Positions 1 through 64,000 of a stretch of 64,000 nucleotides of DNA are shown here, in pieces. The notes beneath the pieces were generated by a model, which was given only the letters and a program-made list of their open reading frames with translations, was not told the origin of the DNA and did no database searches. The number at the start of each line of letters is the position of its first letter. Position 1 is the stretch's first letter. The translations under genes were made by a program, and so were the position numbers. Source of the DNA: Intestinibaculum porci (GTDB lineage Bacteria > Bacillota_I > Bacilli_A > Erysipelotrichales > Coprobacillaceae); the NCBI RefSeq assembly GCF_003925875.1, contig NZ_AP019309.1, forward strand, positions 806,001-870,000, written 5' to 3'.

Positions 1-53
1 ATATCTTAAACCTCTTTTCCATTATAAAGAATTTTCTATTCCTTCTCAACAAA

Positions 54-65
54 TTGTCTAGACAA
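54..65. promoter_or_regulatory. 12-bp palindrome upstream of rnhA
   Basis: TTGTCTAGACAA is a perfect dyad about 45 bases before the rnhA start. It could be an operator. I do not recognise the consensus, and no well-spaced promoter is obvious here. Confidence 0.3.
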
Positions 66-111
66 AATTGATGATATTTTTTATGATGATAGGCGAAAGA
101 GAGGGCGTGCC

Positions 112-696
112 ATGAAATATTATGCAGTAAAAAAAGGACGAAAAACCGGGATCTTTACCACCTGGGATGACTGTAAAGCGCAGGTAAATGGCTATAAAGG
201 GGCGGTTTATAAATCATTTTCCACGCGTAGTGAAGCTCAGGCATATTTACAGGCAGCAACGCAGACAAAGGCGCCGGAAGGTTTAGTGGCTTATGTTGAT
301 GGCAGCTTTAATGCGAAAACGCATGTTTATGGGTATGGCTGTGTCATAATGGAACAGGGGCAGGTGATCAAAAAGATCTATGGCAAAGGGACGCATCCCG
401 ACTATGTCGGCATGCGGAATGTGGCAGGAGAGATTTTTGGCTCAGAAGTGGCTATTGAATATGCAATTGCCAATGGCTATCAGCATATTAGTGTTTACTA
501 TGATTATATGGGTATTGAAAAATGGGCTAATGGCTCATGGCAGGCTAATAAACCAGGGACTAAAGCTTACGCCGCTAAAATCAAGGAATATAAAAACCAT
601 ATTACGATTCATTTCTGCAAAGTCTTAGCGCATTCCGGTAATACGTATAATGATATGGCTGATGCCTTGGCGAAGAAAGCTGTTGGGATTGTATGA
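112..696 (+). CDS. rnhA: Ribonuclease H with N-terminal viroplasmin-type RNA/DNA-binding domain
   Basis: Cleaves the RNA strand of RNA-DNA hybrids in the cytoplasm. Residues 1-46 match the hybrid-binding domain of type 1 RNases H (YYAVKKGRKTGIF, then a conserved KSF). Residues 57-192 are the RNase H fold. The four metal-binding acids are visible: D63 (AYVDGS), E107 (AGEIFG), D131 (YYDYMG) and D184 (MADALAKKA). The length of 194 residues is normal for the two-domain form. GAGAGGG lies 7 bases before the ATG. The stop overlaps the start of the next gene (ATGA), so the two are probably translated together. Confidence 0.93.
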   Translation: MKYYAVKKGRKTGIFTTWDDCKAQVNGYKGAVYKSFSTRSEAQAYLQAATQTKAPEGLVAYVDGSFNAKTHVYGYGCVIMEQGQVIKKIYGKGTHPDYVGMRNVAGEIFGSEVAIEYAIANGYQHISVYYDYMGIEKWANGSWQANKPGTKAYAAKIKEYKNHITIHFCKVLAHSGNTYNDMADALAKKAVGIV

Positions 697-1583
697 GCGA
701 ACGCATCACGGTCTTTGATATAGAAGTGCTCAACGGCGATCCCGCTTCTGTCTGCTCCATTGGGATTGTCGAATTATTAGACCGGCAAATTGTTAATACC
801 TACTATTCCCTTATTCGTCCAAAGAATTTAAGCTTTGATGTCTATCGTTATAATGTGCATCATATTCGCATTCAGGATTTAAAAAAGGCGCCATCTTTTA
901 AGGAAGTATGGCAGGAGATTGCCGTTTACTTCGATCATCGGGTTGTCGTTTCCCATGATGTTCAGGGCGATATGGCTGCTTTACGGGCAGCGATGAAACG
1001 TAATAAAATCGCTTATCCAAGCCTACAAATGAGCTGTACCAATGTGCTAGCCCATTTGCTGGAGCCGCAGTTAGAAAAATATAGTGTGACTGATTTATGC
1101 CAGTATTATGGCATTCCTATGGCTCAGGCTCATCATGCTTTAGCGGATGCACAGGCCTGTGCAAACATCCTTATCAAATTATTAGAAAAAGCGCATATGC
1201 CGAGTTTAACGGTCTTACATGAAGCCTATCATATTGCCTTCGGGGAAATGCATGCCAACTATTATCGCAATATCATTTCTCCGGAGCATGCGGCTTCGGT
1301 CTCGCCGCAAAAGCATGCCTTAACCAATCTCTCGATCGCTTTTACCGGCAATTTACTTACCAGTAAAGAAGATTTACATCGCCAGTTAGATCAGGTGAAA
1401 GCTTATTATAATCGGGAAGTCAATTCGCATACGTCTTACTTAGTGATTGGCAGCCTGGGTTATCGGAAGGTGCGCTATGGCAAAGAAAACCGTAAGGTGC
1501 TTAAAGCCATTGCGCTGCAAAAAGAAGGGCAGGACCTTCAGATTATTCATGAAAAAGAATATCTCCAGTTATTAAAAAAGTAG
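693..1583 (+). CDS. DEDDh 3'-5' exonuclease with C-terminal BRCT domain
   Basis: Related to the epsilon proofreading subunit of DNA polymerase III. Residues 5-167 hold the exonuclease fold: the DxE motif VFDIEV near the start, a central acid in SHDVQGDMAAL, and HHALADAQA supplying the final H and D. Residues about 213-296 look like a BRCT domain (SIAFTGNL, then VNSHTSYLVIG), as found in stand-alone exonuclease-BRCT proteins of Firmicutes. It overlaps rnhA by four bases, suggesting a joint role in nucleic acid clean-up or repair. The family call is solid; the cellular role is inferred. Confidence 0.88.
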   Translation: MSERITVFDIEVLNGDPASVCSIGIVELLDRQIVNTYYSLIRPKNLSFDVYRYNVHHIRIQDLKKAPSFKEVWQEIAVYFDHRVVVSHDVQGDMAALRAAMKRNKIAYPSLQMSCTNVLAHLLEPQLEKYSVTDLCQYYGIPMAQAHHALADAQACANILIKLLEKAHMPSLTVLHEAYHIAFGEMHANYYRNIISPEHAASVSPQKHALTNLSIAFTGNLLTSKEDLHRQLDQVKAYYNREVNSHTSYLVIGSLGYRKVRYGKENRKVLKAIALQKEGQDLQIIHEKEYLQLLKK

Positions 1584-1602
1584 AGCCTTATGACTCTACT
1601 TT
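1577..1602. terminator. Bidirectional terminator between convergent genes
   Basis: AAAGTAGAG and CTCTACTTT form a 9-bp stem with an 8-base loop. The A-run before it becomes a T-run on the minus strand. It contains the exonuclease stop and touches the stop of the convergent membrane protein. Confidence 0.75.
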
Positions 1603-2865
1603 CTTGATATACTGGTAATCTCTGACACCCAAGAGACCATTTTTGACTTGGATTGCCACCTTATCACCAGGCTTTAAAGATAACGCTTCTTTCTCCGTAA
1701 TCATAATGCGGTTATAATGTGGGACATCATAATACACCTGATAGCCGCTGGAGATTTTCTTAATGGCTTTGATGGTGACTTTCTTTTCATCGATATTCGT
1801 ATTAAAGAAGCCGTTACGCTCATAGATCGTGATTTGATCACCCGGTTTCTTACCTTGCCCGGCTTTTGTCTTTACCACCGTTTGAAGGTGATCAACTGAG
1901 GTGATATATTTTGCATTATAAACACTGATCATTTTGGTGTTTTGAACATTAACACTGGCGACTTTTCTGGTAATCGTTGTCGCTGATAGAGAAATGTTGA
2001 CATTGAGGGTGATGAGCAGTAAAGGAATATCAATCATCATAAAGATGACAAATAACAGATCGTGACCAATCATCCGAATATGTTCATGAAAAATATAAAC
2101 GACAAAGATCATGATGAAAAGAAAGAGTGATGCGGTAATAATAGCATTCATCGAATCAGTGCTATGAATAAAGAAAATATCCCCTAAACCTATGAATGCA
2201 GGAATGACCATACTTAATAAGTAGCCAGCGCGATGAGCCATGATTTCTTCTTTCTTATTGATCACTAATAAGTAACAATAATAGAAGGCATAAAACAGCG
2301 GCATGACTATTGATAACAAAAAGCAAATAAAGTGATAACGATAGAGCCCATTGGCAAAGGCAATGATATAAGCTAAACCAATGAAACTGGTGAGGCCAAA
2401 AATGAGAGAAGAGACTTTTGGCTGCATCAGTTTTTCTAAAGCAAAGTGTTCAACCGTTTCTTCAATCCCTAAAGAAACGTCTTCTAAGTGATTGTTCATG
2501 GCAATGAGATCATTACTTTGGAAGTAGAATTCATTTAGGGTAAATAAAGTCTGATCGCCCTGACAGAAATAGAGACGATTATTGATTTCTTTCACCTGGC
2601 TGATATTTTTATAAGGATAAATCTTCTTTTTGTACATAATACCATTTTTGCCTAAAGACAAAGGGTCTTTGATATGCCTTTGGGCATATAAAACACCGAT
2701 AAGCAAGAATACAATGATGAGGCCATAAAGCACTTTTAAGCCGATGGCGATGCTATCAATCATTAAAAATATAGCTGGAATCATCATCACTATTGCGGCG
2801 ATGCGGATAAATTTCATAAAACTTTGAACATAAGGGTGATAGGATAAAACAAATTCTTCTTTCAT
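1588..2865 (-). CDS. Polytopic membrane protein of unknown function
   Basis: Family not recognised. The start chosen (MKEEFVLSYHP) has AAAGGAGA five bases upstream; an in-frame start six codons earlier lacks that. About seven hydrophobic segments: two near residues 15-60 and five between about 150 and 285. A hydrophilic stretch of about 100 residues sits between segments 2 and 3, and a C-terminal domain of about 120 residues (VQNTKMISVYNAKYI onward) looks beta-rich. The N-terminal half, with its short KKKIYPYKNISQVKEIN strand, resembles PH-like membrane-associated domains, but this is a weak impression. Transcribed alone, convergent with the exonuclease. Confidence 0.7.
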   Translation of the reverse strand: MKEEFVLSYHPYVQSFMKFIRIAAIVMMIPAIFLMIDSIAIGLKVLYGLIIVFLLIGVLYAQRHIKDPLSLGKNGIMYKKKIYPYKNISQVKEINNRLYFCQGDQTLFTLNEFYFQSNDLIAMNNHLEDVSLGIEETVEHFALEKLMQPKVSSLIFGLTSFIGLAYIIAFANGLYRYHFICFLLSIVMPLFYAFYYCYLLVINKKEEIMAHRAGYLLSMVIPAFIGLGDIFFIHSTDSMNAIITASLFLFIMIFVVYIFHEHIRMIGHDLLFVIFMMIDIPLLLITLNVNISLSATTITRKVASVNVQNTKMISVYNAKYITSVDHLQTVVKTKAGQGKKPGDQITIYERNGFFNTNIDEKKVTIKAIKKISSGYQVYYDVPHYNRIMITEKEALSLKPGDKVAIQVKNGLLGVRDYQYIKKVES

Positions 2866-2994
2866 AAGAATCTCCTTTCGCAAATATAATTACTATCATA
2901 ACGCAAAGTGGTGATGAATGTCTAAAAAGAACATATTATGAAAATAGAAAGATGTTCATTTCTATGTCGAAAAAATAAAAAAGTGCAAGAAACG

Positions 2995-3023
2995 TTGAGA
3001 CAATGCATAGTATTTGATACAAT
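2995..3023 (+). promoter_or_regulatory. Promoter of the glycosyltransferase gene
   Basis: TTGAGA (2995-3000), a 17-base spacer, and TACAAT (3018-3023), followed by GGAGG before the ATG at 3047. Confidence 0.7.
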
Positions 3024-3046
3024 AGCTCTCGTTAGGAGGTAGCAAA

Positions 3047-4057
3047 ATGAAACTACTGACTGTAGCCATTCCTTCTTATAATTCAGAAGCATATATGGCT
3101 CACGCTATTGAAAGCCTGCTGGGCAGTAAAGAAGATTTAGAAATCCTGATCATTGATGATGGATCAAAAGATCGTACCGGTGAAATCGGTGATGACTATC
3201 AGCGTAAATATCCTGATACCATTCGTTGTATTCATCAGGAAAATGGCGGACATGGCGCTGCCGTGAATACGGGTATTCGCAATGCCACAGGTAAATATTA
3301 TAAAGTTTTAGATAGTGATGACTGGTTTGATGGAGAAGCTTTAAAGAAAGTAATCAGTACTTTAAAATCCTTAGGGGATGAAGGTGTTGATATGTTTATT
3401 GTCAATTATGTTTATGATAAACCAAGTGATCATAAACATAAAGCGATCCATTACTGGAATGCTTTACCCCGCAATAAAGTCTTCCACTGGTATGATATGC
3501 GACCATTATTACCAAGTCAGAACCTGTTAATGCATTCGGTGATCTATCGCTTAGATGTCTTAAAACGCTGTGGCCTAGAATTACCAAAACATACATTCTA
3601 TGTCGATAACTTATTTGTGTACGAACCATTACCATATGTCGATACAATGTATTATTTAGATGTCAATCTGTATCATTATTTCATTGGCCGCGCTGATCAG
3701 TCAGTGAACGAAAGTGTCATGATTGGGCGAATCGATCAGCAGATCGCCGTCAATAAACGGATGATTGATGCCGTTGATATCATGTCTTTAAAATCACGGA
3801 TGTTAAGATATTACATGATTCATTACTTAACGATGATTACGACAGTTACGACAGTCTTATTAACGAAAGCCGGCACCGACGAAGCCCTTGCTAAACGCGT
3901 CGATCTCTGGAACTATTTACAGGAGAAACGTCCTGAAGAATATCATGCAATTCGTCGCACTCTGCTTGGCAATGCCATGCGATTACATGGCCGCCGCGGC
4001 AATAAAGTGATGATGAAGGCTTATGCCATCGCCCAGCGCATCTTCGATTTCAATTAA
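3047..4057 (+). CDS. Family 2 (GT-A) glycosyltransferase
   Basis: Transfers a sugar from a nucleotide donor, probably to a cell-surface glycan or lipid. The N-terminal 110 residues are classic GT2: LTVAIPSYNSEAYM, LIIDDGSKDRTGEI, ENGGHGAAVNTGI, and the metal-binding acids in KVLDSDDWFD. The remaining 220 residues are a variable acceptor-binding region without clear transmembrane segments, so the enzyme is likely cytosolic or peripheral. TAGGAGG sits just upstream of the start. The PAP2-type membrane phosphatase directly downstream makes a lipid-linked substrate plausible, but the acceptor cannot be read from sequence. Confidence 0.88.
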   Translation: MKLLTVAIPSYNSEAYMAHAIESLLGSKEDLEILIIDDGSKDRTGEIGDDYQRKYPDTIRCIHQENGGHGAAVNTGIRNATGKYYKVLDSDDWFDGEALKKVISTLKSLGDEGVDMFIVNYVYDKPSDHKHKAIHYWNALPRNKVFHWYDMRPLLPSQNLLMHSVIYRLDVLKRCGLELPKHTFYVDNLFVYEPLPYVDTMYYLDVNLYHYFIGRADQSVNESVMIGRIDQQIAVNKRMIDAVDIMSLKSRMLRYYMIHYLTMITTVTTVLLTKAGTDEALAKRVDLWNYLQEKRPEEYHAIRRTLLGNAMRLHGRRGNKVMMKAYAIAQRIFDFN

Positions 4058-4082
4058 GAGGTTGTTTTCCAATCTCTTTTTT
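4057..4082 (+). terminator. Terminator after the glycosyltransferase gene
   Basis: AGAGGTTG and CAATCTCT pair over 8 bp (one G-T), followed by six T. The stop codon lies at its base. The next gene may depend on read-through. Confidence 0.65.
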
Positions 4083-4107
4083 GTTAGAATCGAAAAAGGT
4101 GAAAAAA

Positions 4108-4767
4108 ATGAAAGAAAAAATCATAGCATTTTACGAAAGTCATAAATATATTTGGATCGTTGCCGTTTATTTCATTGGCTATCTGCCATGGTACTTTGGT
4201 ATTCAGCAGCGTGATCCTAGTCATTTCTTTGATATGCATGTGGCTTTGGATTCGATAATTCCTTTTGTCCCGGCATTTATTGATATTTATATGTACTGGT
4301 TCCTCTTTGTCTTTGGCACCGGCTTATTTGTCTTCCTTTATAACAAAGAAGAATTTTATAAGTTCTGTCTGATGCTCTTTGGTGGGATGACTATTTGTCT
4401 GATCATCTTTACGATCTTCCCGACAACCTTTAATTATCGCCCAGCGCATATTTATGGAACGCCAGTTCAAAGATTCTTTTTGCATCTTGTTTATAGTGCT
4501 GATAAACCAACCAACGTTTTCCCCAGCATCCATGTCTATAACTCTTTAGGCTGTGCCATTATTCTCACTCACAGCAAATTATTTAAAGGGAATAAAAAGA
4601 TGTTTGCATTTGCCTGGATTAGTGCTATTCTTATTACGTTATCAACGATGTTTGTAAAGCAACATTCCTGCATGGATGCCTTAGCGGCAGTCATCATCTG
4701 CTTTGTCATGTATCACATCGCTTATGGTCCTTTTGATCGTTATCGTCAAAAGGTCAATCATCAATAA
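4108..4767 (+). CDS. PAP2-family membrane phosphatase/phosphotransferase
   Basis: Type 2 phosphatidic acid phosphatase family, acting on lipid phosphates or as an inositol-phosphotransferase-like enzyme. About six membrane segments. Active-site pieces: NVFPSIHVYNS (PSxH motif, second half) and KQHSCMDALAA (the nucleophile-activating His and Asp). The first KxxxxxxRP motif is not obvious, as in the inositol phosphorylceramide synthase-like branch. The ATG chosen has AAAAGGTGAAA just upstream; a TTG nine codons earlier is less likely. 219 residues is normal. The substrate is unknown. Confidence 0.8.
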   Translation: MKEKIIAFYESHKYIWIVAVYFIGYLPWYFGIQQRDPSHFFDMHVALDSIIPFVPAFIDIYMYWFLFVFGTGLFVFLYNKEEFYKFCLMLFGGMTICLIIFTIFPTTFNYRPAHIYGTPVQRFFLHLVYSADKPTNVFPSIHVYNSLGCAIILTHSKLFKGNKKMFAFAWISAILITLSTMFVKQHSCMDALAAVIICFVMYHIAYGPFDRYRQKVNHQ

Positions 4768-4785
4768 CATCTCTGATGTTATTCT

Positions 4786-4862
4786 GTCATCGTAGCTCAG
4801 CTGGATAGAGCATTCGCCTCCTAAGCGAAGGGTCGTGCGTTCAAATCGCATCGGTGACGCCA
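4786..4862 (+). tRNA. tRNA-Arg (anticodon CCT)
   Basis: Full cloverleaf. Acceptor GTCATCG pairs with CGGTGAC (one G-T), D arm GCTC/GAGC, anticodon stem TTCGC/GCGAA around loop CTCCTAA, T loop TTCAAAT, and encoded CCA. Confidence 0.95.
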
Positions 4863-4871
4863 ATGTCTATG

Positions 4872-4899
4872 ACGGAAGTTATGTGGACTTCCGTTTTTT
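4872..4899 (+). terminator. Terminator after tRNA-Arg
   Basis: ACGGAAGT and ACTTCCGT form an 8-bp stem with loop TATGTGG, followed by six T. Confidence 0.85.
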
Positions 4900-5472
4900 A
4901 TTTGATTTAGGATCAATAAATCTTGAACAGATGACGATATGCAATCAACTGGGGGTTGAGGATGTTAGATGGCTGGCAGTTTCCAAATAATTGTGGAGAT
5001 ATACTCGTTATCTTGGAACCGAAAGCTTTAAAAGCTGTTCGTAGGGAGGATATTCTAAAATTTTAAAATCGTTGTAAGCCTGTATGAACATGTCGCCGGT
5101 ATTATACAGCGGCAATGATGTCCACGTATTTCAAGGTGCTGGCTGCAAAAAAACGGTATAATTTTGCGGAATATACATCACTTTCACTTATGCATTAACA
5201 AAATGGATGAACGACTGCTCACCATATGGTTTAAAACCGGCGCTTTCGTGATACAGCAATATGACGTACTGATGGTGATTATTTATCGTTTGCGGCATCT
5301 ATCAGCCTGTCTCTCATTCGCGACAAGTGTCTCAAAAGGCGTTTCTTAGACTAAAAGATTTTCTAAAAAACATCGCTTTTAAACAGTATAAAGAAGAAAA
5401 TGGATTTATTTTTAAGAAGTTGAATATAAAACTTGAATGAAATCTTATTTTCCTGTAACATGTTCGTGTGCT

Positions 5473-5518
5473 AGATCCTCAAAGTTGAGCGGCCAAACTC
5501 ATTTGGCTTTGAGGATCT
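5473..5518. other. 12-bp inverted repeat hairpin
   Basis: AGATCCTCAAAG (5473-5484) and CTTTGAGGATCT (5507-5518) are perfect complements. Inside them CCAAA and TTTGG pair as well. There is no T-run, so this is not an ordinary terminator; it could be a relic of a mobile-element end or a structured RNA. Confidence 0.55.
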
Positions 5519-5573
5519 GTGCCTTTCTAAAAATTGATAGGTTTGTTTTATCACATATCATAGCGAAACGATG

Positions 5574-5623
5574 AAGGTTATCACAATGTGCGGTTTCTAA
5601 CCGCACGAATGATAACCTTTTTA
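5574..5623 (+). terminator. Strong two-stage hairpin, terminator-like
   Basis: Outer stem AAGGTTATCA/TGATAACCTT (10 bp) and inner stem GTGCGGTT/AACCGCAC (8 bp), followed by TTTTTATATT. No intact gene precedes it. Confidence 0.6.
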
Positions 5624-5941
5624 TATTATGAACTTGTTATTAAGTTGTTTCAATTTGCGGTTTACGAGCTAAAAGTAAATTACACACTGTGCGGGTCCAC
5701 AGCAAGTGACGAATTGGTCATAGGTTTTGCGAAGACTTTTGGTATAGAGGAGCATGATAGGTTGTATTCTCAAATGTTCAGCTTTTATATTATCACTTTT
5801 GATGATGACCTTCTATGTACTTGCTTTGAAAAGTCTTTGTAAAGATGGAAAAAAGTAACGCTGATTTTACCTTATAAAAATGAAAAGTACAGTCTATTCA
5901 GTTTGTACTTTTCAAAAAATTCTCAAATGGAGAGTAGAGTA

Positions 5942-6983
5942 CTATTCATCGAAAAATTGATTGTCCATAAACACTTCAATGCGCGGTAAAGTGAGTTTCA
6001 CTTTTCCGTATCCATCAGACTGAATCAGGCCTTGACGGATGAGTCGCTGACGATAAACAGAAAATGCGCTGCTTGACATCGATAAGGAATCTCTAATGTC
6101 TTTAACACGGCCTGTCTTTGATGAACCAATTGCCATTAAGATCTTTCTTTTCACCGGGGATTGCTCCTGCCAAATCTTACTGTAGACATATTCATCCATA
6201 TATACATCAAAGGAATTTAACACTTCTTCTGTGATATGTTTTGTTCCATTTTTAAAGCAAAGATAACCAGTCACTTGATAAGCGTAAGGATAGCCTTTCG
6301 TAAGGTTAGCCATTTCTCTGGCTTCTTCCAAGGTGTTTTTAAAAATCCCTTGATATTCTACAACCATAGCTGTTGTATTTAATGGACTTAAAGTGATTTT
6401 TGGCGCACGATATAAAAATGTGAGTGTCTTAACGTTTTGTAAATCGTAAATATTTTCATATAACCCTGTCATGAGTAAATAAACGGGATAATGTTCTCTA
6501 AGCAAAATTTGGAATGTGCTGGCAAATGTTCTCATGGTCTCTGAGTTCACAGCTTCATCAACTGAAATGAGTATTTTTTTTGTTTTTTTTCTTAACGACA
6601 TCAAGCATTCTTTCAATGGCGGTGCTCAAATCAGTGATGGGAGGTTCACCGTTAATTTCTATGCCGATCCCCAAATGAGAAAAATTGAGTTTTGCAAGAT
6701 TGAAGAAGCTTCTTAACTTTTGGTGATTATAGAGTTTCGCCGCAAAAGATTGCAGCAAGTTTGTTTCAATGCTTAAATCAAAAACAATCCAGCCCTGATC
6801 TCTGAAATAATCTTCAATATCTGTAAGGAATACAGTTTTACCTGATCCTCGTAAACCAGTAATCATATACAAATTACTGGTTGATGGGTTGGCGTTGAAG
6901 CTATGAATGATTTCATCTTTCAGTGTGTTTCTAGAAATATAGCTTGTTGGTTTGATCCCAAAATTTAAAGTGAATGGATTCAT
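5942..6983 (-). pseudogene. AAA-type ATPase (archaeal-type ATP-binding protein), frameshifted
   Basis: One gene in two frames. The first part (6558-6983) carries Walker A GLRGSGKT near residue 50. The second (5942 to about 6616) begins within Walker B (KKILISVDEA), then has an AAA lid and a C-terminal winged helix (KTGRVKDIRDSLSMSSSAFSVYRQRLI). This is the order of STAND/archaeal-type ATPases. The frames meet in an A8-C-A8 tract near 6572-6592; removing one A joins them. This may be a true mutation, a sequencing error or transcript slippage. The start has AAGGTGG eight bases upstream. Cellular role unknown; some relatives are linked to toxin-antitoxin or transport loci. Confidence 0.7.
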
Positions 6984-7020
6984 CAATTAAACCACCTTTT
7001 TACATTATGAATTTATCTTT

Positions 7021-7069
7021 TGTTATAACTTGTTATAACTTTATAATTTTGTTATAACTTGTTATAACT
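7021..7069. repeat. Four TGTTATAACT repeats between divergent genes
   Basis: Copies start at 7021, 7031, 7050 and 7060. Each contains the self-complementary core GTTATAAC. Spacing is 10, 19 and 10 bases, about one, two and one helical turns, as expected for cooperative operator sites. They lie 38 bases upstream of the ATPase start and 220 bases upstream of the symporter. Confidence 0.7.
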
Positions 7070-7288
7070 TTACTTATGCTTTATTTTATTTTGTGTTTCC
7101 TGTCGATGAAAGAAATTGAAAAGTTCAGTTTGATTTCGTAAAAGCGAATAGCTGATTATAATGTACAGGATTGTTGGTATGCGCGCTCCCTTTTACCGGT
7201 CACATTCTTGTTCAAAAAGAAAATGCGTGCAATTTTAAGCACTTTTCGGTATACTGAACATTGTATACAATAGAAAGGAGATTTTGCA

Positions 7289-8692
7289 ATGCTACAATTT
7301 CTTAAAGCAATGGATAATGTTATGTATTATCCCATTTTACTGATTGTGCTTGGCTTTGCAGCATTCTACTTCACGGGACGAACGCGCTTTGTACAAGTGC
7401 GTCATTTTCGTGAATCATTACGAATTATCTTTGAAAAACCAGCCGATGATCGTGCTGTTTCATCTTTTCAGGCCTTGATGGTATCGACGGCATCCCGCGT
7501 GGGGACGGGCAATATTGTCGGTGTTTCAACAGCGATCTGTATGGGTGGACCGGGAGCGGTTTTCTGGATGTGGCTGTTAGCCTTTTTTGGTGCTTCCTCA
7601 GCTTTTGTTGAAAGTACCCTGGCGCAGATTTTTAAGAAGAAGAATAAGGAAACAGGGGAATATTTTGGTGGCCCTGCTTATTATATCGAGACCGCTTTAC
7701 ATTCTAAGTTTTTTGCCGGTGCTTTTGTCGTTTTTCTGATTTTAACTTATGGGGTTGGCTTTAATATGCTTGCCAGCTTTAACCTGCAGTCAACTTTTGC
7801 GGCGTATGAATTCTATCATCCGCAGAACACACCTCTTTATATTGGTGCTATTCTTGCACTTCTGGTGGCGATCGTGCTTTTTGGCGGGGGCAAACGTATC
7901 GTCCGCATTACCGAAATTGTTGTCCCGGTGATGGGCGTACTGTATGTCTTAGCTTCCCTCATTGTTTTACTAGCCCATGTGACTATCATTCCTTCAGTGG
8001 TGCATTTGGTTATTCAGGATGCCTTTAACTTTAAGGCCATCTTCTCCGGAATGGCTGGCAGCTGTATGATTTATGGCATTAAACGTGGCTTATATTCTAA
8101 TGAAGCTGGGGTTGGTTCAGCCCCTAATGCCAGTGCTTCGGCCGATGTGACTCATCCTGTGAAACAGGGGTTAGTGCAGATGTTATCAGTGTATATTGAT
8201 ACCTTATTACTCTGTAGTGCGACAGCTATTATGTGTCTCTCTTCAGGTATTTTACCATCTGTTAAACTCTCAGGTGCTCCTTATGTGCAACAGGCTCTCT
8301 CAACTGTTTTTGGCTCTTTTGGCCCAATTTTTATTACCATCGCCATGATTTTATTTGCCTTTACAACTTTAATTGGTAATCTTTATTATGTCGATAATGC
8401 GGTGGCTTATTTGAATCATAAGAAGAAGCCTGGTAAAGGGGCGATGACCATTATTCATATCATCTGCGTCCTGGTGATTTTTGTCGGAGCTGTTGTTCCG
8501 ATGGATGCAGCCTGGGCCCTCGCGGATATTTCTATGGGATTAATGACTCTCATTAATTTGCCTGCCTGCTTCCTGTTAAGTTCCATCGTCATTCATGCTT
8601 TGCGTGATTATGAAGAAAAACGTAAGACGGTTGAACATCCTGCTTTTAAAGGGGAAGATATCGGATTATACGATCTCGACTGCTGGCAGTAA
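7289..8692 (+). CDS. Sodium:alanine symporter (AGCS/AlsT family)
   Basis: Takes up alanine, glycine or glutamine with Na+ (or H+) across the cytoplasmic membrane. The 467-residue, roughly 11-segment protein has the family landmarks: TGRTRFVQVRHFRES near the N-terminus, STASRVGTGNIVGVSTAI, and GIKRGLYSNEAGVGSAPNASA in the middle, which is close to the AGCS signature. AGAAAGGAG lies seven bases before the ATG. It is transcribed alone, between the GTTATAAC repeats and its own terminator. The amino acid preference cannot be told from sequence. Confidence 0.9.
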   Translation: MLQFLKAMDNVMYYPILLIVLGFAAFYFTGRTRFVQVRHFRESLRIIFEKPADDRAVSSFQALMVSTASRVGTGNIVGVSTAICMGGPGAVFWMWLLAFFGASSAFVESTLAQIFKKKNKETGEYFGGPAYYIETALHSKFFAGAFVVFLILTYGVGFNMLASFNLQSTFAAYEFYHPQNTPLYIGAILALLVAIVLFGGGKRIVRITEIVVPVMGVLYVLASLIVLLAHVTIIPSVVHLVIQDAFNFKAIFSGMAGSCMIYGIKRGLYSNEAGVGSAPNASASADVTHPVKQGLVQMLSVYIDTLLLCSATAIMCLSSGILPSVKLSGAPYVQQALSTVFGSFGPIFITIAMILFAFTTLIGNLYYVDNAVAYLNHKKKPGKGAMTIIHIICVLVIFVGAVVPMDAAWALADISMGLMTLINLPACFLLSSIVIHALRDYEEKRKTVEHPAFKGEDIGLYDLDCWQ

Positions 8693-8701
8693 GAACCGTT
8701 T

Positions 8702-8748
8702 AAGATCCAGAATATACAGTAACTGCACTGTTTTCTGGATCTTTATTT
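8702..8748 (+). terminator. Terminator of the symporter gene
   Basis: AAGATCCAGAA and TTCTGGATCTT form an 11-bp stem, with ACAGT/ACTGT pairing inside, then TATTTTAT. Confidence 0.8.
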
Positions 8749-8772
8749 TATGCATTATGATCGTATGCTTAT

Positions 8773-8826
8773 CTTTTGTTTAAGAATGCACATATCATGC
8801 TTTTGTTTAAGAATGCACATATCATG
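8773..8826 (+). repeat. Perfect 27-bp tandem duplication
   Basis: Two adjoining copies of a 27-bp unit starting CTTTTGTTTAAGAATG (8773-8799 and 8800-8826), immediately before the tRNA-Thr promoter. Confidence 0.9.
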
Positions 8827-8827
8827 C

Positions 8828-8856
8828 TTGACGACACTAAAAATATATGGTATAAA
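8828..8856 (+). promoter_or_regulatory. Promoter of tRNA-Thr
   Basis: TTGACG (8828-8833), a 17-base spacer, TATAAA (8851-8856), 20 bases before the tRNA. Confidence 0.8.
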
Positions 8857-8875
8857 TTCTATGCAAGAAATTCCT

Positions 8876-8951
8876 GCCGACATAGCTCTAACGGTAGAGC
8901 ACATCCATGGTAAGGATGGGGTTGCCAGTTCGAATCTGGCTGTCGGCACCA
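8876..8951 (+). tRNA. tRNA-Thr (anticodon GGT)
   Basis: Acceptor GCCGACA/TGTCGGC, D arm GCTC/GAGC, anticodon stem CATCC/GGATG with loop ATGGTAA, T arm GCCAG/CTGGC with TTCGAAT, and encoded CCA. Confidence 0.96.
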
Positions 8952-8962
8952 TAATTGTTGAG

Positions 8963-8989
8963 AGATAGAAAAGCGTTCTATCTTTTTTT
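8963..8989 (+). terminator. Terminator after tRNA-Thr
   Basis: AGATAGAA/TTCTATCT stem, loop AAGCG, then seven T. Confidence 0.85.
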
Positions 8990-9055
8990 ATGCTTAAAGA
9001 GTGTATTATAAATAATGAAAACAAGCGCAGCGATGATTGTACCTATTGAGTGCTC

Positions 9056-9193
9056 ATGGATATTGGCGAGGCAAATGATCTGGAAAGTGTGTGTACAATC
9101 AATCTTCATAACCTGTCTTTAATCGTGCATGAGATGCACAGTTATGCTGTAAAAAAACGAAATGAACGCAAAAAAAATAACACTTCAGGATAA
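9056..9193 (+). other. Possible 45-residue ORF or gene remnant
   Basis: A frame beginning MDIGEANDLESVCT and ending VKKRNERKKNNTSG has natural-looking codon use but no clear ribosome site, and its 3' end lies in the tRNA-Pro terminator. I do not recognise it; probably a fragment. Confidence 0.25.
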
Positions 9194-9212
9194 TAATCCT
9201 GGAGTGTTTTTT
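9171..9212 (-). terminator. Terminator of tRNA-Pro
   Basis: On the minus strand ACACTCCAGGAT pairs with ATCCTGAAGTGT (one mismatch), followed by TATTTTTTT. Confidence 0.75.
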
Positions 9213-9218
9213 GTTACC

Positions 9219-9296
9219 TGGTCGGGAAGACGGGATTCGAACCCGTGGTCTCATACTCCCGAAGCATGCGCGATAACCAAGCTTCGCTACTTCCCG
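9219..9296 (-). tRNA. tRNA-Pro (anticodon CGG)
   Basis: Minus-strand cloverleaf: acceptor CGGGAAG/CTTCCCG, D stem GCGA/TCGC, anticodon stem CATGC/GTATG with loop TTCGGGA, T arm ACGGG/CCCGT with TTCGAAT, and encoded CCA. A TATAAT-like -10 lies at 9308-9313 on the same strand. Confidence 0.95.
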
Positions 9297-9439
9297 ATGC
9301 GATCTTTATTATAGACCTTTTTGAGAAAAATGAAAATAGAAAATAATAAGAGCAGCGAGAAGCTGCTCCTATTATCCGCATATATTTAACTGTACGCGTT
9401 AACCTTAGCAAACTTCTTTCTAAAAATCAAGAATAAATT

Positions 9440-10054
9440 CTATCCTATATGTAGGATGGCACGAATCGATTTAAAAAGAAAGGGCTTGTAGGTTTCAATG
9501 TCGGTTGGAAATTTCTGTACCATGCAGCGATAGCAGGTACTGCCGACTAAATCCAAAATTGTGAAGAAGGTGATCTCAATATTCTCAATTGGCAAGTGTT
9601 CACTTTCCACGCCTTCCTTGAAAAGGGCATAGAGTCCTGTGGGTTCATCAGAAAAGAATTTTGATAATTCTGATGAATAAAATCCCAATGATAAGTCTTT
9701 ATCAATAAATGTCAGAATTTCTGGATGCGCATTTAAATCTTCAATCATATGATTGATGACAAAAATGAGGCGATCCTCAAAACGAGGCAGAACTTTCTTT
9801 TCAAGATCAGTGATGGCATTAGAAAAGAGCTCAAGGGATTTTTCATTGACTAACTGGTCACGGATATCTTCTTTGTTTTTAAAATAAAGATAGAAGGTCC
9901 CCTTGGCGACACCGGCTTTATTGACAATATCGCTGATCGATGTCTTCGCAAAACCTTTGGTGCCAAATAACTGAAACGCATTATCAAGCAAACGGTGTTT
10001 CTTATCGGCTTTGTTCATTTCGATTTTGCTTTTAATTTCTTTGAGTGTTTCCAT
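9440..10054 (-). CDS. TetR-family repressor of the divergent efflux operon
   Basis: N-terminal helix-turn-helix: AFQLFGTKGFAKTSISDIVNKAGVAKGTFYLYFKNKEDI, the standard TetR DNA-binding block, at about residues 24-62. The C-terminal ligand domain (rest of 204 residues) is variable, with a hydrophobic end. I chose METLKEIK because AAGGA lies about 10 bases upstream; earlier in-frame ATGs have no ribosome site. It diverges from the MMPL operon. Two TGACC-type palindromes lie over the -35 boxes of both promoters, which argues for self-repression and repression of the transporter, relieved by an unknown, probably hydrophobic, ligand. Confidence 0.9.
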   Translation of the reverse strand: METLKEIKSKIEMNKADKKHRLLDNAFQLFGTKGFAKTSISDIVNKAGVAKGTFYLYFKNKEDIRDQLVNEKSLELFSNAITDLEKKVLPRFEDRLIFVINHMIEDLNAHPEILTFIDKDLSLGFYSSELSKFFSDEPTGLYALFKEGVESEHLPIENIEITFFTILDLVGSTCYRCMVQKFPTDIETYKPFLFKSIRAILHIG

Positions 10055-10076
10055 GTCCCACACTTCCTTCATATTT

Positions 10077-10105
10077 ACTATAGAACAAAATTGACCGGTA
10101 GTCAA
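10077..10105 (-). promoter_or_regulatory. Promoter of the tetR gene
   Basis: On the minus strand TTGACT (10105-10100), a 17-base spacer and TATAGT (10082-10077). Its -35 lies in the operator at 10090-10106. Confidence 0.8.
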
Positions 10106-10106
10106 T
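10090..10106. promoter_or_regulatory. TetR operator 1
   Basis: ATTGAC-CGGTA-GTCAAT is a perfect dyad covering the -35 box of the repressor promoter. Confidence 0.75.
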
Positions 10107-10122
10107 TTTCTTTTAGATATAA

Positions 10123-10151
10123 TTGACCATTGGTCATTTTGGTGCTAGTAT
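10123..10151 (+). promoter_or_regulatory. Promoter of the MMPL efflux operon
   Basis: TTGACC (10123-10128), a 17-base spacer, TAGTAT (10146-10151). The -35 is inside operator 2. Confidence 0.8.
10124..10136. promoter_or_regulatory. TetR operator 2
   Basis: TGACCATTGGTCA is a perfect dyad overlapping the -35 box of the efflux promoter and shares the TTGAC half-site with operator 1. Confidence 0.75.
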
Positions 10152-10203
10152 AGATGTGTAAAAGATGGCGGTTAGTCATTTTTATGGAGGCGAAATTGAA
10201 TAT

Positions 10204-12270
10204 ATGAAAACCTTTTGTAAAGCAGTGACAAGAGGTCGATATGTAATTATTGCGATATGCTTATTGCTGATGATTCCAGCAGCCATCGGTTATAAGAATA
10301 CCAAAATTAATTACGATATCGTTTCTTACCTTCCTAGTGATGTAGAGACTATGAAGGGTCAGGATATCTTGTCCAAAGAGTTTAAACAAGGTGCTTTTGC
10401 GGTTGTCATTACGGACAATATGAGCACCAAGCAGATTCTTAATCTCGAAGATCGGATTAAGGATGTCAAAACAGTCAACAAGGTTGGGAGTGTTTATGAT
10501 ATCTTAGGGTATTCATTCCCGGTACAGATGCTGCCAAGTGATATTGCCAGCAAAGTGCAAAAGGGGGATAAGAACCTGATTCTTGTCACCTTCACGAATT
10601 CGACTTCTGATGATGCGACATTAAAAGCAGTCGAAAAGATTCGTGGTTTAAAGAAATCCATTCAGGTTGCGGGGATGTCAGCCACAACATTGGATACGGC
10701 CCAGATCGCTAATAGCGAAGTTATTATGTATGTCATTATTGCCGTAGCCTTATGTTTGATTGTCCTAATGTTAACGTTGGATTCCTTCTTTGTACCATTC
10801 CTGTTATTAGGTAACATCGGCGTAGCCGTTGTTTATAACTTAGGATCTAACTTATTCTTAGGCCAGATCTCCTACATTACCAAAGCCATTGCAGCGGTAT
10901 TACAGTTAGGGGTTACAATGGATTTCTCGATCTTCCTGTATCACAAGTTTGAGTACTGGAAGACGCAAAGAGATAATAAACTTGAAGCAATGGATGAAGC
11001 CATTGCCGAAACAATGATTTCCGTCATTGGTTCTTCAACGACAACGATTGCCGGGTTCTTAGCTTTATGTACGATGAAGTTAACCCTTGGGGTCGATATC
11101 GGTGTCGTTATGGCTAAAGGGGTCGCTTTTGGGGTTTTAACAGTCGTTACTTTATTCCCAGCGTTAGTCTTAGTCTTTGATCCAATCATTACCAAGACAG
11201 CCCATAAGAGCGTGGTACCAGACTTATCATTTATCAAACGTTTTGTCTTAAAACATTATAAGATTGTCTTAACCGTCTTTGTGATTGGTTTACCTTTATC
11301 TTATTATGCCCAGAGCAGAACTCAGAGTTACTATAACTTAACAGCCGGGCTGCCAAGTTATTTACCTGGTGTAAAAGCCAATGATGTCTTAAAGAAAGAC
11401 TTCAAGATCGTTTCCCCATACTTCATCTTAGTTGACTCTAAAATGGATGCGACTGATGTGAAGAAGATGGTGGATCAGATTGATGATCTGAAAGGCATCG
11501 ATATGACTGCAAGTATTGCCAAACTCTCTAGTCAGGGTATTACTGAAGATATGATGCCTGATGATATCAAAGATATGGTAGATAATGGCAAATATCAGAT
11601 TATCCTATTGAGTTCTAAATATGATACTGCAACGGATCAGTTAAACAGTCAGATTGCTCATGTTTCTAAGATCGCCAAATCTTATGATAAACATGCGATT
11701 GTCGCTGGTGAAGGTCCATTGATGAGAGATATGGTTACCATTGCGGATACTGACTTTACAAACGTTAACTCAACATCTATTGGGGTTGTCTTTGTAATCA
11801 TGTTATTCGTTTTAAAATCAATCTCATTACCAGTTTTATTAGTATTAGCGATCGAATTTGCGATCTTTATTAATATGGGTATCCCATTTATGATGGGCAC
11901 AAAGATTCCGTTTGTAGCGAGCATCGTTATTGGGACCATCCAGTTAGGAGCTACCATCGACTATGCGATCTTAATGAGTACGAAGTATCTGGAAATCCGT
12001 CAGGGCGGCGGTGATAAAGTGCAGGCTGTTTCAACAGCGATGGATGCATCTTTACAGTCCATCTTCGTCTCTGCATTATGTTTCTTCGCAGCGACCGTTG
12101 GTGTCGGGATTTACTCATCTATGGATATGATCTCTACGATTTGTAGTATGATCTCACGTGGGGCATTAATCTCCATGATCGATGTCGCCTTTATCGCTCC
12201 ATCATTATTATTAGTCTTTGATAAAGTCATTACACATACAAGTTTAGGTTTCAAGAAGAAAGGGGCTTAA
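10204..12270 (+). CDS. MMPL/RND-superfamily membrane transporter
   Basis: Predicted to export lipids or hydrophobic compounds using the proton gradient. The 688-residue protein has the two-fold RND plan: one membrane segment, an extracellular domain (about residues 35-175), five segments, then the same again in the second half. The hallmark segments are present: LGVTMDFSIFLYHKFEYWK in half 1 and LGATIDYAILMSTKYLEIR in half 2, each with the conserved membrane Asp. The ATG at 10204 is preceded by GGAGG but 13 bases away, slightly long; an ATG at 10165 has no ribosome site. The next gene starts two bases after the stop, so the two very likely act together. Confidence 0.9.
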   Translation: MKTFCKAVTRGRYVIIAICLLLMIPAAIGYKNTKINYDIVSYLPSDVETMKGQDILSKEFKQGAFAVVITDNMSTKQILNLEDRIKDVKTVNKVGSVYDILGYSFPVQMLPSDIASKVQKGDKNLILVTFTNSTSDDATLKAVEKIRGLKKSIQVAGMSATTLDTAQIANSEVIMYVIIAVALCLIVLMLTLDSFFVPFLLLGNIGVAVVYNLGSNLFLGQISYITKAIAAVLQLGVTMDFSIFLYHKFEYWKTQRDNKLEAMDEAIAETMISVIGSSTTTIAGFLALCTMKLTLGVDIGVVMAKGVAFGVLTVVTLFPALVLVFDPIITKTAHKSVVPDLSFIKRFVLKHYKIVLTVFVIGLPLSYYAQSRTQSYYNLTAGLPSYLPGVKANDVLKKDFKIVSPYFILVDSKMDATDVKKMVDQIDDLKGIDMTASIAKLSSQGITEDMMPDDIKDMVDNGKYQIILLSSKYDTATDQLNSQIAHVSKIAKSYDKHAIVAGEGPLMRDMVTIADTDFTNVNSTSIGVVFVIMLFVLKSISLPVLLVLAIEFAIFINMGIPFMMGTKIPFVASIVIGTIQLGATIDYAILMSTKYLEIRQGGGDKVQAVSTAMDASLQSIFVSALCFFAATVGVGIYSSMDMISTICSMISRGALISMIDVAFIAPSLLLVFDKVITHTSLGFKKKGA

Positions 12271-12272
12271 TT

Positions 12273-15200
12273 ATGACAAACGTATTTAAGAAAGCTATTC
12301 CATTAACCGTGGCCTTGACAATGATGTCAAGTGTTCCAGTTATGGCCTATGAAAAGAATGAAACAGTTTATACCAAAATAAACAGTGACGGAACTGTCAC
12401 TTATCAGATGGTTAATGAACATTTAACCAGCAATAAAAAAGAAACTATTAAGGATTATTCAGATTTAACAGATATCAAGAATACCTCTGGCAATGAAAAA
12501 ATGACTCAGTCAGGTAATGATGTCACTTGGCAGTCAAAAGGCAGTGATATCTTCTATCAGGGGAAAACCACAACGGAAATACCTGTCAGTGTCACACCAA
12601 CTTATACCATTGATGGTAAGAAAGTTTCTTATAAAGATGCCAAAGGTAAGAAAGGTCATGTTGTTTTAACCTTTGATTATAAGAATAATCAGAAACATCA
12701 GTTTGAAGGAAAGACCGTCTATACACCATTCCTTTGCTTATTAACAACTACCTTTGATTCAGAAAAGACCAAGAATTTAAAGGTTAACAATGGTAAGATC
12801 ATCAACAATGGTCGTCGTGATTTATTAGTTGGTGTTTCATTACCAGGTATGCATGAAAACTATCCAGATATCAAACAGTTTGATGATTTCAACTCTATTA
12901 AGATTGAATATGATACAACTGATTTTGATCTTTCATCACTTTATTCAGTCGCTTCGCCAAAGCTTCTTGAAGAAGATGGTGATATCAATAAATTATTAGA
13001 TAAAGTTACTGATAACTTTGATAAAGTCGATGATTTAGAAACAGCTACTCAGAAATTAGTCGATGGTTCTTCTAAATTATCATCAGGGGCTAAGACCTTA
13101 GCTAATGGTACTTCTACTTTATCAAATGGGACATCTCAGTTAGCTAACGGTACATCTTCTTTATCAAGCGGTGCTGGTAAATTAAGCAGTGGTGCTAAAA
13201 CTTTAGCTAACGGTACTTCTACTTTAGCTACTGGTACTGCTAAGTTAGCTTCAGGTGCTAAGACTTTAGCTACTGGGGCAAATACTTTAACTGGCGGCGC
13301 TCAGAAGTTAGCTAAAGGAACTGGTTCTTTAGCTAAAGGGACTAAATCATTAGCTAAAGGTGCATCCTCCCTTTCAGCAGGTGCTAAGAAAGTCAATACA
13401 GGTGCTGGTACATTAGCTAAAGGCACTTCTTCATTACATGATGGTACGAAGAAATTAGCAACAGGTGCTTCTTCATTAGCAACCGGGGCAAATACCTTAA
13501 CTGAAGGTGCTAAAACTTTAGCAACTGGTACTTCTACTTTAGCGAAAGGGACAAATTCACTTTCAACTGGTGCGACATCTTTAGATGATGGTGCTAAGAA
13601 AGTCAATACTGGTGCTGGAACATTATCAACCGGGGCTACTGCTTTACATGAAGGTACACAGAAATTAGCAACAGGTGCTGCTTCATTAGCAACTGGGGCG
13701 AATACTTTAACCGAAGGTGCTAAAACTTTAGCCAACGGGACTTCTTCATTAGCAACGGGTACAAGTTCATTAAAAGATGGTGCTGACAAAGTTGATGATG
13801 GTGCTCAGAAGGTTAATACCGGTGCAAGCTCATTAAAAGATGGTGCAGGTAAACTTGCTGAAGGTACAACAGCTTATTCTAAAGGCTTAACAGATTTACA
13901 GTCAGGCGCTAAACAGTTACAGACTGATGGAACTAAGAAAGTTGCCGCAGGTGCTAAAAAGTTAAATCAGAGTACAGCGCAGTTATTTGGTGCCGTTAAA
14001 GATCAAGCAAGCGATTTAAGTAAACAGTTAGCTGATAATCAAACAAATTTAGCAACTTTAAAGAATTATAATACCAATTCTGCAACTAAAATTAAGGAGT
14101 CATCAGAGACCCTTGATGCTACTATTACAGAATTGAGAGAAGCTGGTTTTACAATGCAGGATCTTTCAGCTGCAAATAATGCTGCAAATAATAAAAATAA
14201 GGAAGAACAACTTAAAAAATTAAATGCTGTTGCCGAGCAGTTAAAACAAGCGAGAACTAAACTCACTGCTTTAAATCAGAGTTTAAATGTATTAAGCGAT
14301 GATTTAAAGAAAACGACAGTTTCAGGGGAAATTACAAAGATCAATGCAATTGAGAATGCTTTGAGCAGTAATTCTAGTCAGGTTACGGCTCCAACTGATG
14401 AAGAAGTTAAAAGTGCAGCATCTGCAATAACTGAAGCTTATAAAACTGGTGATCAAAGCAAGATTTCGGCAGCCATTACGAATTATGGTCAGTTATGCGG
14501 AAATCAGGGGGCTGCTAAAGTTGTTAACAATGTAGCCAAGGCTAAGGATCAGCTGAATGATGAGATTACCGCTTTGAATAAAATTGCTGAAAAGCAGAAA
14601 GATAATCAGAACACTATTAGTTCATATCAGGATCAAATCAAGAAGGATATTGATTCAATTAATGAATATTTAAATCAGATCAATAATAGCAAAGATACGA
14701 TGGCTAAAGTTCAAAATTTAAATATTGATAGTGTAATGGCTAACCTTAATTCATTAAGCAGTAATTTGGATGAAATCAAGCAGTTACCAACATTATTAAC
14801 AAAGAATAATGCAGCTATCGATAAGTTAAGTAGTAGTTTGCAGACTGTTAGCGATTCGATGAATAAGAAAGGTACTGATGCTAACTCTATGGGCTTAGTT
14901 CAGGCTATCGGGGCGTTAAATGATGGTGCAACTTCATTAGCAAACGGCGCTCAGGAAGTTTCTGATAACTATGATAAACTTGTAGATGGTATTGATACAT
15001 TAACAAGCTCATTTGGTCAGATCTCTTCTGGAGCTACTGATTTATCTAATGGTGCGAAGACATTATCAGATGGTACTTCTTCATTAGCAACTGGTACTGC
15101 TTCATTAAAAGCTGGTGCTGCTCAGGTTAATGATGGTGCTTCTAAAGTGAATACAGGTGCTTCTTCATTAGCAAGTGGTGCAAATACCTTAAATGAAGGT

Positions 15201-16010
15201 GCTAAGACAGCTGCGGCTGGTGTAAACAGCGTCAATGATGGGGCTGCGAAACTTGATACTGGTGCGAAGACTTTAGCAAATGGTACTGCTTCATTAGCAA
15301 CGGGTGCTAATTCGTTAAAGAGTGGTGCTGCGCAGGTTAATGATGGTGCTTCTAAAGTGAATAAAGGTGCTTCTTCATTAGCAAGTGGTGCAACGAAATT
15401 AAATGATGGTGCGAAGACTGCTAAAGCTGGTGTTGATACATTAAATAGCGGAGCTGCTAAACTTGATAGTGGTGCTTCAACTTTAGCAAAAGGTACGAAG
15501 TCATTAGCTACTGGTGCAGCGACATTAAATAGCGGTGCTAAGAAAGTCAATAATGGTACTCAGGAAGTTAATAACGGTACACAAACATTAGCGAATGGTG
15601 CCGTTAAGTTAAATAACGGTGTGAAGACAGCAGTTAATGGTGTCAATGCCGTGAATAGCGGAGCTGCTAAGTTAAATACGGGTGCTAATACATTAGCGAC
15701 TGGGGCAGGTACTTTAGCTACTGGTGCTAATAAGGTCAATAGCGGTGCTCAGCAGGTCAACAGTGGTGCTGGTAAGTTAAATACTGGTGCTCATACGCTA
15801 GCGACTGGTGCCAATACCTTAGCGAAAGGTATGAAAGAATACAAGACTTCTGGTATTGATAAGCTGACTGGAGCTGCAAAAGATATCAAGAAGGATAAGA
15901 AGTTATTCGATCAGTTGAAGAAATACAGCGATGATTACAAGTATACAGCAACGAATAAAGATGCTAAGTATACGACAAGATTCGTGACAATTATTGAAAA
16001 CAAGGACTAA
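12273..16010 (+). CDS. Secreted 1245-residue protein with two long glycine-heptad arrays
   Basis: A signal peptide (MTNVFKKAIPLTVALTMM, probable cleavage after VMA at residue 25) precedes an N-terminal domain to about residue 255. Residues 262-548 are 41 unbroken heptads of pattern [L/V]xxGxxx; residues 882-1189 are another 44, nearly all with Gly at position 4. Between them lies a charged, Gln/Asn/Lys-rich, probably coiled-coil segment (about 560-880). The C-terminus has no membrane anchor or sorting motif. Similar LxxGxxx runs occur in YhgE/Pip-type proteins next to membrane exporters. It is co-transcribed with the MMPL transporter, so it may be an extracytoplasmic partner spanning the wall. 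Function is inference only. Confidence 0.85.
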   Translation: MTNVFKKAIPLTVALTMMSSVPVMAYEKNETVYTKINSDGTVTYQMVNEHLTSNKKETIKDYSDLTDIKNTSGNEKMTQSGNDVTWQSKGSDIFYQGKTTTEIPVSVTPTYTIDGKKVSYKDAKGKKGHVVLTFDYKNNQKHQFEGKTVYTPFLCLLTTTFDSEKTKNLKVNNGKIINNGRRDLLVGVSLPGMHENYPDIKQFDDFNSIKIEYDTTDFDLSSLYSVASPKLLEEDGDINKLLDKVTDNFDKVDDLETATQKLVDGSSKLSSGAKTLANGTSTLSNGTSQLANGTSSLSSGAGKLSSGAKTLANGTSTLATGTAKLASGAKTLATGANTLTGGAQKLAKGTGSLAKGTKSLAKGASSLSAGAKKVNTGAGTLAKGTSSLHDGTKKLATGASSLATGANTLTEGAKTLATGTSTLAKGTNSLSTGATSLDDGAKKVNTGAGTLSTGATALHEGTQKLATGAASLATGANTLTEGAKTLANGTSSLATGTSSLKDGADKVDDGAQKVNTGASSLKDGAGKLAEGTTAYSKGLTDLQSGAKQLQTDGTKKVAAGAKKLNQSTAQLFGAVKDQASDLSKQLADNQTNLATLKNYNTNSATKIKESSETLDATITELREAGFTMQDLSAANNAANNKNKEEQLKKLNAVAEQLKQARTKLTALNQSLNVLSDDLKKTTVSGEITKINAIENALSSNSSQVTAPTDEEVKSAASAITEAYKTGDQSKISAAITNYGQLCGNQGAAKVVNNVAKAKDQLNDEITALNKIAEKQKDNQNTISSYQDQIKKDIDSINEYLNQINNSKDTMAKVQNLNIDSVMANLNSLSSNLDEIKQLPTLLTKNNAAIDKLSSSLQTVSDSMNKKGTDANSMGLVQAIGALNDGATSLANGAQEVSDNYDKLVDGIDTLTSSFGQISSGATDLSNGAKTLSDGTSSLATGTASLKAGAAQVNDGASKVNTGASSLASGANTLNEGAKTAAAGVNSVNDGAAKLDTGAKTLANGTASLATGANSLKSGAAQVNDGASKVNKGASSLASGATKLNDGAKTAKAGVDTLNSGAAKLDSGASTLAKGTKSLATGAATLNSGAKKVNNGTQEVNNGTQTLANGAVKLNNGVKTAVNGVNAVNSGAAKLNTGANTLATGAGTLATGANKVNSGAQQVNSGAGKLNTGAHTLATGANTLAKGMKEYKTSGIDKLTGAAKDIKKDKKLFDQLKKYSDDYKYTATNKDAKYTTRFVTIIENKD
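13056..13916 (+). repeat. First 21-bp-periodic coding repeat array (41 heptads)
   Basis: Degenerate 21-bp units such as TTAGCTAAAGGTACT encode 41 consecutive heptads. Several multi-heptad blocks recur nearly verbatim, a sign of internal duplication. Confidence 0.85.
14916..15839 (+). repeat. Second 21-bp-periodic coding repeat array (44 heptads)
   Basis: 44 consecutive heptads, including recurring blocks around VNDGASK and LATGANT. Heptads 3 and 5 (VSDNYDK, LTSSFGQ) break the Gly rule. Confidence 0.85.
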
Positions 16011-16019
16011 TACCTTTTT

Positions 16020-16052
16020 AAGAATCACAGTGAAAACTGTGGTTCTTTTTTT
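16020..16052 (+). terminator. Terminator of the efflux operon
   Basis: AAGAATCACAGT/ACTGTGGTTCTT stem (one G-T) with GAAA loop and seven T. Confidence 0.9.
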
Positions 16053-16094
16053 AATGAAAGAGTATACTTTAAGAAAAAGGGAGGTGGCTACTAT

Positions 16095-16394
16095 ATGAAA
16101 GTTTATATCTCACAGCCATATGCTTTTAAAAGTGATGAGGAAATTGTCAAAGTACGCGAGGATATTATTAAACAGTTACATGCTTATCTGAAAGATGTGG
16201 AGGTCTTAGATTCGGTTATTCAAAAGGAGCAGACGTTTGGCTTAAAACAGCTCTCTCAGAGTATTTTAGTACTCAGTGATGCGGATGCTATTATCTTTGC
16301 GCCCGGCTGGGAGAAGTCACGTGGCTGCCGGATAGAGCATACGATTGCCGAGGAATTTCATATTCCTATTATTAACTTACAAAAGAAGGATTAA
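16095..16394 (+). CDS. DUF4406-type nucleoside deoxyribosyltransferase-like protein
   Basis: A 99-residue Rossmann-like protein. It opens with MKVYISQPY and ends with SDADAIIFAPGWEKSRGCRIEHTIAEEFHIPII, the arrangement of the nucleoside 2-deoxyribosyltransferase superfamily, where the Glu after GCR is the usual nucleophile position (here E in RIEHTIA). Relatives are often phage-borne or stand-alone and of unknown substrate. GGGAGGTGG precedes the start. Function is family-level only. Confidence 0.75.
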   Translation: MKVYISQPYAFKSDEEIVKVREDIIKQLHAYLKDVEVLDSVIQKEQTFGLKQLSQSILVLSDADAIIFAPGWEKSRGCRIEHTIAEEFHIPIINLQKKD

Positions 16395-16400
16395 AAGAAG

Positions 16401-16427
16401 GGGCACAGCATAAAGCGGTGCCCGTTT
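16401..16427 (+). terminator. Probable terminator after the DUF4406 gene
   Basis: GGGCAC/GTGCCC stem around an 11-base loop, then GTTTT. Modest strength. Confidence 0.5.
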
Positions 16428-16504
16428 TGGCGTTAAAGGATTCATAGAAGGTATGATATGATGTTCTTATCTGATAGGCGATGACTATAATGGACTTGTA
16501 GGCA

Positions 16505-16531
16505 TAAAAAAAACCAGAGATTATTCTCTGG
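16505..16531 (-). terminator. Terminator of the lactate permease gene
   Basis: On the minus strand CCAGAGA/TCTCTGG with loop ATAA, followed by eight or more T. Confidence 0.85.
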
Positions 16532-16539
16532 CTCCTTTT

Positions 16540-18084
16540 TTAGATTAAACCAATTAATGGGAAAACGAAGCAGACGATGCCGCCGATCACAGTGAATAAA
16601 ACTGTCCAAGGAACAACTTTACCCATAATTTCAGATTCACGACCAGCTAAGCCAACAGCGGCTGAACCGATAGCGATTGACTGAGGACAGATCATCTTGC
16701 CTAAACCTGCACCCATTAAGTTGCCGGCTGCTAACCAGTACTGGTTGGCACCGATGGCTTTGGCTGTTTCGACCTGAACTGCACCGAATAAGGCTGTTGT
16801 AGAAGTACCTGAACCAGTAACGAAACCACCGATTGTACCGATTAATGGTGAAATGAATGGGAAGGCTGAACCAGTAACGGCTACTAAGACTTTAGAGATA
16901 TCACTTGTCATACCTGAGTAACCCATGATTTTTGCAACGGCTAAGACGGAACAGATAGTGATCATTGTTTTAACGTTAGAAGCTACTGTACGGCCTAAGA
17001 CACGCATCATTGTACCAAATGGTGCTTTCTGCAGTGCACCACCTAATAAACCAGCTAAGAGGATTAAGACACCCGGTGTATCGATCCAATAGAAAGTTAA
17101 TGTAGCAGGGTTCTTACCAGTATAGAAAGCAATCTTAGAGTTTGCTAAAGATAAGAAATCATGAATTGGTGCAACTAATGTTGATGTTAATAATAAGAAT
17201 AAGAAAATGAAGATGAATGGTGACCAGGCGATGAAAGCATCTTTGGCATTGATGTCAAGTTTCTTACCTGAGGTTTCAACCATGTATTCTGGATTTTCTG
17301 GAGTTTTCATCTTTAATGCTAAAAGGATGACAACAACCATACATACGATCGCCCCAATGATATTTGCTAAATCTGGACCGATGACTGCTGCGACAGCATA
17401 CTGTGGAATGATGTAAGCTAAGTCAGTGATGACGATAAAAGGAATGAGACCTTTTAAAGCTTTAGGACCTTTACCCATGATGATGACGGCAAAGAATGGA
17501 ATTAAGAACTGAACAACTAACTGGATTAAAGCTACTTTGCTGGAAATACCAACAACGTTTAAACCAGTGATGTTAGACATCGTATTGGTTGGGACACCAA
17601 CAGAACCGAAAGCTGTAGGGGTAGAGTTGATGACTAAGCAAGTGACAACAGCGATTAATGGATCGAAGCCTAAACCAACTAAGATCCCCGCAGGAATAGC
17701 GACAGCGGTACCGAAACCAGCCATCCCTTCCATGAAGTTACCAAAACCGAAAGCAATTAATAACATTAAGATTCGTTTATCTGTTGATACGCCGGCAAGC
17801 ATCGCTTTGATCTTTTCCATAGCGCCTGTTTCAAGTGTTAAGTTATAAACAAATAAAGCAGCTAAGATAACGATAATGATTGGCCACAGAGCATTGGCAA
17901 TCCCTTCTAAACCAGCCGTAGCGGCATTGAGAACGCTCATGTGTTTAATGTCGATGGCAATCAGGAAAGTTGCTACTAAAGCAATGACGCAGGCTTTCCA
18001 TCCTGGCATCTTCAATACACTCATTGCCACAATCAGCCAGATGATTGGGAGCAGGGCAATGATAAATAAAACAAACATATTCAT
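16540..18084 (-). CDS. lctP: L-lactate permease family transporter
   Basis: Lactate/glycolate:H+ symporter of the LctP family, a 514-residue protein with about 13 membrane segments. Diagnostic stretches include GFGNFMEGMAGFGTAVAIPAG (the family's FE/FME-GFG motif), INSTPTAFGSVGVPT, and near the C-terminus GGFVTGSGTSTTALFGAVQ and MICPQSIAIGSAAVGL. The start has AAAGGGG about 12 bases upstream. A monocistronic unit with its own terminator. Direction (uptake or release) cannot be deduced. Confidence 0.92.
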   Translation of the reverse strand: MNMFVLFIIALLPIIWLIVAMSVLKMPGWKACVIALVATFLIAIDIKHMSVLNAATAGLEGIANALWPIIIVILAALFVYNLTLETGAMEKIKAMLAGVSTDKRILMLLIAFGFGNFMEGMAGFGTAVAIPAGILVGLGFDPLIAVVTCLVINSTPTAFGSVGVPTNTMSNITGLNVVGISSKVALIQLVVQFLIPFFAVIIMGKGPKALKGLIPFIVITDLAYIIPQYAVAAVIGPDLANIIGAIVCMVVVILLALKMKTPENPEYMVETSGKKLDINAKDAFIAWSPFIFIFLFLLLTSTLVAPIHDFLSLANSKIAFYTGKNPATLTFYWIDTPGVLILLAGLLGGALQKAPFGTMMRVLGRTVASNVKTMITICSVLAVAKIMGYSGMTSDISKVLVAVTGSAFPFISPLIGTIGGFVTGSGTSTTALFGAVQVETAKAIGANQYWLAAGNLMGAGLGKMICPQSIAIGSAAVGLAGRESEIMGKVVPWTVLFTVIGGIVCFVFPLIGLI

Positions 18085-18322
18085 TTTTGAATATTCCCCT
18101 TTCTTCTCGGGTCACATTTTAAAGGAATTATTTTCTTATGTCTATCCTAAATGGGAAATTTTGTGAAAAAAATGAAAATGCAAAAAGCCCGGATACAATC
18201 GGATAAAATTGCAATCGTTTACATTTGAGAAGAGACTGATTTTATGAGACTATTTTAATATATTCCATTATTATGTTGTAAATATGTAACCGCCTATCAT
18301 ATATGAGAAAAGTATAATAAAA

Positions 18323-18345
18323 AGATGATCTATTTGAGACCATCT
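18323..18345 (-). terminator. Terminator overlapping the end of the Hpt gene
   Basis: On the minus strand AGATGGTC and GATCATCT pair across TCAAATA, then TTTTTATT. The Hpt stop lies in the loop. Confidence 0.65.
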
Positions 18346-18668
18346 ACTAATTCCTGATAGGCAGCGGTGACTGGCGGAAGTGACTCATCAACATGAGAGA
18401 GATCTCCTTCGCGCAGTTCTTCCACGAGGACACAAACACGCTCATAGAGCTTTTTCATGGATAAATTGCCAGATAGACCTTTTAAAGAATGCGCTGCATT
18501 AAATGCGGCTTTGGCGTCCTTTGCCTCAATGGCAGTGAGCATCTGAGCGTATGAAGGATCATCTTTGAAGCTCAAAAGGAACTTTTCATACATGTCTTTA
18601 TTGCCGACAAAACGATTGAGTCCATCGTCATAGTCTATACCTAAAGTTATCAAATATTCTCGATTCAT
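18330..18668 (-). CDS. Hpt (histidine phosphotransfer) domain protein
   Basis: A 112-residue single-domain protein. The phosphorylatable His is in AAHSLKGLSGNLSM, matching the Hpt consensus HxLKGxxxxxG, inside a predicted four-helix bundle. It would relay phosphate between a receiver and a response regulator. No hybrid kinase lies nearby, so it is an orphan. I chose MNREYLI because AGAGG lies eight bases upstream; earlier in-frame starts overlap the ribosome site. The start MNREYLITLGIDYDDGLNRF resembles Hpt proteins that pair with receiver-GGDEF modules. Confidence 0.85.
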   Translation of the reverse strand: MNREYLITLGIDYDDGLNRFVGNKDMYEKFLLSFKDDPSYAQMLTAIEAKDAKAAFNAAHSLKGLSGNLSMKKLYERVCVLVEELREGDLSHVDESLPPVTAAYQELVDGLK

Positions 18669-18811
18669 ACTCATCACCTCTTTGATTTGCAGAAAATGAA
18701 AATTCCTACGTGTTCATTATACAAAAGTCTTTTTGGAGAATAAAGGGATTTGATAGAATTTGTGAAAAACCTGAAATGCAAACTTAACTTGCAGCCTGTA
18801 GTGAGTGATTT

Positions 18812-18869
18812 GGAAGTAAGTCTTTCACTTCTGAAGGGAGTAAAATGTATGGAAGTAAGTCCTTCACTT
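18812..18869. repeat. Two 19-bp direct repeats
   Basis: GGAAGTAAGTCTTTCACTT (18812-18830) and the same with one change (18851-18869), 39 bases apart. The first has a GAAGT/ACTTC dyad. Possible operators for the Hpt gene or ktrB. Confidence 0.6.
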
Positions 18870-18927
18870 AACAATTATCTAAAAAATGTTAAAATGTAAT
18901 GAAGATCATCAAAAGGAAGCAAAAAAA

Positions 18928-18980
18928 ATGATGAGTGCAAGCTCTGGTAAAGTATCACTCATCATGTTCCAAAGAACATG
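18928..18980 (+). other. Two adjacent perfect hairpins
   Basis: ATGATGAGTG/CACTCATCAT (10 bp, 18-base loop) is followed by CATGTTC/GAACATG (7 bp, CAAA loop). They share three bases and so could be alternatives. They lie upstream of the ktrB promoter. Confidence 0.5.
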
Positions 18981-19074
18981 TTAAATATATATCTAAATCA
19001 GTCTGCCTGCAACTACTTTCAGACAAAATATTCAATATACCTGAAAAAATGAAAAAGCTTCCCGCGTTATGTGG

Positions 19075-19102
19075 TTGATTTTTATGGGTGATGACATATA
19101 AT
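19075..19102 (+). promoter_or_regulatory. Promoter of ktrB-ktrA
   Basis: TTGATT (19075-19080), a 16-base spacer, TATAAT (19097-19102), 32 bases before the start codon. Confidence 0.7.
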
Positions 19103-19133
19103 AGTTCATATAGTTAAATGAAGGAGCGTATTT

Positions 19134-20540
19134 ATGATACATACATCAGTGGCTACGTCTCATAAGAAAAAGCAGATTATGTCACCAACAAAATTAGTCG
19201 CTTTAAGTTTCTTAGCGGTTATTTTTGTGGGTTCAATCTTACTAACGATGCCTTTTGCGAATAAAGGGGCTGTTAAACCTTATATTGATAATCTGTTTGT
19301 CTCTGTATCAGCAGTTTGTGTAACCGGCTTAACTCCGATTACTTTGATCGACACTTATAATGTATTTGGACAAATTGTTGTGATGATTCTGATTCAGATT
19401 GGGGGACTTGGCTTTTTAACTTTCTTGTATCTTTTTTATTTTATGACAAGAAGGCAAATTTCACTTGCTAATAAAATGGTTTTTCAGGAGGCACTTAACC
19501 AGGATAACCTGCAGCGGCTGCCGCGAATCTTAAAAACAATTGTCATTTACACAGGGGTGGTCGAAGGGATTGCAGCGATTCTTTGGGGGATTGCCTTAGC
19601 CCCTCAATATAACTTACCCAAGACTATTTATTACGGCATCTGGCATGCTGTCAGTGGTTTCTGTAATGCCGGTTTCGATCTTCTTGGCAGCAACTCACTG
19701 ATTCACTATCAAAATAATTTTCTCATCAACTTTGTAGTATGTGCCGAAATTATTCTTGGTGGTCTTGGCTTCTTAGTGGTCTTAGATATTTTAGATAAGA
19801 TTAAAAGAGAACGCAGTCATGACTGTCGTTTTAGCTTTAAACGAGTGATCCATTCTCTATCTTTGCACTCTAAGCTGGTTTTAATTATGACGCCTACATT
19901 ATTAATTGGCGGGACAATTCTTTTCTTTATTTTCGAATTCAATAACCCGAAAACGATCGGTCACATGTCTTTAGGATGGAAGCTTGGGGCTTCCTTCTTC
20001 CAGTCGACAACAACGCGTACAGCGGGTTTTGCGACGGTGAGCATGTATGACTTACGCAGTGTCACGAAAATGTTAATGTGTATTCTGATGTTTATTGGCG
20101 GTTCGCCAGCATCAACAGCCGGCGGGATCAAAACTGTTACCTTTGCATTAGTCGTCTTAATGCTGATTGCTGTTTATAAAGGGCGTGAAGAAGTAACCGT
20201 CTTAGGACGAAGAGTCAAAAAGAGAATTGTCTTAAGAGCGTTCTCCGTTTTTGCTTTAGGTTTAACGGCCTGTGTCTTAGGCGTAATGGTTTTATCCATT
20301 TCTGAACCGCATTTACAGTTAGCAAATATCATGATGGAAGTCTTTTCCGCTTTTGGTACCGTCGGCTTATCGGCTAGTGTAACGCCAACATTATCTGTGA
20401 TTGGAAAGATCGTCATCATGATCTTAATGTATACCGGACGTATCGGTCCTGTTTCATTAATCTTATTATTCACCAGAAAATCACAAAACAGAGCAAGTAA
20501 AGAAATTAGATATCCTGATGAAGATGTTATCGTCGGGTAG
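19134..20540 (+). CDS. ktrB: Potassium uptake channel subunit KtrB (TrkH family)
   Basis: Membrane subunit for Na+-dependent K+ uptake. The 468-residue protein shows four M1-P-M2 repeats with selectivity-filter glycines: SVSAVCVTGLTPI, VSGFCNAGFDL, STTTRTAGFATV and FSAFGTVGLSASV. The third loop keeps TAG, as in KtrB. GAAGGAGCG precedes the ATG. The RCK regulatory subunit follows nine bases downstream in the same operon. K+ content and nucleotides (ATP/ADP, often c-di-AMP) normally gate this complex through KtrA. Confidence 0.93.
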   Translation: MIHTSVATSHKKKQIMSPTKLVALSFLAVIFVGSILLTMPFANKGAVKPYIDNLFVSVSAVCVTGLTPITLIDTYNVFGQIVVMILIQIGGLGFLTFLYLFYFMTRRQISLANKMVFQEALNQDNLQRLPRILKTIVIYTGVVEGIAAILWGIALAPQYNLPKTIYYGIWHAVSGFCNAGFDLLGSNSLIHYQNNFLINFVVCAEIILGGLGFLVVLDILDKIKRERSHDCRFSFKRVIHSLSLHSKLVLIMTPTLLIGGTILFFIFEFNNPKTIGHMSLGWKLGASFFQSTTTRTAGFATVSMYDLRSVTKMLMCILMFIGGSPASTAGGIKTVTFALVVLMLIAVYKGREEVTVLGRRVKKRIVLRAFSVFALGLTACVLGVMVLSISEPHLQLANIMMEVFSAFGTVGLSASVTPTLSVIGKIVIMILMYTGRIGPVSLILLFTRKSQNRASKEIRYPDEDVIVG

Positions 20541-20549
20541 GAGGAACTT

Positions 20550-21224
20550 ATGGCAAAAAAAACAAAACAGGTGGCGATCCTGGGCTTAGGGATCTTTGGC
20601 TCCACTTTATCAGAAACCCTTTCTAATTATGGGGTAGAAGTCTTAGCAGTGGATAATGATCCAACCTGCGTAGAACGCGTCTCGGAATTTGTAACCCGTG
20701 CGGTTGTGGCTGATGTCACCGATAAAGATCAGTTATTAGAATTGGGCGTAAATGAATTTGATACAGTTGTTGTATCGCTTTCTAAGCACTTTGAAGAATC
20801 TGTCCTTTGTACGATGATCCTTAAAGAGTTTGGTGTGAAAGATATTATTGTTAAAGCCCGTACCAAACGAAAGAGCATGATTCTTACTAAAGTGGGGGCA
20901 ACGCAGGTCATCAACGTCGAAAAAGATATGGCGCACCGCGTGGCTAAAACGCTCCTTCGCCGCAGTATTGTCGATTTGATTGAATTAGATGATGAATATT
21001 CAATCGTCGAAATCAAAGCGCCTAATGAATGGGTAGGGAAGACCTTACGTAACTTAAACGTCCGTACCGCTTATGGCATGAACATTATCGGCATTCGCGG
21101 TCAGGAAGATGAAAAGATGAATATGGATTTCTTAGCGGATTATCAGGTCGATCGGGAAGATCATTTCTTAGTCGTGGCAAAGACCAAAGAAATTGAACGC
21201 TGGGACTACCTTATGAAAGACTAA
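20550..21224 (+). CDS. ktrA: Potassium uptake regulatory subunit KtrA (RCK)
   Basis: Cytosolic gating ring subunit of KtrAB. N-terminal RCK_N Rossmann domain starts VAILGLGIFGSTLSETL (GxGxxG), with the acidic ribose-binding residue after strand 2 (VLAVDND) and VVADVTDKD. The C-terminal RCK_C domain (about residues 140-224) begins IVDLIELDDEYSIVEIKAP. Length of 224 is typical. GTAGGAGG overlaps the end of ktrB. Confidence 0.94.
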   Translation: MAKKTKQVAILGLGIFGSTLSETLSNYGVEVLAVDNDPTCVERVSEFVTRAVVADVTDKDQLLELGVNEFDTVVVSLSKHFEESVLCTMILKEFGVKDIIVKARTKRKSMILTKVGATQVINVEKDMAHRVAKTLLRRSIVDLIELDDEYSIVEIKAPNEWVGKTLRNLNVRTAYGMNIIGIRGQEDEKMNMDFLADYQVDREDHFLVVAKTKEIERWDYLMKD

Positions 21225-21252
21225 GCGGGGGAATTCTCCGCTTTTGTTTTTA
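21224..21252 (+). terminator. Terminator of ktrBA
   Basis: AGCGG/CCGCT stem around a GC-rich loop, then TTTTGTTTTT; it overlaps the ktrA stop. Confidence 0.7.
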
Positions 21253-21296
21253 ATATAAACGATAACCGCTTTCAATGTCTCAATTCTTGAAAAAAA

Positions 21297-21325
21297 TTGC
21301 ATTACCTATTGATTTTGTGTATGAT
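21297..21325 (+). promoter_or_regulatory. Promoter of the purine permease gene
   Basis: TTGCAT (21297-21302), a 17-base spacer, TATGAT (21320-21325). No purine riboswitch core seen in the 45-base leader. Confidence 0.65.
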
Positions 21326-21370
21326 GTAATTGTTTTTTAATGTTTGTTTACTTAAGGGGGAAAACTAAAT

Positions 21371-22687
21371 ATGGAAAATTTCTTCAAATTAGAAGAAAAT
21401 GGCACGAATGTCAAAACCGAGATTTTAGCTGGTATTACGACATTTTTAGCCATGGCCTACATTTTAGCTGTCAATCCAAGCATCTTACATGATGCCGGGA
21501 TGCCAAAATCAGGCGTCTTCTTTGCGACGGCTATTTCTTCAGGCGTGATCAGCATCCTCATGGGTGTTCTTGCCAACTACCCAGTTGCTTTATCTTCCGG
21601 GATGGGCGTTAATGCGTTATTTACTTACACTATCGTTGCGAAGATGGGCTTAAGCTGGCGTGGCGCCTTAGCCTGTGTTTTAGTATCAGGGATTATCTTC
21701 GTTTTAATTACTGTTACGAATATTCGTAAGATGATCATCAATGCCATTCCATCGCAGTTAAAATTAGCGATCGGGGCCGGTATCGGTTTCTTCGTCGCTT
21801 TTGTTGGTTTAAAGAACGCTGGTATTATCGTGACTTCTCCAGCCACTTTAGTATCACTTGGTTCATTCACAAAACCATCTGTTTTATTAGCCTTGATTGG
21901 TATTATTGTCACTTTAGTGTTAGTTGTGCGTAATGTCCCAGCAGGCGTTTTCGTGGGCTTAGTCATTACCGCCATTATCGGTGTTATTATGAATGCCTTA
22001 GGCTTCGCGGATATGCCACAGTTTACCGGCGTTGCCAGTGCAAACTTTGATGTTTCATTAGTTGGTCAGGCACTTAACGGTTTTGGTGAATTATTCTCAC
22101 ATCCACAGTGCTGGTTAGCCATCTTCTCATTATTATTCGTCGATTTCTTTGATACTGCCGGAACGTTAGTAGCCGTTGCTGGTAAGACTAAATTAATGGA
22201 TGAAAATGGCGAATTAAAGAACGTGGAAAGAGCTTTATTAGCTGATTCAATCGGGACTTGCTTTGGGGCTTTAATGGGGACTTCAACTGTCACTTCTTTC
22301 GTTGAATCCGCTTCTGGTGTTGGTGTCGGCGGCCGTACTGGTTTAACCGCTTGTGTCACTGGGGTATTATTCTTATTAGCTTCATTCTTATCACCATTAT
22401 TATCGATTGTTACTTATTCCGTTACCGCACCTGCTTTAGTTGTCGTCGGCATTATGATGGCTCAGCAGTTAAAAGGCATCGACTGGGATAATATGATCGT
22501 CGCCAGTGCTACTTTCATTACGGTCTTAGTCATGATCTTAGGCTACTCAATTTCTAACGGGATCGCTGCTGGTTTCATCGTTTATGCAGCTGGCATGATC
22601 GCTGGTGGTAAAGCAAAAGAAGTCAACTGGATTGTTTGGGTTCTTTCCTTACTCTTCATCTTCTACTTTGCCGTTGCGCCAAAATAG
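21371..22687 (+). CDS. AzgA-type adenine/guanine/hypoxanthine permease
   Basis: Purine base:H+ symporter of the nucleobase-cation symporter 2, AzgA branch (B. subtilis PbuG/PbuO). The N-terminus is diagnostic: TEILAGITTFLAMAYILAVNPSIL. Other markers are GMGVNALFTYTIV, AIGAGIGFFVAFVGLKNAGI, LFVDFFDTAGTLVAVAGK, and GTSTVTSFVESASGVGVGGRTGLTA. 438 residues, about 13-14 membrane segments. GGGGGAAA lies upstream of the ATG. Monocistronic. Confidence 0.93.
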   Translation: MENFFKLEENGTNVKTEILAGITTFLAMAYILAVNPSILHDAGMPKSGVFFATAISSGVISILMGVLANYPVALSSGMGVNALFTYTIVAKMGLSWRGALACVLVSGIIFVLITVTNIRKMIINAIPSQLKLAIGAGIGFFVAFVGLKNAGIIVTSPATLVSLGSFTKPSVLLALIGIIVTLVLVVRNVPAGVFVGLVITAIIGVIMNALGFADMPQFTGVASANFDVSLVGQALNGFGELFSHPQCWLAIFSLLFVDFFDTAGTLVAVAGKTKLMDENGELKNVERALLADSIGTCFGALMGTSTVTSFVESASGVGVGGRTGLTACVTGVLFLLASFLSPLLSIVTYSVTAPALVVVGIMMAQQLKGIDWDNMIVASATFITVLVMILGYSISNGIAAGFIVYAAGMIAGGKAKEVNWIVWVLSLLFIFYFAVAPK

Positions 22688-22696
22688 AAAACTATG

Positions 22697-22725
22697 GCAC
22701 TGCCTTGAGGCAGTGCTTTTCTTTT
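22697..22725 (+). terminator. Terminator of the purine permease gene
   Basis: GCACTGCC/GGCAGTGC with TTGA loop, then TTTTCTTTTT. Confidence 0.9.
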
Positions 22726-22771
22726 TGCCGGGATACAAATCAAAAGGTATAATAAAAAATAGGCCTAGGGC

Positions 22772-23338
22772 CTATTGTAAAGAAGCGTTATATTTCGCGA
22801 TCTTACGCTGCTGATGGGTAGTATAGATCGTAAAGATTACGCAAAAGATAATAAGCGCAGCGATGAGACCAAAGGCGGCGCCGCTGGTATCGATGAGGAC
22901 ATCGCGGAAAGAAGCGCCTCGGCCAGCGCTGAAACGCTGATGGAATTCATCGGTGCAGGCATATAGGAAACAAACCAATAAGGAAATAAACATCCTTTTA
23001 AGCATCGGCATGCGCTTATAAGTAAAGAGCAATAACATCACGTTGATGGATAAAACAAAATAAATAAACATGTGGGCACATTTACGGACCGCAAATTCGA
23101 TATACATGCGGTAGCTGCCAGTCGCTAAAATGACACTGACATCTTTTCCGGTCATGACATAGACAATGCGCTGTAAAAGATCAACGACATGATCACTCGC
23201 TTCATGGGAGTTTGTTCCATTTTGCGCACTGAAGCGGAAGATGACATACATCCAGACAAGAATCAGGACAATCAGACAAAAGCGGGCCAATAAGAGCCAA
23301 CGGTGAGAATTATCCCGTAAAACTTTTTCTTTTTTCAT
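22772..23338 (-). CDS. VanZ-family membrane protein
   Basis: A 188-residue membrane protein with four to five segments. VanZ hallmarks: RFSAQNGTNSHEAS after segment 1, VRKCAHMFIYFVLSI, and CFLYACTDEFHQRFSAGRGASFRDVLID. VanZ proteins confer low-level teicoplanin resistance in some hosts, but most chromosomal copies have no known role; resistance should not be assumed. Start chosen at MKKEKVLRD with AAAGGA about 10 bases upstream; a GTG three codons earlier is too close to that site. Confidence 0.88.
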   Translation of the reverse strand: MKKEKVLRDNSHRWLLLARFCLIVLILVWMYVIFRFSAQNGTNSHEASDHVVDLLQRIVYVMTGKDVSVILATGSYRMYIEFAVRKCAHMFIYFVLSINVMLLLFTYKRMPMLKRMFISLLVCFLYACTDEFHQRFSAGRGASFRDVLIDTSGAAFGLIAALIIFCVIFTIYTTHQQRKIAKYNASLQ

Positions 23339-23401
23339 TTGATCCACATCCTTTCATGAGGCGTATTATAACACAGAAAATGTAAATGAGGTATAAGAGA
23401 T

Positions 23402-23958
23402 ATGATTGAGGTAATGATCGAAGAAATCTTAAAAAGAAAACATCGGCCAGTCATCATTGCGATTGATGGACGCTGCGCTGCCGGGAAGTCGACGCTTGCC
23501 TTGTTATTAAGCGAGCAGCCTGATGCGACGATTTTTCATATGGATGACTTTTATTTACAAGGGCGGCAAAGGAACATATGAGCGTTTAAATGAAGTCGGC
23601 GGAAACGTCGATTATGAGCGCTTTGCGAAAGAAGTATGAATGCCCATCTCATGACCGAGAAAGTGCGTGATCGCACTTTTAATCATCATATCTATAAACC
23701 GCATAAATACGGATAGGATATCACCCCTAAAAAATATATTATTGGTGAAGGGTCTTATAGTATGCATCCTTACTTTGGTGATGACTATGATTTGGGGATT
23801 TTCTGTGACGTTGATCCAATCACCCAAATGAAAAGGCAAAGATGTTTCAAAATTTATGGATTCCTAAGGAAGAAGCCTATTTTGAAAAATATCAGATAGC
23901 GAAAGGAAAGATTCATTATGTTTATCGAGATTTATCAGAAACTAGAGAAAATGATTGA
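23402..23958 (+). pseudogene. Uridine kinase-like P-loop protein, broken by frameshifts
   Basis: The first 59 codons are intact: P-loop IAIDGRCAAGKSTL and the kinase motif FHMDDFYLQ. The frame is then lost near 23565. Later pieces recur in other frames: YERLNEVGGNVDYERF, an in-frame stop near 23716, IIGEGSYSMHPYFGDDYDLGIFCDVDP, and IPKEEAYFEKYQIAKGKIHYVY ending at 23958. These match uridine kinase/phosphoribulokinase-like proteins in order, so this is one decayed gene with several lesions. Confidence 0.8.
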
Positions 23959-24136
23959 AGGCACCACTTTAAGTGTGCTTGCTTATTATGATGAGCATGA
24001 GCTGCAGTATGTCACTTATGAGTGTGCAGAAAATGAGATTTCACTCTTTTCCGCTGACCAATTTTTAGACTTTAGTGACCTGTTTGTCCAAATTTCATCA
24101 AAATATACGTTTTCGCAGCCAAAAACTTTAACTTGA
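23918..24136 (+). CDS. Small protein of unknown function, 3' end altered by an IS
   Basis: A 72-residue acidic protein (MFIEIYQKLEKMIEGTTLSVLAYYDEHELQYV) starting inside the end of the decayed kinase, with GAAAGGAAAG upstream. Not recognised. The IS lands in its last codons. Removing the IS and one copy of TTTAA gives ...PKTLKI-stop instead of ...PKTLT-stop, so the insertion is almost neutral to the protein. Confidence 0.5.
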   Translation: MFIEIYQKLEKMIEGTTLSVLAYYDEHELQYVTYECAENEISLFSADQFLDFSDLFVQISSKYTFSQPKTLT

Positions 24137-25894
24137 ATTCCCGGGTATAGTTTATAACTACACCTCATCTTCATGCCTTTTTAGGTGAAATTTTGGTACC
24201 CAATCACTGCCTCTTTTTGTGTATGAAAGTGGGCATGAAATATTAAACGCATTATAGATATCATTAGCTCTTTTTTGTGGCTCTTCAACTGAAGTGACTG
24301 TCTTGTAGACGAGGCACTTCTGATTTCTGAGTCCCATGAATATGCCTTCCTGGTTGGTTGCAGTTTTCTTTGTTTTCTTTTGGATATACACGTTAATGGT
24401 TGCCGCAATCATTGATAATAACAGGTGACCTCTTACTGCTTCTTCGCTATGAACGCGAAGTGGTGTCAGCTTAGATGATCCCTTGCTTAAATCAAAGTAC
24501 TGCTCAACCAGCTGTCTAGTATAGTAGGCAGGAAGCACTTCTTCAATTGGGAATGGAAGACTTGAAATCAGTACAAAATATCCCATTGATTCAAGCTTTT
24601 TTTGGATCTGCATAGTTGACATTTCTTTGCTCTTATTCAGACACTTATGTATTTCATGATCTACCTGATCTAGATCATATCCTAGAAAAGCATAAGCCTT
24701 ATGTCCATCACCAATGCTAACTTCGATCTGTTTGATATAGACGACTCTATCACTATATTTGACCATATTTCTTTCCTGCTTTAGTTCGGGACCGTATTTA
24801 TTGATCAAATCACGATATAGTCTATATTTCTCAGGCAGTCTCATCAGGAAATCGATGTTAGCTCGATAAAGCTCATTAATATCCTCAAGGGTATAATAAC
24901 CAGCATCACTAAGAATATAGTCTGTTTCAATATTGCCTAAATTATCAAGTACATTTACTGATCTGATCAGTGTATTCATATCAACGATATTGCCTGGAAT
25001 AATTCTAAACATTAGGGGATAGCCTGTATCTCTCTGAAGTGTTGTAATCATTCTAGCCTCATTGGAAACCTTCCCATTGTGGTTACTGATTGCAGTTAAT
25101 GGCATATGAATACTGTTAGGAAGCCCTGTGCTGTCAATGATTATAGCTTTATCAGACGAAATGTTTTCTTTGATCCACTTCATATGATTTTCAAAGAATT
25201 TAAGGACATTTTCTGATTTGCCAATTGATCTCATAAAGTCACTTATTCTCTGAGATGTGAGATTAGCCTTTGGATAAAGAATGCTTTCAAAGCTCCCTTC
25301 ATACCAGGTATTGGCATGACAGTTAGCAGCGTTGGAAATGACATAGTAGGCAACCATTGCATATAAGGTATCTTTGTTTTTATAGCTGATTTCATCAATG
25401 ACTTTGTCATATCCCATATGATGAATAAGCTGATCTACGAAGTAGGCATCGCCATAATCAAGAATAGTACGCTGTCTTTTGCGCTTATCAGGCTGAACAT
25501 CAGATACATAGGATTCATCAGCTTCACCGAATTCACCAGTTTCAGGATCATAGGTAAACATGCCTCTTTCTTTATTGAAAAAGATATTGTTTTCCTTATC
25601 GATAACCTTGCCTAAATGTTTAGCACCTTGCTTAACGATCTTGCCGTTTTTGCGGACTGATTTGCCAGGGATTTTAGCATAAAGTGTTCCATTAATTGTC
25701 TGATAACTGAGCTTCATATTAGCACCTCTTTTGCATGAGTAGTTATAAATCTAATTCTTTATAACTACATTATACTATATCGTGCTAATTATTTCAATGT
25801 AAAAATTCAATTTATAGTGATGTTAACAACATAATTCTATATATTAATCCATCTAGAAATCAGTGTAGTTAAAAACTGTTCTAGGGAATTCAAG
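24132..25894 (-). mobile_element. IS4/IS1634-type insertion sequence, copy 1
   Basis: 1763 bp. Both ends carry CTTGAATTCCC as outer inverted repeat, with weaker matching inward. A direct duplication TTTAA flanks it (24127-24131 and 25895-25899). One transposase gene on the minus strand. Same length as copy 2 at 40148-41910, with the same encoded protein. Confidence 0.9.
24158..25717 (-). CDS. DDE transposase, IS4/IS1634 type (copy 1)
   Basis: 519 residues. Catalytic acids as I read them: D in IIIDSTGLPN, D in YILSDAGYY, and E in YTRQLVEQYFDLSKGSSKL, the last being a YREK-like box of the IS4 superfamily. The N-terminal 60 residues (GKHLGKVIDKENNIFF) are the short basic domain usual in Firmicute IS1634-like transposases. 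AAGAGGTGC precedes the start. The family label is moderate confidence; that it is an IS transposase is certain. Identical to the protein at 40174-41733. Confidence 0.92.
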   Translation of the reverse strand: MKLSYQTINGTLYAKIPGKSVRKNGKIVKQGAKHLGKVIDKENNIFFNKERGMFTYDPETGEFGEADESYVSDVQPDKRKRQRTILDYGDAYFVDQLIHHMGYDKVIDEISYKNKDTLYAMVAYYVISNAANCHANTWYEGSFESILYPKANLTSQRISDFMRSIGKSENVLKFFENHMKWIKENISSDKAIIIDSTGLPNSIHMPLTAISNHNGKVSNEARMITTLQRDTGYPLMFRIIPGNIVDMNTLIRSVNVLDNLGNIETDYILSDAGYYTLEDINELYRANIDFLMRLPEKYRLYRDLINKYGPELKQERNMVKYSDRVVYIKQIEVSIGDGHKAYAFLGYDLDQVDHEIHKCLNKSKEMSTMQIQKKLESMGYFVLISSLPFPIEEVLPAYYTRQLVEQYFDLSKGSSKLTPLRVHSEEAVRGHLLLSMIAATINVYIQKKTKKTATNQEGIFMGLRNQKCLVYKTVTSVEEPQKRANDIYNAFNISCPLSYTKRGSDWVPKFHLKRHEDEV

Positions 25895-25982
25895 TTTAAA
25901 AATTTAATATTTTTTTGTGAGATTTGTACCCTTTTATGTGTTTAACCTAGTAGAGAGAAAAAAATACAGAAAGGATGATACT

Positions 25983-26321
25983 ATGAATTCAGTACAGTTA
26001 ATTGGCAATATCGCCACCGATCTCACATTATCGAAAACCCAAAATGGAAAGGATGTCGTGCGCTTCCTGTTGGCCGTAAACTTTCGTGATCACGCTGACT
26101 TTATCCCTGTGGAAGCTTGGAACAATTTGGCATTAAATGTCCATCAGTACTGCCAGAAGGGCTCTAAGATTGCTGTTGTTGGTTATTTGCATCAGTACAA
26201 TACGATGGAAGAAGAAAAACGACATTTACACATTCGCGTTGTGGCCATGCAAGTTGATTTTCTCTCGCCACATGTCAATGACATTCTTGATGATGAATGG
26301 AGTGATGAGGCGGAAGAATGA
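25983..26321 (+). CDS. ssb: Single-stranded DNA-binding protein
   Basis: OB-fold SSB of 112 residues: MNSVQLIGNIATDLTLSKTQNGKDVVRFLLAV, DFIPVEAWNNLALNVHQYCQKGSKIAVVGYL, and an acidic C-terminal end (DDEWSDEAEE). It lacks the long linker and DDDIPF tip of the housekeeping SSB, so it is probably an accessory paralogue. AGAAAGGATG precedes the ATG; the frame extends further up but without a ribosome site. It sits between two insertion sequences. The IS66 target duplication begins 12 bases after its stop. Confidence 0.9.
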   Translation: MNSVQLIGNIATDLTLSKTQNGKDVVRFLLAVNFRDHADFIPVEAWNNLALNVHQYCQKGSKIAVVGYLHQYNTMEEEKRHLHIRVVAMQVDFLSPHVNDILDDEWSDEAEE

Positions 26322-26543
26322 TGAATTATTCACAAATTCTGTTACTATTCACGGTTAGATATAGTTGATATATAAAGTTGTACCTAAAAAGAGCACGGAA
26401 CGGTGCCCGTGATACGGCCTTGTTTTAATTGTAGTAAAGAGGTATGTAAAATGTATACACAGCGAAATGAAGCATGATGTTAAATCTGATTTCAGGTAAT
26501 GGCTATGATACCTTATTCCACCATTATAACGGTTTGTCGATTC

Positions 26544-28124
26544 TCAGGAGAGATCTTCCCCTGAGAATATTTCTTTTACCGTTATTGGATCACCTTCATA
26601 AAGTCGTATCATTGCATAGATCTCATTTATTCCGTTTTTCCTGCAGGTTTCTATATACGTTTTGGCATCTGCGTAATACTGAGCGTTTTGAATATTTTGG
26701 AACTGTCCTGATGATCGCATATGGCTTTTTACGACTCTAAGTCCGCGTTCTGCGCAATTATTGGTTGTCGGAAGAGTGAAATCATTTACCCAAGCAAAGT
26801 AATTATCATAATAATCACGTATACGCTTAATTAGCGTCTTCTCGGATCTTCCAAAGTATGCATCATAATCTTTTTTGTTTCTCTTTTCCGCTCGGTTGAG
26901 TATATCATTAACTTTTTTGTTAAAGTTTTCAATAAATTCATCACTAAAGCGAGTCTCTCCCTTGTTTATGGCTTCTTTGCGTTTGTGGATGGTATCGGAA
27001 ATAAGATCTTTCAGTTCCATAAGCTCATCATGTTTTGTATCAATAGCGATTTTTTTGAGGTCACGCTGAAGGTGCTGATTGCATTCAAGGTTGCCAAACT
27101 TGAATTTAGCGTTATAGTTCACTTTATTGTGATCATGCATCGTTTTTTGCTCTTCAGTGAGTAGTGTTAGGACTTTGTCTTCTTCAATCCCTTCAAGATC
27201 TTTCTTCTCATGAGCCGTATAATATGAGAGTGTTTCATCTCCGTAAAAGCGCAGGCAGCCTTTCTTTGTATTAATATTGATAACAGTGTCATCCCAATAT
27301 ACGAGAGTTCTTTGGAGCATTAGATTCTTTAAAACTATACGGAACTCAGATAACTTTTTTGATGCAATCATAGGAAGTTTTGCAAGGTAGCCTTCTGACG
27401 GACTTATTTCTCCGTTTGTGATCCCCTCAAAAAAGGTTTTAACCTTGTTAATAGGAACATTGCAGGTATTCATTAGCGATAAGCCAACGGCCTGTACTGC
27501 CGTCCCATAGTGACAGGCTGATCTTTCATTAGGCTTCAGGCCAAGAAAAAATGTAGTCCCGCAGCTTCCGCATTTGTATTGATAGAAAACCTTTTTGAGG
27601 TTTATAGGCTTGATGCTAATAGTTTTCTCATATACAGCTTTAGTTTTGCCGGTGAAAACAAGTTCATGAGAACCACATTTCGGACACTCAGTTGCATCAT
27701 CTGCCACATATTCAATTTCTTCGTCAATATCATCAGGAATACCGAGTTCACTTTTAGAATGTCCTGGCTGACCTCCAATTTTTCTGTCAGTAGGCTCTCT
27801 GGAATTGATGCTTGAGTTATATTTTGCTTTTCCTATAGGAGTAGACGCAGTAGGAATACCAACGGTAGTTGAGTCATGATTGCTTATGGCATTAAGATAT
27901 TCAATCTTGTCTTTCAGTCTGTTAATTTCATCATTAAGATTTCTAATCATTTCATCTTTTTCAAGACAAAGCTGCTTTAATTTTGCGATTCTGTTATCCC
28001 TGTATTCAAGCTTCTGTTTTTTGGATTTCAGTTCTTCATTACAATCGTAAAGTCTTGTTTTAAGGTCACCAATCTTTTTGCATGCTTTATCATATTTTAC
28101 TGATAGTGTTCCTAAAGAATCCAT
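26544..28124 (-). CDS. tnpC: IS66-family transposase
   Basis: 526 residues. A long N-terminal coiled coil (about 1-95) precedes the GGQPGHSKSE motif, a zinc finger (CPKCGSH and CGSCG, about 153-195), and the IS66 catalytic domain: LVYWDDTVININTKKGCL supplies the first acid, and LPTTNNCAERGLRVVKSHMRSSGQF contains the terminal NN-x-AERxLR block with catalytic Glu. AAGGAG precedes the start, 14 bases after the stop of the accessory gene. Appears intact. Confidence 0.93.
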   Translation of the reverse strand: MDSLGTLSVKYDKACKKIGDLKTRLYDCNEELKSKKQKLEYRDNRIAKLKQLCLEKDEMIRNLNDEINRLKDKIEYLNAISNHDSTTVGIPTASTPIGKAKYNSSINSREPTDRKIGGQPGHSKSELGIPDDIDEEIEYVADDATECPKCGSHELVFTGKTKAVYEKTISIKPINLKKVFYQYKCGSCGTTFFLGLKPNERSACHYGTAVQAVGLSLMNTCNVPINKVKTFFEGITNGEISPSEGYLAKLPMIASKKLSEFRIVLKNLMLQRTLVYWDDTVININTKKGCLRFYGDETLSYYTAHEKKDLEGIEEDKVLTLLTEEQKTMHDHNKVNYNAKFKFGNLECNQHLQRDLKKIAIDTKHDELMELKDLISDTIHKRKEAINKGETRFSDEFIENFNKKVNDILNRAEKRNKKDYDAYFGRSEKTLIKRIRDYYDNYFAWVNDFTLPTTNNCAERGLRVVKSHMRSSGQFQNIQNAQYYADAKTYIETCRKNGINEIYAMIRLYEGDPITVKEIFSGEDLS

Positions 28125-28138
28125 TGATTTACTCCTTG

Positions 28139-28501
28139 TTAATCATCATTATTAAGAATTGATTCAATTCTATTGATCTTGCTGGTAAGCTTTCTATTAG
28201 CCGCCTTAAGCTGTTTGATCTCATCATCTCTGCTTGCAATAATTTTTTGCATATCCTCAACCATCTTTTTATAGGTTCTTCTGCCGCTTGCTTTTTCTTC
28301 ATTTTCAGCTGTATTTTTATCAGGATTAGGCTTTCTCCCTCGCTTTTTGCTTGAAGGAATAATTTCTCCAGTTTCCTCGTCTACAACGCCAAGGTATTTG
28401 CGTTTTGCTCTAGGCTGTTTGAGCTCAGGATTCCAAACTGAAACAGATTCATAAGCATATTTCTTGCCAGTTTTCTTGTTTGTCACATAAACAATTGCCA
28501 T
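28139..28501 (-). CDS. IS66-associated accessory protein with coiled coil
   Basis: 120 residues, first gene of the two-gene transposon operon. The N-terminal part (YVTNKKTGKKYAYESVSVWNPELKQPRAKRKYLG) resembles a short basic module also found at the start of IS1634-like transposases. A basic linker (KKRGRKPNPDK, AT-hook-like) and a C-terminal coiled coil follow. Probably DNA-binding and a partner of TnpC; this is inferred from position. GGGGGTGAG precedes the ATG. Confidence 0.75.
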   Translation of the reverse strand: MAIVYVTNKKTGKKYAYESVSVWNPELKQPRAKRKYLGVVDEETGEIIPSSKKRGRKPNPDKNTAENEEKASGRRTYKKMVEDMQKIIASRDDEIKQLKAANRKLTSKINRIESILNNDD

Positions 28502-28878
28502 CTTTTCTCACCCCCTTGTTACTATATACAGTATATCATATAACTAGCTTAAAATAAATAGTAATTTACATATAATTTAAATTTATTAGAGACTATGTTT
28601 GCTGAAATTATCAAGAAAAAGAGAATACTTTTTTGGTTGTCAGGAATAAGACACTTGAATTGTTAATACATGACTATAAATCACTTTAAAAGTTATAATA
28701 AAAGGGTATCCCATATATGGATATACCCCTAAATAAAGACATTATTCAATTTTTAATCTTTCAGCACTGTGAATAGTAACCAAATTCTTGCAAAGATGAC
28801 ATATTACATCTTTATTAAATGATTCCAATTTGATAAAATGATGATAGTACGTAAGGAAAGGATTTGTGAAGTAGGAAT

Positions 28879-29793
28879 ATGAAAACGTCATTAGTTATTA
28901 TGGCAGCTGGGATTGGCTCTCGCTTTGGCGGAGGCATCAAACAGTTAACACCAGTCGGCCCTAATAAAGAAATTATTATGGATTATTCCATCCATGATGC
29001 CATTGAAGCTGGTTTTAATAAAGTCATCTTCATCATTCGTAAAGACATTGAACAGGATTTCAAAGATATTATTGGTAATCGTATTGAAAAGATCTGCAAT
29101 GCCCATAACGTCGAAGTAGGGTATTGTTTCCAGGATTTACATAACTTACCAGCTGGCATGGTTTGCCCTGAAGGCAGAACGAAACCTTGGGGTACCGGTC
29201 AGGCAGTCTTAGCAGCGAAAGACTTAGTCCATGAGCCATTCTGCGTGATTAATGCGGATGACTATTATGGCAAGGAAGCTTTCAAGTTATTACATGACTT
29301 CTTAGTTGAAGGCCATGGTGATAATGAATTTGCAATGGCTGGCTTTATTCTTAAAAACACTTTAAGTGATAACGGTACCGTGACCCGCGGTGTCTGTGAA
29401 GTGAATGATCAGGGTTATTTAACTGATGTTCATGAAACTCATGATATTGCGAAAACAGCGACCGGCGCTGAAGTGAATGGTGTGGCTTTAGATCCTAACG
29501 CCAATGTCTCAATGAATATGTGGGCTTTATCCCCAGCATTCATGCAGACATTAGAAGATGGATTTGTGGAATTCTTTGAAAACAATAAAGATCCAATGAA
29601 AGGGGAATACCTGATTCCTGTCTATATTGGAGAATTACTGGAACAAGGCAAAGTATCGGTAAAAGTCTTAGAAACAAACGATAAATGGTTTGGTGTCACT
29701 TATGCGGAAGATAAAGACTTTGTCATTGACAGCTTCAAGGAATTAGTAGACAAAGGTGTCTACAAAGCTGATTTATTTAGCGATTTAGACTAG
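28879..29793 (+). CDS. Sugar nucleotidyltransferase (NTP-transferase family)
   Basis: Activates a sugar phosphate with an NTP. The 304-residue protein opens with LVIMAAGIGSRFGGGIKQL, the GxGxR nucleotide-binding loop and catalytic Lys. It continues with GFNKVIFIIRKDIEQDF, KPWGTGQAVLAAKD, and the metal-binding CVINADDYYG. It belongs to the glucose-1-phosphate nucleotidyltransferase-like group whose substrate is often choline or a hexose phosphate; the exact substrate cannot be read. The stop lies within the terminator stem. Confidence 0.85.
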   Translation: MKTSLVIMAAGIGSRFGGGIKQLTPVGPNKEIIMDYSIHDAIEAGFNKVIFIIRKDIEQDFKDIIGNRIEKICNAHNVEVGYCFQDLHNLPAGMVCPEGRTKPWGTGQAVLAAKDLVHEPFCVINADDYYGKEAFKLLHDFLVEGHGDNEFAMAGFILKNTLSDNGTVTRGVCEVNDQGYLTDVHETHDIAKTATGAEVNGVALDPNANVSMNMWALSPAFMQTLEDGFVEFFENNKDPMKGEYLIPVYIGELLEQGKVSVKVLETNDKWFGVTYAEDKDFVIDSFKELVDKGVYKADLFSDLD

Positions 29794-29819
29794 AGGGATG
29801 TTCTCCTCTAGTCTTTTTT
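29788..29819 (+). terminator. Terminator of the nucleotidyltransferase gene
   Basis: GACTAGAGG/CCTCTAGTC, an 8-base loop, then six T. It includes the stop codon. Confidence 0.88.
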
Positions 29820-29840
29820 CGTTAAAAGGTATTCTTGTGT

Positions 29841-29846
29841 TATAAT
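29841..29846 (+). promoter_or_regulatory. -10 box seven bases from a start codon
   Basis: TATAAT at 29841-29846 places the expected transcription start at or next to the ATG at 29853. The -35 is weak (TCGTTA-like). It suggests a leaderless mRNA. Confidence 0.5.
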
Positions 29847-29852
29847 AGAGAC

Positions 29853-30512
29853 ATGGAAAAAACGATAGAATTAAATGGTCAGGTTTATCCGTATACCGTT
29901 ACTTATAAAAATATGAAATCAATGATCATTAAAGTGGTCAAGGGGCAAATTGTCGTCAGCAGTGCATACGCGTTTACGATTCCCGAAATTGAAGCAGTCA
30001 TTCAAAAAAATAAGCAAAAAATTTTACGCGGTATTCGTGCTTATGAGCCTTATATCAGCGTAGAAGAAGGTTATGCGACAGTTTATGGACAGCGTTATCC
30101 TTTGATTATTAATGATCTGCATCGCTTGCGCTGTGAGCTTTATCAGGGACGTTTTTATATTTATTCATCACAAATTGAAAAAGCTTTTGAAGCTTATGCG
30201 AAAAAAGAAGTGTTACGTTATACCCAAGGTAAAGTGCGTGAGTATTTAGATCTTTATTTTGATCATCCGATGCCTAAGATCGTGGTGAAAAAGTATAAAG
30301 GACGCTGGGGCAGCTGTTACTATACAAAGAATATGGTGAGCTTTAATCTCTCATTGATCTATTTAGATCCGCAGCTGATTGATTATGTTGTTATGCATGA
30401 GCTGTGCCATTTTATTGAAGCCAATCATTCTCCTCGCTTTTATCATGAATTAGCGAAAAGAATGCCTGATTATGCTTACCGACAGGAATTATTGAAAGGA
30501 AAGAATGTATGA
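29853..30512 (+). CDS. YgjP-like zinc metallopeptidase
   Basis: 219 residues. C-terminal active site: GRWGSCYYTKNMVSFNLSLIYLDPQLIDYVVMHELCHFIEANHSPRF, with HELCH as zinc motif and downstream NHS-x-x-F as in YgjP/SprT-like (M48-type) proteins. The N-terminal beta-rich part is also typical. There is no ribosome site before the ATG at 29853; a TATAAT sits only seven bases upstream, so initiation may be leaderless. The stop overlaps the next start (ATGA). Substrate unknown. Confidence 0.85.
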   Translation: MEKTIELNGQVYPYTVTYKNMKSMIIKVVKGQIVVSSAYAFTIPEIEAVIQKNKQKILRGIRAYEPYISVEEGYATVYGQRYPLIINDLHRLRCELYQGRFYIYSSQIEKAFEAYAKKEVLRYTQGKVREYLDLYFDHPMPKIVVKKYKGRWGSCYYTKNMVSFNLSLIYLDPQLIDYVVMHELCHFIEANHSPRFYHELAKRMPDYAYRQELLKGKNV

Positions 30513-31231
30513 AAATAACCTCATCAAGCAATAAAGTCATCAAAAACCTGATGAAACTTAAACAGAAGAAAGGTCGTGATGAAACCAATTCGTACTTAGT
30601 TGATGGCTGGCATATGGTTGAAGAAGCTATGACAGCGCATTTAGCTAAGCAAATCATTACAACTGATGAATCTTTCATGAGTGATGTGGATACTTTGTAT
30701 GTCTCCAAAGAAGTGATGGCCAAGTTATCCTTTACGAAAACACCTCAGCCTTTTATGGCAGTCGTTTCCAAAAAAGAAGATCAGCTTCAATTATGTGAAC
30801 GAACACTCATTTTTGATGGCGTACAGGATCCTGGCAATGTTGGAACAATGATGCGCAGCGCTTGCGCTTTCGGTTTTAAACAGGTGATCTTTTCCAATGA
30901 TTCCTGTGATTTATATAACGATAAAACCTTGCGTTCCACTCAGGGAGCTATTTATAAACTCAACACTTATCGCGGTGACTTACAAGAAATTATTCCCAAA
31001 CTCAAACAAAGCGAAGTCAAAGTGATCGGCAGCGCTTTGCGCGACGCGTTATCGATTGATCAGATTACGACAAGCGATAAAATGGCTTTTGTAATGGGCA
31101 ATGAAGGCAAAGGCATGAAAGAAGAAACGTTAGCTCTTTGCGATCAGGCCTTATATATTCCTATTAGTGCGATGGAATCGTTAAATGTCGGCGTCGCTGC
31201 TGGCATTATTATGTATACGTATAGAAGGTGA
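30509..31231 (+). CDS. SpoU/TrmH-family RNA 2'-O-methyltransferase
   Basis: Methylates ribose in tRNA or rRNA using SAM. Residues 1-95 form the RNA-substrate-binding domain (NKVIKNLMKLKQKKGRDE). The SPOUT knot follows with its three motifs: DGVQDPGNVGTMMRSACAFGF, FVMGNEGKGM and IPISAMESLNVGVAAGI. 240 residues is normal for the YsgA/RlmB-like branch. It overlaps the upstream peptidase by four bases. The target nucleotide is unknown. Confidence 0.92.
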   Translation: MKITSSSNKVIKNLMKLKQKKGRDETNSYLVDGWHMVEEAMTAHLAKQIITTDESFMSDVDTLYVSKEVMAKLSFTKTPQPFMAVVSKKEDQLQLCERTLIFDGVQDPGNVGTMMRSACAFGFKQVIFSNDSCDLYNDKTLRSTQGAIYKLNTYRGDLQEIIPKLKQSEVKVIGSALRDALSIDQITTSDKMAFVMGNEGKGMKEETLALCDQALYIPISAMESLNVGVAAGIIMYTYRR

Positions 31232-31235
31232 GAAT

Positions 31236-31508
31236 ATGATTAGAAGACATTATTATTTTAGTGGTGAAGTACAGGGCGTCGGTTTCCGTTTTCGCTGTGA
31301 ACAGATCGCCAGCAAACTCCATTTAACCGGCTGGTGTAAAAACCTATATGATGGACGGGTAGAAGTAGAACTGCAAGGGGAGCCATTGAATGTGAATATG
31401 TTTGTCTCCCAAATCAGTAAACAGCCATGGATAGAGATTACCAACGTTGAAGAAAGTGATCAGCCTGTAAATAAAAGCGAAAAGAAATTTACAGTGAGAT
31501 ATTATTAG
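31236..31508 (+). CDS. acyP: Acylphosphatase
   Basis: 90-residue enzyme hydrolysing acyl phosphates. Signature GEVQGVGFRFRCEQIASKL holds the phosphate-binding loop and catalytic Arg; GWCKNLYDGRVEVELQG supplies the catalytic Asn. The start is four bases after the methyltransferase stop, whose AGAAGGTGA serves as ribosome site. Confidence 0.94.
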   Translation: MIRRHYYFSGEVQGVGFRFRCEQIASKLHLTGWCKNLYDGRVEVELQGEPLNVNMFVSQISKQPWIEITNVEESDQPVNKSEKKFTVRYY

Positions 31509-31509
31509 T

Positions 31510-31869
31510 ATGCGACAGCCTTTATCAAAAAGTTTCGCCCATGCTTTTGATGGGATTATCGATACCGTTCGTGATGAACGCAATATTAAAATTCATTTGA
31601 TCATGATGGTCTTAGTGACGATCTTTGGTTTTATCTTTCATATTACTTACGAGGAATGGCTGATTTGTTTGTTGCTATTTGCTTTGGTTATCTCGTTAGA
31701 GATTGCCAATACCGCCATTGAAGCCGTGGTTGATTTAGCTTGTCCGGAGATTCACCCTTTAGCGAAAAAAGCCAAAGACTGCGCAGCCGGGGCGGTCTTA
31801 GTCGCCGCTTTCTTTGCGGCCGTTATTGGTTTAATGATCTTTGTACCCCATGTTTTAAAATTATTTTAG
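31510..31869 (+). CDS. dgkA: Diacylglycerol/undecaprenol kinase (DgkA family)
   Basis: 119-residue membrane kinase with three segments. Motifs: DERNIKIHLIMMVLV, and the catalytic ISLEIANTAIEAVVDLACPEIHPLAKKAKDCAAGAVLVAA, with E of SLEIANTAIE as base. In Firmicutes this form usually phosphorylates undecaprenol for cell-wall lipid carrier supply. The start follows the acylphosphatase stop by one base, so it relies on translational coupling. Confidence 0.93.
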   Translation: MRQPLSKSFAHAFDGIIDTVRDERNIKIHLIMMVLVTIFGFIFHITYEEWLICLLLFALVISLEIANTAIEAVVDLACPEIHPLAKKAKDCAAGAVLVAAFFAAVIGLMIFVPHVLKLF

Positions 31870-31887
31870 CGAAGGAGATATATTATT

Positions 31888-32649
31888 ATGAAACTAAAAA
31901 GAGATTTTAATTATGCTTTGCCTTATGCCTTACACGATGCCTACATCAGCAATATGCATTATCATCAAGGCACTTTAACCTTAGATTTTGATCAGGGATT
32001 CTATGATATTGGTCGCGACTGTGCCGTTGGCGGTTCCGTCTACTTTGATTCCATTGATCCTGCTTTTAGTGAAGTATTGGTGTATAAACGTAAAGGCAAT
32101 AAAGTCAAAGGAAAAGTCATGAGCTTAAAGAAATTCATCAAGAAGTATGGTGAAGAAGAACTGCAGTTAATCGATGAGTACTATGATGACGATTCCGCAA
32201 AATATGGCGGTACCATCTTATGTGATGATGACGTGCTCTATTTTGAAATGAATATCATTATCTTAGGGGATATGTATTACCTTCTTGATGCCAATGACCT
32301 AGATGAAGAAGAGGATTCAGAAGAAGGCCAAGATGATGAAGTTGAAGAAGATGAAAATAATGAAGATGCTGATGATGACGAAGAAGACGATGATGTTGCA
32401 GAAACATTAGAAGACATCGAAGAAGCCCTCGATCATTTAGAAAAGAAAGAGCTGCCATGGGCAGAACGTGTGCTCGTTAAAAATACTACCTTTGAACAGC
32501 GTCGTAAGATCGTTGAAGATTCTTTAGGCGGTGATGTCACTTGTGCTGGTGATGATGTTATTGCGGAAATGTATAATGACTACATTGATGGTAAAATTGA
32601 ATTAGCGGATATCAACCGTGAATATATGAAAATGATGGGTGGAGAATAA
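31888..32649 (+). CDS. Acidic cytosolic protein of unknown function
   Basis: 253 residues, not recognised. Residues 1-130 look globular (ALHDAYISNMHYHQGTLTLDFDQGFYDI). Residues about 138-178 are almost all Asp/Glu (DEEEDSEEGQDDEVEEDEN onward), and the end is helical. No signal peptide or membrane segment. AAGGAGATAT precedes the start. It is the last gene of the peptidase-methyltransferase-acyP-dgkA run, before a terminator. The acidic linker could mimic nucleic acid, but nothing shows that. Confidence 0.7.
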   Translation: MKLKRDFNYALPYALHDAYISNMHYHQGTLTLDFDQGFYDIGRDCAVGGSVYFDSIDPAFSEVLVYKRKGNKVKGKVMSLKKFIKKYGEEELQLIDEYYDDDSAKYGGTILCDDDVLYFEMNIIILGDMYYLLDANDLDEEEDSEEGQDDEVEEDENNEDADDDEEDDDVAETLEDIEEALDHLEKKELPWAERVLVKNTTFEQRRKIVEDSLGGDVTCAGDDVIAEMYNDYIDGKIELADINREYMKMMGGE

Positions 32650-32674
32650 GAACCTGACATATATTATTTTTGAT

Positions 32675-32690
32675 AAAGTCAGATGACTTT
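32675..32690. promoter_or_regulatory. 16-bp palindrome upstream of the Abi gene
   Basis: AAAGTCA-GA-TGACTTT is a perfect dyad 77 bases before the Abi_2 start. Possible operator; no promoter identified with it. Confidence 0.4.
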
Positions 32691-32694
32691 GTGA

Positions 32695-32721
32695 AAGACT
32701 ACGATTTTCGTGGTCTTTTTC
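32695..32721 (+). terminator. Terminator before the Abi gene
   Basis: AAGACTACGA/TCGTGGTCTT (one G-T) with TTT loop, then TTTTCTTT. It separates the dgkA operon from the Abi locus. Confidence 0.85.
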
Positions 32722-32766
32722 TTTACCTTTTTTGATCTCATTAATGTGTTTGTGAAAGGAGCGTTT

Positions 32767-33720
32767 ATGATTGATCAGAAGAAACACTTATTAACGATCG
32801 GAAAACAGATTGAACACTTAAAAAGCAAAGGCATTGCTTTTGACTTAGTCAGTGAAAAGGATGCCTTTTCCTATCTCCAAAATGAGAGTCATTTCTTTAA
32901 ACTCATCGCTTATCGTAAAAATTATCAGAAATATGAATATGGGGATCATGCCGGTCAGTACATTCATTTAGAATTTGGTGACTTGGAAGATTTAACAGAA
33001 ATTGATCGTTTCTTAAGAAGTGTCTTATTACAGTTATCTTTAGATGTTGAATACTACGCTAAGATGAAGATCCTCACAGTCATTGAAGAACATCACGAAG
33101 ATGGCTATCAGATTGTGGTAGATTTCATGGATTATCTGAAAGATGTCAATAAATATGGCAAAGTAAACGAATTTGAAAGATGTAAGAATGATCTGGAACG
33201 TAACCGTACATCTCCTTATTGTGGAGAGTTAGTGAAAAAGTATTCTCCAAATTATCCTGTATGGGTCTTTATGGAAATCGTTCCCTTTGGTAGAACAATT
33301 TCTTTCTACAAATTCTGCGGGGATCGCTATCATGATCGAGAGATGATTAGGGAACATTATTTATTAAAGACGTGTAAAGACATTCGTAATGCCGCTGCTC
33401 ATAATAACTGTATTTTAAATGATCTTCATTTGCATACGGCTAAATATAGGGTGAATCCATTAGTAGCCCAAGTGCTATGTCAGATTCCCACTATTTCCAA
33501 GTCTTCAAGAAATAAACGTATGAGTAATATTCGCTTACAGCAGATTGTTTCCTTACTTTACATGCATAACAAGATTGTGACAAGTGAAAAAGTGCATCAG
33601 GCGGCTTCATTATTATTACATGCGCTTGATCAGAGATTCTTTATCCATGATTATCACAATAATTCTTTGATTTATGAATCCTTTGTATTTCTTCATAAAA
33701 TTATCGATTGGTGGTTTTAA
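32767..33720 (+). CDS. Abi_2-family (AbiD/AbiF-like) HEPN protein, predicted RNase toxin
   Basis: 317 residues. Family features in order: the N-terminal KQIEHLKSKGIAFDLVSEKDAFSYLQNESHFFKLIAYR block, LRSVLLQLSLDVEYYAKMKI, PVWVFMEIVPFGRTISFYKF, and a HEPN-type RNase motif DIRNAAAHNNCIL (R207 and H212, R-x4-H with N next to R). Abi_2 proteins give abortive phage infection, and HEPN pairs usually cut RNA. The start has AAAGGAG six bases upstream; a terminator lies between it and the previous operon. Two small RNA genes follow within 350 bases, so I read this as the toxin of a possible protein-RNA pair. The family is clear; RNase activity and the RNA link are inference. Confidence 0.88.
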   Translation: MIDQKKHLLTIGKQIEHLKSKGIAFDLVSEKDAFSYLQNESHFFKLIAYRKNYQKYEYGDHAGQYIHLEFGDLEDLTEIDRFLRSVLLQLSLDVEYYAKMKILTVIEEHHEDGYQIVVDFMDYLKDVNKYGKVNEFERCKNDLERNRTSPYCGELVKKYSPNYPVWVFMEIVPFGRTISFYKFCGDRYHDREMIREHYLLKTCKDIRNAAAHNNCILNDLHLHTAKYRVNPLVAQVLCQIPTISKSSRNKRMSNIRLQQIVSLLYMHNKIVTSEKVHQAASLLLHALDQRFFIHDYHNNSLIYESFVFLHKIIDWWF

Positions 33721-33728
33721 AAAATGAA

Positions 33729-33788
33729 TTGACGATTGATAACTAAGAAATTTTGACGAGCAACGGCTGGGCTCTCATTTTTTCATTA
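33729..33788 (+). other. Degenerate third small-RNA unit or Abi terminator
   Basis: After TTGACG (33729-33734), the segment CAACGGCTGGGCTCTCATTTTTT aligns by eye with the terminator half of the two RNA genes (TAACGTCTGGCTCTAATTTTTT). The first hairpin and a usable -10 are missing. GAGC/GCTC and a T-run may still terminate the Abi mRNA. Confidence 0.45.
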
Positions 33789-33793
33789 CGTCA

Positions 33794-33822
33794 TTGACAA
33801 TGATAAAGTGATCAGGTAAAAT
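33794..33822 (+). promoter_or_regulatory. Promoter of small RNA gene A
   Basis: TTGACA (33794-33799), a 17-base spacer, TAAAAT (33817-33822). Confidence 0.85.
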
Positions 33823-33828
33823 TTAGTC

Positions 33829-33890
33829 GCACAAAAAAACATATTTATGTTTTATAAGGGCCGGAGTAACGTCTGGCTCTAATTTTTTAT
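33829..33890 (+). ncRNA. Small structured RNA A downstream of the Abi gene
   Basis: A predicted RNA of about 60 bases. Hairpin 1: AAAACAT/ATGTTTT with ATTT loop (33836-33853). Hairpin 2: AGGGCCGGA/TCTGGCTCT with loop GTAACG (33857-33880), two G-T pairs, then six T, a terminator. It has its own consensus promoter and no reading frame. A near-identical copy follows 178 bp on. Candidate RNA partner (antitoxin or guide-like) of the Abi_2 protein. Confidence 0.75.
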
Positions 33891-33910
33891 TTAAAGAAAA
33901 GGAAAATTGA

Positions 33911-33943
33911 TTTTTCACAAGTGACTTGAGAATGAATAACTGC
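33911..33943 (+). repeat. Conserved tail after RNA gene A
   Basis: A stretch including ACAAGTGACTTGAG and GAATGAATAACTGC recurs after RNA gene B (34091-34133). CAAGT-G-ACTTG is a dyad. The tail lies after the terminator, so it is outside the predicted RNA. Confidence 0.6.
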
Positions 33944-33971
33944 AGGTAAGGTGTATTTTTTCTTTACACTA

Positions 33972-34000
33972 TTGACAATTGAAAATAAATTATGTATATT
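33972..34000 (+). promoter_or_regulatory. Promoter of small RNA gene B
   Basis: TTGACA (33972-33977), a 17-base spacer, TATATT (33995-34000). Confidence 0.85.
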
Positions 34001-34006
34001 TTATCC

Positions 34007-34068
34007 AGACAACAAAACATATTTATGTTTTACAAGGGCCGGAGTAACGTCTGGCTCTAATTTTTTAT
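34007..34068 (+). ncRNA. Small structured RNA B downstream of the Abi gene
   Basis: Copy of RNA A. Hairpin 1 (34014-34031) and hairpin 2 with terminator (34035-34066) are base-for-base the same. The linker is ACAA rather than ATAA, and the first dozen bases differ. The -10-to-hairpin distance is 13 bases in both. Promoter spacers differ freely, so the RNA body is what selection has kept. Confidence 0.75.
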
Positions 34069-34090
34069 TTAATAGAAAAGGAAGTTTAAT

Positions 34091-34133
34091 TTTTACAAGT
34101 GACTCGGAGTGACTCGGGGAATGAATAACTGCT
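34091..34133 (+). repeat. Conserved tail after RNA gene B
   Basis: Same tail as after RNA A, but with an internal duplication (GTGACTCGGA then GTGACTCGGG) before GAATGAATAACTGC. Confidence 0.6.
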
Positions 34134-34161
34134 TGTCAAGAGACTAGTAATGAATTATAAT
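34133..34161 (+). promoter_or_regulatory. Promoter of pheST
   Basis: TTGTCA (34133-34138), a 17-base spacer, TATAAT (34156-34161). Confidence 0.8.
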
Positions 34162-34167
34162 ACGAGT

Positions 34168-34380
34168 AACACAACGATAAGGACTAGTACATAACAGAAA
34201 GTATCAGAGAGGAAGAGAAGGGTGTGAATCTTCTTGCGGCATGTTATGGAATTCACCTTGGAGTGCGGTTAATCCCCGCCGTAGAACTACGTTACAGTGA
34301 ATTAAGGGCATAGAGATTCTCTATGAATTAGGATGGTACCGCGATTATGTCGTTCCTAAATGGAACGACTTTTTATTTTG
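34168..34380 (+). ncRNA. T-box leader (tRNA-Phe sensing)
   Basis: Senses uncharged tRNA-Phe and controls pheST by antitermination. Visible parts: stem I with AGTA and GAGAGGAAGAGAAGGGTGTGA-type motifs, a candidate TTC specifier at 34231-34233, the T-box AGGATGGTACCGCG (34330-34343), and the terminator GTCGTTCC/GGAACGAC (34349-34369) with T-run. The specifier agrees with the downstream phenylalanyl-tRNA synthetase genes. Confidence 0.93.
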
Positions 34381-34392
34381 GAGGAAAAAGAA

Positions 34393-35427
34393 ATGGATGA
34401 CTTAAAACGCATCAGAGAAGAAGCCTTAGCCAAAATTGGTGAAGCGGCTGACTTAAAAGAATTAAATGACCTTCGTGTCTCATTCTTAGGCAAGAAGGGT
34501 CCTATTCAGAAAGCAATGAAAGCGATGAAAGACATGGCTCCAGAAGATCGTAAGACTTTTGGTCAGTTTTCTAATAAAGCAAAATCAGATATTGCTAGTG
34601 CCGTAGAAAACATGAAAAAGAAGCTTGAAGAAGCAGAAATGAATGCTCAGATTGCTAGTGAACGGATTGATATTACATTACCTGCACGAAAATTACCTAA
34701 TGGTTCTTTACATCCAATCACACGCGTGAAAGAAGATATGGAAGAATTATTCTTAGGTATGGGTTATACCGTTGCAGAAGGACCAGAAGTAGAAACGGAT
34801 CATTTCAACTTTGAATTAATGAACCTGCCAAAGGGACACCCAGCACGTGATATGCAGGATACCTTCTACATTGATGAAAATACTTTAATGAGAACACATA
34901 CATCGCCAGTACAGGCGCATGTCTTATTAGCGGCTCAGGGTAAGGGCCCAATCAAGGTTATTTGCCCAGGGAAAACTTACCGTCGTGATGATGACGATGC
35001 GACTCATTCTCATCAGTTCTGTCAGTGTGAAGGCTTAGTTGTCGATAAAAACGTTACGATGGCTGATTTAAAAGGGACATTAGATGTCTTCGCCAAACGA
35101 ACATTTGGAGAAAAACGTGAAATTCGTTTAAGACCTTCTTATTTCCCATTTACCGAACCAAGCGTAGAAGTTGATATTTCCTGCGCAAACTGTGGCGGCA
35201 AGGGCTGTGCAATGTGTAAAGGGACCGGCTGGATTGAAATCTTAGGGGCTGGTATGGTTAACCCACATGTCTTGGAAATGTGTGGTTTCGATCCGAAAGT
35301 TTATCAGGGCTTTGCCTTTGGGATCGGTCTGGAACGTGTGGCCATGTTAAAATATGGTATTGATAATATTCGTGATTTCTATAATGATGATTTAAGATTC
35401 TTAAATCAGTTTGCAAGAAAGGGGTAA
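34393..35427 (+). CDS. pheS: Phenylalanyl-tRNA synthetase alpha subunit
   Basis: Catalytic subunit charging tRNA-Phe, 344 residues. The N-terminal coiled coil (1-85) is followed by the class II core: [19 protein letters not shown] (motif 1), [20 protein letters not shown] (motif 2), and [17 protein letters not shown] (motif 3). An insertion [17 protein letters not shown] has four cysteines that may bind zinc. ATG preceded by GAGGAAAAAG. It is regulated by the T-box immediately upstream, and pheT follows after six bases. Confidence 0.97.
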
Positions 35428-35433
35428 AAAAGG

Positions 35434-37818
35434 ATGAATGCAAGTTTAAAAGTACTTAATAACTATGTGAAGGTCGATGATCAGGATCCTTTGGAATTAT
35501 CAGAGAAGATTACACGCATCGGCCACGAAGTGGAAGGGCATCATCCTTTAGCTGTCGGCACGAAATTAGTTGTCGGCTATGTAAAGGAATGTATTGATCA
35601 TCCTAATAGTGATCATTTACATATCTGTCAGGTAGAAATCGCTCCTGGAGAAGTGACCCAGATTGTCTGTGGAGCCCCTAATGTGGCAGCGGGAGAAAAA
35701 GTTGTTGTCGCTTTACCGGGCTGTGAACTTTATGGCGGTAAAATTGCGGCTGGTAAAATCCGCGGAGAAGAATCAAATGGGATGATCTGTTCGATTGCGG
35801 AATTAATTCCTGATAACCGTTTATTAAGAGATGAAGATAAAGCTGGGATCCATGTCTTACCAGCAGATGCGCCGGTTGGCGTGGAAGCGTTAAGCTATAT
35901 GGGCTTAGATGATTTCATTATGGAAATCGGTTTAACCCCTAACCGTAGTGACTGTATGGCGATGACTTCTTTAGCTTATGAAGTGGGCGCTGTTTTAAGA
36001 CGTCCTGTAACATTACCAGAAATTCATCATTATGATGAATTAGAAAGTGATATTACTGTTGATGTAGAAACAGACTTATGCCCATTCTTTGGCGCTAAGT
36101 TAGTGAAAGGCGTAGAAACGCATGAATCACCAGCATGGCTGCGTCATGCCTTATTATCAAGCGGTATTAAACCAATCAATAACATTGTGGATATCTCTAA
36201 CTTTGTGATGGTGGAAACTGGTCAGCCAATTCATATGTATGACTATGATAAGTTAAATAAGAAAGCCTTCACCATTAAACAGGGCTTTAGCGGTGACTAT
36301 AAGATGTTAGATGGCGAAGATTATACCATTGAAAAAGAAGATATCATCGTTTCTACTGATGGCACTGTTGGCTGCGTTGCAGGGGTCATGGGCGCTGATG
36401 CTACTAAGATTGATGAAAATACGAAAAATATCGTTATTGAAGCCGCTACTTTTGACGGACCACAGCTGCGTATGACCGCTCGTCGTTTAAACTTATTAAC
36501 GGAAGCTTCTCAGCATTATATTAAAGGCGCGATCAATACGGCTAATACATTAAATGTCTTAGATCGCTGTGCTGATTTATTAAAACAGTTAGCAAATGCC
36601 AAAGAAATCTATAAGACTGTGGCGACAGATTATGTGGCTCCAGAAAAGAAAGTTACCGTTTCTGTGGAACGTGTCAATGGTTTGTTAGGCACCAGCTTCA
36701 CTGTTGAAGAAATTAAAGATGTCTTCGATCGTTTATGCTTTAGCTATGATCTTGATGGCACAAACTTTACCGTAACGGTGCCAGCATATCGTAACGATAT
36801 TTCAATGGATGCTGATTTAATTGAAGAAGTTGCACGTTTATATGGTTATGATAACCTTCCATCAACATTACCAGAAATGTCTATGACACAAGGTTTATTA
36901 ACAGATAAACAAGCGAAAGAAAGAGCTATTGCCCATATCCTTTCTGATTTAGGCTTACATGAAACTCTAACCTATACTTTAACATCACCAAGCAAAGTCA
37001 ATGACTTTAATCTCTTCCATCCTGATGATGAAAACATTAAATTAATGTGGCCATTAGGGGAAGAACACAGCGTGACAAGAAAATCGATTCTGCCACACTT
37101 ATTGGAAGTGGTGAAATACAACAATGACCATGCGATGAAAGATGTTAACATCTTTGAAATTGCGAATACTTATGTCAATGAAGAAATTGAACAGTTAGGG
37201 ATCGCGATGAGCGGTCTGTATATGGATATCCCATGGATGGGTGAAAAGGTCGAAGCAAGCTACTATGTTGTCAAAGGCTTAGTAGAAAAAGTGATGGATG
37301 TCTTAAATATTACGCCAGCCCGTTATAGCTTAGTGCGCGTTGAAGAAGACAATAAAGACTTCCACCCAGGACGCAGTGCTTATATTCGTATGGGTAAAGA
37401 CATCGTTGGGGTGATTGGCCAGGTCCATCCTGCCAAAGCCAAAGCTTATGGTGTTGGTGAAACGTACGTTGCACAGTTAAACTTAACGGCTTTAATTGGT
37501 GTGCGTTCTTCGAAACTGAAGTTCACCGCTTTACCACAGTATCCATCAGTCTCTCGTGACTTAGCATTAATCGTTGATCGCGATGTGCCAGCAAGTGATA
37601 TTGAACGCACGATCTTCAAAGCTTCGAAACTGATCAAAGATACAACCATCTTTGATGTTTACGAAGGAGAACATGTGGCTAAGGATAAGAAATCCATTGC
37701 CGTTTCCTTAATGTTACAGGATGAAAAACGAACGCTTGATGAAAAAACCGTCAATGAAGCGATGGAACAAGTCTTAGCGGCAGTGAAGAAAGCTTACAGT
37801 GCTGAATTAAGACAATAA
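35434..37818 (+). CDS. pheT: Phenylalanyl-tRNA synthetase beta subunit
   Basis: 794 residues, partner of PheS with tRNA-binding and editing roles. Domains in order: EMAP-like tRNA-binding domain (about 40-150, HPNSDHLHICQVEI), B3/B4 editing domain (about 210-390, ending near MTARRLNLLTEASQHYIKG), B5 (about 400-470), the catalytic-like core, and C-terminal FDX-ACB (about 700-793, FTALPQYPSVSRDLALIVDRDV). All regions present and of usual length. Confidence 0.97.
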   Translation: MNASLKVLNNYVKVDDQDPLELSEKITRIGHEVEGHHPLAVGTKLVVGYVKECIDHPNSDHLHICQVEIAPGEVTQIVCGAPNVAAGEKVVVALPGCELYGGKIAAGKIRGEESNGMICSIAELIPDNRLLRDEDKAGIHVLPADAPVGVEALSYMGLDDFIMEIGLTPNRSDCMAMTSLAYEVGAVLRRPVTLPEIHHYDELESDITVDVETDLCPFFGAKLVKGVETHESPAWLRHALLSSGIKPINNIVDISNFVMVETGQPIHMYDYDKLNKKAFTIKQGFSGDYKMLDGEDYTIEKEDIIVSTDGTVGCVAGVMGADATKIDENTKNIVIEAATFDGPQLRMTARRLNLLTEASQHYIKGAINTANTLNVLDRCADLLKQLANAKEIYKTVATDYVAPEKKVTVSVERVNGLLGTSFTVEEIKDVFDRLCFSYDLDGTNFTVTVPAYRNDISMDADLIEEVARLYGYDNLPSTLPEMSMTQGLLTDKQAKERAIAHILSDLGLHETLTYTLTSPSKVNDFNLFHPDDENIKLMWPLGEEHSVTRKSILPHLLEVVKYNNDHAMKDVNIFEIANTYVNEEIEQLGIAMSGLYMDIPWMGEKVEASYYVVKGLVEKVMDVLNITPARYSLVRVEEDNKDFHPGRSAYIRMGKDIVGVIGQVHPAKAKAYGVGETYVAQLNLTALIGVRSSKLKFTALPQYPSVSRDLALIVDRDVPASDIERTIFKASKLIKDTTIFDVYEGEHVAKDKKSIAVSLMLQDEKRTLDEKTVNEAMEQVLAAVKKAYSAELRQ

Positions 37819-37824
37819 TGATGA

Positions 37825-37856
37825 AGAGCCAGGAACTGCGGATCCTGGCTCTTTTA
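37825..37856 (+). terminator. Terminator of pheST
   Basis: AGAGCCAGGA/TCCTGGCTCT, an 8-base loop, then TTTT. Confidence 0.85.
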
Positions 37857-37875
37857 CTTAAGCATTGAGGAAAAA

Positions 37876-37895
37876 GATATGACAAATGTCATATC
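37876..37895. promoter_or_regulatory. 20-bp palindrome, probable response-regulator site
   Basis: GATATGACA-AA-TGTCATATC is a perfect dyad just upstream of a TAGAAT -10 (37906-37911) that has no proper -35. That is what an activator-dependent promoter looks like. The 12-bp core TGACAAATGTCA recurs before the PTS operon at 50309. Confidence 0.6.
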
Positions 37896-37935
37896 GATTA
37901 AATGATAGAATAGGGATGAAAAGGGGAACATATAT

Positions 37936-38034
37936 ATGCGCAGAGTATTAATCACGGGGATGATCACAAGTCTGATTTGTGTTTGTCTGATCCTAGGAAT
38001 CGATTATTTTCAAAGAGTCTACAGTACACAGTAA
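37936..38034 (+). pseudogene. Anchored solute-binding protein, 5' fragment
   Basis: MRRVLITGMITSLICVCLIL-type N-terminus (32 codons) forms a membrane anchor or uncleaved signal, then stops where an IS66 element begins. Codons resume at 46190. AAGGGGAAC precedes the ATG. With the element and one 8-bp repeat removed, the frame reads ...VYSTQ-LKIGTTYMTL... without a break, giving about 316 residues. Confidence 0.85.
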
Positions 38035-38111
38035 GCGTATAATATACACGTCTTTCAAACTCCTTTTGATTTTGGGATAATTACCCTGAAGTCAAAAGGA
38101 GGTTTTATTTT

Positions 38112-38576
38112 ATGAGACAAGCAACGATTGATAAATGGATCGATATTTTCAAACATTATAATCCTGGAATGAGAGTTAGATATTACTGCAAGCAAATTGG
38201 TGTTAGCACCAGCTCTTTCTATAAAAAGAGAAAGTACTTTTTGTCACAGCCTGATCTGGCGGCATATATTCAGCTTGATTATGATGAAGTTATTAGTGAA
38301 GGCGCAGAAATGGATCATAGCGAATCATTAGGCACCGATCAGGAAAGCTTATATGATAACGGAAAGGCTTTAGATGTCATTGTGCCTCTTATGGTTGTTC
38401 CTGATGGTTCGGACCCTGACAGTTGCGAAAGTATGACTAATAACACAGAACTTTGTACCAGCGTATGCAGCGGCTCTGTTCTTGAAATTAATGTTGGTAC
38501 GATTAGGTTAAGGTGCAGCACCGCCATACCGGAGGCGGATCTTATAAAACTGGTAAAGGTGTGTGGGGCGATATGA
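38112..38576 (+). CDS. tnpA: IS66 accessory protein TnpA
   Basis: 154 residues. The N-terminal half is the IS66 TnpA helix-turn-helix (IDKWIDIFKHYNPGMRVRYYCKQIGVSTSSFYKKRKYF). The C-terminal VLEINVGTIRLRCSTAIPEADLIKLVKVCGAI is the conserved tail. The stop overlaps the tnpB start (ATGA). AAAAGGAGG precedes it. Confidence 0.88.
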   Translation: MRQATIDKWIDIFKHYNPGMRVRYYCKQIGVSTSSFYKKRKYFLSQPDLAAYIQLDYDEVISEGAEMDHSESLGTDQESLYDNGKALDVIVPLMVVPDGSDPDSCESMTNNTELCTSVCSGSVLEINVGTIRLRCSTAIPEADLIKLVKVCGAI

Positions 38577-38935
38577 ATTTCTTAGGAGACGATATTAAGC
38601 AGATTTTTGTATGCACGGAACCGGTTGACCTGAGAAAAGGCATTGACGGCTATGCAGCCATCGTTCAGTCTATCTTCCACAGAAGTCCGATGGATCATTG
38701 CCTATACATCTTCTGCAACAGATCGCACAATAAAATTAAGGCGCTCTACTATGACAACGCCAGCACAGGCTTTTGGCTGCTTTACAAAAGACTGGAAAAA
38801 GGAACGTTCAAATGGAAGATATCATCTGATGGCAGCTATGCGGAGATCAGCGAGCGGCAGTTCAGATGGCTGATGGAAGGACTCAAAATAAACCAGCCAA
38901 CGGCATTCAAAAAAATAGAAAGGCAGTATGTATAA
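38573..38935 (+). CDS. tnpB: IS66 Orf2-type protein TnpB
   Basis: 120 residues, the most conserved IS66 accessory protein: IKQIFVCTEPVDLRKGIDGYAAIV, LYIFCNRSHNKIKALYYDNASTGFWLLYKRLEKGTFKW, and the WLMEGL ending. I chose the ATG coupled to the tnpA stop; an upstream in-frame start would overlap tnpA further. Confidence 0.93.
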   Translation: MNFLGDDIKQIFVCTEPVDLRKGIDGYAAIVQSIFHRSPMDHCLYIFCNRSHNKIKALYYDNASTGFWLLYKRLEKGTFKWKISSDGSYAEISERQFRWLMEGLKINQPTAFKKIERQYV

Positions 38936-39003
38936 ATTAAAATTATTACGATTATTACATCATATTTCTTTACTTCAATAGATATTTATGATATAATATT
39001 CTT

Positions 39004-40065
39004 ATGAATAAGATACTAAAAATGATAGATAAAATCTGCACAGGTATGCAGAAAGGAAATGCAGACAATATAATAAAATCTATGACGCGCGAAGACCTTG
39101 AGACTATCACTATGCTTTTGGCGTCCAAAGTTAATAATCTTACAGAAATTATTCTCTCAATGAAAAGACAGTCATTTGGACGAAAGAGCGAGAAGTTCAA
39201 TCCTGATCAGCTCAATATCTTTGAGCTCCTTGGATTAGAGGATAATACCGTTGTGATCGTAGACAGCGATGATATTCCTAATGGTGCAAAACAGGCAAAA
39301 AAGAAGCCAAGAAAGCCAAAAGGAAAGGCTCTTTCTGGTTTGCCGGTAAAAGAAGTGCATTATAACCCTGACAGCACTGCTTGTCCGATATGCGGCAAGG
39401 AGATGCATGAAATCGCTCCTACCGTTATTAATGAGTTAGTGTATATACCTGCGCAAATCTACATCAAGAAAAGTATTTTCCATAATTTTGCATGCTTTAA
39501 CCAGCACAAGGATTGCGATGAGTCTAATAATGATCATCTGAAGATTTATCACAGCAGTCAGCCTGTACCGGTGACTCTTTTTGAAAAATCGGCAGCCAGT
39601 CCAGCTTTTGTGGCCCATACCGCTTATGATCTTCTTAAGAAGTGTGTGCCTCTTTATCGCCAGGAGAAGGCCTATAAGGATATGGGCTACAATATCTCCA
39701 GAACGCTTCTTAGCAACTGGCTATGGCGAAGCATGAATGAGTATCTGCGTTTTATCGTCGATAAAATGCGTCATGATTTCCTGAGACTTAGTTTTATCCA
39801 CCTCGATGAAACAGAGCTAAAAGTCCTTGAGGAAGTCAAGCGCGGGACTAGAAATTCAGATAGTTATGTCTGGATCGGCATGTCCGGAGAAATAGAAGAC
39901 AAGCAGATGGCCATCTATTCCTACGGACCTGGACGAAGCATCAACGAACTTAAAAAAATGCTCATTATTGACGGCGAGCATTTTTCAGGAACGGCAGTGA
40001 CCGATGGATATACCGTTTACGATAACTATACCGATTTTTCAGGTCACGCAGGGTGCTGGGCTCAT
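39004..40065 (+). pseudogene. tnpC: IS66 transposase TnpC, 5' part
   Basis: Normal IS66 TnpC as far as DNYTDFSGHAGCWAH: N-terminal helix, FGRKSEKF, zinc-finger region (CPICGKEMHEIAPT), and the first catalytic Asp in SFIHLDETELKVLEEVKRG. Beyond 40065 the frame runs into foreign DNA and stops at 40098. The rest of the protein resumes at 45278. Confidence 0.9.
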
Positions 40066-40147
40066 TATTCATGCTCTTTTTTTATTCAAGGAAATTAAAA
40101 ATATTAAGATATTATTGATATTTATTGAAGGTATCTCAGATAATAAT

Positions 40148-41910
40148 CTTGAATTCCCGGGTATAGTTTATAACTACACCTCATCTTCATGCCTTTTTAG
40201 GTGAAATTTTGGTACCCAATCACTGCCTCTTTTTGTGTATGAAAGTGGGCATGAAATATTAAACGCATTATAGATATCATTAGCTCTTTTTTGTGGCTCT
40301 TCAACTGAAGTGACTGTCTTGTAGACGAGGCACTTCTGATTTCTGAGTCCCATGAATATGCCTTCCTGGTTGGTTGCAGTTTTCTTTGTTTTCTTTTGGA
40401 TATACACGTTAATGGTTGCCGCAATCATTGATAATAACAGGTGACCTCTTACTGCTTCTTCGCTATGAACGCGAAGTGGTGTCAGCTTAGATGATCCCTT
40501 GCTTAAATCAAAGTACTGCTCAACCAGCTGTCTAGTATAGTAGGCAGGAAGCACTTCTTCAATTGGGAATGGAAGACTTGAAATCAGTACAAAATATCCC
40601 ATTGATTCAAGCTTTTTTTGGATCTGCATAGTTGACATTTCTTTGCTCTTATTCAGACACTTATGTATTTCATGATCTACCTGATCTAGATCATATCCTA
40701 GAAAAGCATAAGCCTTATGTCCATCACCAATGCTAACTTCGATCTGTTTGATATAGACGACTCTATCACTATATTTGACCATATTTCTTTCCTGCTTTAG
40801 TTCGGGACCGTATTTATTGATCAAATCACGATATAGTCTATATTTCTCAGGCAGTCTCATCAGGAAATCGATGTTAGCTCGATAAAGCTCATTAATATCC
40901 TCAAGGGTATAATAACCAGCATCACTAAGAATATAGTCTGTTTCAATATTGCCTAAATTATCAAGTACATTTACTGATCTGATCAGTGTATTCATATCAA
41001 CGATATTGCCTGGAATAATTCTAAACATTAGGGGATAGCCTGTATCTCTCTGAAGTGTTGTAATCATTCTAGCCTCATTGGAAACCTTCCCATTGTGGTT
41101 ACTGATTGCAGTTAATGGCATATGAATACTGTTAGGAAGCCCTGTGCTGTCAATGATTATAGCTTTATCAGACGAAATGTTTTCTTTGATCCACTTCATA
41201 TGATTTTCAAAGAATTTAAGGACATTTTCTGATTTGCCAATTGATCTCATAAAGTCACTTATTCTCTGAGATGTGAGATTAGCCTTTGGATAAAGAATGC
41301 TTTCAAAGCTCCCTTCATACCAGGTATTGGCATGACAGTTAGCAGCGTTGGAAATGACATAGTAGGCAACCATTGCATATAAGGTATCTTTGTTTTTATA
41401 GCTGATTTCATCAATGACTTTGTCATATCCCATATGATGAATAAGCTGATCTACGAAGTAGGCATCGCCATAATCAAGAATAGTACGCTGTCTTTTGCGC
41501 TTATCAGGCTGAACATCAGATACATAGGATTCATCAGCTTCACCGAATTCACCAGTTTCAGGATCATAGGTAAACATGCCTCTTTCTTTATTGAAAAAGA
41601 TATTGTTTTCCTTATCGATAACCTTGCCTAAATGTTTAGCACCTTGCTTAACGATCTTGCCGTTTTTGCGGACTGATTTGCCAGGGATTTTAGCATAAAG
41701 TGTTCCATTAATTGTCTGATAACTGAGCTTCATATTAGCACCTCTTTTGCATGAGTAGTTATAAATCTAATTCTTTATAACTACATTATACTATATCGTG
41801 CTAATTATTTCAATGTAAAAATTCAATTTATAGTGATGTTAACAACATAATTCTATATATTAATCCATCTAGAAATCAGTGTAGTTAAAAACTGTTCTAG
41901 GGAATTCAAG
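40148..41910 (-). mobile_element. IS4/IS1634-type insertion sequence, copy 2
   Basis: 1763 bp, same ends as copy 1 (CTTGAATTCCC outer repeats), flanked by ATAAT (40143-40147 and 41911-41915). It splits the dyad ATCTCAG-N9-CTGAGAT located upstream of the recombinase genes. Confidence 0.92.
40174..41733 (-). CDS. DDE transposase, IS4/IS1634 type (copy 2)
   Basis: 519 residues, the same protein as at 24158-25717: catalytic acids in IIIDSTGLPN, ILSDAGYY and LVEQYFDLSK. An identical sequence means the two copies spread recently. No damage seen. Confidence 0.92.
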   Translation of the reverse strand: MKLSYQTINGTLYAKIPGKSVRKNGKIVKQGAKHLGKVIDKENNIFFNKERGMFTYDPETGEFGEADESYVSDVQPDKRKRQRTILDYGDAYFVDQLIHHMGYDKVIDEISYKNKDTLYAMVAYYVISNAANCHANTWYEGSFESILYPKANLTSQRISDFMRSIGKSENVLKFFENHMKWIKENISSDKAIIIDSTGLPNSIHMPLTAISNHNGKVSNEARMITTLQRDTGYPLMFRIIPGNIVDMNTLIRSVNVLDNLGNIETDYILSDAGYYTLEDINELYRANIDFLMRLPEKYRLYRDLINKYGPELKQERNMVKYSDRVVYIKQIEVSIGDGHKAYAFLGYDLDQVDHEIHKCLNKSKEMSTMQIQKKLESMGYFVLISSLPFPIEEVLPAYYTRQLVEQYFDLSKGSSKLTPLRVHSEEAVRGHLLLSMIAATINVYIQKKTKKTATNQEGIFMGLRNQKCLVYKTVTSVEEPQKRANDIYNAFNISCPLSYTKRGSDWVPKFHLKRHEDEV

Positions 41911-42072
41911 ATAATTATACTGAGATTGAAGAGTATAAAATCTAAGGAGCTGATTATATGAAACGATTCTGTTAAAGTTACTGTTACGATTTCTCTAATT
42001 GACGAATTTATTGATTTTCTCCAAATTAAAGGCTATAACAAATCATCAACACTTAACGAATATAGACGCGGT

Positions 42073-43206
42073 TTGATAAGGCTTTTCGATTTAAAACATA
42101 ATGAATCCATCTACTACCATTTAGCTGACGCTGATAAGATAATTCAGCGATATATTTACAAACATTCCAAGCCTCTCTCATATAAAGATATGCTGTATCT
42201 TAAACTCTATATGCGAAGATTTAATGAATTCCTCCAGGGTGAATATCACTTATATGAACCCAAGGATGATCCTATAGAAGTATTAAGCGCTTTGCATAGA
42301 ATAATAATTAATGGCTATCAAAAGTACTGCCGTAAAAAAAATAATTCGGATTGGACGATTTCAAGTAAGAGAGCTGCTGCTATATTCTTTCTAAGGCTTA
42401 TCGAAGAAAGCGGAATATTCGATATGTCATTTGATGCTCGTGATACCACAGCAGCACTTCTTCATGTTAAAAATAATGATCAGTGGAATAATATCAGGCT
42501 GTTTCTTATTTATCTTCATGATGCAGGTTCAGTTTCTGAAGATTATGCCAATCTCATTCCATATGCAAAAAATAAAGTACCTTATCCAACTGTTTATACT
42601 ATCGAAGAAATCAAAAAGATTGAAGCTGTCATTGACCGCAATACACTTACCGGAAAGCGTGATTATGCGATGATACTTTTAGACACCCGACTTGGCATGC
42701 GAGCCGGTGATATCGTTAATTTAAAAATAGCGGACTTTGACTTTAAACATAATAAGATATGTATCAATCTTAATAAAGGTGGAAACTTACAGGAATTTGT
42801 TCTTCTACCAGTAATTAAGGACTCAGTTAATGACTATCTCGAAGCATCTGGGAACAGTGGGGCTGAGTATATATTTGAATCTATTGATTCTCCAAAGAGA
42901 AAAGTTACTACCGCAATTTTACGTCATAGACTTGACTACTATTTTGTGAAGGCTGGAATTGATATTAAAAACAAGAAACATGGACCTCATTCCATCAGAT
43001 CATCAATGACTTCATCAATGGTAAATGATGGAGTTTCCTATGAGACTGTTCGTAAGATACTCGGTCACGAAGACCGTAATGCGGTAAAACACTATGCAGC
43101 CCTTGATATTGAAACTCTTAGAAAATGTGCAATCGAAGTTAAGAATCCAAGTGGCTCCTTTCTTGAATTCCTAGGTGGCGACGATAAAAATGAAAACATG
43201 CAATGA
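42073..43206 (+). CDS. Tyrosine recombinase, first gene of the RIT trio, 5' end frameshifted
   Basis: 377 residues in the open frame. Catalytic set: Arg in RLGMRAGDIVNL, HSIR (H-x-x-R) in HGPHSIRSSM, His in LGHEDRN, and Tyr in VKHYAAL. The frame stays open upstream to 41962 (NDSVKVTVTISLIDEFIDFL). An ATG with AAGGAG sits at 41958 but is one base out of frame: ATGAAACG would need to be ATGAACG. So the natural start, giving about 415 residues, seems lost to a single-A insertion or a sequencing error. TTG at 42073 is only the first available start. It overlaps the second recombinase. Confidence 0.82.
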   Translation: MIRLFDLKHNESIYYHLADADKIIQRYIYKHSKPLSYKDMLYLKLYMRRFNEFLQGEYHLYEPKDDPIEVLSALHRIIINGYQKYCRKKNNSDWTISSKRAAAIFFLRLIEESGIFDMSFDARDTTAALLHVKNNDQWNNIRLFLIYLHDAGSVSEDYANLIPYAKNKVPYPTVYTIEEIKKIEAVIDRNTLTGKRDYAMILLDTRLGMRAGDIVNLKIADFDFKHNKICINLNKGGNLQEFVLLPVIKDSVNDYLEASGNSGAEYIFESIDSPKRKVTTAILRHRLDYYFVKAGIDIKNKKHGPHSIRSSMTSSMVNDGVSYETVRKILGHEDRNAVKHYAALDIETLRKCAIEVKNPSGSFLEFLGGDDKNENMQ

Positions 43207-44170
43207 TTTATTAACTGATTCAAAAAATTATCTTGATATACGCAAAAAAGTGCTGAGTACCTATAGCTTCTATCATTACAAGCAAATAATCAGAGAATTT
43301 AATGAATATTTCTCTAAGAGTACATTGAAGGATGTTTCTGCAATTAACGAAATGGAAATTACATCATTTATCAGGACAATTACTGGAAAAACATCAACGG
43401 TAATAAATAAACTGATAGCTCTTCGCAAATTCATCAACTATCTTAACAGCATCGGATACAAGATCTTTGTGCCAGAACTCCCAGAAAATCATGATGATTA
43501 TGTTCCATATATTTTCAGTGATGATGAGATATCTGAAATCCTTGAATATCTTGATAATCTACCCTTGGAAAAAGGAATGAATCCATTGTTGCAGTACGAA
43601 ATGCCTATGATTATCAGAATAATGATAAGCAGCGGCACACGTATTTCTGCAACGCTACATATCAAGCTGGGAGACTTTGATCCTCAGATGCACACTATCA
43701 TCATTAGAAAGGGTAAGAATTATAAGGAGCGTATTGTTCCGTTAAATTTTTCCGTATCTAAAATGCTTATAAAATATATCGACGCTATGAATATATCCAA
43801 TCCTGAATCCTATATTTTTCCAAATGCACTGAATGATAATGAGCCAATGAAGTATAAGAGTGTTGCAAATAAATTTCATAATGTACTGCTGAAGCTTAAT
43901 ATTTATGATCACTCTGGATATAAAACACGAGGTCCATGCCTTCACTGTCTGAGACACTACTTCGTAATTAATTCTTTAAGAAAATTGATAGCTGAAGGAA
44001 TACCAATTGATAATTATATTCCGTATCTCTCAATCTATCTTGGTCATGATAGCTTAGATGAAACCGAAAAATATCTTAAGTTCAGTCCTGATATATTTAC
44101 TGATGAAGTTGAATTGTTTTCAGAATCAATATTAGATATTCTGCCGGAGGTGGAAAATGATGAGGACTAA
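43190..44170 (+). CDS. Tyrosine recombinase, second gene of the RIT trio
   Basis: 326 residues. N-terminal SAM-like core-binding domain (about 1-95), then catalytic domain: Arg in SSGTRISATLHIKLGD, HCLRHYF (H-x-x-R), His in YLGHDSLDE, and Tyr in EKYLKFSPD. The ATG at 43190 lies in the end of the first gene, with AGGTGG 11 bases upstream. It overlaps the third gene by 14 bases. The overlaps imply co-translation and joint action. Confidence 0.88.
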   Translation: MKTCNDLLTDSKNYLDIRKKVLSTYSFYHYKQIIREFNEYFSKSTLKDVSAINEMEITSFIRTITGKTSTVINKLIALRKFINYLNSIGYKIFVPELPENHDDYVPYIFSDDEISEILEYLDNLPLEKGMNPLLQYEMPMIIRIMISSGTRISATLHIKLGDFDPQMHTIIIRKGKNYKERIVPLNFSVSKMLIKYIDAMNISNPESYIFPNALNDNEPMKYKSVANKFHNVLLKLNIYDHSGYKTRGPCLHCLRHYFVINSLRKLIAEGIPIDNYIPYLSIYLGHDSLDETEKYLKFSPDIFTDEVELFSESILDILPEVENDED

Positions 44171-45170
44171 TAAACTGCTTAACGCATTGAGAAACTATAT
44201 TGAAACTTATCTTCCAGATACAAAAGGACTATCCAATAATACCATCAAATCATATAAGGCAACTTTCAGACTGTTATTTGAATTCTTTAAAGTAGTTTAT
44301 AAATTAGAACCCGATCAGATCAGTTTCAGCAGTCTTGACTATGATCATCTAAATGCCTTTCTACTCTGGCTTGAAAGCAGTAGAAATGACAGCGCTTCAA
44401 CTAGAAACCAGCGACTTTCGGCACTGTCGTCATTTTCTAAATATGCTCAGTCACGTAACTTTGATGCGGCCGTTATATTCAGAAATGCTGTTCTATCATT
44501 GCCTGTAAAAAAGGCACCAGTTAAAATGAGACAGGTTATGACAAGAGAAGAAGTCAAAATATTTTTATCACTGCCTGATGTTAATAAGCCAACCGAAAGA
44601 CGAAATAAGGTCCTGCTTTCTTTTATGTATTCCACTGCGGCACGTGCACAGGAAGTATGTGATCTAACGACTACTGATATATCCATTCGTAATGGAAAAT
44701 ATTATGTCACTCTTCACGGAAAGGGAGGAAAAGCAAGGATTGTTCCAATCAATAAAAAGATGTACAAACTTCTGCTTCAGCATATTGAAACGAAGCCTAG
44801 ACAGTACAGAAATTCAAAATATGTCTTTAATTCGCAGACAAATGAACAAATGTCTGTTTCTGCAATTGAAGAGATATTTAAAAAATATCAGAAGATGGCA
44901 AAAGATAAATATTCTGATATGTTTAACGGTAATTACACACCTCATACGATGCGTCATACAGCTGCTACCCATATGCTTGAAAGCGGTGTTTCAATTCCTG
45001 TTATTAGAAGCATTCTTGGTCATTCATCAATAGAAACGACAATGATCTATGCAAGGGTAAATCAAGCAATGGTTGATAAAAAGGTAAAGGAATGGAATGA
45101 AGAACATTTTGCGATAGAGCCTGAAGCGAATCCAAAAGAAATTAAAGATGATCTTGATTTTCTTAAATGA
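44157..45170 (+). CDS. Tyrosine recombinase, third gene of the RIT trio
   Basis: 337 residues, the most XerC/D-like of the three. Core-binding domain 1-105, then Arg in STAARAQEVCDLTT, HTMRHTAATHML (H-x-x-R), His in ILGHSSIETT, and Tyr in IYARVN. GGAGGTGGAAA lies before the ATG. In RIT elements all three recombinases are needed or presumed to act together; that is family knowledge, not visible here. Confidence 0.9.
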   Translation: MMRTNKLLNALRNYIETYLPDTKGLSNNTIKSYKATFRLLFEFFKVVYKLEPDQISFSSLDYDHLNAFLLWLESSRNDSASTRNQRLSALSSFSKYAQSRNFDAAVIFRNAVLSLPVKKAPVKMRQVMTREEVKIFLSLPDVNKPTERRNKVLLSFMYSTAARAQEVCDLTTTDISIRNGKYYVTLHGKGGKARIVPINKKMYKLLLQHIETKPRQYRNSKYVFNSQTNEQMSVSAIEEIFKKYQKMAKDKYSDMFNGNYTPHTMRHTAATHMLESGVSIPVIRSILGHSSIETTMIYARVNQAMVDKKVKEWNEEHFAIEPEANPKEIKDDLDFLK

Positions 45171-45224
45171 TTATCCAAGAAAAAACTTGAAAGCAGTATT
45201 AAATAAAAGCGCTTGTCAGTTTGT

Positions 45225-45278
45225 CTAGAATAATAATTCTACTTGAATAATGAGCCTTATTCTAGATCTAGAATAAGG
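45225..45278. repeat. Palindrome cluster at the right end of the RIT-like element
   Basis: CTAGAATAA, TTATTCTAG and CTAGAATAA occur at about 45225, 45258 and 45267. CCTTATTCTAGA-TCTAGAATAAGG (45255-45278) is a 24-bp perfect dyad ending exactly where tnpC resumes. AGAATAATAATTCT at 45227 is a second dyad. Likely recombinase core and arm sites. Confidence 0.65.
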
Positions 45279-45940
45279 CCCATGCCAGACGCTACATCGA
45301 GGATGCGATGAAGATCCAGACTAATATCTATAAAGAATTTCATAATAAGTCTACGAGTGACGATCGCAGGCATGAAATTCTAAAAGATAATCCAGCTTTC
45401 GGCCATCAGCTTTGTCTACTGCAGATGATCGGCAAAGTGTTCGGTTATGAACGTAAGCTGAAGGGAAAGAACGCTGGGACAGATGAAATTCTAAAAGTGC
45501 GTGAAGAACTGGAATTACCTATTCTAAAAGAAATTCACGCTAAGATACTGGAAATTCAAGAAAAATTTCTGCCTTCCGGTAAGTTTTCGGCTGCAATGAA
45601 TTATATTGTCAAGCAATGGAAAAAACTGCTGTATTATATCAGTCATCCAGAAGTCCCAATCAGCAATAATCTTATTGAACGTGAAGGCGTAAAGCCGTTT
45701 GTCATGACACGCAAGAACGTACTCTTTGCAAATTCAGTAGAAGGTGCTGAAACCATGATGAACTGGTTCACTCTCTTCACTTCAGCAAAGATGAACAATC
45801 TTGATTTTGAAAAATATATTACATATGCGCTATCTGAGCTTTCCATTCACAAAATGACGCAAGAGACAATCGAACGTCTTCTGCCATATTCAAAGTCATT
45901 GCCAGACGACATAAAGATATCTAATAACAGCCAGGAATAA
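45278..45940 (+). pseudogene. tnpC: IS66 transposase TnpC, 3' part
   Basis: Resumes as AHARRYIEDAMKIQTN, the normal continuation of GCWAH. It ends with the IS66 C-terminal block: ISHPEVPISNNLIEREGVKPFVMTRKNVLFANSVEGAE, holding the catalytic Glu, and a C-terminal tail. The piece can start at an internal ATG (45308) but lacks the first catalytic acid. Confidence 0.88.
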
Positions 45941-45953
45941 CTCCCTGGTTTTT
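45931..45953 (+). terminator. Terminator at the end of tnpC
   Basis: CCAGG/CCTGG around an 8-base loop, then TTTTTATT. The tnpC stop lies in the loop. Confidence 0.6.
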
Positions 45954-46189
45954 ATTGTACCGCTAACCAATTTATCTAGCCACAGCATAATGAGAATCGC
46001 ATATCCCCGATTAAATCTTTATAACCGATCCTAGGTAGAAATAACTTTAGCGGTTTACTCAGATTATCTGACTAACAGACGCCAAGTATTTCTTAGAGTA
46101 TTATATCCTTTGTTTGGTTGTATGTCTATGAGCAAAGGCCAGGAGTTGGCTGGAAAGATGACGTGTTTATAATACGCTTACAGTACACA

Positions 46190-47045
46190 GTTAAAGATTG
46201 GCACAACTTACATGACGCTGAATAATAATTTCTATAAAACCATAAACGACGAAATCAAAAAACAGGCGGTCATCCATCAGGGCGTCGTGCTGACGCGCGA
46301 TCCCGCATTAAGTGCGTCAAGACAGGTAACACAGATTCATGAGCTCATTGAGGAAGGAGTCAATGTGCTCATTATTAATCCCGTCGATGGCCATAATAAG
46401 AAGATCCAGCAAGCCATGGCTTACGCGAAAAATCATGATGTGCATACCATTGTGATTGATACGCCGCTTAGTGATAGTCGCTATGTCGATACGACGATCG
46501 TCTCCAATAACTATCAGGCAGGGGTTTTGTGCGCAAAAAATATGATGAAAAATCAGTCTTCCGCTAAAATATTTCTCTTAGAACATAAACAGGCGCTATC
46601 GGCTGTTGATCGCATCAGAGGATTTACCGATACCATCAAGGGGCATAAACACTATCGCATCGTCGGCCGGCGCAACTGTCTGGGGCAGACGGATTTAGCG
46701 ATGGCGGAGACGCAAAAGTTCTTAAAGAAAAAGATTGCTTTTAATACCTTAATGTCACTCAATGATCCAGCTACGCTAGGCGCCTTAGCGGCCTTTGAGG
46801 AAAGACACCTCCAGCATATCGCTATTTATAGCGTAGATGGTTCACCGGAGCTTAAGAAAATTATGAGCGATATGTCGGTTATTCAAACCATTGCGGCGCA
46901 GTCCCCATTAACGATGGCTAAACGGGCCTTTGCCTGTGCCTTACAACTTTATCATCATCAGCATGTTAAGGCGGAAATCGTCATTCCGGTTACTGCCATC
47001 ACCCAGCACAATATCAATAATCAGGAATTAACGGGGTGGTCATAA
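46190..47045 (+). pseudogene. Solute-binding protein (sugar sensor type), 3' fragment
   Basis: Continuation of the fragment at 37936. It has the periplasmic-binding-protein type I fold (ribose-binding-like): RQVTQIHELIEEGVNVLIINPVDG, VIDTPLSDSRYVDTTIVSNNYQAG, RIRGFTDTIKGH, FNTLMSLNDPATLGALAAF, and IAIYSVDGSPELKKIM. It would sit outside the cell, anchored by the N-terminal helix now 8 kb away. It ends in the ribosome site of the kinase gene (TAATG overlap), so it probably fed sugar signals to that kinase. An internal ATG at 46212 could still start a soluble, unexported fragment. Confidence 0.87.
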
Positions 47046-48367
47046 TGGTCAAGGGAAAACATTTAAAACAAACACGGATCTTACTGATCCTCATCAATTT
47101 TATTGCCGTTTTATACAATGCCTCATTATATTTATTCGCAACGCATTATATCGTTCTGCATCATCGGTCGCATGCCTTGCTTGAACGATTAGATGTCATT
47201 CCAGGAAATCCAGTTCAGCTCTATGTCATGGCCGTGGCTGCGGCTTCGATTCTTTGTCTGGCTATTTTAGCACGTGAATATATTCCTCAGTTTACGGAGA
47301 TGGGGGATTCCTTTATTGTGGTGGAACTGCTTCTTATGATCGCTATTCTGGTGATCCTTCACGACAGCTATAATGGGGTTATTTTACTGGTCTTTATGGA
47401 TATTATTTACCATGCTCAGGATAATAAGCATTGGCTGCTTTTAATGATTGCGGGCTTTGCCAGTCTGCTGTTTAGTAATTATGGGGTTTTATCGCAGGTG
47501 ATTGATTTCCCATCACTGGATATTTATCTGGCCTTTTATCCTCATCGATCGGCGACGATGCTCTCATTTTTCCGTTATTTCTTTGAATCTTTCAATATTG
47601 TGCTCTTTATTGTTTTTTTAATCACCTATCTGATGGATTCATTGGAAGAAAAACAACACTTACAGCAGGAAATGCAGATGGTCAATCAGGTGAACAGCGA
47701 ATTAAAAAACTATGTGGCGTTATCGGAAAAGATTGCGGAAGATCGTGAACGTAAACGCATTGCCAGGGAAATTCATGATACCTTAGGCCATGCCTTAACC
47801 GGTATTGCGGCGGGAGTAGATGCCTGCATTGTCTTAATTGATGTTTCACCAGAGCGCGCCAAAACCCAGCTCATCGCGGTTTCAAAAGTGGTGCGGGAAG
47901 GCATTGGCGATGTGCGTCGTTCGTTAAATAAACTGCGCCCCGGCGCTCTGGAAAACAAATCTTTAAAAGCTGGCTTAACCCAGATGATTAAAGAATATGA
48001 AGAATTATCCAAGGTTAAAATTGATCTCTATTATGAATGGAATCATGTTGATCTTGATAATACGAAAGAGGATGTCCTGTTTCGTGTGATCCAGGAAAGT
48101 ATCACCAATTCTGTACGTCATGGGCATGCCAGACATATTGAAATTAATATGTTCGTAGAGAAAGACCACTATACCATTATCATTCAGGATGATGGGATGG
48201 GCTGTGAACATATTGTCTATGGCTATGGTCTAACGCAAATGAAGGAACGTTTAGCGATTATCGGCGCTAAAGTGGAATTTATGAATATCAATGGATTTAG
48301 AACTTTAGTAGAAATCCCGAAACTGAAAGGAGAAGATGAAGATGATGAAAGTCATGATTGCAGATGA
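47045..48367 (+). CDS. Membrane sensor histidine kinase (NarL/HisKA_3 type)
   Basis: 440 residues. N-terminal half has about six membrane segments with little extracytoplasmic sequence, suggesting that sensing is delegated to a partner such as the upstream binding protein. A coiled coil (SLEEKQHLQQEMQMVNQV) leads to HisKA_3: RKRIAREIHDTLGHALTGIAAG, with phospho-acceptor H244. The ATPase has LFRVIQESITNSVRHGHA (N box), IIIQDDGMGC (G1) and GYGLTQMKERL. TAATG overlap with the binding-protein gene and overlap with the regulator gene show one operon, now cut from its promoter by the IS66 element unless the insertion supplies one. Confidence 0.9.
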   Translation: MVKGKHLKQTRILLILINFIAVLYNASLYLFATHYIVLHHRSHALLERLDVIPGNPVQLYVMAVAAASILCLAILAREYIPQFTEMGDSFIVVELLLMIAILVILHDSYNGVILLVFMDIIYHAQDNKHWLLLMIAGFASLLFSNYGVLSQVIDFPSLDIYLAFYPHRSATMLSFFRYFFESFNIVLFIVFLITYLMDSLEEKQHLQQEMQMVNQVNSELKNYVALSEKIAEDRERKRIAREIHDTLGHALTGIAAGVDACIVLIDVSPERAKTQLIAVSKVVREGIGDVRRSLNKLRPGALENKSLKAGLTQMIKEYEELSKVKIDLYYEWNHVDLDNTKEDVLFRVIQESITNSVRHGHARHIEINMFVEKDHYTIIIQDDGMGCEHIVYGYGLTQMKERLAIIGAKVEFMNINGFRTLVEIPKLKGEDEDDESHDCR

Positions 48368-49022
48368 TCAGACACTGATTAGAGAATCGTTAGAAATTGT
48401 GCTCTCAGCACATGATGATATTACCTTAGTAAAAGGAGCCAGCAATGGCTTTGAAGTTTTAGAAAACGTGAAGGCCGATAAACCGGATGTGATTCTGATG
48501 GATATCCGGATGCCAAAAATGGATGGTGTCTTAACGACCAAAGCGATTAAAGAGCAGTATCCCGATATCAAGATTATTATTCTGACCACTTTTGACGATG
48601 ATGATTTTGTTTTCAGTGCCTTAAAGTATGGGGCTTCCGGCTATTTATTAAAAGGGGTTTCAATGGATGATCTCTATAAAGCCATTTGCACGGTCTATAA
48701 AGGCGGGGCGATGATTAACCCGGATATTGCGACCAAGGTCTTTAAAATCTTCTCTCAGATGGCCCAGAGCAACTTCGCTATTCAGGTTGATGATCAGCAG
48801 GCTCATGATCTCACGAAAAATGAATGGAAGATTATTCAGCAGGTTGGTCAAGGGTTATCAAATAAGGAAATCAGTGCCAAACTATTCCTGTCTGAAGGGA
48901 CTGTCCGTAACTACTTATCAACGATCTTATCAAAACTGAATTTACGTGACCGAACCCAGTTAGCCATCTGGGCCGTACAAAGCGGTGTCACAACTAAGGT
49001 GATTGCGGATGAAAACGAATAG
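48342..49022 (+). CDS. NarL-family response regulator
   Basis: 226 residues. Receiver: IADDQTLIRESL (acid pair), D54 in ILMDIRMPKMDG, Thr in IILTTFDDDD, Lys in GYLLKG. LuxR-type helix-turn-helix at about 155-215: LTKNEWKIIQQVGQGLSNKEISAKLFLSEGTVRNYLS. I chose the ATG with GGAG nine bases upstream; alternatives lie one and two codons away. Co-transcribed with the kinase. Its likely site is the TGACAAATGTCA palindrome found before this operon and before the PTS operon (inference). Confidence 0.93.
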   Translation: MMKVMIADDQTLIRESLEIVLSAHDDITLVKGASNGFEVLENVKADKPDVILMDIRMPKMDGVLTTKAIKEQYPDIKIIILTTFDDDDFVFSALKYGASGYLLKGVSMDDLYKAICTVYKGGAMINPDIATKVFKIFSQMAQSNFAIQVDDQQAHDLTKNEWKIIQQVGQGLSNKEISAKLFLSEGTVRNYLSTILSKLNLRDRTQLAIWAVQSGVTTKVIADENE

Positions 49023-50307
49023 ACTGCGCGATAGTCTGATTATCTTTGTCTTAAGTGCCTTGTTTATTGCCATTATTTATACGAATAATCCAGATCGTAT
49101 TATTACTCTGCGTCTAGGTGTTTATGCCGGTTCTAGCTGGGATGTGCCTTATGCGGATTCTTATCACTTAGTCGACCAGATTATCAAGGCTTTTGAGAAA
49201 AAACATCCCCATGTGAAAGTGAAATATGTCTCAGGCATAACGAAAGAGGATTATTCCTCATGGCTTTCTGATAAACTGATTCAAGGTCAGCAGTGTGATG
49301 TCTTTATGGTGCCAACCGATGATTTTAACTTATTGTCTGATACCAGCGGCTTAGAGAATCTCAATAGCTTAATTGGCAATAGTTACACGGATGTGAAGGC
49401 TTTCTATCCTTCTGCTCTCGCGGCGGGGGAAGTGAACAATCGCGTTTATGCCTTACCTTTTGAAAGCAATCCAATGATGATGTGTGTGAATATGGATCTG
49501 TTAAAGAAGGAAGGGATTAATTTGCCTTCACAAAACTGGACTTTCCAGGACTTTTATAAGATTTGTCGGAAGGTCACGAAAGATACTGATGGCAATGGAG
49601 AATTAGATCAATTTGGGGTGACCGGTTATACCTGGCAGGAAGCGCTCGAAGAAAATGGGGCGGCCCTTTTTAATGATGATGGGACAGAGTGTTACCTCAA
49701 TAGTGAGAAAGTCCGTAAGGCTTTATCCTCTTATGCCAGACTGGTGGCCCTTAATGGTCATATCAAAGTGTCACAGAGTGATTTCGATACGGGCAAAGTG
49801 GCTTTTATGCCAATGTCTTTAGCCCAGTATCGCACTTATCGCTCTTATCCTTACCGCGTTTCCCGCTATTCAAAATTCCGCTGGCGTTCTGTTCCAATGC
49901 CAGGTTCATCACGGTATAAGATTCATATGCCGACAACACTCTTTGCGATTTCTTCGCATTCTTCTCATAAACAGGCAGCCTGGCTGCTTTTAAATGATTT
50001 AACCCTTGATGTGCATAATCAGCAGGCGCTGTTTAAAGAGTCTTCGGGATCTTCCGTGTTAAAAAAGGTGATGACATCCAAGACAACGCAAAAAATCTTA
50101 AAGAATGATAATATGGGCTCACAGGTTTTAACCTCCCAGACAATCAATCAGATGATGACCTCTTCTTCGTCCTCTCCACACTTTAAGAAGTATAACGAAG
50201 TAATGGAACTCGCTAATAATGAAGTGACTCTGGCGATTGAACAGGGGAGCTTAGATAGTGATTTACCGAGTATTGAAAGTCGTATTGAGAATATGCTTAC
50301 AAAATAG
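49009..50307 (+). CDS. Extracellular solute-binding protein, family 1, membrane-anchored
   Basis: 432 residues. An N-terminal hydrophobic helix (DSLIIFVLSALFIAIIYTN) without a lipobox Cys suggests an uncleaved anchor. The rest is a maltose-binding-like fold: LRLGVYAGSSWDVP, IKAFEKKHPHVKVKYVSG, DVFMVPTDDFNLL, NRVYALPFESNPMMMCVNMDLLKKEGI, DTDGNGELDQFGVTGY (a Ca-loop-like motif), and PTTLFAISSHSSHKQAAWLLLN. It starts inside the regulator gene. No ABC permease is nearby, so it may be a ligand sensor or donor for the PTS locus rather than an ABC transport subunit. Confidence 0.88.
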   Translation: MKTNRLRDSLIIFVLSALFIAIIYTNNPDRIITLRLGVYAGSSWDVPYADSYHLVDQIIKAFEKKHPHVKVKYVSGITKEDYSSWLSDKLIQGQQCDVFMVPTDDFNLLSDTSGLENLNSLIGNSYTDVKAFYPSALAAGEVNNRVYALPFESNPMMMCVNMDLLKKEGINLPSQNWTFQDFYKICRKVTKDTDGNGELDQFGVTGYTWQEALEENGAALFNDDGTECYLNSEKVRKALSSYARLVALNGHIKVSQSDFDTGKVAFMPMSLAQYRTYRSYPYRVSRYSKFRWRSVPMPGSSRYKIHMPTTLFAISSHSSHKQAAWLLLNDLTLDVHNQQALFKESSGSSVLKKVMTSKTTQKILKNDNMGSQVLTSQTINQMMTSSSSSPHFKKYNEVMELANNEVTLAIEQGSLDSDLPSIESRIENMLTK

Positions 50308-50308
50308 C

Positions 50309-50361
50309 TGACAAATGTCATGTAAAGGCTTTACATCCATGACATTTGTCATTTTTTATTT
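50309..50361 (+). terminator. Terminator built from two copies of the operator palindrome
   Basis: TGACAAATGTCATG (50309-50322) and CATGACATTTGTCA (50338-50351) form a perfect 14-bp stem, followed by TTTTTTATTT. Each arm contains the 12-bp core seen at 37876. The loop holds GTAAAGGCTTTAC, a dyad that resembles but does not match a CcpA site. A candidate PTS promoter follows: TTTCAC (50377-50382), 16 bases, TACAAT (50399-50404). Confidence 0.7.
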
Positions 50362-50429
50362 GTGACGCTTAGTACGTTTCACGAAATGAAAAAAATAATA
50401 CAATAAAGCCACGAGAGGAGATGAAGACA

Positions 50430-50867
50430 ATGAAGTATTTAGTCCTTGTCAGCCATGGTGATTTTGCGGAAGGTTTAAAAACCTCGCTCGCAATGTTCGC
50501 TGGCGACAAGATCGATCAGGTGATCGCTGTAGGATTAAAGAATGGCACCTCCGCTGATGATTTCGCGGTGACCTTCAAGGAAGCTTTAAGCGTTTTGAAG
50601 GATGATGATTCTTTGGTTTTACTCGCTGACATTGTTGGCGGTTCACCTTTAACCACAGCTTTAAGTGTTTTAAGTGAAATGGGATACTTAGAAACAACCA
50701 CTGTCTTAGGCGGGATGAACCTGCCAATGGCTTTAACTGCTATTGTCATGAAAGATGTATTAGAAGGGGATGCCTTCGTATCAAGCGTATTAAGCGAAGC
50801 AAAAACTGCTTTGCAGGAATACAAAACAGCATCTGATGACGCTGATGATGAAGAAGATGATATTTAA
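50430..50867 (+). CDS. PTS mannose-family EIIA component
   Basis: 145-residue cytosolic phosphocarrier. The active His is in LVLVSHGDFAEGLKTSL near residue 9. LLADIVGGSPLTTAL and LGGMNLPMALTAIVMKD complete the EIIA-Man fold. An acidic C-terminal tail follows. The ATG chosen has AGGAG nine bases upstream; an ATG three codons earlier abuts the ribosome site. First gene of the PTS operon. Confidence 0.93.
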   Translation: MKYLVLVSHGDFAEGLKTSLAMFAGDKIDQVIAVGLKNGTSADDFAVTFKEALSVLKDDDSLVLLADIVGGSPLTTALSVLSEMGYLETTTVLGGMNLPMALTAIVMKDVLEGDAFVSSVLSEAKTALQEYKTASDDADDEEDDI

Positions 50868-50881
50868 AGGAGTACAATAAT

Positions 50882-51376
50882 ATGGCTATTTCATTTGTAA
50901 GAATTGACGACCGTATGATTCACGGTCAGACTGTCACAAGATGGGCAAAAGAATATCCTTGTACAGGATTAATCGCTGTCAATGATGCCGCAGCATCAAA
51001 TAAAGTCTTAAAACAGGCTTATAAGAGTGCATCAGATAAGAAAACATTCGTATGGACCAAAGAACATTTTAAAGATGTTCAGGAAAAAGTATTAAAATCA
51101 GCTGATCAGTATTTCTTAATTACTAAAAATCCATTAGACATGAAATACTTATTAGTGGATTTAGGCTTTGTACCTGGTGATGTCAAAACAGTTATTGTCG
51201 GACCATGTAATGATCGTCCTGGCACAACCAAATTAGGCAACAACCAGTCCATCACACAGGAAGAAGCAGAAGCTTTCGAAGCGATTGCGAAAGCAGGCTA
51301 CAATATTAAATTCTCATTAATACCAGATGTTTCCATCGGTACATGGGATGATTTCAAAGGTAAATTCGGCTTTTAA
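50882..51376 (+). CDS. PTS mannose-family EIIB component
   Basis: 164 residues. The phosphorylated His lies in FVRIDDRMIHGQTVTRWAKE, the EIIB signature. Later blocks (KNPLDMKYLLVDLGF, VIVGPCNDRPGTTKLG, ITQEEAEAFEAIAKAGY) match the family. AAAGGAG precedes the start, 14 bases after EIIA. Passes phosphate from EIIA to the sugar held by EIIC/EIID. Confidence 0.95.
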   Translation: MAISFVRIDDRMIHGQTVTRWAKEYPCTGLIAVNDAAASNKVLKQAYKSASDKKTFVWTKEHFKDVQEKVLKSADQYFLITKNPLDMKYLLVDLGFVPGDVKTVIVGPCNDRPGTTKLGNNQSITQEEAEAFEAIAKAGYNIKFSLIPDVSIGTWDDFKGKFGF

Positions 51377-51402
51377 TAATTCATAATTGGGGAGGAAATA
51401 AT

Positions 51403-52254
51403 ATGAGTATTAGCTGGCTTCAGGCTGCTCTGCTTGGTTTATTTGCCTGCTTGGCATCTTTACCAGGTATGGGTGGTACAACAATTGGTAACTACACTTT
51501 AGGACGTCCATTAGTTGGTGGTCTCGTGTGTGGTTTAATCTTAGGAGATGTTAAATTAGGGATCATGTGTGGGGTTGCCATGCAGGTCGTTTATATCGCG
51601 TTAGTAACACCTGGCGGAACTGTTTCTGCTGATGTGCGTGCCATCTCTTATATTGGTATTCCACTTGCAATGGTAGCAGTTAAATCACAGGGCTTAGATT
51701 ACGCTTCTGCCGATGCGACTGGTTTAGCGACTTCTATGGGGACTTTAGTAGGGACCCTTGGTACTGTTTTATTCTATGGTACTGCCACTTTAAACTTAGT
51801 ATGGCAGGGGATTGGCTGGAAAGCCGTTGAAAAAGGTGATTTCAAGAAAATCTATACAGTAGATTTCGTCTTACCTTGGATCTCACATATCTTATTCTCT
51901 TTCATTCCAACATTAATCATGTGTCATTTCGGTGCTGATGCCGTTACTGCTTTAAAGAATGCCTTACCAATGGATGGTATTGCAATGAAGACCTTATTCA
52001 CGGTCGGCGCTTTATTACCATGTGTCGGGATCGCTATCTTATTAAAACAGATCGTTGAAAAACCAGCAGACTTCATTCCATTCTTTGTTGGTTTCACATT
52101 AGCTGCTTCATTAGGTTTAAACTTAGTGGCTTCAGCTTGTGTATCATTAATCTTTGCCGTACTGTACTACAAACTCGATATGATTCAGACCACTGGCGTC
52201 AAAGCTTCAGCTGGTGCAATGGATGACGATGATGAGGAAGAGGAGGATATCTAA
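51403..52254 (+). CDS. PTS mannose-family EIIC permease
   Basis: 283 residues, about eight membrane segments. MSISWLQAALLGLFACLASLPGMGGTTIGNYTLGRPLVGGLVCGLILGD is the classic EIIC-Man/Sor N-terminus, and CGVAMQVVYIALVTPGGTVSADVRAISYIG follows. It ends in an acidic tail DDDDEEEEDI. GGGGAGGAAA ribosome site. The substrate (mannose, fructose, sorbose, GalNAc and others) cannot be told. Confidence 0.95.
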   Translation: MSISWLQAALLGLFACLASLPGMGGTTIGNYTLGRPLVGGLVCGLILGDVKLGIMCGVAMQVVYIALVTPGGTVSADVRAISYIGIPLAMVAVKSQGLDYASADATGLATSMGTLVGTLGTVLFYGTATLNLVWQGIGWKAVEKGDFKKIYTVDFVLPWISHILFSFIPTLIMCHFGADAVTALKNALPMDGIAMKTLFTVGALLPCVGIAILLKQIVEKPADFIPFFVGFTLAASLGLNLVASACVSLIFAVLYYKLDMIQTTGVKASAGAMDDDDEEEEDI

Positions 52255-52255
52255 A

Positions 52256-53092
52256 ATGGCAGAAAAGAAATTAAGCAAAAAAACATTGATGAAATCTTTC
52301 CATCATTGGTATTATGGTAACTTAACATGTTTCTCACAGGAACATATGCAGACATTCGGTTATTTAGCTGCAATGCTGCCAATCGTGGAAGAATTATATG
52401 ATAATAAAGAAGATCAGGCCCGTTCCATGAACACTTACACCACATTCTTCAACTCAGAACCACAGATCGCCTCCGTAGTTGTTGGGATCACAGCTGGTCT
52501 TGAAGAAGCCCGTGCGAATGGTCAGGAAGATGTTAACGATGAAATGATCAACGGGTTAAGAGCCGGCTTAATGGGTCCATTAGCCGGGATCGGTGATTCC
52601 CTCATCGTTGGGACATTAATCCCAGTCTTATTAGGTATCTCTTTAGGTTTATCTACTGGCGGTAATCCACTTGGCGCGATTTTCTATATCATTGTATGGA
52701 ACTTATTAGCTTACTTCGGTATGCGCTTTGCCTACATGAAAGGTTATGAACTTGGTGGGAAAGCTGTTGAAGTATTGGTTGGTCCAACTGGTCAGGCAAT
52801 CAGAAAAGCCATCGGCGTTGTTGGTGGTATGGTTGTTGGGGCCGTTGCGGCAACATGGGTATCAGTAAAAACATCTTTAGTTTTAAAGAATGCAGCTGGT
52901 AAACCATTCCTTGAATTACAGAAACAGCTCGATGCCGTTTATCCAGGCTTATTAACAGCATTATTCGTTGTATTATGCTGGTGGTTAATGGCTAAGAAGA
53001 AAATGTCACCAATCACTGTTATGTTATTATTAGTAGTCATCGCCTTTGTCGGTGTCTTAGTTGGTTTCTTCAACCCAGGATTAAAATACTAA
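52256..53092 (+). CDS. PTS mannose-family EIID permease
   Basis: 278 residues. SFHHWYYGNLTCFSQEHMQTFGYLAAMLPIVEELY and TFFNSEPQIASVVVGITAGLEEARANG are EIID signatures, then GLMGPLAGIGDSLIVGTLIPVL. C-terminal membrane segments complete the EIIC-EIID pore. The start lies two bases after EIIC, with AGGAGGATAT in the end of EIIC as ribosome site. Confidence 0.95.
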   Translation: MAEKKLSKKTLMKSFHHWYYGNLTCFSQEHMQTFGYLAAMLPIVEELYDNKEDQARSMNTYTTFFNSEPQIASVVVGITAGLEEARANGQEDVNDEMINGLRAGLMGPLAGIGDSLIVGTLIPVLLGISLGLSTGGNPLGAIFYIIVWNLLAYFGMRFAYMKGYELGGKAVEVLVGPTGQAIRKAIGVVGGMVVGAVAATWVSVKTSLVLKNAAGKPFLELQKQLDAVYPGLLTALFVVLCWWLMAKKKMSPITVMLLLVVIAFVGVLVGFFNPGLKY

Positions 53093-53109
53093 AAGAAAGG
53101 AAGAACACC

Positions 53110-53397
53110 ATGACAGAAAAGGAACTCCAAAATTACACTAACGAAATCAATTACCAGAAACACATGCTTGAAAACTTAGGACGTTATCTTAACTTAATGT
53201 TCTTAGTCGCGAGTATTGGTTTGGTCTTGATTTACGTATTCCATTCCAAAAACTTGTTCATCACCATTGTCGGATTCATCCTCACTGTCATCGGTGTCCT
53301 TGGCTCATTAGTATTTGGCCTTGGCATTCGCAATGGAAGAGTGAATGTTAATAAAGTGATTGATGATTTGGAAGCGAAAAGTCATCACAAAGAATGA
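53110..53397 (+). CDS. Small two-segment membrane protein of the PTS operon
   Basis: 95 residues with two hydrophobic helices (LNLMFLVASIGLVLIYVF and LFITIVGFILTVIGVLGSLVFGLGI) and charged ends. AGAAAGGAAG precedes the start, 17 bases after EIID. Family not recognised; it is not the DUF956 protein often found at this place. It may stabilise the permease complex, which is inference from position. Confidence 0.75.
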   Translation: MTEKELQNYTNEINYQKHMLENLGRYLNLMFLVASIGLVLIYVFHSKNLFITIVGFILTVIGVLGSLVFGLGIRNGRVNVNKVIDDLEAKSHHKE

Positions 53398-54521
53398 TAA
53401 GGAATACTTCGGTATTCCTTTTCTTTTTGCGTTGCATCAACCAGACTTAGTAAAAGGGCTGCTTTTCGTTCAATCGCTAAAGCGGGATGATCGTAGGCGT
53501 TAATAGAAGTAATCATCTTAAAATCTGTTTGGCCTTTACGCATTTTAACAAGCTTTCGTCCGCGATCATTAAAGGCTAGCAGACGGATATAATCGATAGC
53601 CATTGCGGCCTTGACTTCCTCTTTCGTATTATTGAGTAAGATATGCGTAAGCATGCGCTGAATGCGCACTCGCGTGTAACGCTTCGAGGAACATAAGTTA
53701 ACGAGCTCGTCAACGCTTGTGGCCTGCATTGCGGCTTTGACTACTAAATGTTCGATTCCTTCTTCCACTAAGTGCATCGAGGATAGGTCTTTTTGAAACA
53801 ATATCGCATATTTTAATGGCATAAAGAAATCATTGAGATCAAAGAAATGCGCATCCTGATAAGAATCATACCCCGGTAAATAAGAAGAGACATCTTTGTC
53901 TTCTTTTAAAGCTTTGCGTAAAGCTGTGGCACTGGCAATCTGTGATAGAGATGTTTCATGATAATCATTTGTACGTTTAATGACATGGGGAGTGATTTGA
54001 TAATGATGGTGTACAATTTCTTTAACATAAGCTAAGCCTAAGAGATCATTAGGCGTACGTACTTCTTTATGCATTAATAAACTTAAAGCCTGATTGCAGG
54101 CATCAGGATAACGCAAACCTGTTTTCATGGCGTCTTTGACATAACCATTATATAAATCAGGATATGTTTCAATGGTCTTGGCAATATCAAAAAAGGTCTC
54201 AATATGACCATCTTCTGAGCCAAAGATTAGATCTGTAACGCCCATTTCTTTTAACAGTAAAACACTGTAATGGGCAAAGTAATCAGCGCTTTCTACGCCG
54301 CATGCAAGGGGTAATTCAATCACACAGTCAGCGCCATTTTCTAAAGCAATCTTACTGCGGGTCCATTTATCGACAATCGCAGGTTCGCCGCGCTGGACAA
54401 AAGCGCCGCTCATGACAATCACTGTATAATCAGGATGGATCATTTCCTTTGCTTTTTTGATATGATAGGCATGTCCCGTGTGAAACGGATTATATTCCGC
54501 AATAATACCGAGAATTTTCAT
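53385..54521 (-). CDS. tmcAL: tRNA(Met) cytidine acetate ligase TmcAL
   Basis: 378 residues. MKILGIIAEYNPFHTGHAYHIKKAKE is the nucleotidyltransferase HxGH-type motif, then SGAFVQRGEPAIVDKWTRSKIALENGADCVIELP, all typical of TmcAL (YlbM). It makes N4-acetylcytidine at the wobble position of elongator tRNA-Met from acetate and ATP. Start chosen at MKILG with AAGAGGTG upstream, rather than three codons earlier. It converges with the PTS operon and its last 13 bases overlap the end of the small membrane protein gene. Confidence 0.92.
   Translation of the reverse strand: MKILGIIAEYNPFHTGHAYHIKKAKEMIHPDYTVIVMSGAFVQRGEPAIVDKWTRSKIALENGADCVIELPLACGVESADYFAHYSVLLLKEMGVTDLIFGSEDGHIETFFDIAKTIETYPDLYNGYVKDAMKTGLRYPDACNQALSLLMHKEVRTPNDLLGLAYVKEIVHHHYQITPHVIKRTNDYHETSLSQIASATALRKALKEDKDVSSYLPGYDSYQDAHFFDLNDFFMPLKYAILFQKDLSSMHLVEEGIEHLVVKAAMQATSVDELVNLCSSKRYTRVRIQRMLTHILLNNTKEEVKAAMAIDYIRLLAFNDRGRKLVKMRKGQTDFKMITSINAYDHPALAIERKAALLLSLVDATQKEKEYRSIPYHSL
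53399..53430 (+). terminator. Terminator of the PTS operon, inside tmcAL
   Basis: AAGGAATAC/GTATTCCTT with TTCG loop, then TTCTTTTT. It lies within the convergent tmcAL coding region. Confidence 0.85.
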
Positions 54522-54622
54522 TGACGTCACCTCTTAAATAGTTTAACATGGGGAAGGCTTAAAAAGGGCACAAATCTCTAAAAAATGCTTTTTCGGGGGT
54601 CTAAAAATTCTTGAAATTATCG

Positions 54623-54651
54623 TTGACTTGGGGATTTGTTTTCTTTATAAT
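54623..54651 (+). promoter_or_regulatory. Promoter of yceD-rpmF
   Basis: TTGACT (54623-54628), a 17-base spacer, TATAAT (54646-54651). Confidence 0.85.
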
Positions 54652-54678
54652 GGTTAATGCGTTATAGAAGGTGATAAA

Positions 54679-55197
54679 ATGAAGTGGAGTCGTTATTGGC
54701 TGATCAAACCAGAAAATGAACAATTTGATTTTGATGAGACATTGACTTTCTCTGATGAAATGTTCTATAACTTATCGCGAATCAATGGATTAAAGGATGT
54801 GCGTGTCACTGGCCATGGACACTACTTCGATGGCGAAGGTAGGCTCTATGTAGATGTACACATCGAAGGCACGATGATTGTTCCTTGCGCTATTTCATTA
54901 GAGGATACGGATTATCCCTTTGCGATAGACGAAACGGAAATCTTTGCCTTTTATAAGCCTGAAGATGATGAAGATGTCATTGAAGCTAAGAAGGACACAG
55001 CTGATTTGACACCTGTGGTATGGCAGGAAATTATGATGGCTGTACCAATGAGAGTTGTCAAGGAAGGCGCTGAACTTCAGCGTGAAGGAAAAGGCTGGAA
55101 AGTCCTTGATGAAACCGAATTAGATCAAGATGACGAAGAAAATCCTATTGATCCAAGGCTTGCAAAGCTTAAAGATTATTTTAAAGACAAGGAATAA
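54679..55197 (+). CDS. DUF177 (YceD) family protein
   Basis: 172 residues. The DUF177 core is seen in RVTGHGHYFDGEGRLYVDVHIEGTMIVPCAISLEDTDYPF, and the DPRLAKLKDYF end is highly typical of Firmicute YceD proteins encoded before rpmF. It is linked to 23S rRNA metabolism in other organisms (family knowledge). The single Cys in VPCAISLE is the conserved one. AGAAGGTG precedes the start. rpmF follows 15 bases downstream. Confidence 0.9.
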   Translation: MKWSRYWLIKPENEQFDFDETLTFSDEMFYNLSRINGLKDVRVTGHGHYFDGEGRLYVDVHIEGTMIVPCAISLEDTDYPFAIDETEIFAFYKPEDDEDVIEAKKDTADLTPVVWQEIMMAVPMRVVKEGAELQREGKGWKVLDETELDQDDEENPIDPRLAKLKDYFKDKE

Positions 55198-55212
55198 GAG
55201 GAGGAAAAAACT

Positions 55213-55389
55213 ATGGCAGTACCATTTAGAAGAGTATCAAGTACAAGAAGAAATAAGAGAAGAACTCATGACAAATTATCTGCACCTGCAGTTGTTGTAT
55301 GTCCTGAATGTGGAGAATTCAAACTTTCTCATAGAGTTTGCAAACATTGCGGTTCATATGACGGCAAGAAAGTCATGGAAGTTAAATAA
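55213..55389 (+). CDS. rpmF: 50S ribosomal protein L32
   Basis: 58 residues: [19 protein letters not shown], a zinc ribbon with [20 protein letters not shown] (four Cys), and the KKVMEV end. AAGAGGAGG precedes the ATG. Second gene of the yceD-rpmF pair. Confidence 0.97.
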
Positions 55390-55407
55390 GATAGAACGTC
55401 TTACTAG

Positions 55408-55434
55408 GGTAGCCTTCGGGTTACCTTTTTATTT
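55408..55434 (+). terminator. Terminator of yceD-rpmF
   Basis: GGTAGCC/GGTTACC with TTCG loop, then TTTTTATTTTT. Confidence 0.85.
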
Positions 55435-55568
55435 TTCTTTTAAAGTGTAAATGCAGTATTAAGGGAAAATAACCGATCAGGTAAAAAAATATTATGCCAA
55501 TTATCATGATAAATAGATGATAATTTGTATTATGCGAAGAATACTTTCTAAAAAAGTGAAAAAACCTC

Positions 55569-55745
55569 TTGCATTTGTTTTACCAGTGCGGTAATATAAG
55601 CGAGCACTCCGGTAAGGAGCGCAATGCAGAACATTGAAAACTGAAAAGAAACACGTCAAAGAACTCATTTTTGAGCGGTGAACAAAACACCGAAAACAAA
55701 TAGTCAGAAGTAATTTAAAGAGCTTATTCAAAGCTCCATTCATAA
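55569..55745 (+). promoter_or_regulatory. rRNA operon 1 promoter and leader
   Basis: TTGCAT (55569-55574), a 17-base spacer, TAATAT (55592-55597). The leader has a GCACTCC/GGAGCGC-type hairpin and AGAACATTGAAAACTG, which resembles the Firmicute antitermination boxA. The leader beyond the promoter is nearly the same as that of the second operon. Confidence 0.75.
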
Positions 55746-57274
<1,529 letters not shown>

Positions 57275-57535
57275 GGGAGAACAGAGTGTTTCTTTTCGGT
57301 TTTCTCTGCTTTGCAGAGAAGGAAGACCCTTGAAAACCGCATACAATCAAAAGCAAAGAGAAGACTTATTAATTCAAATTAGTAAGACTTCCTGCAAACA
57401 CTATATAAGGATAAGATCAGAGAAACATCAAAGGTCTAGAATCTGGTATAGTGGGCAAAAGCTAAGATAAACAAGAGAAACAGTTAGATCAAGAATAACA
57501 GTCAGTAAACTCAAGCTTATTCATATCAACTTTCA
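57275..57535 (+). other. 16S-23S spacer without tRNA genes
   Basis: About 260 bases of processing-stem sequence. No cloverleaf for tRNA-Ile or tRNA-Ala found. CTTGAAAACCGCATACA near 57330 resembles a boxA-like element. Confidence 0.75.
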
Positions 57536-60421
<2,886 letters not shown>

Positions 60422-60461
60422 GAGAAGAGATTGTGTGCGGTTTTCAGGGGAGATCCTGAGA

Positions 60462-60569
60462 TCCGGTAGCGATGGCGTGATGGAGACACCCGTACCCATG
60501 CCGAACACGGAAGTTAAGCATCACAGCGTCGACGATAGTCAGAAATGGCGACAATAGAACGCTGCCGGT
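60462..60569 (+). rRNA. 5S ribosomal RNA
   Basis: Terminal helix CCGGTAGCG/CGCTGCCGG, with the conserved CCCATGCCGAACACGGAAG segment inside. About 108 bases. Confidence 0.93.
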
Positions 60570-60573
60570 CGAT

Positions 60574-60600
60574 AGCACCTCAGATGAGGTGCTTTTGTTT
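60574..60600 (+). terminator. Terminator of rRNA operon 1
   Basis: AGCACCTCA/TGAGGTGCT with GA loop, then TTTTGTTTT. Confidence 0.9.
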
Positions 60601-60603
60601 TGC

Positions 60604-60629
60604 GTGAGAGTTATGTCTCACACTTTTTT
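60604..60629 (+). terminator. Second terminator after rRNA operon 1
   Basis: GTGAGA/TCTCAC, then ACTTTTTT. A back-up terminator. Confidence 0.7.
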
Positions 60630-61455
60630 AATTGATTATTTTTTTAATGTAAAAAATAGTTAAATCAATAAAGAGGGACCAAAATAAAATGTGTCGTCAA
60701 TGACCAGGTGGTCAATAGAATTTCATGTTGAATGAAAGATCTATTGCGTCACTAAAAAAAGAATAAAACTGAGTGAAAATAGAGGGGGGTTGGCATTAAT
60801 TATTTACAAATTTTTACTCGTCGTGGCGATTTACCAAGTGTGAAATTTGCAAGAATTCTTGGTATTGAGTTCGTTAGGAAGATCGCACAACCTAATAATC
60901 CTGATCATTTAAATAAGATGATCACTTCATTTTGATTTTAGGAGAAATGAATCGTGTTTTTGATCGCTCTTATGTGGAGGATTGAATTATCATAATGCCA
61001 GAAACGAAATATAACACTTTAGGTGCTTTACTAGGAATACAAATAGAAAGTCATCTTCATGTTTTAGTTGCGATGCAAAAAGCGTAACTGATATGAGGTT
61101 TACAAAGCTTTTCAAAGGCGCTATGCTGCAAGTTTACTTGGCAGATTCAACGCGTCATTTAGATAAAGCGCCTTTATTTAAAGAGGTGATGGATCTAATC
61201 AGGTTATAGAAGATGATTATGGACGCTTTAAAACAAATGAACATTTTGATCGTATATGGGAGTTATGTGGTCATGCCACTACTTTTGATTCGTTCAAGCA
61301 CGCTAACGAACATCGTATGATCTCCTCAACAGGACAATTAGGTAATAAGTGGGAGATGACTTTTGATCCGTTTGTAGAATTGCCTGCCAATAGCTTGTTA
61401 CTAAGCTTTTACTTTAGACATGTTAATAGGAAAAGTGAGAGGCATTATTTAATTA
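60630..61455 (+). pseudogene. Decayed coding region between rRNA operons, family unknown
   Basis: Protein-like pieces in shifting frames: LPSVKFARILGIEFVRKIAQ near 60830, MPETKYNTLGALLGIQIESH near 60995, YEVYKAFQRRYAASLLGRFN near 61092, and the longest, IEDDYGRFKTNEHFDRIWEL onward (about 61200-61455), which has no start codon. Stops and frame changes separate them. I do not recognise the family. The last piece is cut by the IS1595 element at 61456. Confidence 0.4.
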
Positions 61456-62613
61456 TATGAAAGAGAACAACTCTCAGGTACTAGGATTTCAAGAATTTAG
61501 ATTCATAGAGGTTCAAAACATTAATAACCGCACTATTTCGTAGTGGTTTTGACTTGCGTAAATACTTGATTATCTTATTCATGATATTCTTACCGGTAAA
61601 GCGGTGATTGAAGCGCCATTCCTGCTCAGCAAGGAACAATGGTAAATCTCTTTTAGATACACCATGATAAATAGTTTTAATGTTGTTTTCTATATTACCA
61701 GAAATGACATTTTGCCAGTAAAGCTTATGATCTTTCTCTTTATAGTTAACTTTTGCACTATGTAAATCTACTATTTTCTTTAGAAAATTAAAAGATGTAT
61801 CCTTATCACAGTTTATTACCGTACTCTTATCTAGTTTTACGTGTTTACGCATCCATTTCTTAATTGAAGCTGATTTATGGTTCATAAGGGCATGTAATTT
61901 CACAAAGGTAGGATACTTGTTGTCTTGTGTTGTACCTAAAATAATGACTACTGGTGACTTATCAGCGCCTTTACCGCGCTTACCACCTGGTCTTTTACCA
62001 CCAACTTCAAGGATATCTAGGTCATAGAATTTGCTTTCTAAAAGATGATCATTATTACTTTCAGCCATGAGTATTCTGAATTTTCTGATCCATTTACCAG
62101 CTGTTTTAGAGCTTGTATTGATGAGATTTCCCATTTCAACGGCACTAATCCCTTTATTCTGAACAAAGAATAGGTAAATGGCTAGAATCAGCTGCCAGAG
62201 TGTCAGGTTGCTATTATCAAAAATAGTGCCTGACAACAATGAAAACTGATGACCGCAATCCTTGCACTCAAGGATGTAATTGTTCTTAATACCTGTTGTT
62301 CTTTTGATCAAATAATACTCATGGCAATGGCAAAAATCACATTCAAATCCCTCAGGCCATTTGATGTTAAGGAAGAACTTAATCTGAGCATCTGTTGAAC
62401 CATATTTTTCTTCCAGCTCAACCAATGAGAGCTTTCTAGGTTTTTCCTTATTCCAAGTACGCTTTTTTGACATATCCATAACCTCTTTTCTACATTACAT
62501 CTATATTATTGCATAACTACAAAATCATGCTTTGAATATAGGCTGATAAAAGGGATTATTTAGGATTTAAAATTAAAAAGTTAAACTTTCCCTGAGAGAA
62601 GTTCTCTTTCATA
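61456..62613 (-). mobile_element. IS1595-family element between the two rRNA operons
   Basis: 1158 bp. Inverted ends TATGAAAGAGAACNNCTCTCAGG on both sides. An 8-bp duplication TTTAATTA flanks it (61448-61455 and 62614-62621), though AT-rich ambiguity would allow up to 10 bp. One transposase gene on the minus strand. Confidence 0.87.
61481..62473 (-). CDS. IS1595-family (ISXO2-like) transposase
   Basis: 330 residues. N-terminal zinc ribbon: CDFCHCHEYYLIKRT and CKDCGHQFSLLSGTIF. A helix-turn-helix region (AVEMGNLINTSSKTAGKWIRKFR) follows, then the catalytic domain with LDILEVGGKRPGGKRGKGAD (the first acid, normally DETYVGG), VINCDKDTSF, and a C-terminal GNIENNIKTIYHGVSKRDL then EWRFNHRF. The first motif departs from DETYVGG (ILE for DET), so activity is uncertain. 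AGAGG lies eight bases before MSKKRTWN. Confidence 0.85.
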   Translation of the reverse strand: MSKKRTWNKEKPRKLSLVELEEKYGSTDAQIKFFLNIKWPEGFECDFCHCHEYYLIKRTTGIKNNYILECKDCGHQFSLLSGTIFDNSNLTLWQLILAIYLFFVQNKGISAVEMGNLINTSSKTAGKWIRKFRILMAESNNDHLLESKFYDLDILEVGGKRPGGKRGKGADKSPVVIILGTTQDNKYPTFVKLHALMNHKSASIKKWMRKHVKLDKSTVINCDKDTSFNFLKKIVDLHSAKVNYKEKDHKLYWQNVISGNIENNIKTIYHGVSKRDLPLFLAEQEWRFNHRFTGKNIMNKIIKYLRKSKPLRNSAVINVLNLYESKFLKS

Positions 62614-62621
62614 TTTAATTA

Positions 62622-62872
62622 TGTTGAAAAATATCATATCTCTATTTATCCAAAGTAGCTCTTTTTACTAGAACAAGTCACAAAAGCACATATCTGATTG
62701 GATAGTCGTAAAAGTTTTAAAAAGAAATTATTTTAATCAAATGATCGCTTTGCAAAGCATATTTTAAAAGAGGATAAAAATGACCTGACATGTAAAAATG
62801 AGCGATTATGCGCAATAAAATGCCTGTATACCACATTTTTTAACGAAACATTCAAAAAATCTAAAAAAACAC
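62622..62872. other. AT-rich spacer with no recognised gene
   Basis: Between the IS1595 target duplication and the second rRNA promoter. I see no gene, hairpin or repeat of note. Confidence 0.6.
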
Positions 62873-63048
62873 TTTACAAGCAGGAAGGAAAATGGTATAT
62901 TTAGTTAGCACTCCGGTAAGGAGCGCATGCAGAACATTGAAAACTGAAAAGAAACACGTCAAAGAACTCATTTTTGAGCGGTGAACAAAACACCGAAAAC
63001 AAATAGTCAGAAGTAATTTAAAGAGCTTATTCAAAGCTCCATTCATAA
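62873..63048 (+). promoter_or_regulatory. rRNA operon 2 promoter and leader
   Basis: TTTACA (62873-62878), a 17-base spacer, TATATT (62896-62901). From GCACTCCGGTAAGGAGCGC onward the leader matches that of operon 1 apart from one base. The promoters themselves differ. Confidence 0.75.

Positions 63049-64000
<952 letters not shown>

Follow-up and report, generated by a model that had tools for sequence, protein, structure and literature searches.

According to the accessible parts of the literature found so far, only two RNA partners of AbiF-type proteins have been treated in detail, and they belong to PbAbiF and to the AbiF-Cd protein of Clostridioides difficile prophages. PbAbiF (PDB 8vz6; Zilberzwige-Tal et al. 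2025, via PMC12737573 and PMC12373285) forms a dimer with one structured noncoding RNA (AbiFr) per monomer, in which the RNA is the antitoxin and reportedly inhibits by means of a bulge (accessible part of PMC12737573). AbiF-Cd is toxic and is neutralised by the RNA RCd22, both in cis and in trans (accessible part of PMC12373285). In the same source, the control of lactococcal AbiD1 is described via its 5' UTR, and in the type III toxin-antitoxin system ToxIN the toxin gene is described as preceded by a repeat array. In addition, AbiD/F proteins have been proposed as the stock behind Cas13 (PMC12165695 and PMC12737573, accessible parts).

Here we analysed a 64,000-nucleotide stretch of the Intestinibaculum porci genome (the window; contig NZ_AP019309.1, positions 806,001 to 870,000), in which an Abi_2 gene is followed by two small RNA units. 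Like the AbiF-Cd/RCd22 pair, the locus combines an Abi_2 toxin with an adjacent, sigma-A driven noncoding RNA and a terminator, toxin and RNA being putative here; however, RCd22 lies upstream, in a 5' leader with two abiF motifs, whereas the RNA units of the window lie downstream of the gene. ToxIN sets an RNA antitoxin against an RNase toxin, as is proposed here, but the window has two downstream units, each with its own promoter and terminator, instead of an upstream array, and the ToxIN toxin fold is not known to be related to Abi_2. We assign a probability of about 0.78 to the reading of the locus as an AbiD/AbiF-type RNA-antitoxin system with a new RNA family.

The Abi_2 gene and its predicted product

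The features of the locus are as follows (R1 is the covariance model described below; RNA starts are inferred from the -10 boxes):

32767..33720, + strand: Abi_2 gene (AbiD/AbiF-type HEPN), putative toxin; ATG at 32767, stop at 33720, 317 aa, intact
33385..33402, + strand: HEPN R-x4-H motif RNAAAH (R207, H212); both residues invariant in 12 aligned sequences
33697..33720, + strand: 3' end of the abi gene (KIIDWWF*), site of the embedded -35 box of relatives; here ATC GAT, no TTGAC
~33741..33786, + strand: possible decayed RNA unit (unit 0) at the usual RNA place just 3' of the abi stop codon; seen by eye, weak R1 score (8.3 bits, E 0.41 in 1.7 kb)
33794..33822, + strand: promoter of RNA unit 1, TTGACA-17-TAAAAT; 11/12 consensus matches
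33829..33888, + strand: RNA unit 1; hairpin 1 (33836-33853), linker, terminator hairpin (33857-33880), T-run
33972..34000, + strand: promoter of RNA unit 2, TTGACA-17-TATATT; 11/12 consensus matches
34007..34066, + strand: RNA unit 2; hairpin 1 (34014-34031), linker, terminator hairpin (34035-34058), T-run

The gene product matches the Pfam family Abi_2 (PF07751; E 1.3e-21, 78.2 bits, cut-off 25.6) and the PADLOC AbiD model (E 2.8e-21), both of which it has in common with lactococcal AbiD, AbiD1 and AbiF, while no NCBIfam match was obtained up to E 1 for this protein or for its paralog L003. A first-pass annotation of the DNA, made without database searches, had proposed an Abi_2 protein with the HEPN motif RNAAAH, and this is borne out by the Pfam score and by the arginine and histidine of the motif, which are unchanged across the 12 relatives. 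The AF2 model of the protein has a pLDDT of 91.8, and in a Foldseek search against the PDB its sole match at E<=0.001 was the PbAbiF-ncRNA dimer (E 1.6e-4). In the structural alignment, the model and PbAbiF 8vz6 share their fold with a Z of 16.1 over 268 aligned residues, but the identity is only 15%. A phmmer search of the PDB with the single protein gave no match; hmmsearch with the 12-row profile retrieved PbAbiF at E 7.2e-5, the 12-sequence profile being needed for the match. On the basis of fold and motif, the window protein is a putative dimeric HEPN RNase toxin.

Two near-identical RNA units

The two units had been described by the first-pass annotation as near-identical, each with TTGACA-17-(TAAAAT/TATATT), 13 bases to a hairpin and a terminator, and all of these elements are present. 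The 4-base linker of that description becomes one of 3 bases (ATA/ACA) when the terminator stem is counted from its A. It had also been claimed that the RNA bodies match while the promoter spacers have drifted, which agrees with our counts: hairpin 1 (18/18) and the terminator with its T-run (34/34) are identical, so that all 52 bases of the RNA body outside the linker are the same, as are two of the three linker bases, while identity falls to 9/17 in the promoter spacer, 8/13 in the leader and 13/30 in the 5' flank. Both RNA 1 (62 nt) and RNA 2 (64 nt) fold better than all of 200 shuffles (z -4.96 and -4.53). Unit 0, with its low R1 score, was dropped as a third functional RNA.

A structured RNA family at the 3' ends of Abi_2 genes

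The covariance model R1 was built on a seed of 17 rows from other genomes, with none from the own genome. RNAalifold missed hairpin 1 on a 42-sequence alignment (A4) because the linker lengths differ by one base, and therefore rows with equal linkers were picked by us from 57 non-redundant rows (71 extracted, 80 loci) and the structure was set by hand. In the window, R1 matches unit 1 at 33828-33891 (48.3 bits, E 1.4e-8) and unit 2 at 34006-34069 (40.7 bits, E 7.5e-7); the next best match has an E of 0.026, and upstream of the abi gene (32500-32766) there is none better than E 0.11. In the whole 3.2-Mb genome, R1 finds both units and one further copy (E 3.3e-4; next match 0.51), which adjoins the other intact and close Abi_2 paralog, L003, and differs from the window RNAs in hairpin 1.

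The first-pass annotation had suggested looking for such RNAs next to Abi_2 genes of other genomes. Of 63 relatives that are not in the seed, 57 have an R1 match at the gene's 3' end, and the other six show the same two-hairpin RNA by eye. A strict two-hairpin detector fired at 68/80 relatives' 3' ends, against 5/337 other ORF ends and 0/80 shuffles, and 26 of 32 viral loci match R1 at E<=0.03. The RNA, of about 60 nt, consists of a short A-rich leader, an A-tract/U-tract hairpin, a linker of 2-3 nt and a terminator hairpin with a U tail, and its family extends over Bacillota, Actinomycetota and viral contigs. Both helices covary: in 93 sequences 96.5% of the cells are paired, with 415 double-change cells against 109 after shuffling, and in the seed of 17 the values are 95.6%, 60 and 16, although the rows are akin, so that the Fisher and shuffle counts overstate independence, and the 93 rows had been aligned to the model itself. 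A nucleotide search with the RNA, run on 43 genomes of the family, returned the own genome only, and an exact sequence pattern had no match in viral contigs.

The RNA family is structured and conserved, and has no Rfam entry. Identity with the abiF RNA (RF03085, the family of RCd22) is ruled out by the covariance models: RF03085 gave no match in the window between 33700 and 34160 up to E 10 or at the L003 locus up to E 5, and in the own genome it had one sub-threshold match, located elsewhere. RF03085 matches the phiC2 locus (37.6 bits, cut-off 37), where R1 gave no match; a search of 195 phylum genomes with RF03085 gave no match anywhere, controls included, and so carries no weight. No other Rfam name that came up (NsiR8, STnc430, GcvB etc.) reached its cut-off, and we treat these matches as chance. 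In the protein tree, window-type and AbiF-Cd-type proteins fall on opposite sides of a 100/100 branch; the AbiF side of this comparison drew on phage records, and the single AbiF protein L001 as a query found no viral relatives. The covarying RNA on this second large branch suggests that the RNA partner differs between the Abi_2 branches.

Each of the 93 matches, from 94 sources, is located at or behind the 3' end of an abi gene; in this count, one locus (L159) had been retrieved with the RNA as query, the window had been selected because of its RNA, and 17 rows belong to the seed. Across 315 genomes of the order, the RNA occurs at >=35 bits in 13 places, seven of which adjoin an intact Abi_2 gene, one a remnant found by tblastn and one a remnant seen by eye, while the other four (G123, G177, G212 and G274) have no Abi_2 gene or recognised remnant within the ~1.5-kb flanks examined. 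RNAs without an intact gene are further found at L168, at L169 and as a second copy in L120. In a phylum sample of 392 genomes, only 5 had a match with model R2 at E<=1e-4. For the case that the first-pass annotation had named as speaking against its idea, an RNA widespread without an Abi_2 neighbour, the outcome is mixed: the RNA is not widespread, but four places show no such neighbour in these flanks.

None of the 80 relatives of the Abi_2 gene was seen without the RNA, yet there are RNAs without the gene, which is the asymmetry expected of an antitoxin. The RNA could instead be a required cofactor or activator, that is, a scaffold through which a phage signal assembles or activates the HEPN RNase: the same genomic facts would fit either sign of the effect, and the outer three pairs of hairpin 1, which are A-U in 90, 92 and 91 of 92 rows, would fit any specific protein contact. 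We nevertheless regard an activating role as unlikely, because the RNA inhibits in both AbiF proteins that have been studied, according to the accessible parts of PMC12373285 and PMC12737573, and because of the asymmetry. By analogy with these proteins, the RNA of the window very probably serves to silence the toxin.

A promoter in the last codons of the gene in most relatives

In most relatives, the end of the abi reading frame contains the promoter of the RNA, with the -35 box (TTGACA) in the last codons and the -10 box at the stop codon. The usual place of the RNA is the 3' end of the abi gene itself, which had escaped the first-pass annotation. A promoter with at least 10 of 12 consensus matches is present at 64/80 abi ends against 13/353 other ORF ends. 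Among the 52 rows with a near RNA, 48 have TTGAC within the final 45 nt of the gene; among the 13 with an RNA at a distance of more than 35 nt, 2 do. Where the -35 box covers an Asp codon, this codon is GAC in 58 cases and GAT in 7, against 396 and 1024 elsewhere in the same genes. No good sigma-70 promoter was found in 11 of 65 rows, nine of them Coriobacteriia by name. Six of the 13 distant RNAs belong to these promoterless rows, so the loss of the embedded -35 box there is partly the loss of any consensus promoter.

The window gene ends without the embedded promoter, its -35 box being absent, and each of the two RNAs has its own promoter. Neither the missing -35 box nor unit 0 had been mentioned in the first-pass annotation. 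That the promoters of units 1 and 2 are relics of abi 3' ends (VIDN..., TIDN*) is only a suggestion, as a 17-base spacer before a -10 box starting with TAA forces the in-frame stop of unit 1.

These promoters also bear on whether the two hairpins are merely a terminator and 3' end stabiliser of the abi mRNA. The second hairpin with its U-run is terminator-like, and hairpin 1 follows the stop codon at a distance of 14-26 nt in many relatives. However, in 51/54 rows a dedicated promoter precedes the hairpin by 13-14 nt (13 in both window units) wherever the RNA lies, the distance from the -10 box to the hairpin having a standard deviation of 0.59, against 21.8 for the distance from the stop codon (54 rows). 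The upstream hairpin, moreover, covaries and has an invariant A-U base, the window carries two separate, complete units, and some RNAs exist without an intact gene; a role confined to the mRNA end is therefore quite improbable.

The first-pass annotation had also allowed for RNAs that guide the Abi protein. For a crRNA-like guide directing the HEPN protein to target RNAs, one can cite that Cas13d chains rank second to PbAbiF in the fold comparison, although a Z of 7.5 and below is weak for a helical protein, and that AbiD/F are grouped with the HEPN domains of Cas13an (accessible part of PMC12165695). A fold relation with CRISPR-Cas13 (type VI) has been proposed in print, and both have an RNA partner with a hairpin, but Cas13 has two HEPN domains and a repeat-spacer array, whereas the 317-aa window protein has one R-x4-H motif and no array or spacer. 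The direct repeats behind the abi gene amount to two 150-nt copies and a 14-nt pair, with no repeat-spacer array found, and the RNA body is constant between the units, variation being confined to the leader and, across genomes, to loops and paired letters. As the studied AbiF is, in addition, described as a non-guided toxin-antitoxin (accessible part of PMC12737573), the guide function is unsupported and very improbable. Finally, the RNA might belong to an unrelated small RNA family, selfish or regulatory for instance, whose members just happen to gather near abi genes. This would account for the copies without a gene (G123, G177, G212), but can be practically dismissed given the RNA promoter embedded in abi codons across the clade and the location of all 93 matches.

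Discussion

The protein-RNA toxin-antitoxin pair of the AbiF/AbiD kind that the first-pass annotation had put forward is well supported by the fold match with the PbAbiF-ncRNA dimer, the clade-tied RNA, the covariation and the dedicated promoters. Judging from PbAbiF and AbiF-Cd, the ~60-nt RNA would bind the Abi_2 protein and hold it inactive. Its transcription would start at a dedicated sigma-A type promoter and would not depend on the toxin mRNA; in most relatives, the toxin gene carries this promoter in its last codons, and in the window, where the embedded promoter is missing, the two downstream copies of promoter and RNA would supply the antitoxin. By analogy with type III systems, phage or stress may halt the RNA supply, upon which the short-lived RNA would be lost and the RNase freed. 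A downstream RNA of this form is announced in none of the titles that searches of the AbiF, Abi_2, Cas13 and toxin-antitoxin literature returned, and may have been described previously in the Zilberzwige-Tal paper or in the paper defining RF03085.

With a covarying RNA family behind the genes of a second large branch, many natural toxin-RNA pairs become available for comparison. An antitoxin promoter within the toxin's own codons is, in our judgement, an unusual gene linkage, and predicts a primary 5' end about 7 nt past the -10 box, close to the stop codon of the toxin gene or immediately behind it. On balance, we lean slightly towards the broader view that Abi_2 HEPN toxins use at least two antitoxin RNA families and layouts, the known one in a 5' leader and an undescribed one whose promoter overlaps the last toxin codons, making the toxin and antitoxin genes hard to part, and in which the invariant A-U base of hairpin 1, beside the U tail, might engage in a U.A-U triple helix or act as a signature read by the protein. 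The triple helix of U tail and hairpin 1 is an unproven thought. If true, such a triple helix or protein-read A-U signature would be a new way of holding a HEPN RNase inactive.

Results

The Abi_2 gene and its two RNA units

The genome of Intestinibaculum porci is a single contig of 3.2 Mb, in which the following features are relevant here (window positions, except for the last).

32767-33720: Abi_2 gene, 317 aa (Pfam Abi_2, E 1.3e-21; PADLOC AbiD, E 2.8e-21)
33829-33888: RNA unit 1 (start predicted from the -10 box)
34007-34066: RNA unit 2 (start predicted likewise)
34165-34360: T-box leader, preceding a PheS-like ORF (ORF named from sequence)
591031-591550 (genome positions): L006, a broken and truncated copy of the Abi gene

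The T-box leader lies on one side of the Abi gene; on the other, the gene's neighbour is an ORF of 253 aa that matches no Pfam family. The region is flanked by two 519-aa ORFs (24158-25717 and 40174-41733) with identical translations; the one that was scanned is a DDE transposase.

A 150-nt sequence occurs twice in direct orientation 3' of the gene, its copies 178 nt apart and 81% identical without gaps, each having a promoter TTGACA-17-TANNNT (11/12 consensus matches) and a terminator. Both RNAs fold better than 200/200 shuffled sequences. The first-pass annotation had described two promoter-hairpin-terminator units, which is correct in all respects except the linker length, and had held that the RNA bodies are conserved while the promoter spacers have drifted. 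The comparison confirms the latter: hairpin 1 (18/18) and the terminator with its T-run (34/34) are identical, and the linker agrees at 2/3 positions, versus 9/17 in the promoter spacer, 8/13 in the leader and 13/30 in the 5' flank.

A conserved two-hairpin RNA behind Abi_2 genes

Relatives of the Abi gene at E<=1e-8 are present in 14 of the 315 genomes of the order. Scanning the contigs of GTDB genomes with a 12-protein alignment yielded 263 relatives, the best 80 of which were kept, and viral contigs provided 32 loci. At the gene 3' ends the arrangement is nearly always the same: a hairpin of an A-tract and a T-tract is joined by a short linker, usually GTA, GCA or GC, to a GC-rich hairpin that a T-run follows. 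A strict two-hairpin detector recognized 68/80 abi ends, versus 5/337 ends of other ORFs from these loci and 0/80 block shuffles.

For 71 of the 80 loci an RNA could be extracted; removing redundancy left 57, of which 42 were aligned, and 17 rows with equal linker length, none of them from I. porci, constitute seed A5. In this seed 95.6% of the cells pair, and there are 60 double-change cells versus 16.2 after shuffling. The derived covariance model, R1, finds the window units (E 1.4e-8 and 7.5e-7). Run next to Abi_2 genes elsewhere, as the first-pass annotation had suggested, it has a match at E<=0.03 at the gene 3' end in 57/63 non-seed relatives; among these 57, some nearly duplicate one another or a seed row. 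In the remaining six (L079, L100, L101, L114, L116 and L117), both hairpins are seen by eye, and a wider model, R2, scores E 2.5e-5 to 0.21. Matches to R1 at E<=0.03 are present in 26/32 viral loci. A joint R1 search of 94 loci (564 kb), of which L159 had been fetched via the RNA, gave 93 matches at E<=0.03, each at an abi 3' end or beyond it. In the 93-row alignment 96.5% of the cells pair, with 415 double-change cells versus 109 after shuffling and 22-38 for slid structures, a count that leans toward the structure because the alignment was fitted to it. In hairpin 1 the three outermost pairs are A-U almost without exception, and the inner pairs vary freely with pairing kept. Locus L118 has two RNAs in a row.

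Other copies in the I. porci genome

A DNA search of the genome with the unit revealed a third copy at 3056998-3057040 (E 6.6e-8; next match 0.03), located 3' of L003, the other intact close Abi_2 paralog (49% identical). This copy has its own promoter by eye, and its hairpin 1, AAAACGA/TCGTTTT versus AAAACAT/ATGTTTT in the window, shows a compensated change. Over the whole genome R1 gives three standout places (E 7.1e-7, 3.7e-5 and 3.3e-4; next 0.51), all adjoining Abi_2 genes. The broken copy L006 is 90% identical to the window gene over 125 residues, falling to 76% in the 45 that follow; neither R1 nor R2 finds an RNA behind it. Both this copy and that of the window stand 5' of a T-box leader, a different one in each case.

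Further observations concern fragments. The two-hairpin RNA recurs at L007 (1379-1442, minus strand, near 510.6 kb of the genome; R2 E 0.0038), beside an Abi_2 fragment that shares 88% identity with the L030 gene over 68 residues; this RNA copy is absent from the matches listed in the whole-genome R2 search. About 2 kb from this fragment, a stretch of L018 (1501-1548; genome 508782-508829) matches RF03085, the Rfam abiF RNA, below threshold (27.3 bits, cut-off 37), and a similar second stretch is seen by eye near 1610. At L005 (1315-1380), a broken Abi_2 gene is immediately preceded by a hairpin-rich stretch with a T-run, much as in phage AbiF loci, where the RNA is upstream.

The RNA promoter is often embedded in the end of the gene

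A promoter with at least 10/12 consensus matches is present at 64/80 abi ends, versus 13/353 other ORF ends and 37/1600 mononucleotide shuffles. At a loose cut of 8/12 it is found at 76/80 abi ends; in 69 the -35 box starts ahead of the stop codon, with xTT GAC Axx as its frame in 62 of these, and in 37 the stop codon and the -10 box overlap. In the terminal I/V/L/F-Asp pair (65 genes), Asp is encoded by GAC 58 times and by GAT 7 times, versus 396 GAC and 1024 GAT elsewhere in these genes (Fisher 7e-24, a p-value that is too small because the rows are related).

Promoters scoring >=9.5 occur in 54/65 RNA rows, in which the distance from the -10 box to hairpin 1 is 13 nt in 41, 14 in 10 and 11-12 in 3 (sd 0.59); that from the stop codon to hairpin 1 has an sd of 21.8. 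A good promoter is absent from the other 11 rows, nine of which we take, from their record names, to be Coriobacteriia. The last 45 nt of the gene contain TTGAC in 48/52 rows with a near RNA versus 2/13 rows whose RNA is >35 nt away; seven of these 13 have their own good promoter, and five of the seven lack TTGAC in the gene. Since promoter position and TTGAC presence track the RNA, the promoter belongs to the RNA and travels with it. TTGAC is absent from the ends of the L003 gene and the window gene, which reads ATC GAT TGG TGG TTT TAA, and the RNAs of both carry their own promoters. What the window shows is a gene that lacks the embedded promoter and has two downstream units left.

RNAs without an Abi_2 neighbour

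The first-pass annotation had named wide occurrence of the RNA without any Abi_2 neighbour as a finding that would refute its reading; the result of this check is mixed. Across the 315 genomes of the order, R1 gives 13 places of >=35 bits. Seven, including the three in I. porci, have an intact Abi_2 gene as neighbour; G213 adjoins a remnant detected by tblastn and G031 one recognized by eye. In the ~1.5-kb flanks of G123, G177, G212 and G274 (4/13), no Abi_2 gene or remnant was recognized. Places of 28-35 bits mostly resemble chance terminators. In 392 genomes of the phylum, R2 gives six places at E<=1e-4 in five genomes, four beside intact genes; at G031 and G471 tblastn finds no gene, and by eye the promoter stands in an abi-like end. 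At L120, a second RNA lies behind a leftover abi 3' end. Genes without the RNA were not seen among the best 80 of the 263 relatives; RNAs without the gene do occur. At L165, L167 and L172, R1 matches strongly (55.3, 46.4 and 36.2 bits), with no Abi_2 gene found in the flanks covered; the RNA of L167 adjoins an integrase-like ORF (read from sequence).

Protein fold and the upstream-RNA branch

The AlphaFold2 model of the window protein (12-row alignment, pLDDT 91.8) has a single Foldseek match in the PDB at E<=0.001, namely 8vz6, the PbAbiF dimer with bound ncRNA, which a profile search of the PDB also yields (E 7.2e-5). In structural comparison, 8vz6 scores Z 16.1 over 268 residues, followed by Cas13d chains at Z 7.5 and below, values that mean little alone among helical folds. 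The window protein has the motif RNAAAH, of which R207 and H212 are invariant across the 12 aligned sequences. According to a study on Clostridioides difficile (PMC12373285), AbiF-Cd is toxic and is bound and neutralised by the RNA RCd22; toxicity is lost when R202 and H207 are changed, the residues aligned with PbAbiF R210 and H215.

L001 is the other intact Abi_2 type in I. porci. Its relatives were taken from phage records; 75 records matched, and eight loci were fetched. By eye, the gene in all eight is preceded by a structured stretch with a promoter and a terminator. RF03085 matches one of the eight, the phiC2 locus, just over the cut-off (37.6 versus 37 bits) and none of the remaining seven; no R1 score in the eight loci and L001 is better than E 0.59. 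In a tree of 58 proteins, the eight phage proteins and L001 fall on one side of a 100/100 branch and the rest on the other, with long branches flagged. A clear upstream RNA was not seen at L001; downstream of its gene (2409-2575) are a promoter-like pair and a structured-looking stretch recognized by neither Rfam nor R1, perhaps representing a third kind of Abi-associated RNA in I. porci. Four proteins from phages and plasmids of Bacilli (L152-L155) are on the downstream side of the tree. By eye, their loci have looser double hairpins, and promoter-like boxes that coincide with the gene end or closely follow it; the reach of the RNA family into Bacilli is unproven because neither R1 nor R2 finds these RNAs. 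One abi gene in a phage record from faeces (L188, MT835668.1) is flanked on both sides by RNA-like stretches that are almost identical.

Discussion

By far the most likely role of the RNA is that of antitoxin to the Abi_2 protein, given how the locus is laid out, that the RNA has a promoter of its own, that the association is specific, and that there is homology to two pairs already studied. By analogy with these pairs, the RNA would neutralise the protein, which is probably an RNase; infection may then release the toxin from the RNA. The alternative put forward in the first-pass annotation, that the RNA guides the protein, found no support.

The RNA has no match at cut-off in Rfam 15, and we did not find it described in the searched literature on AbiF/Abi_2 ncRNAs, where the AbiF-Cas13 work may contain a prior description. 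The combination of an AbiF-type toxin and an RNA antitoxin is already in print, and the present RNA is a variant within that kind.
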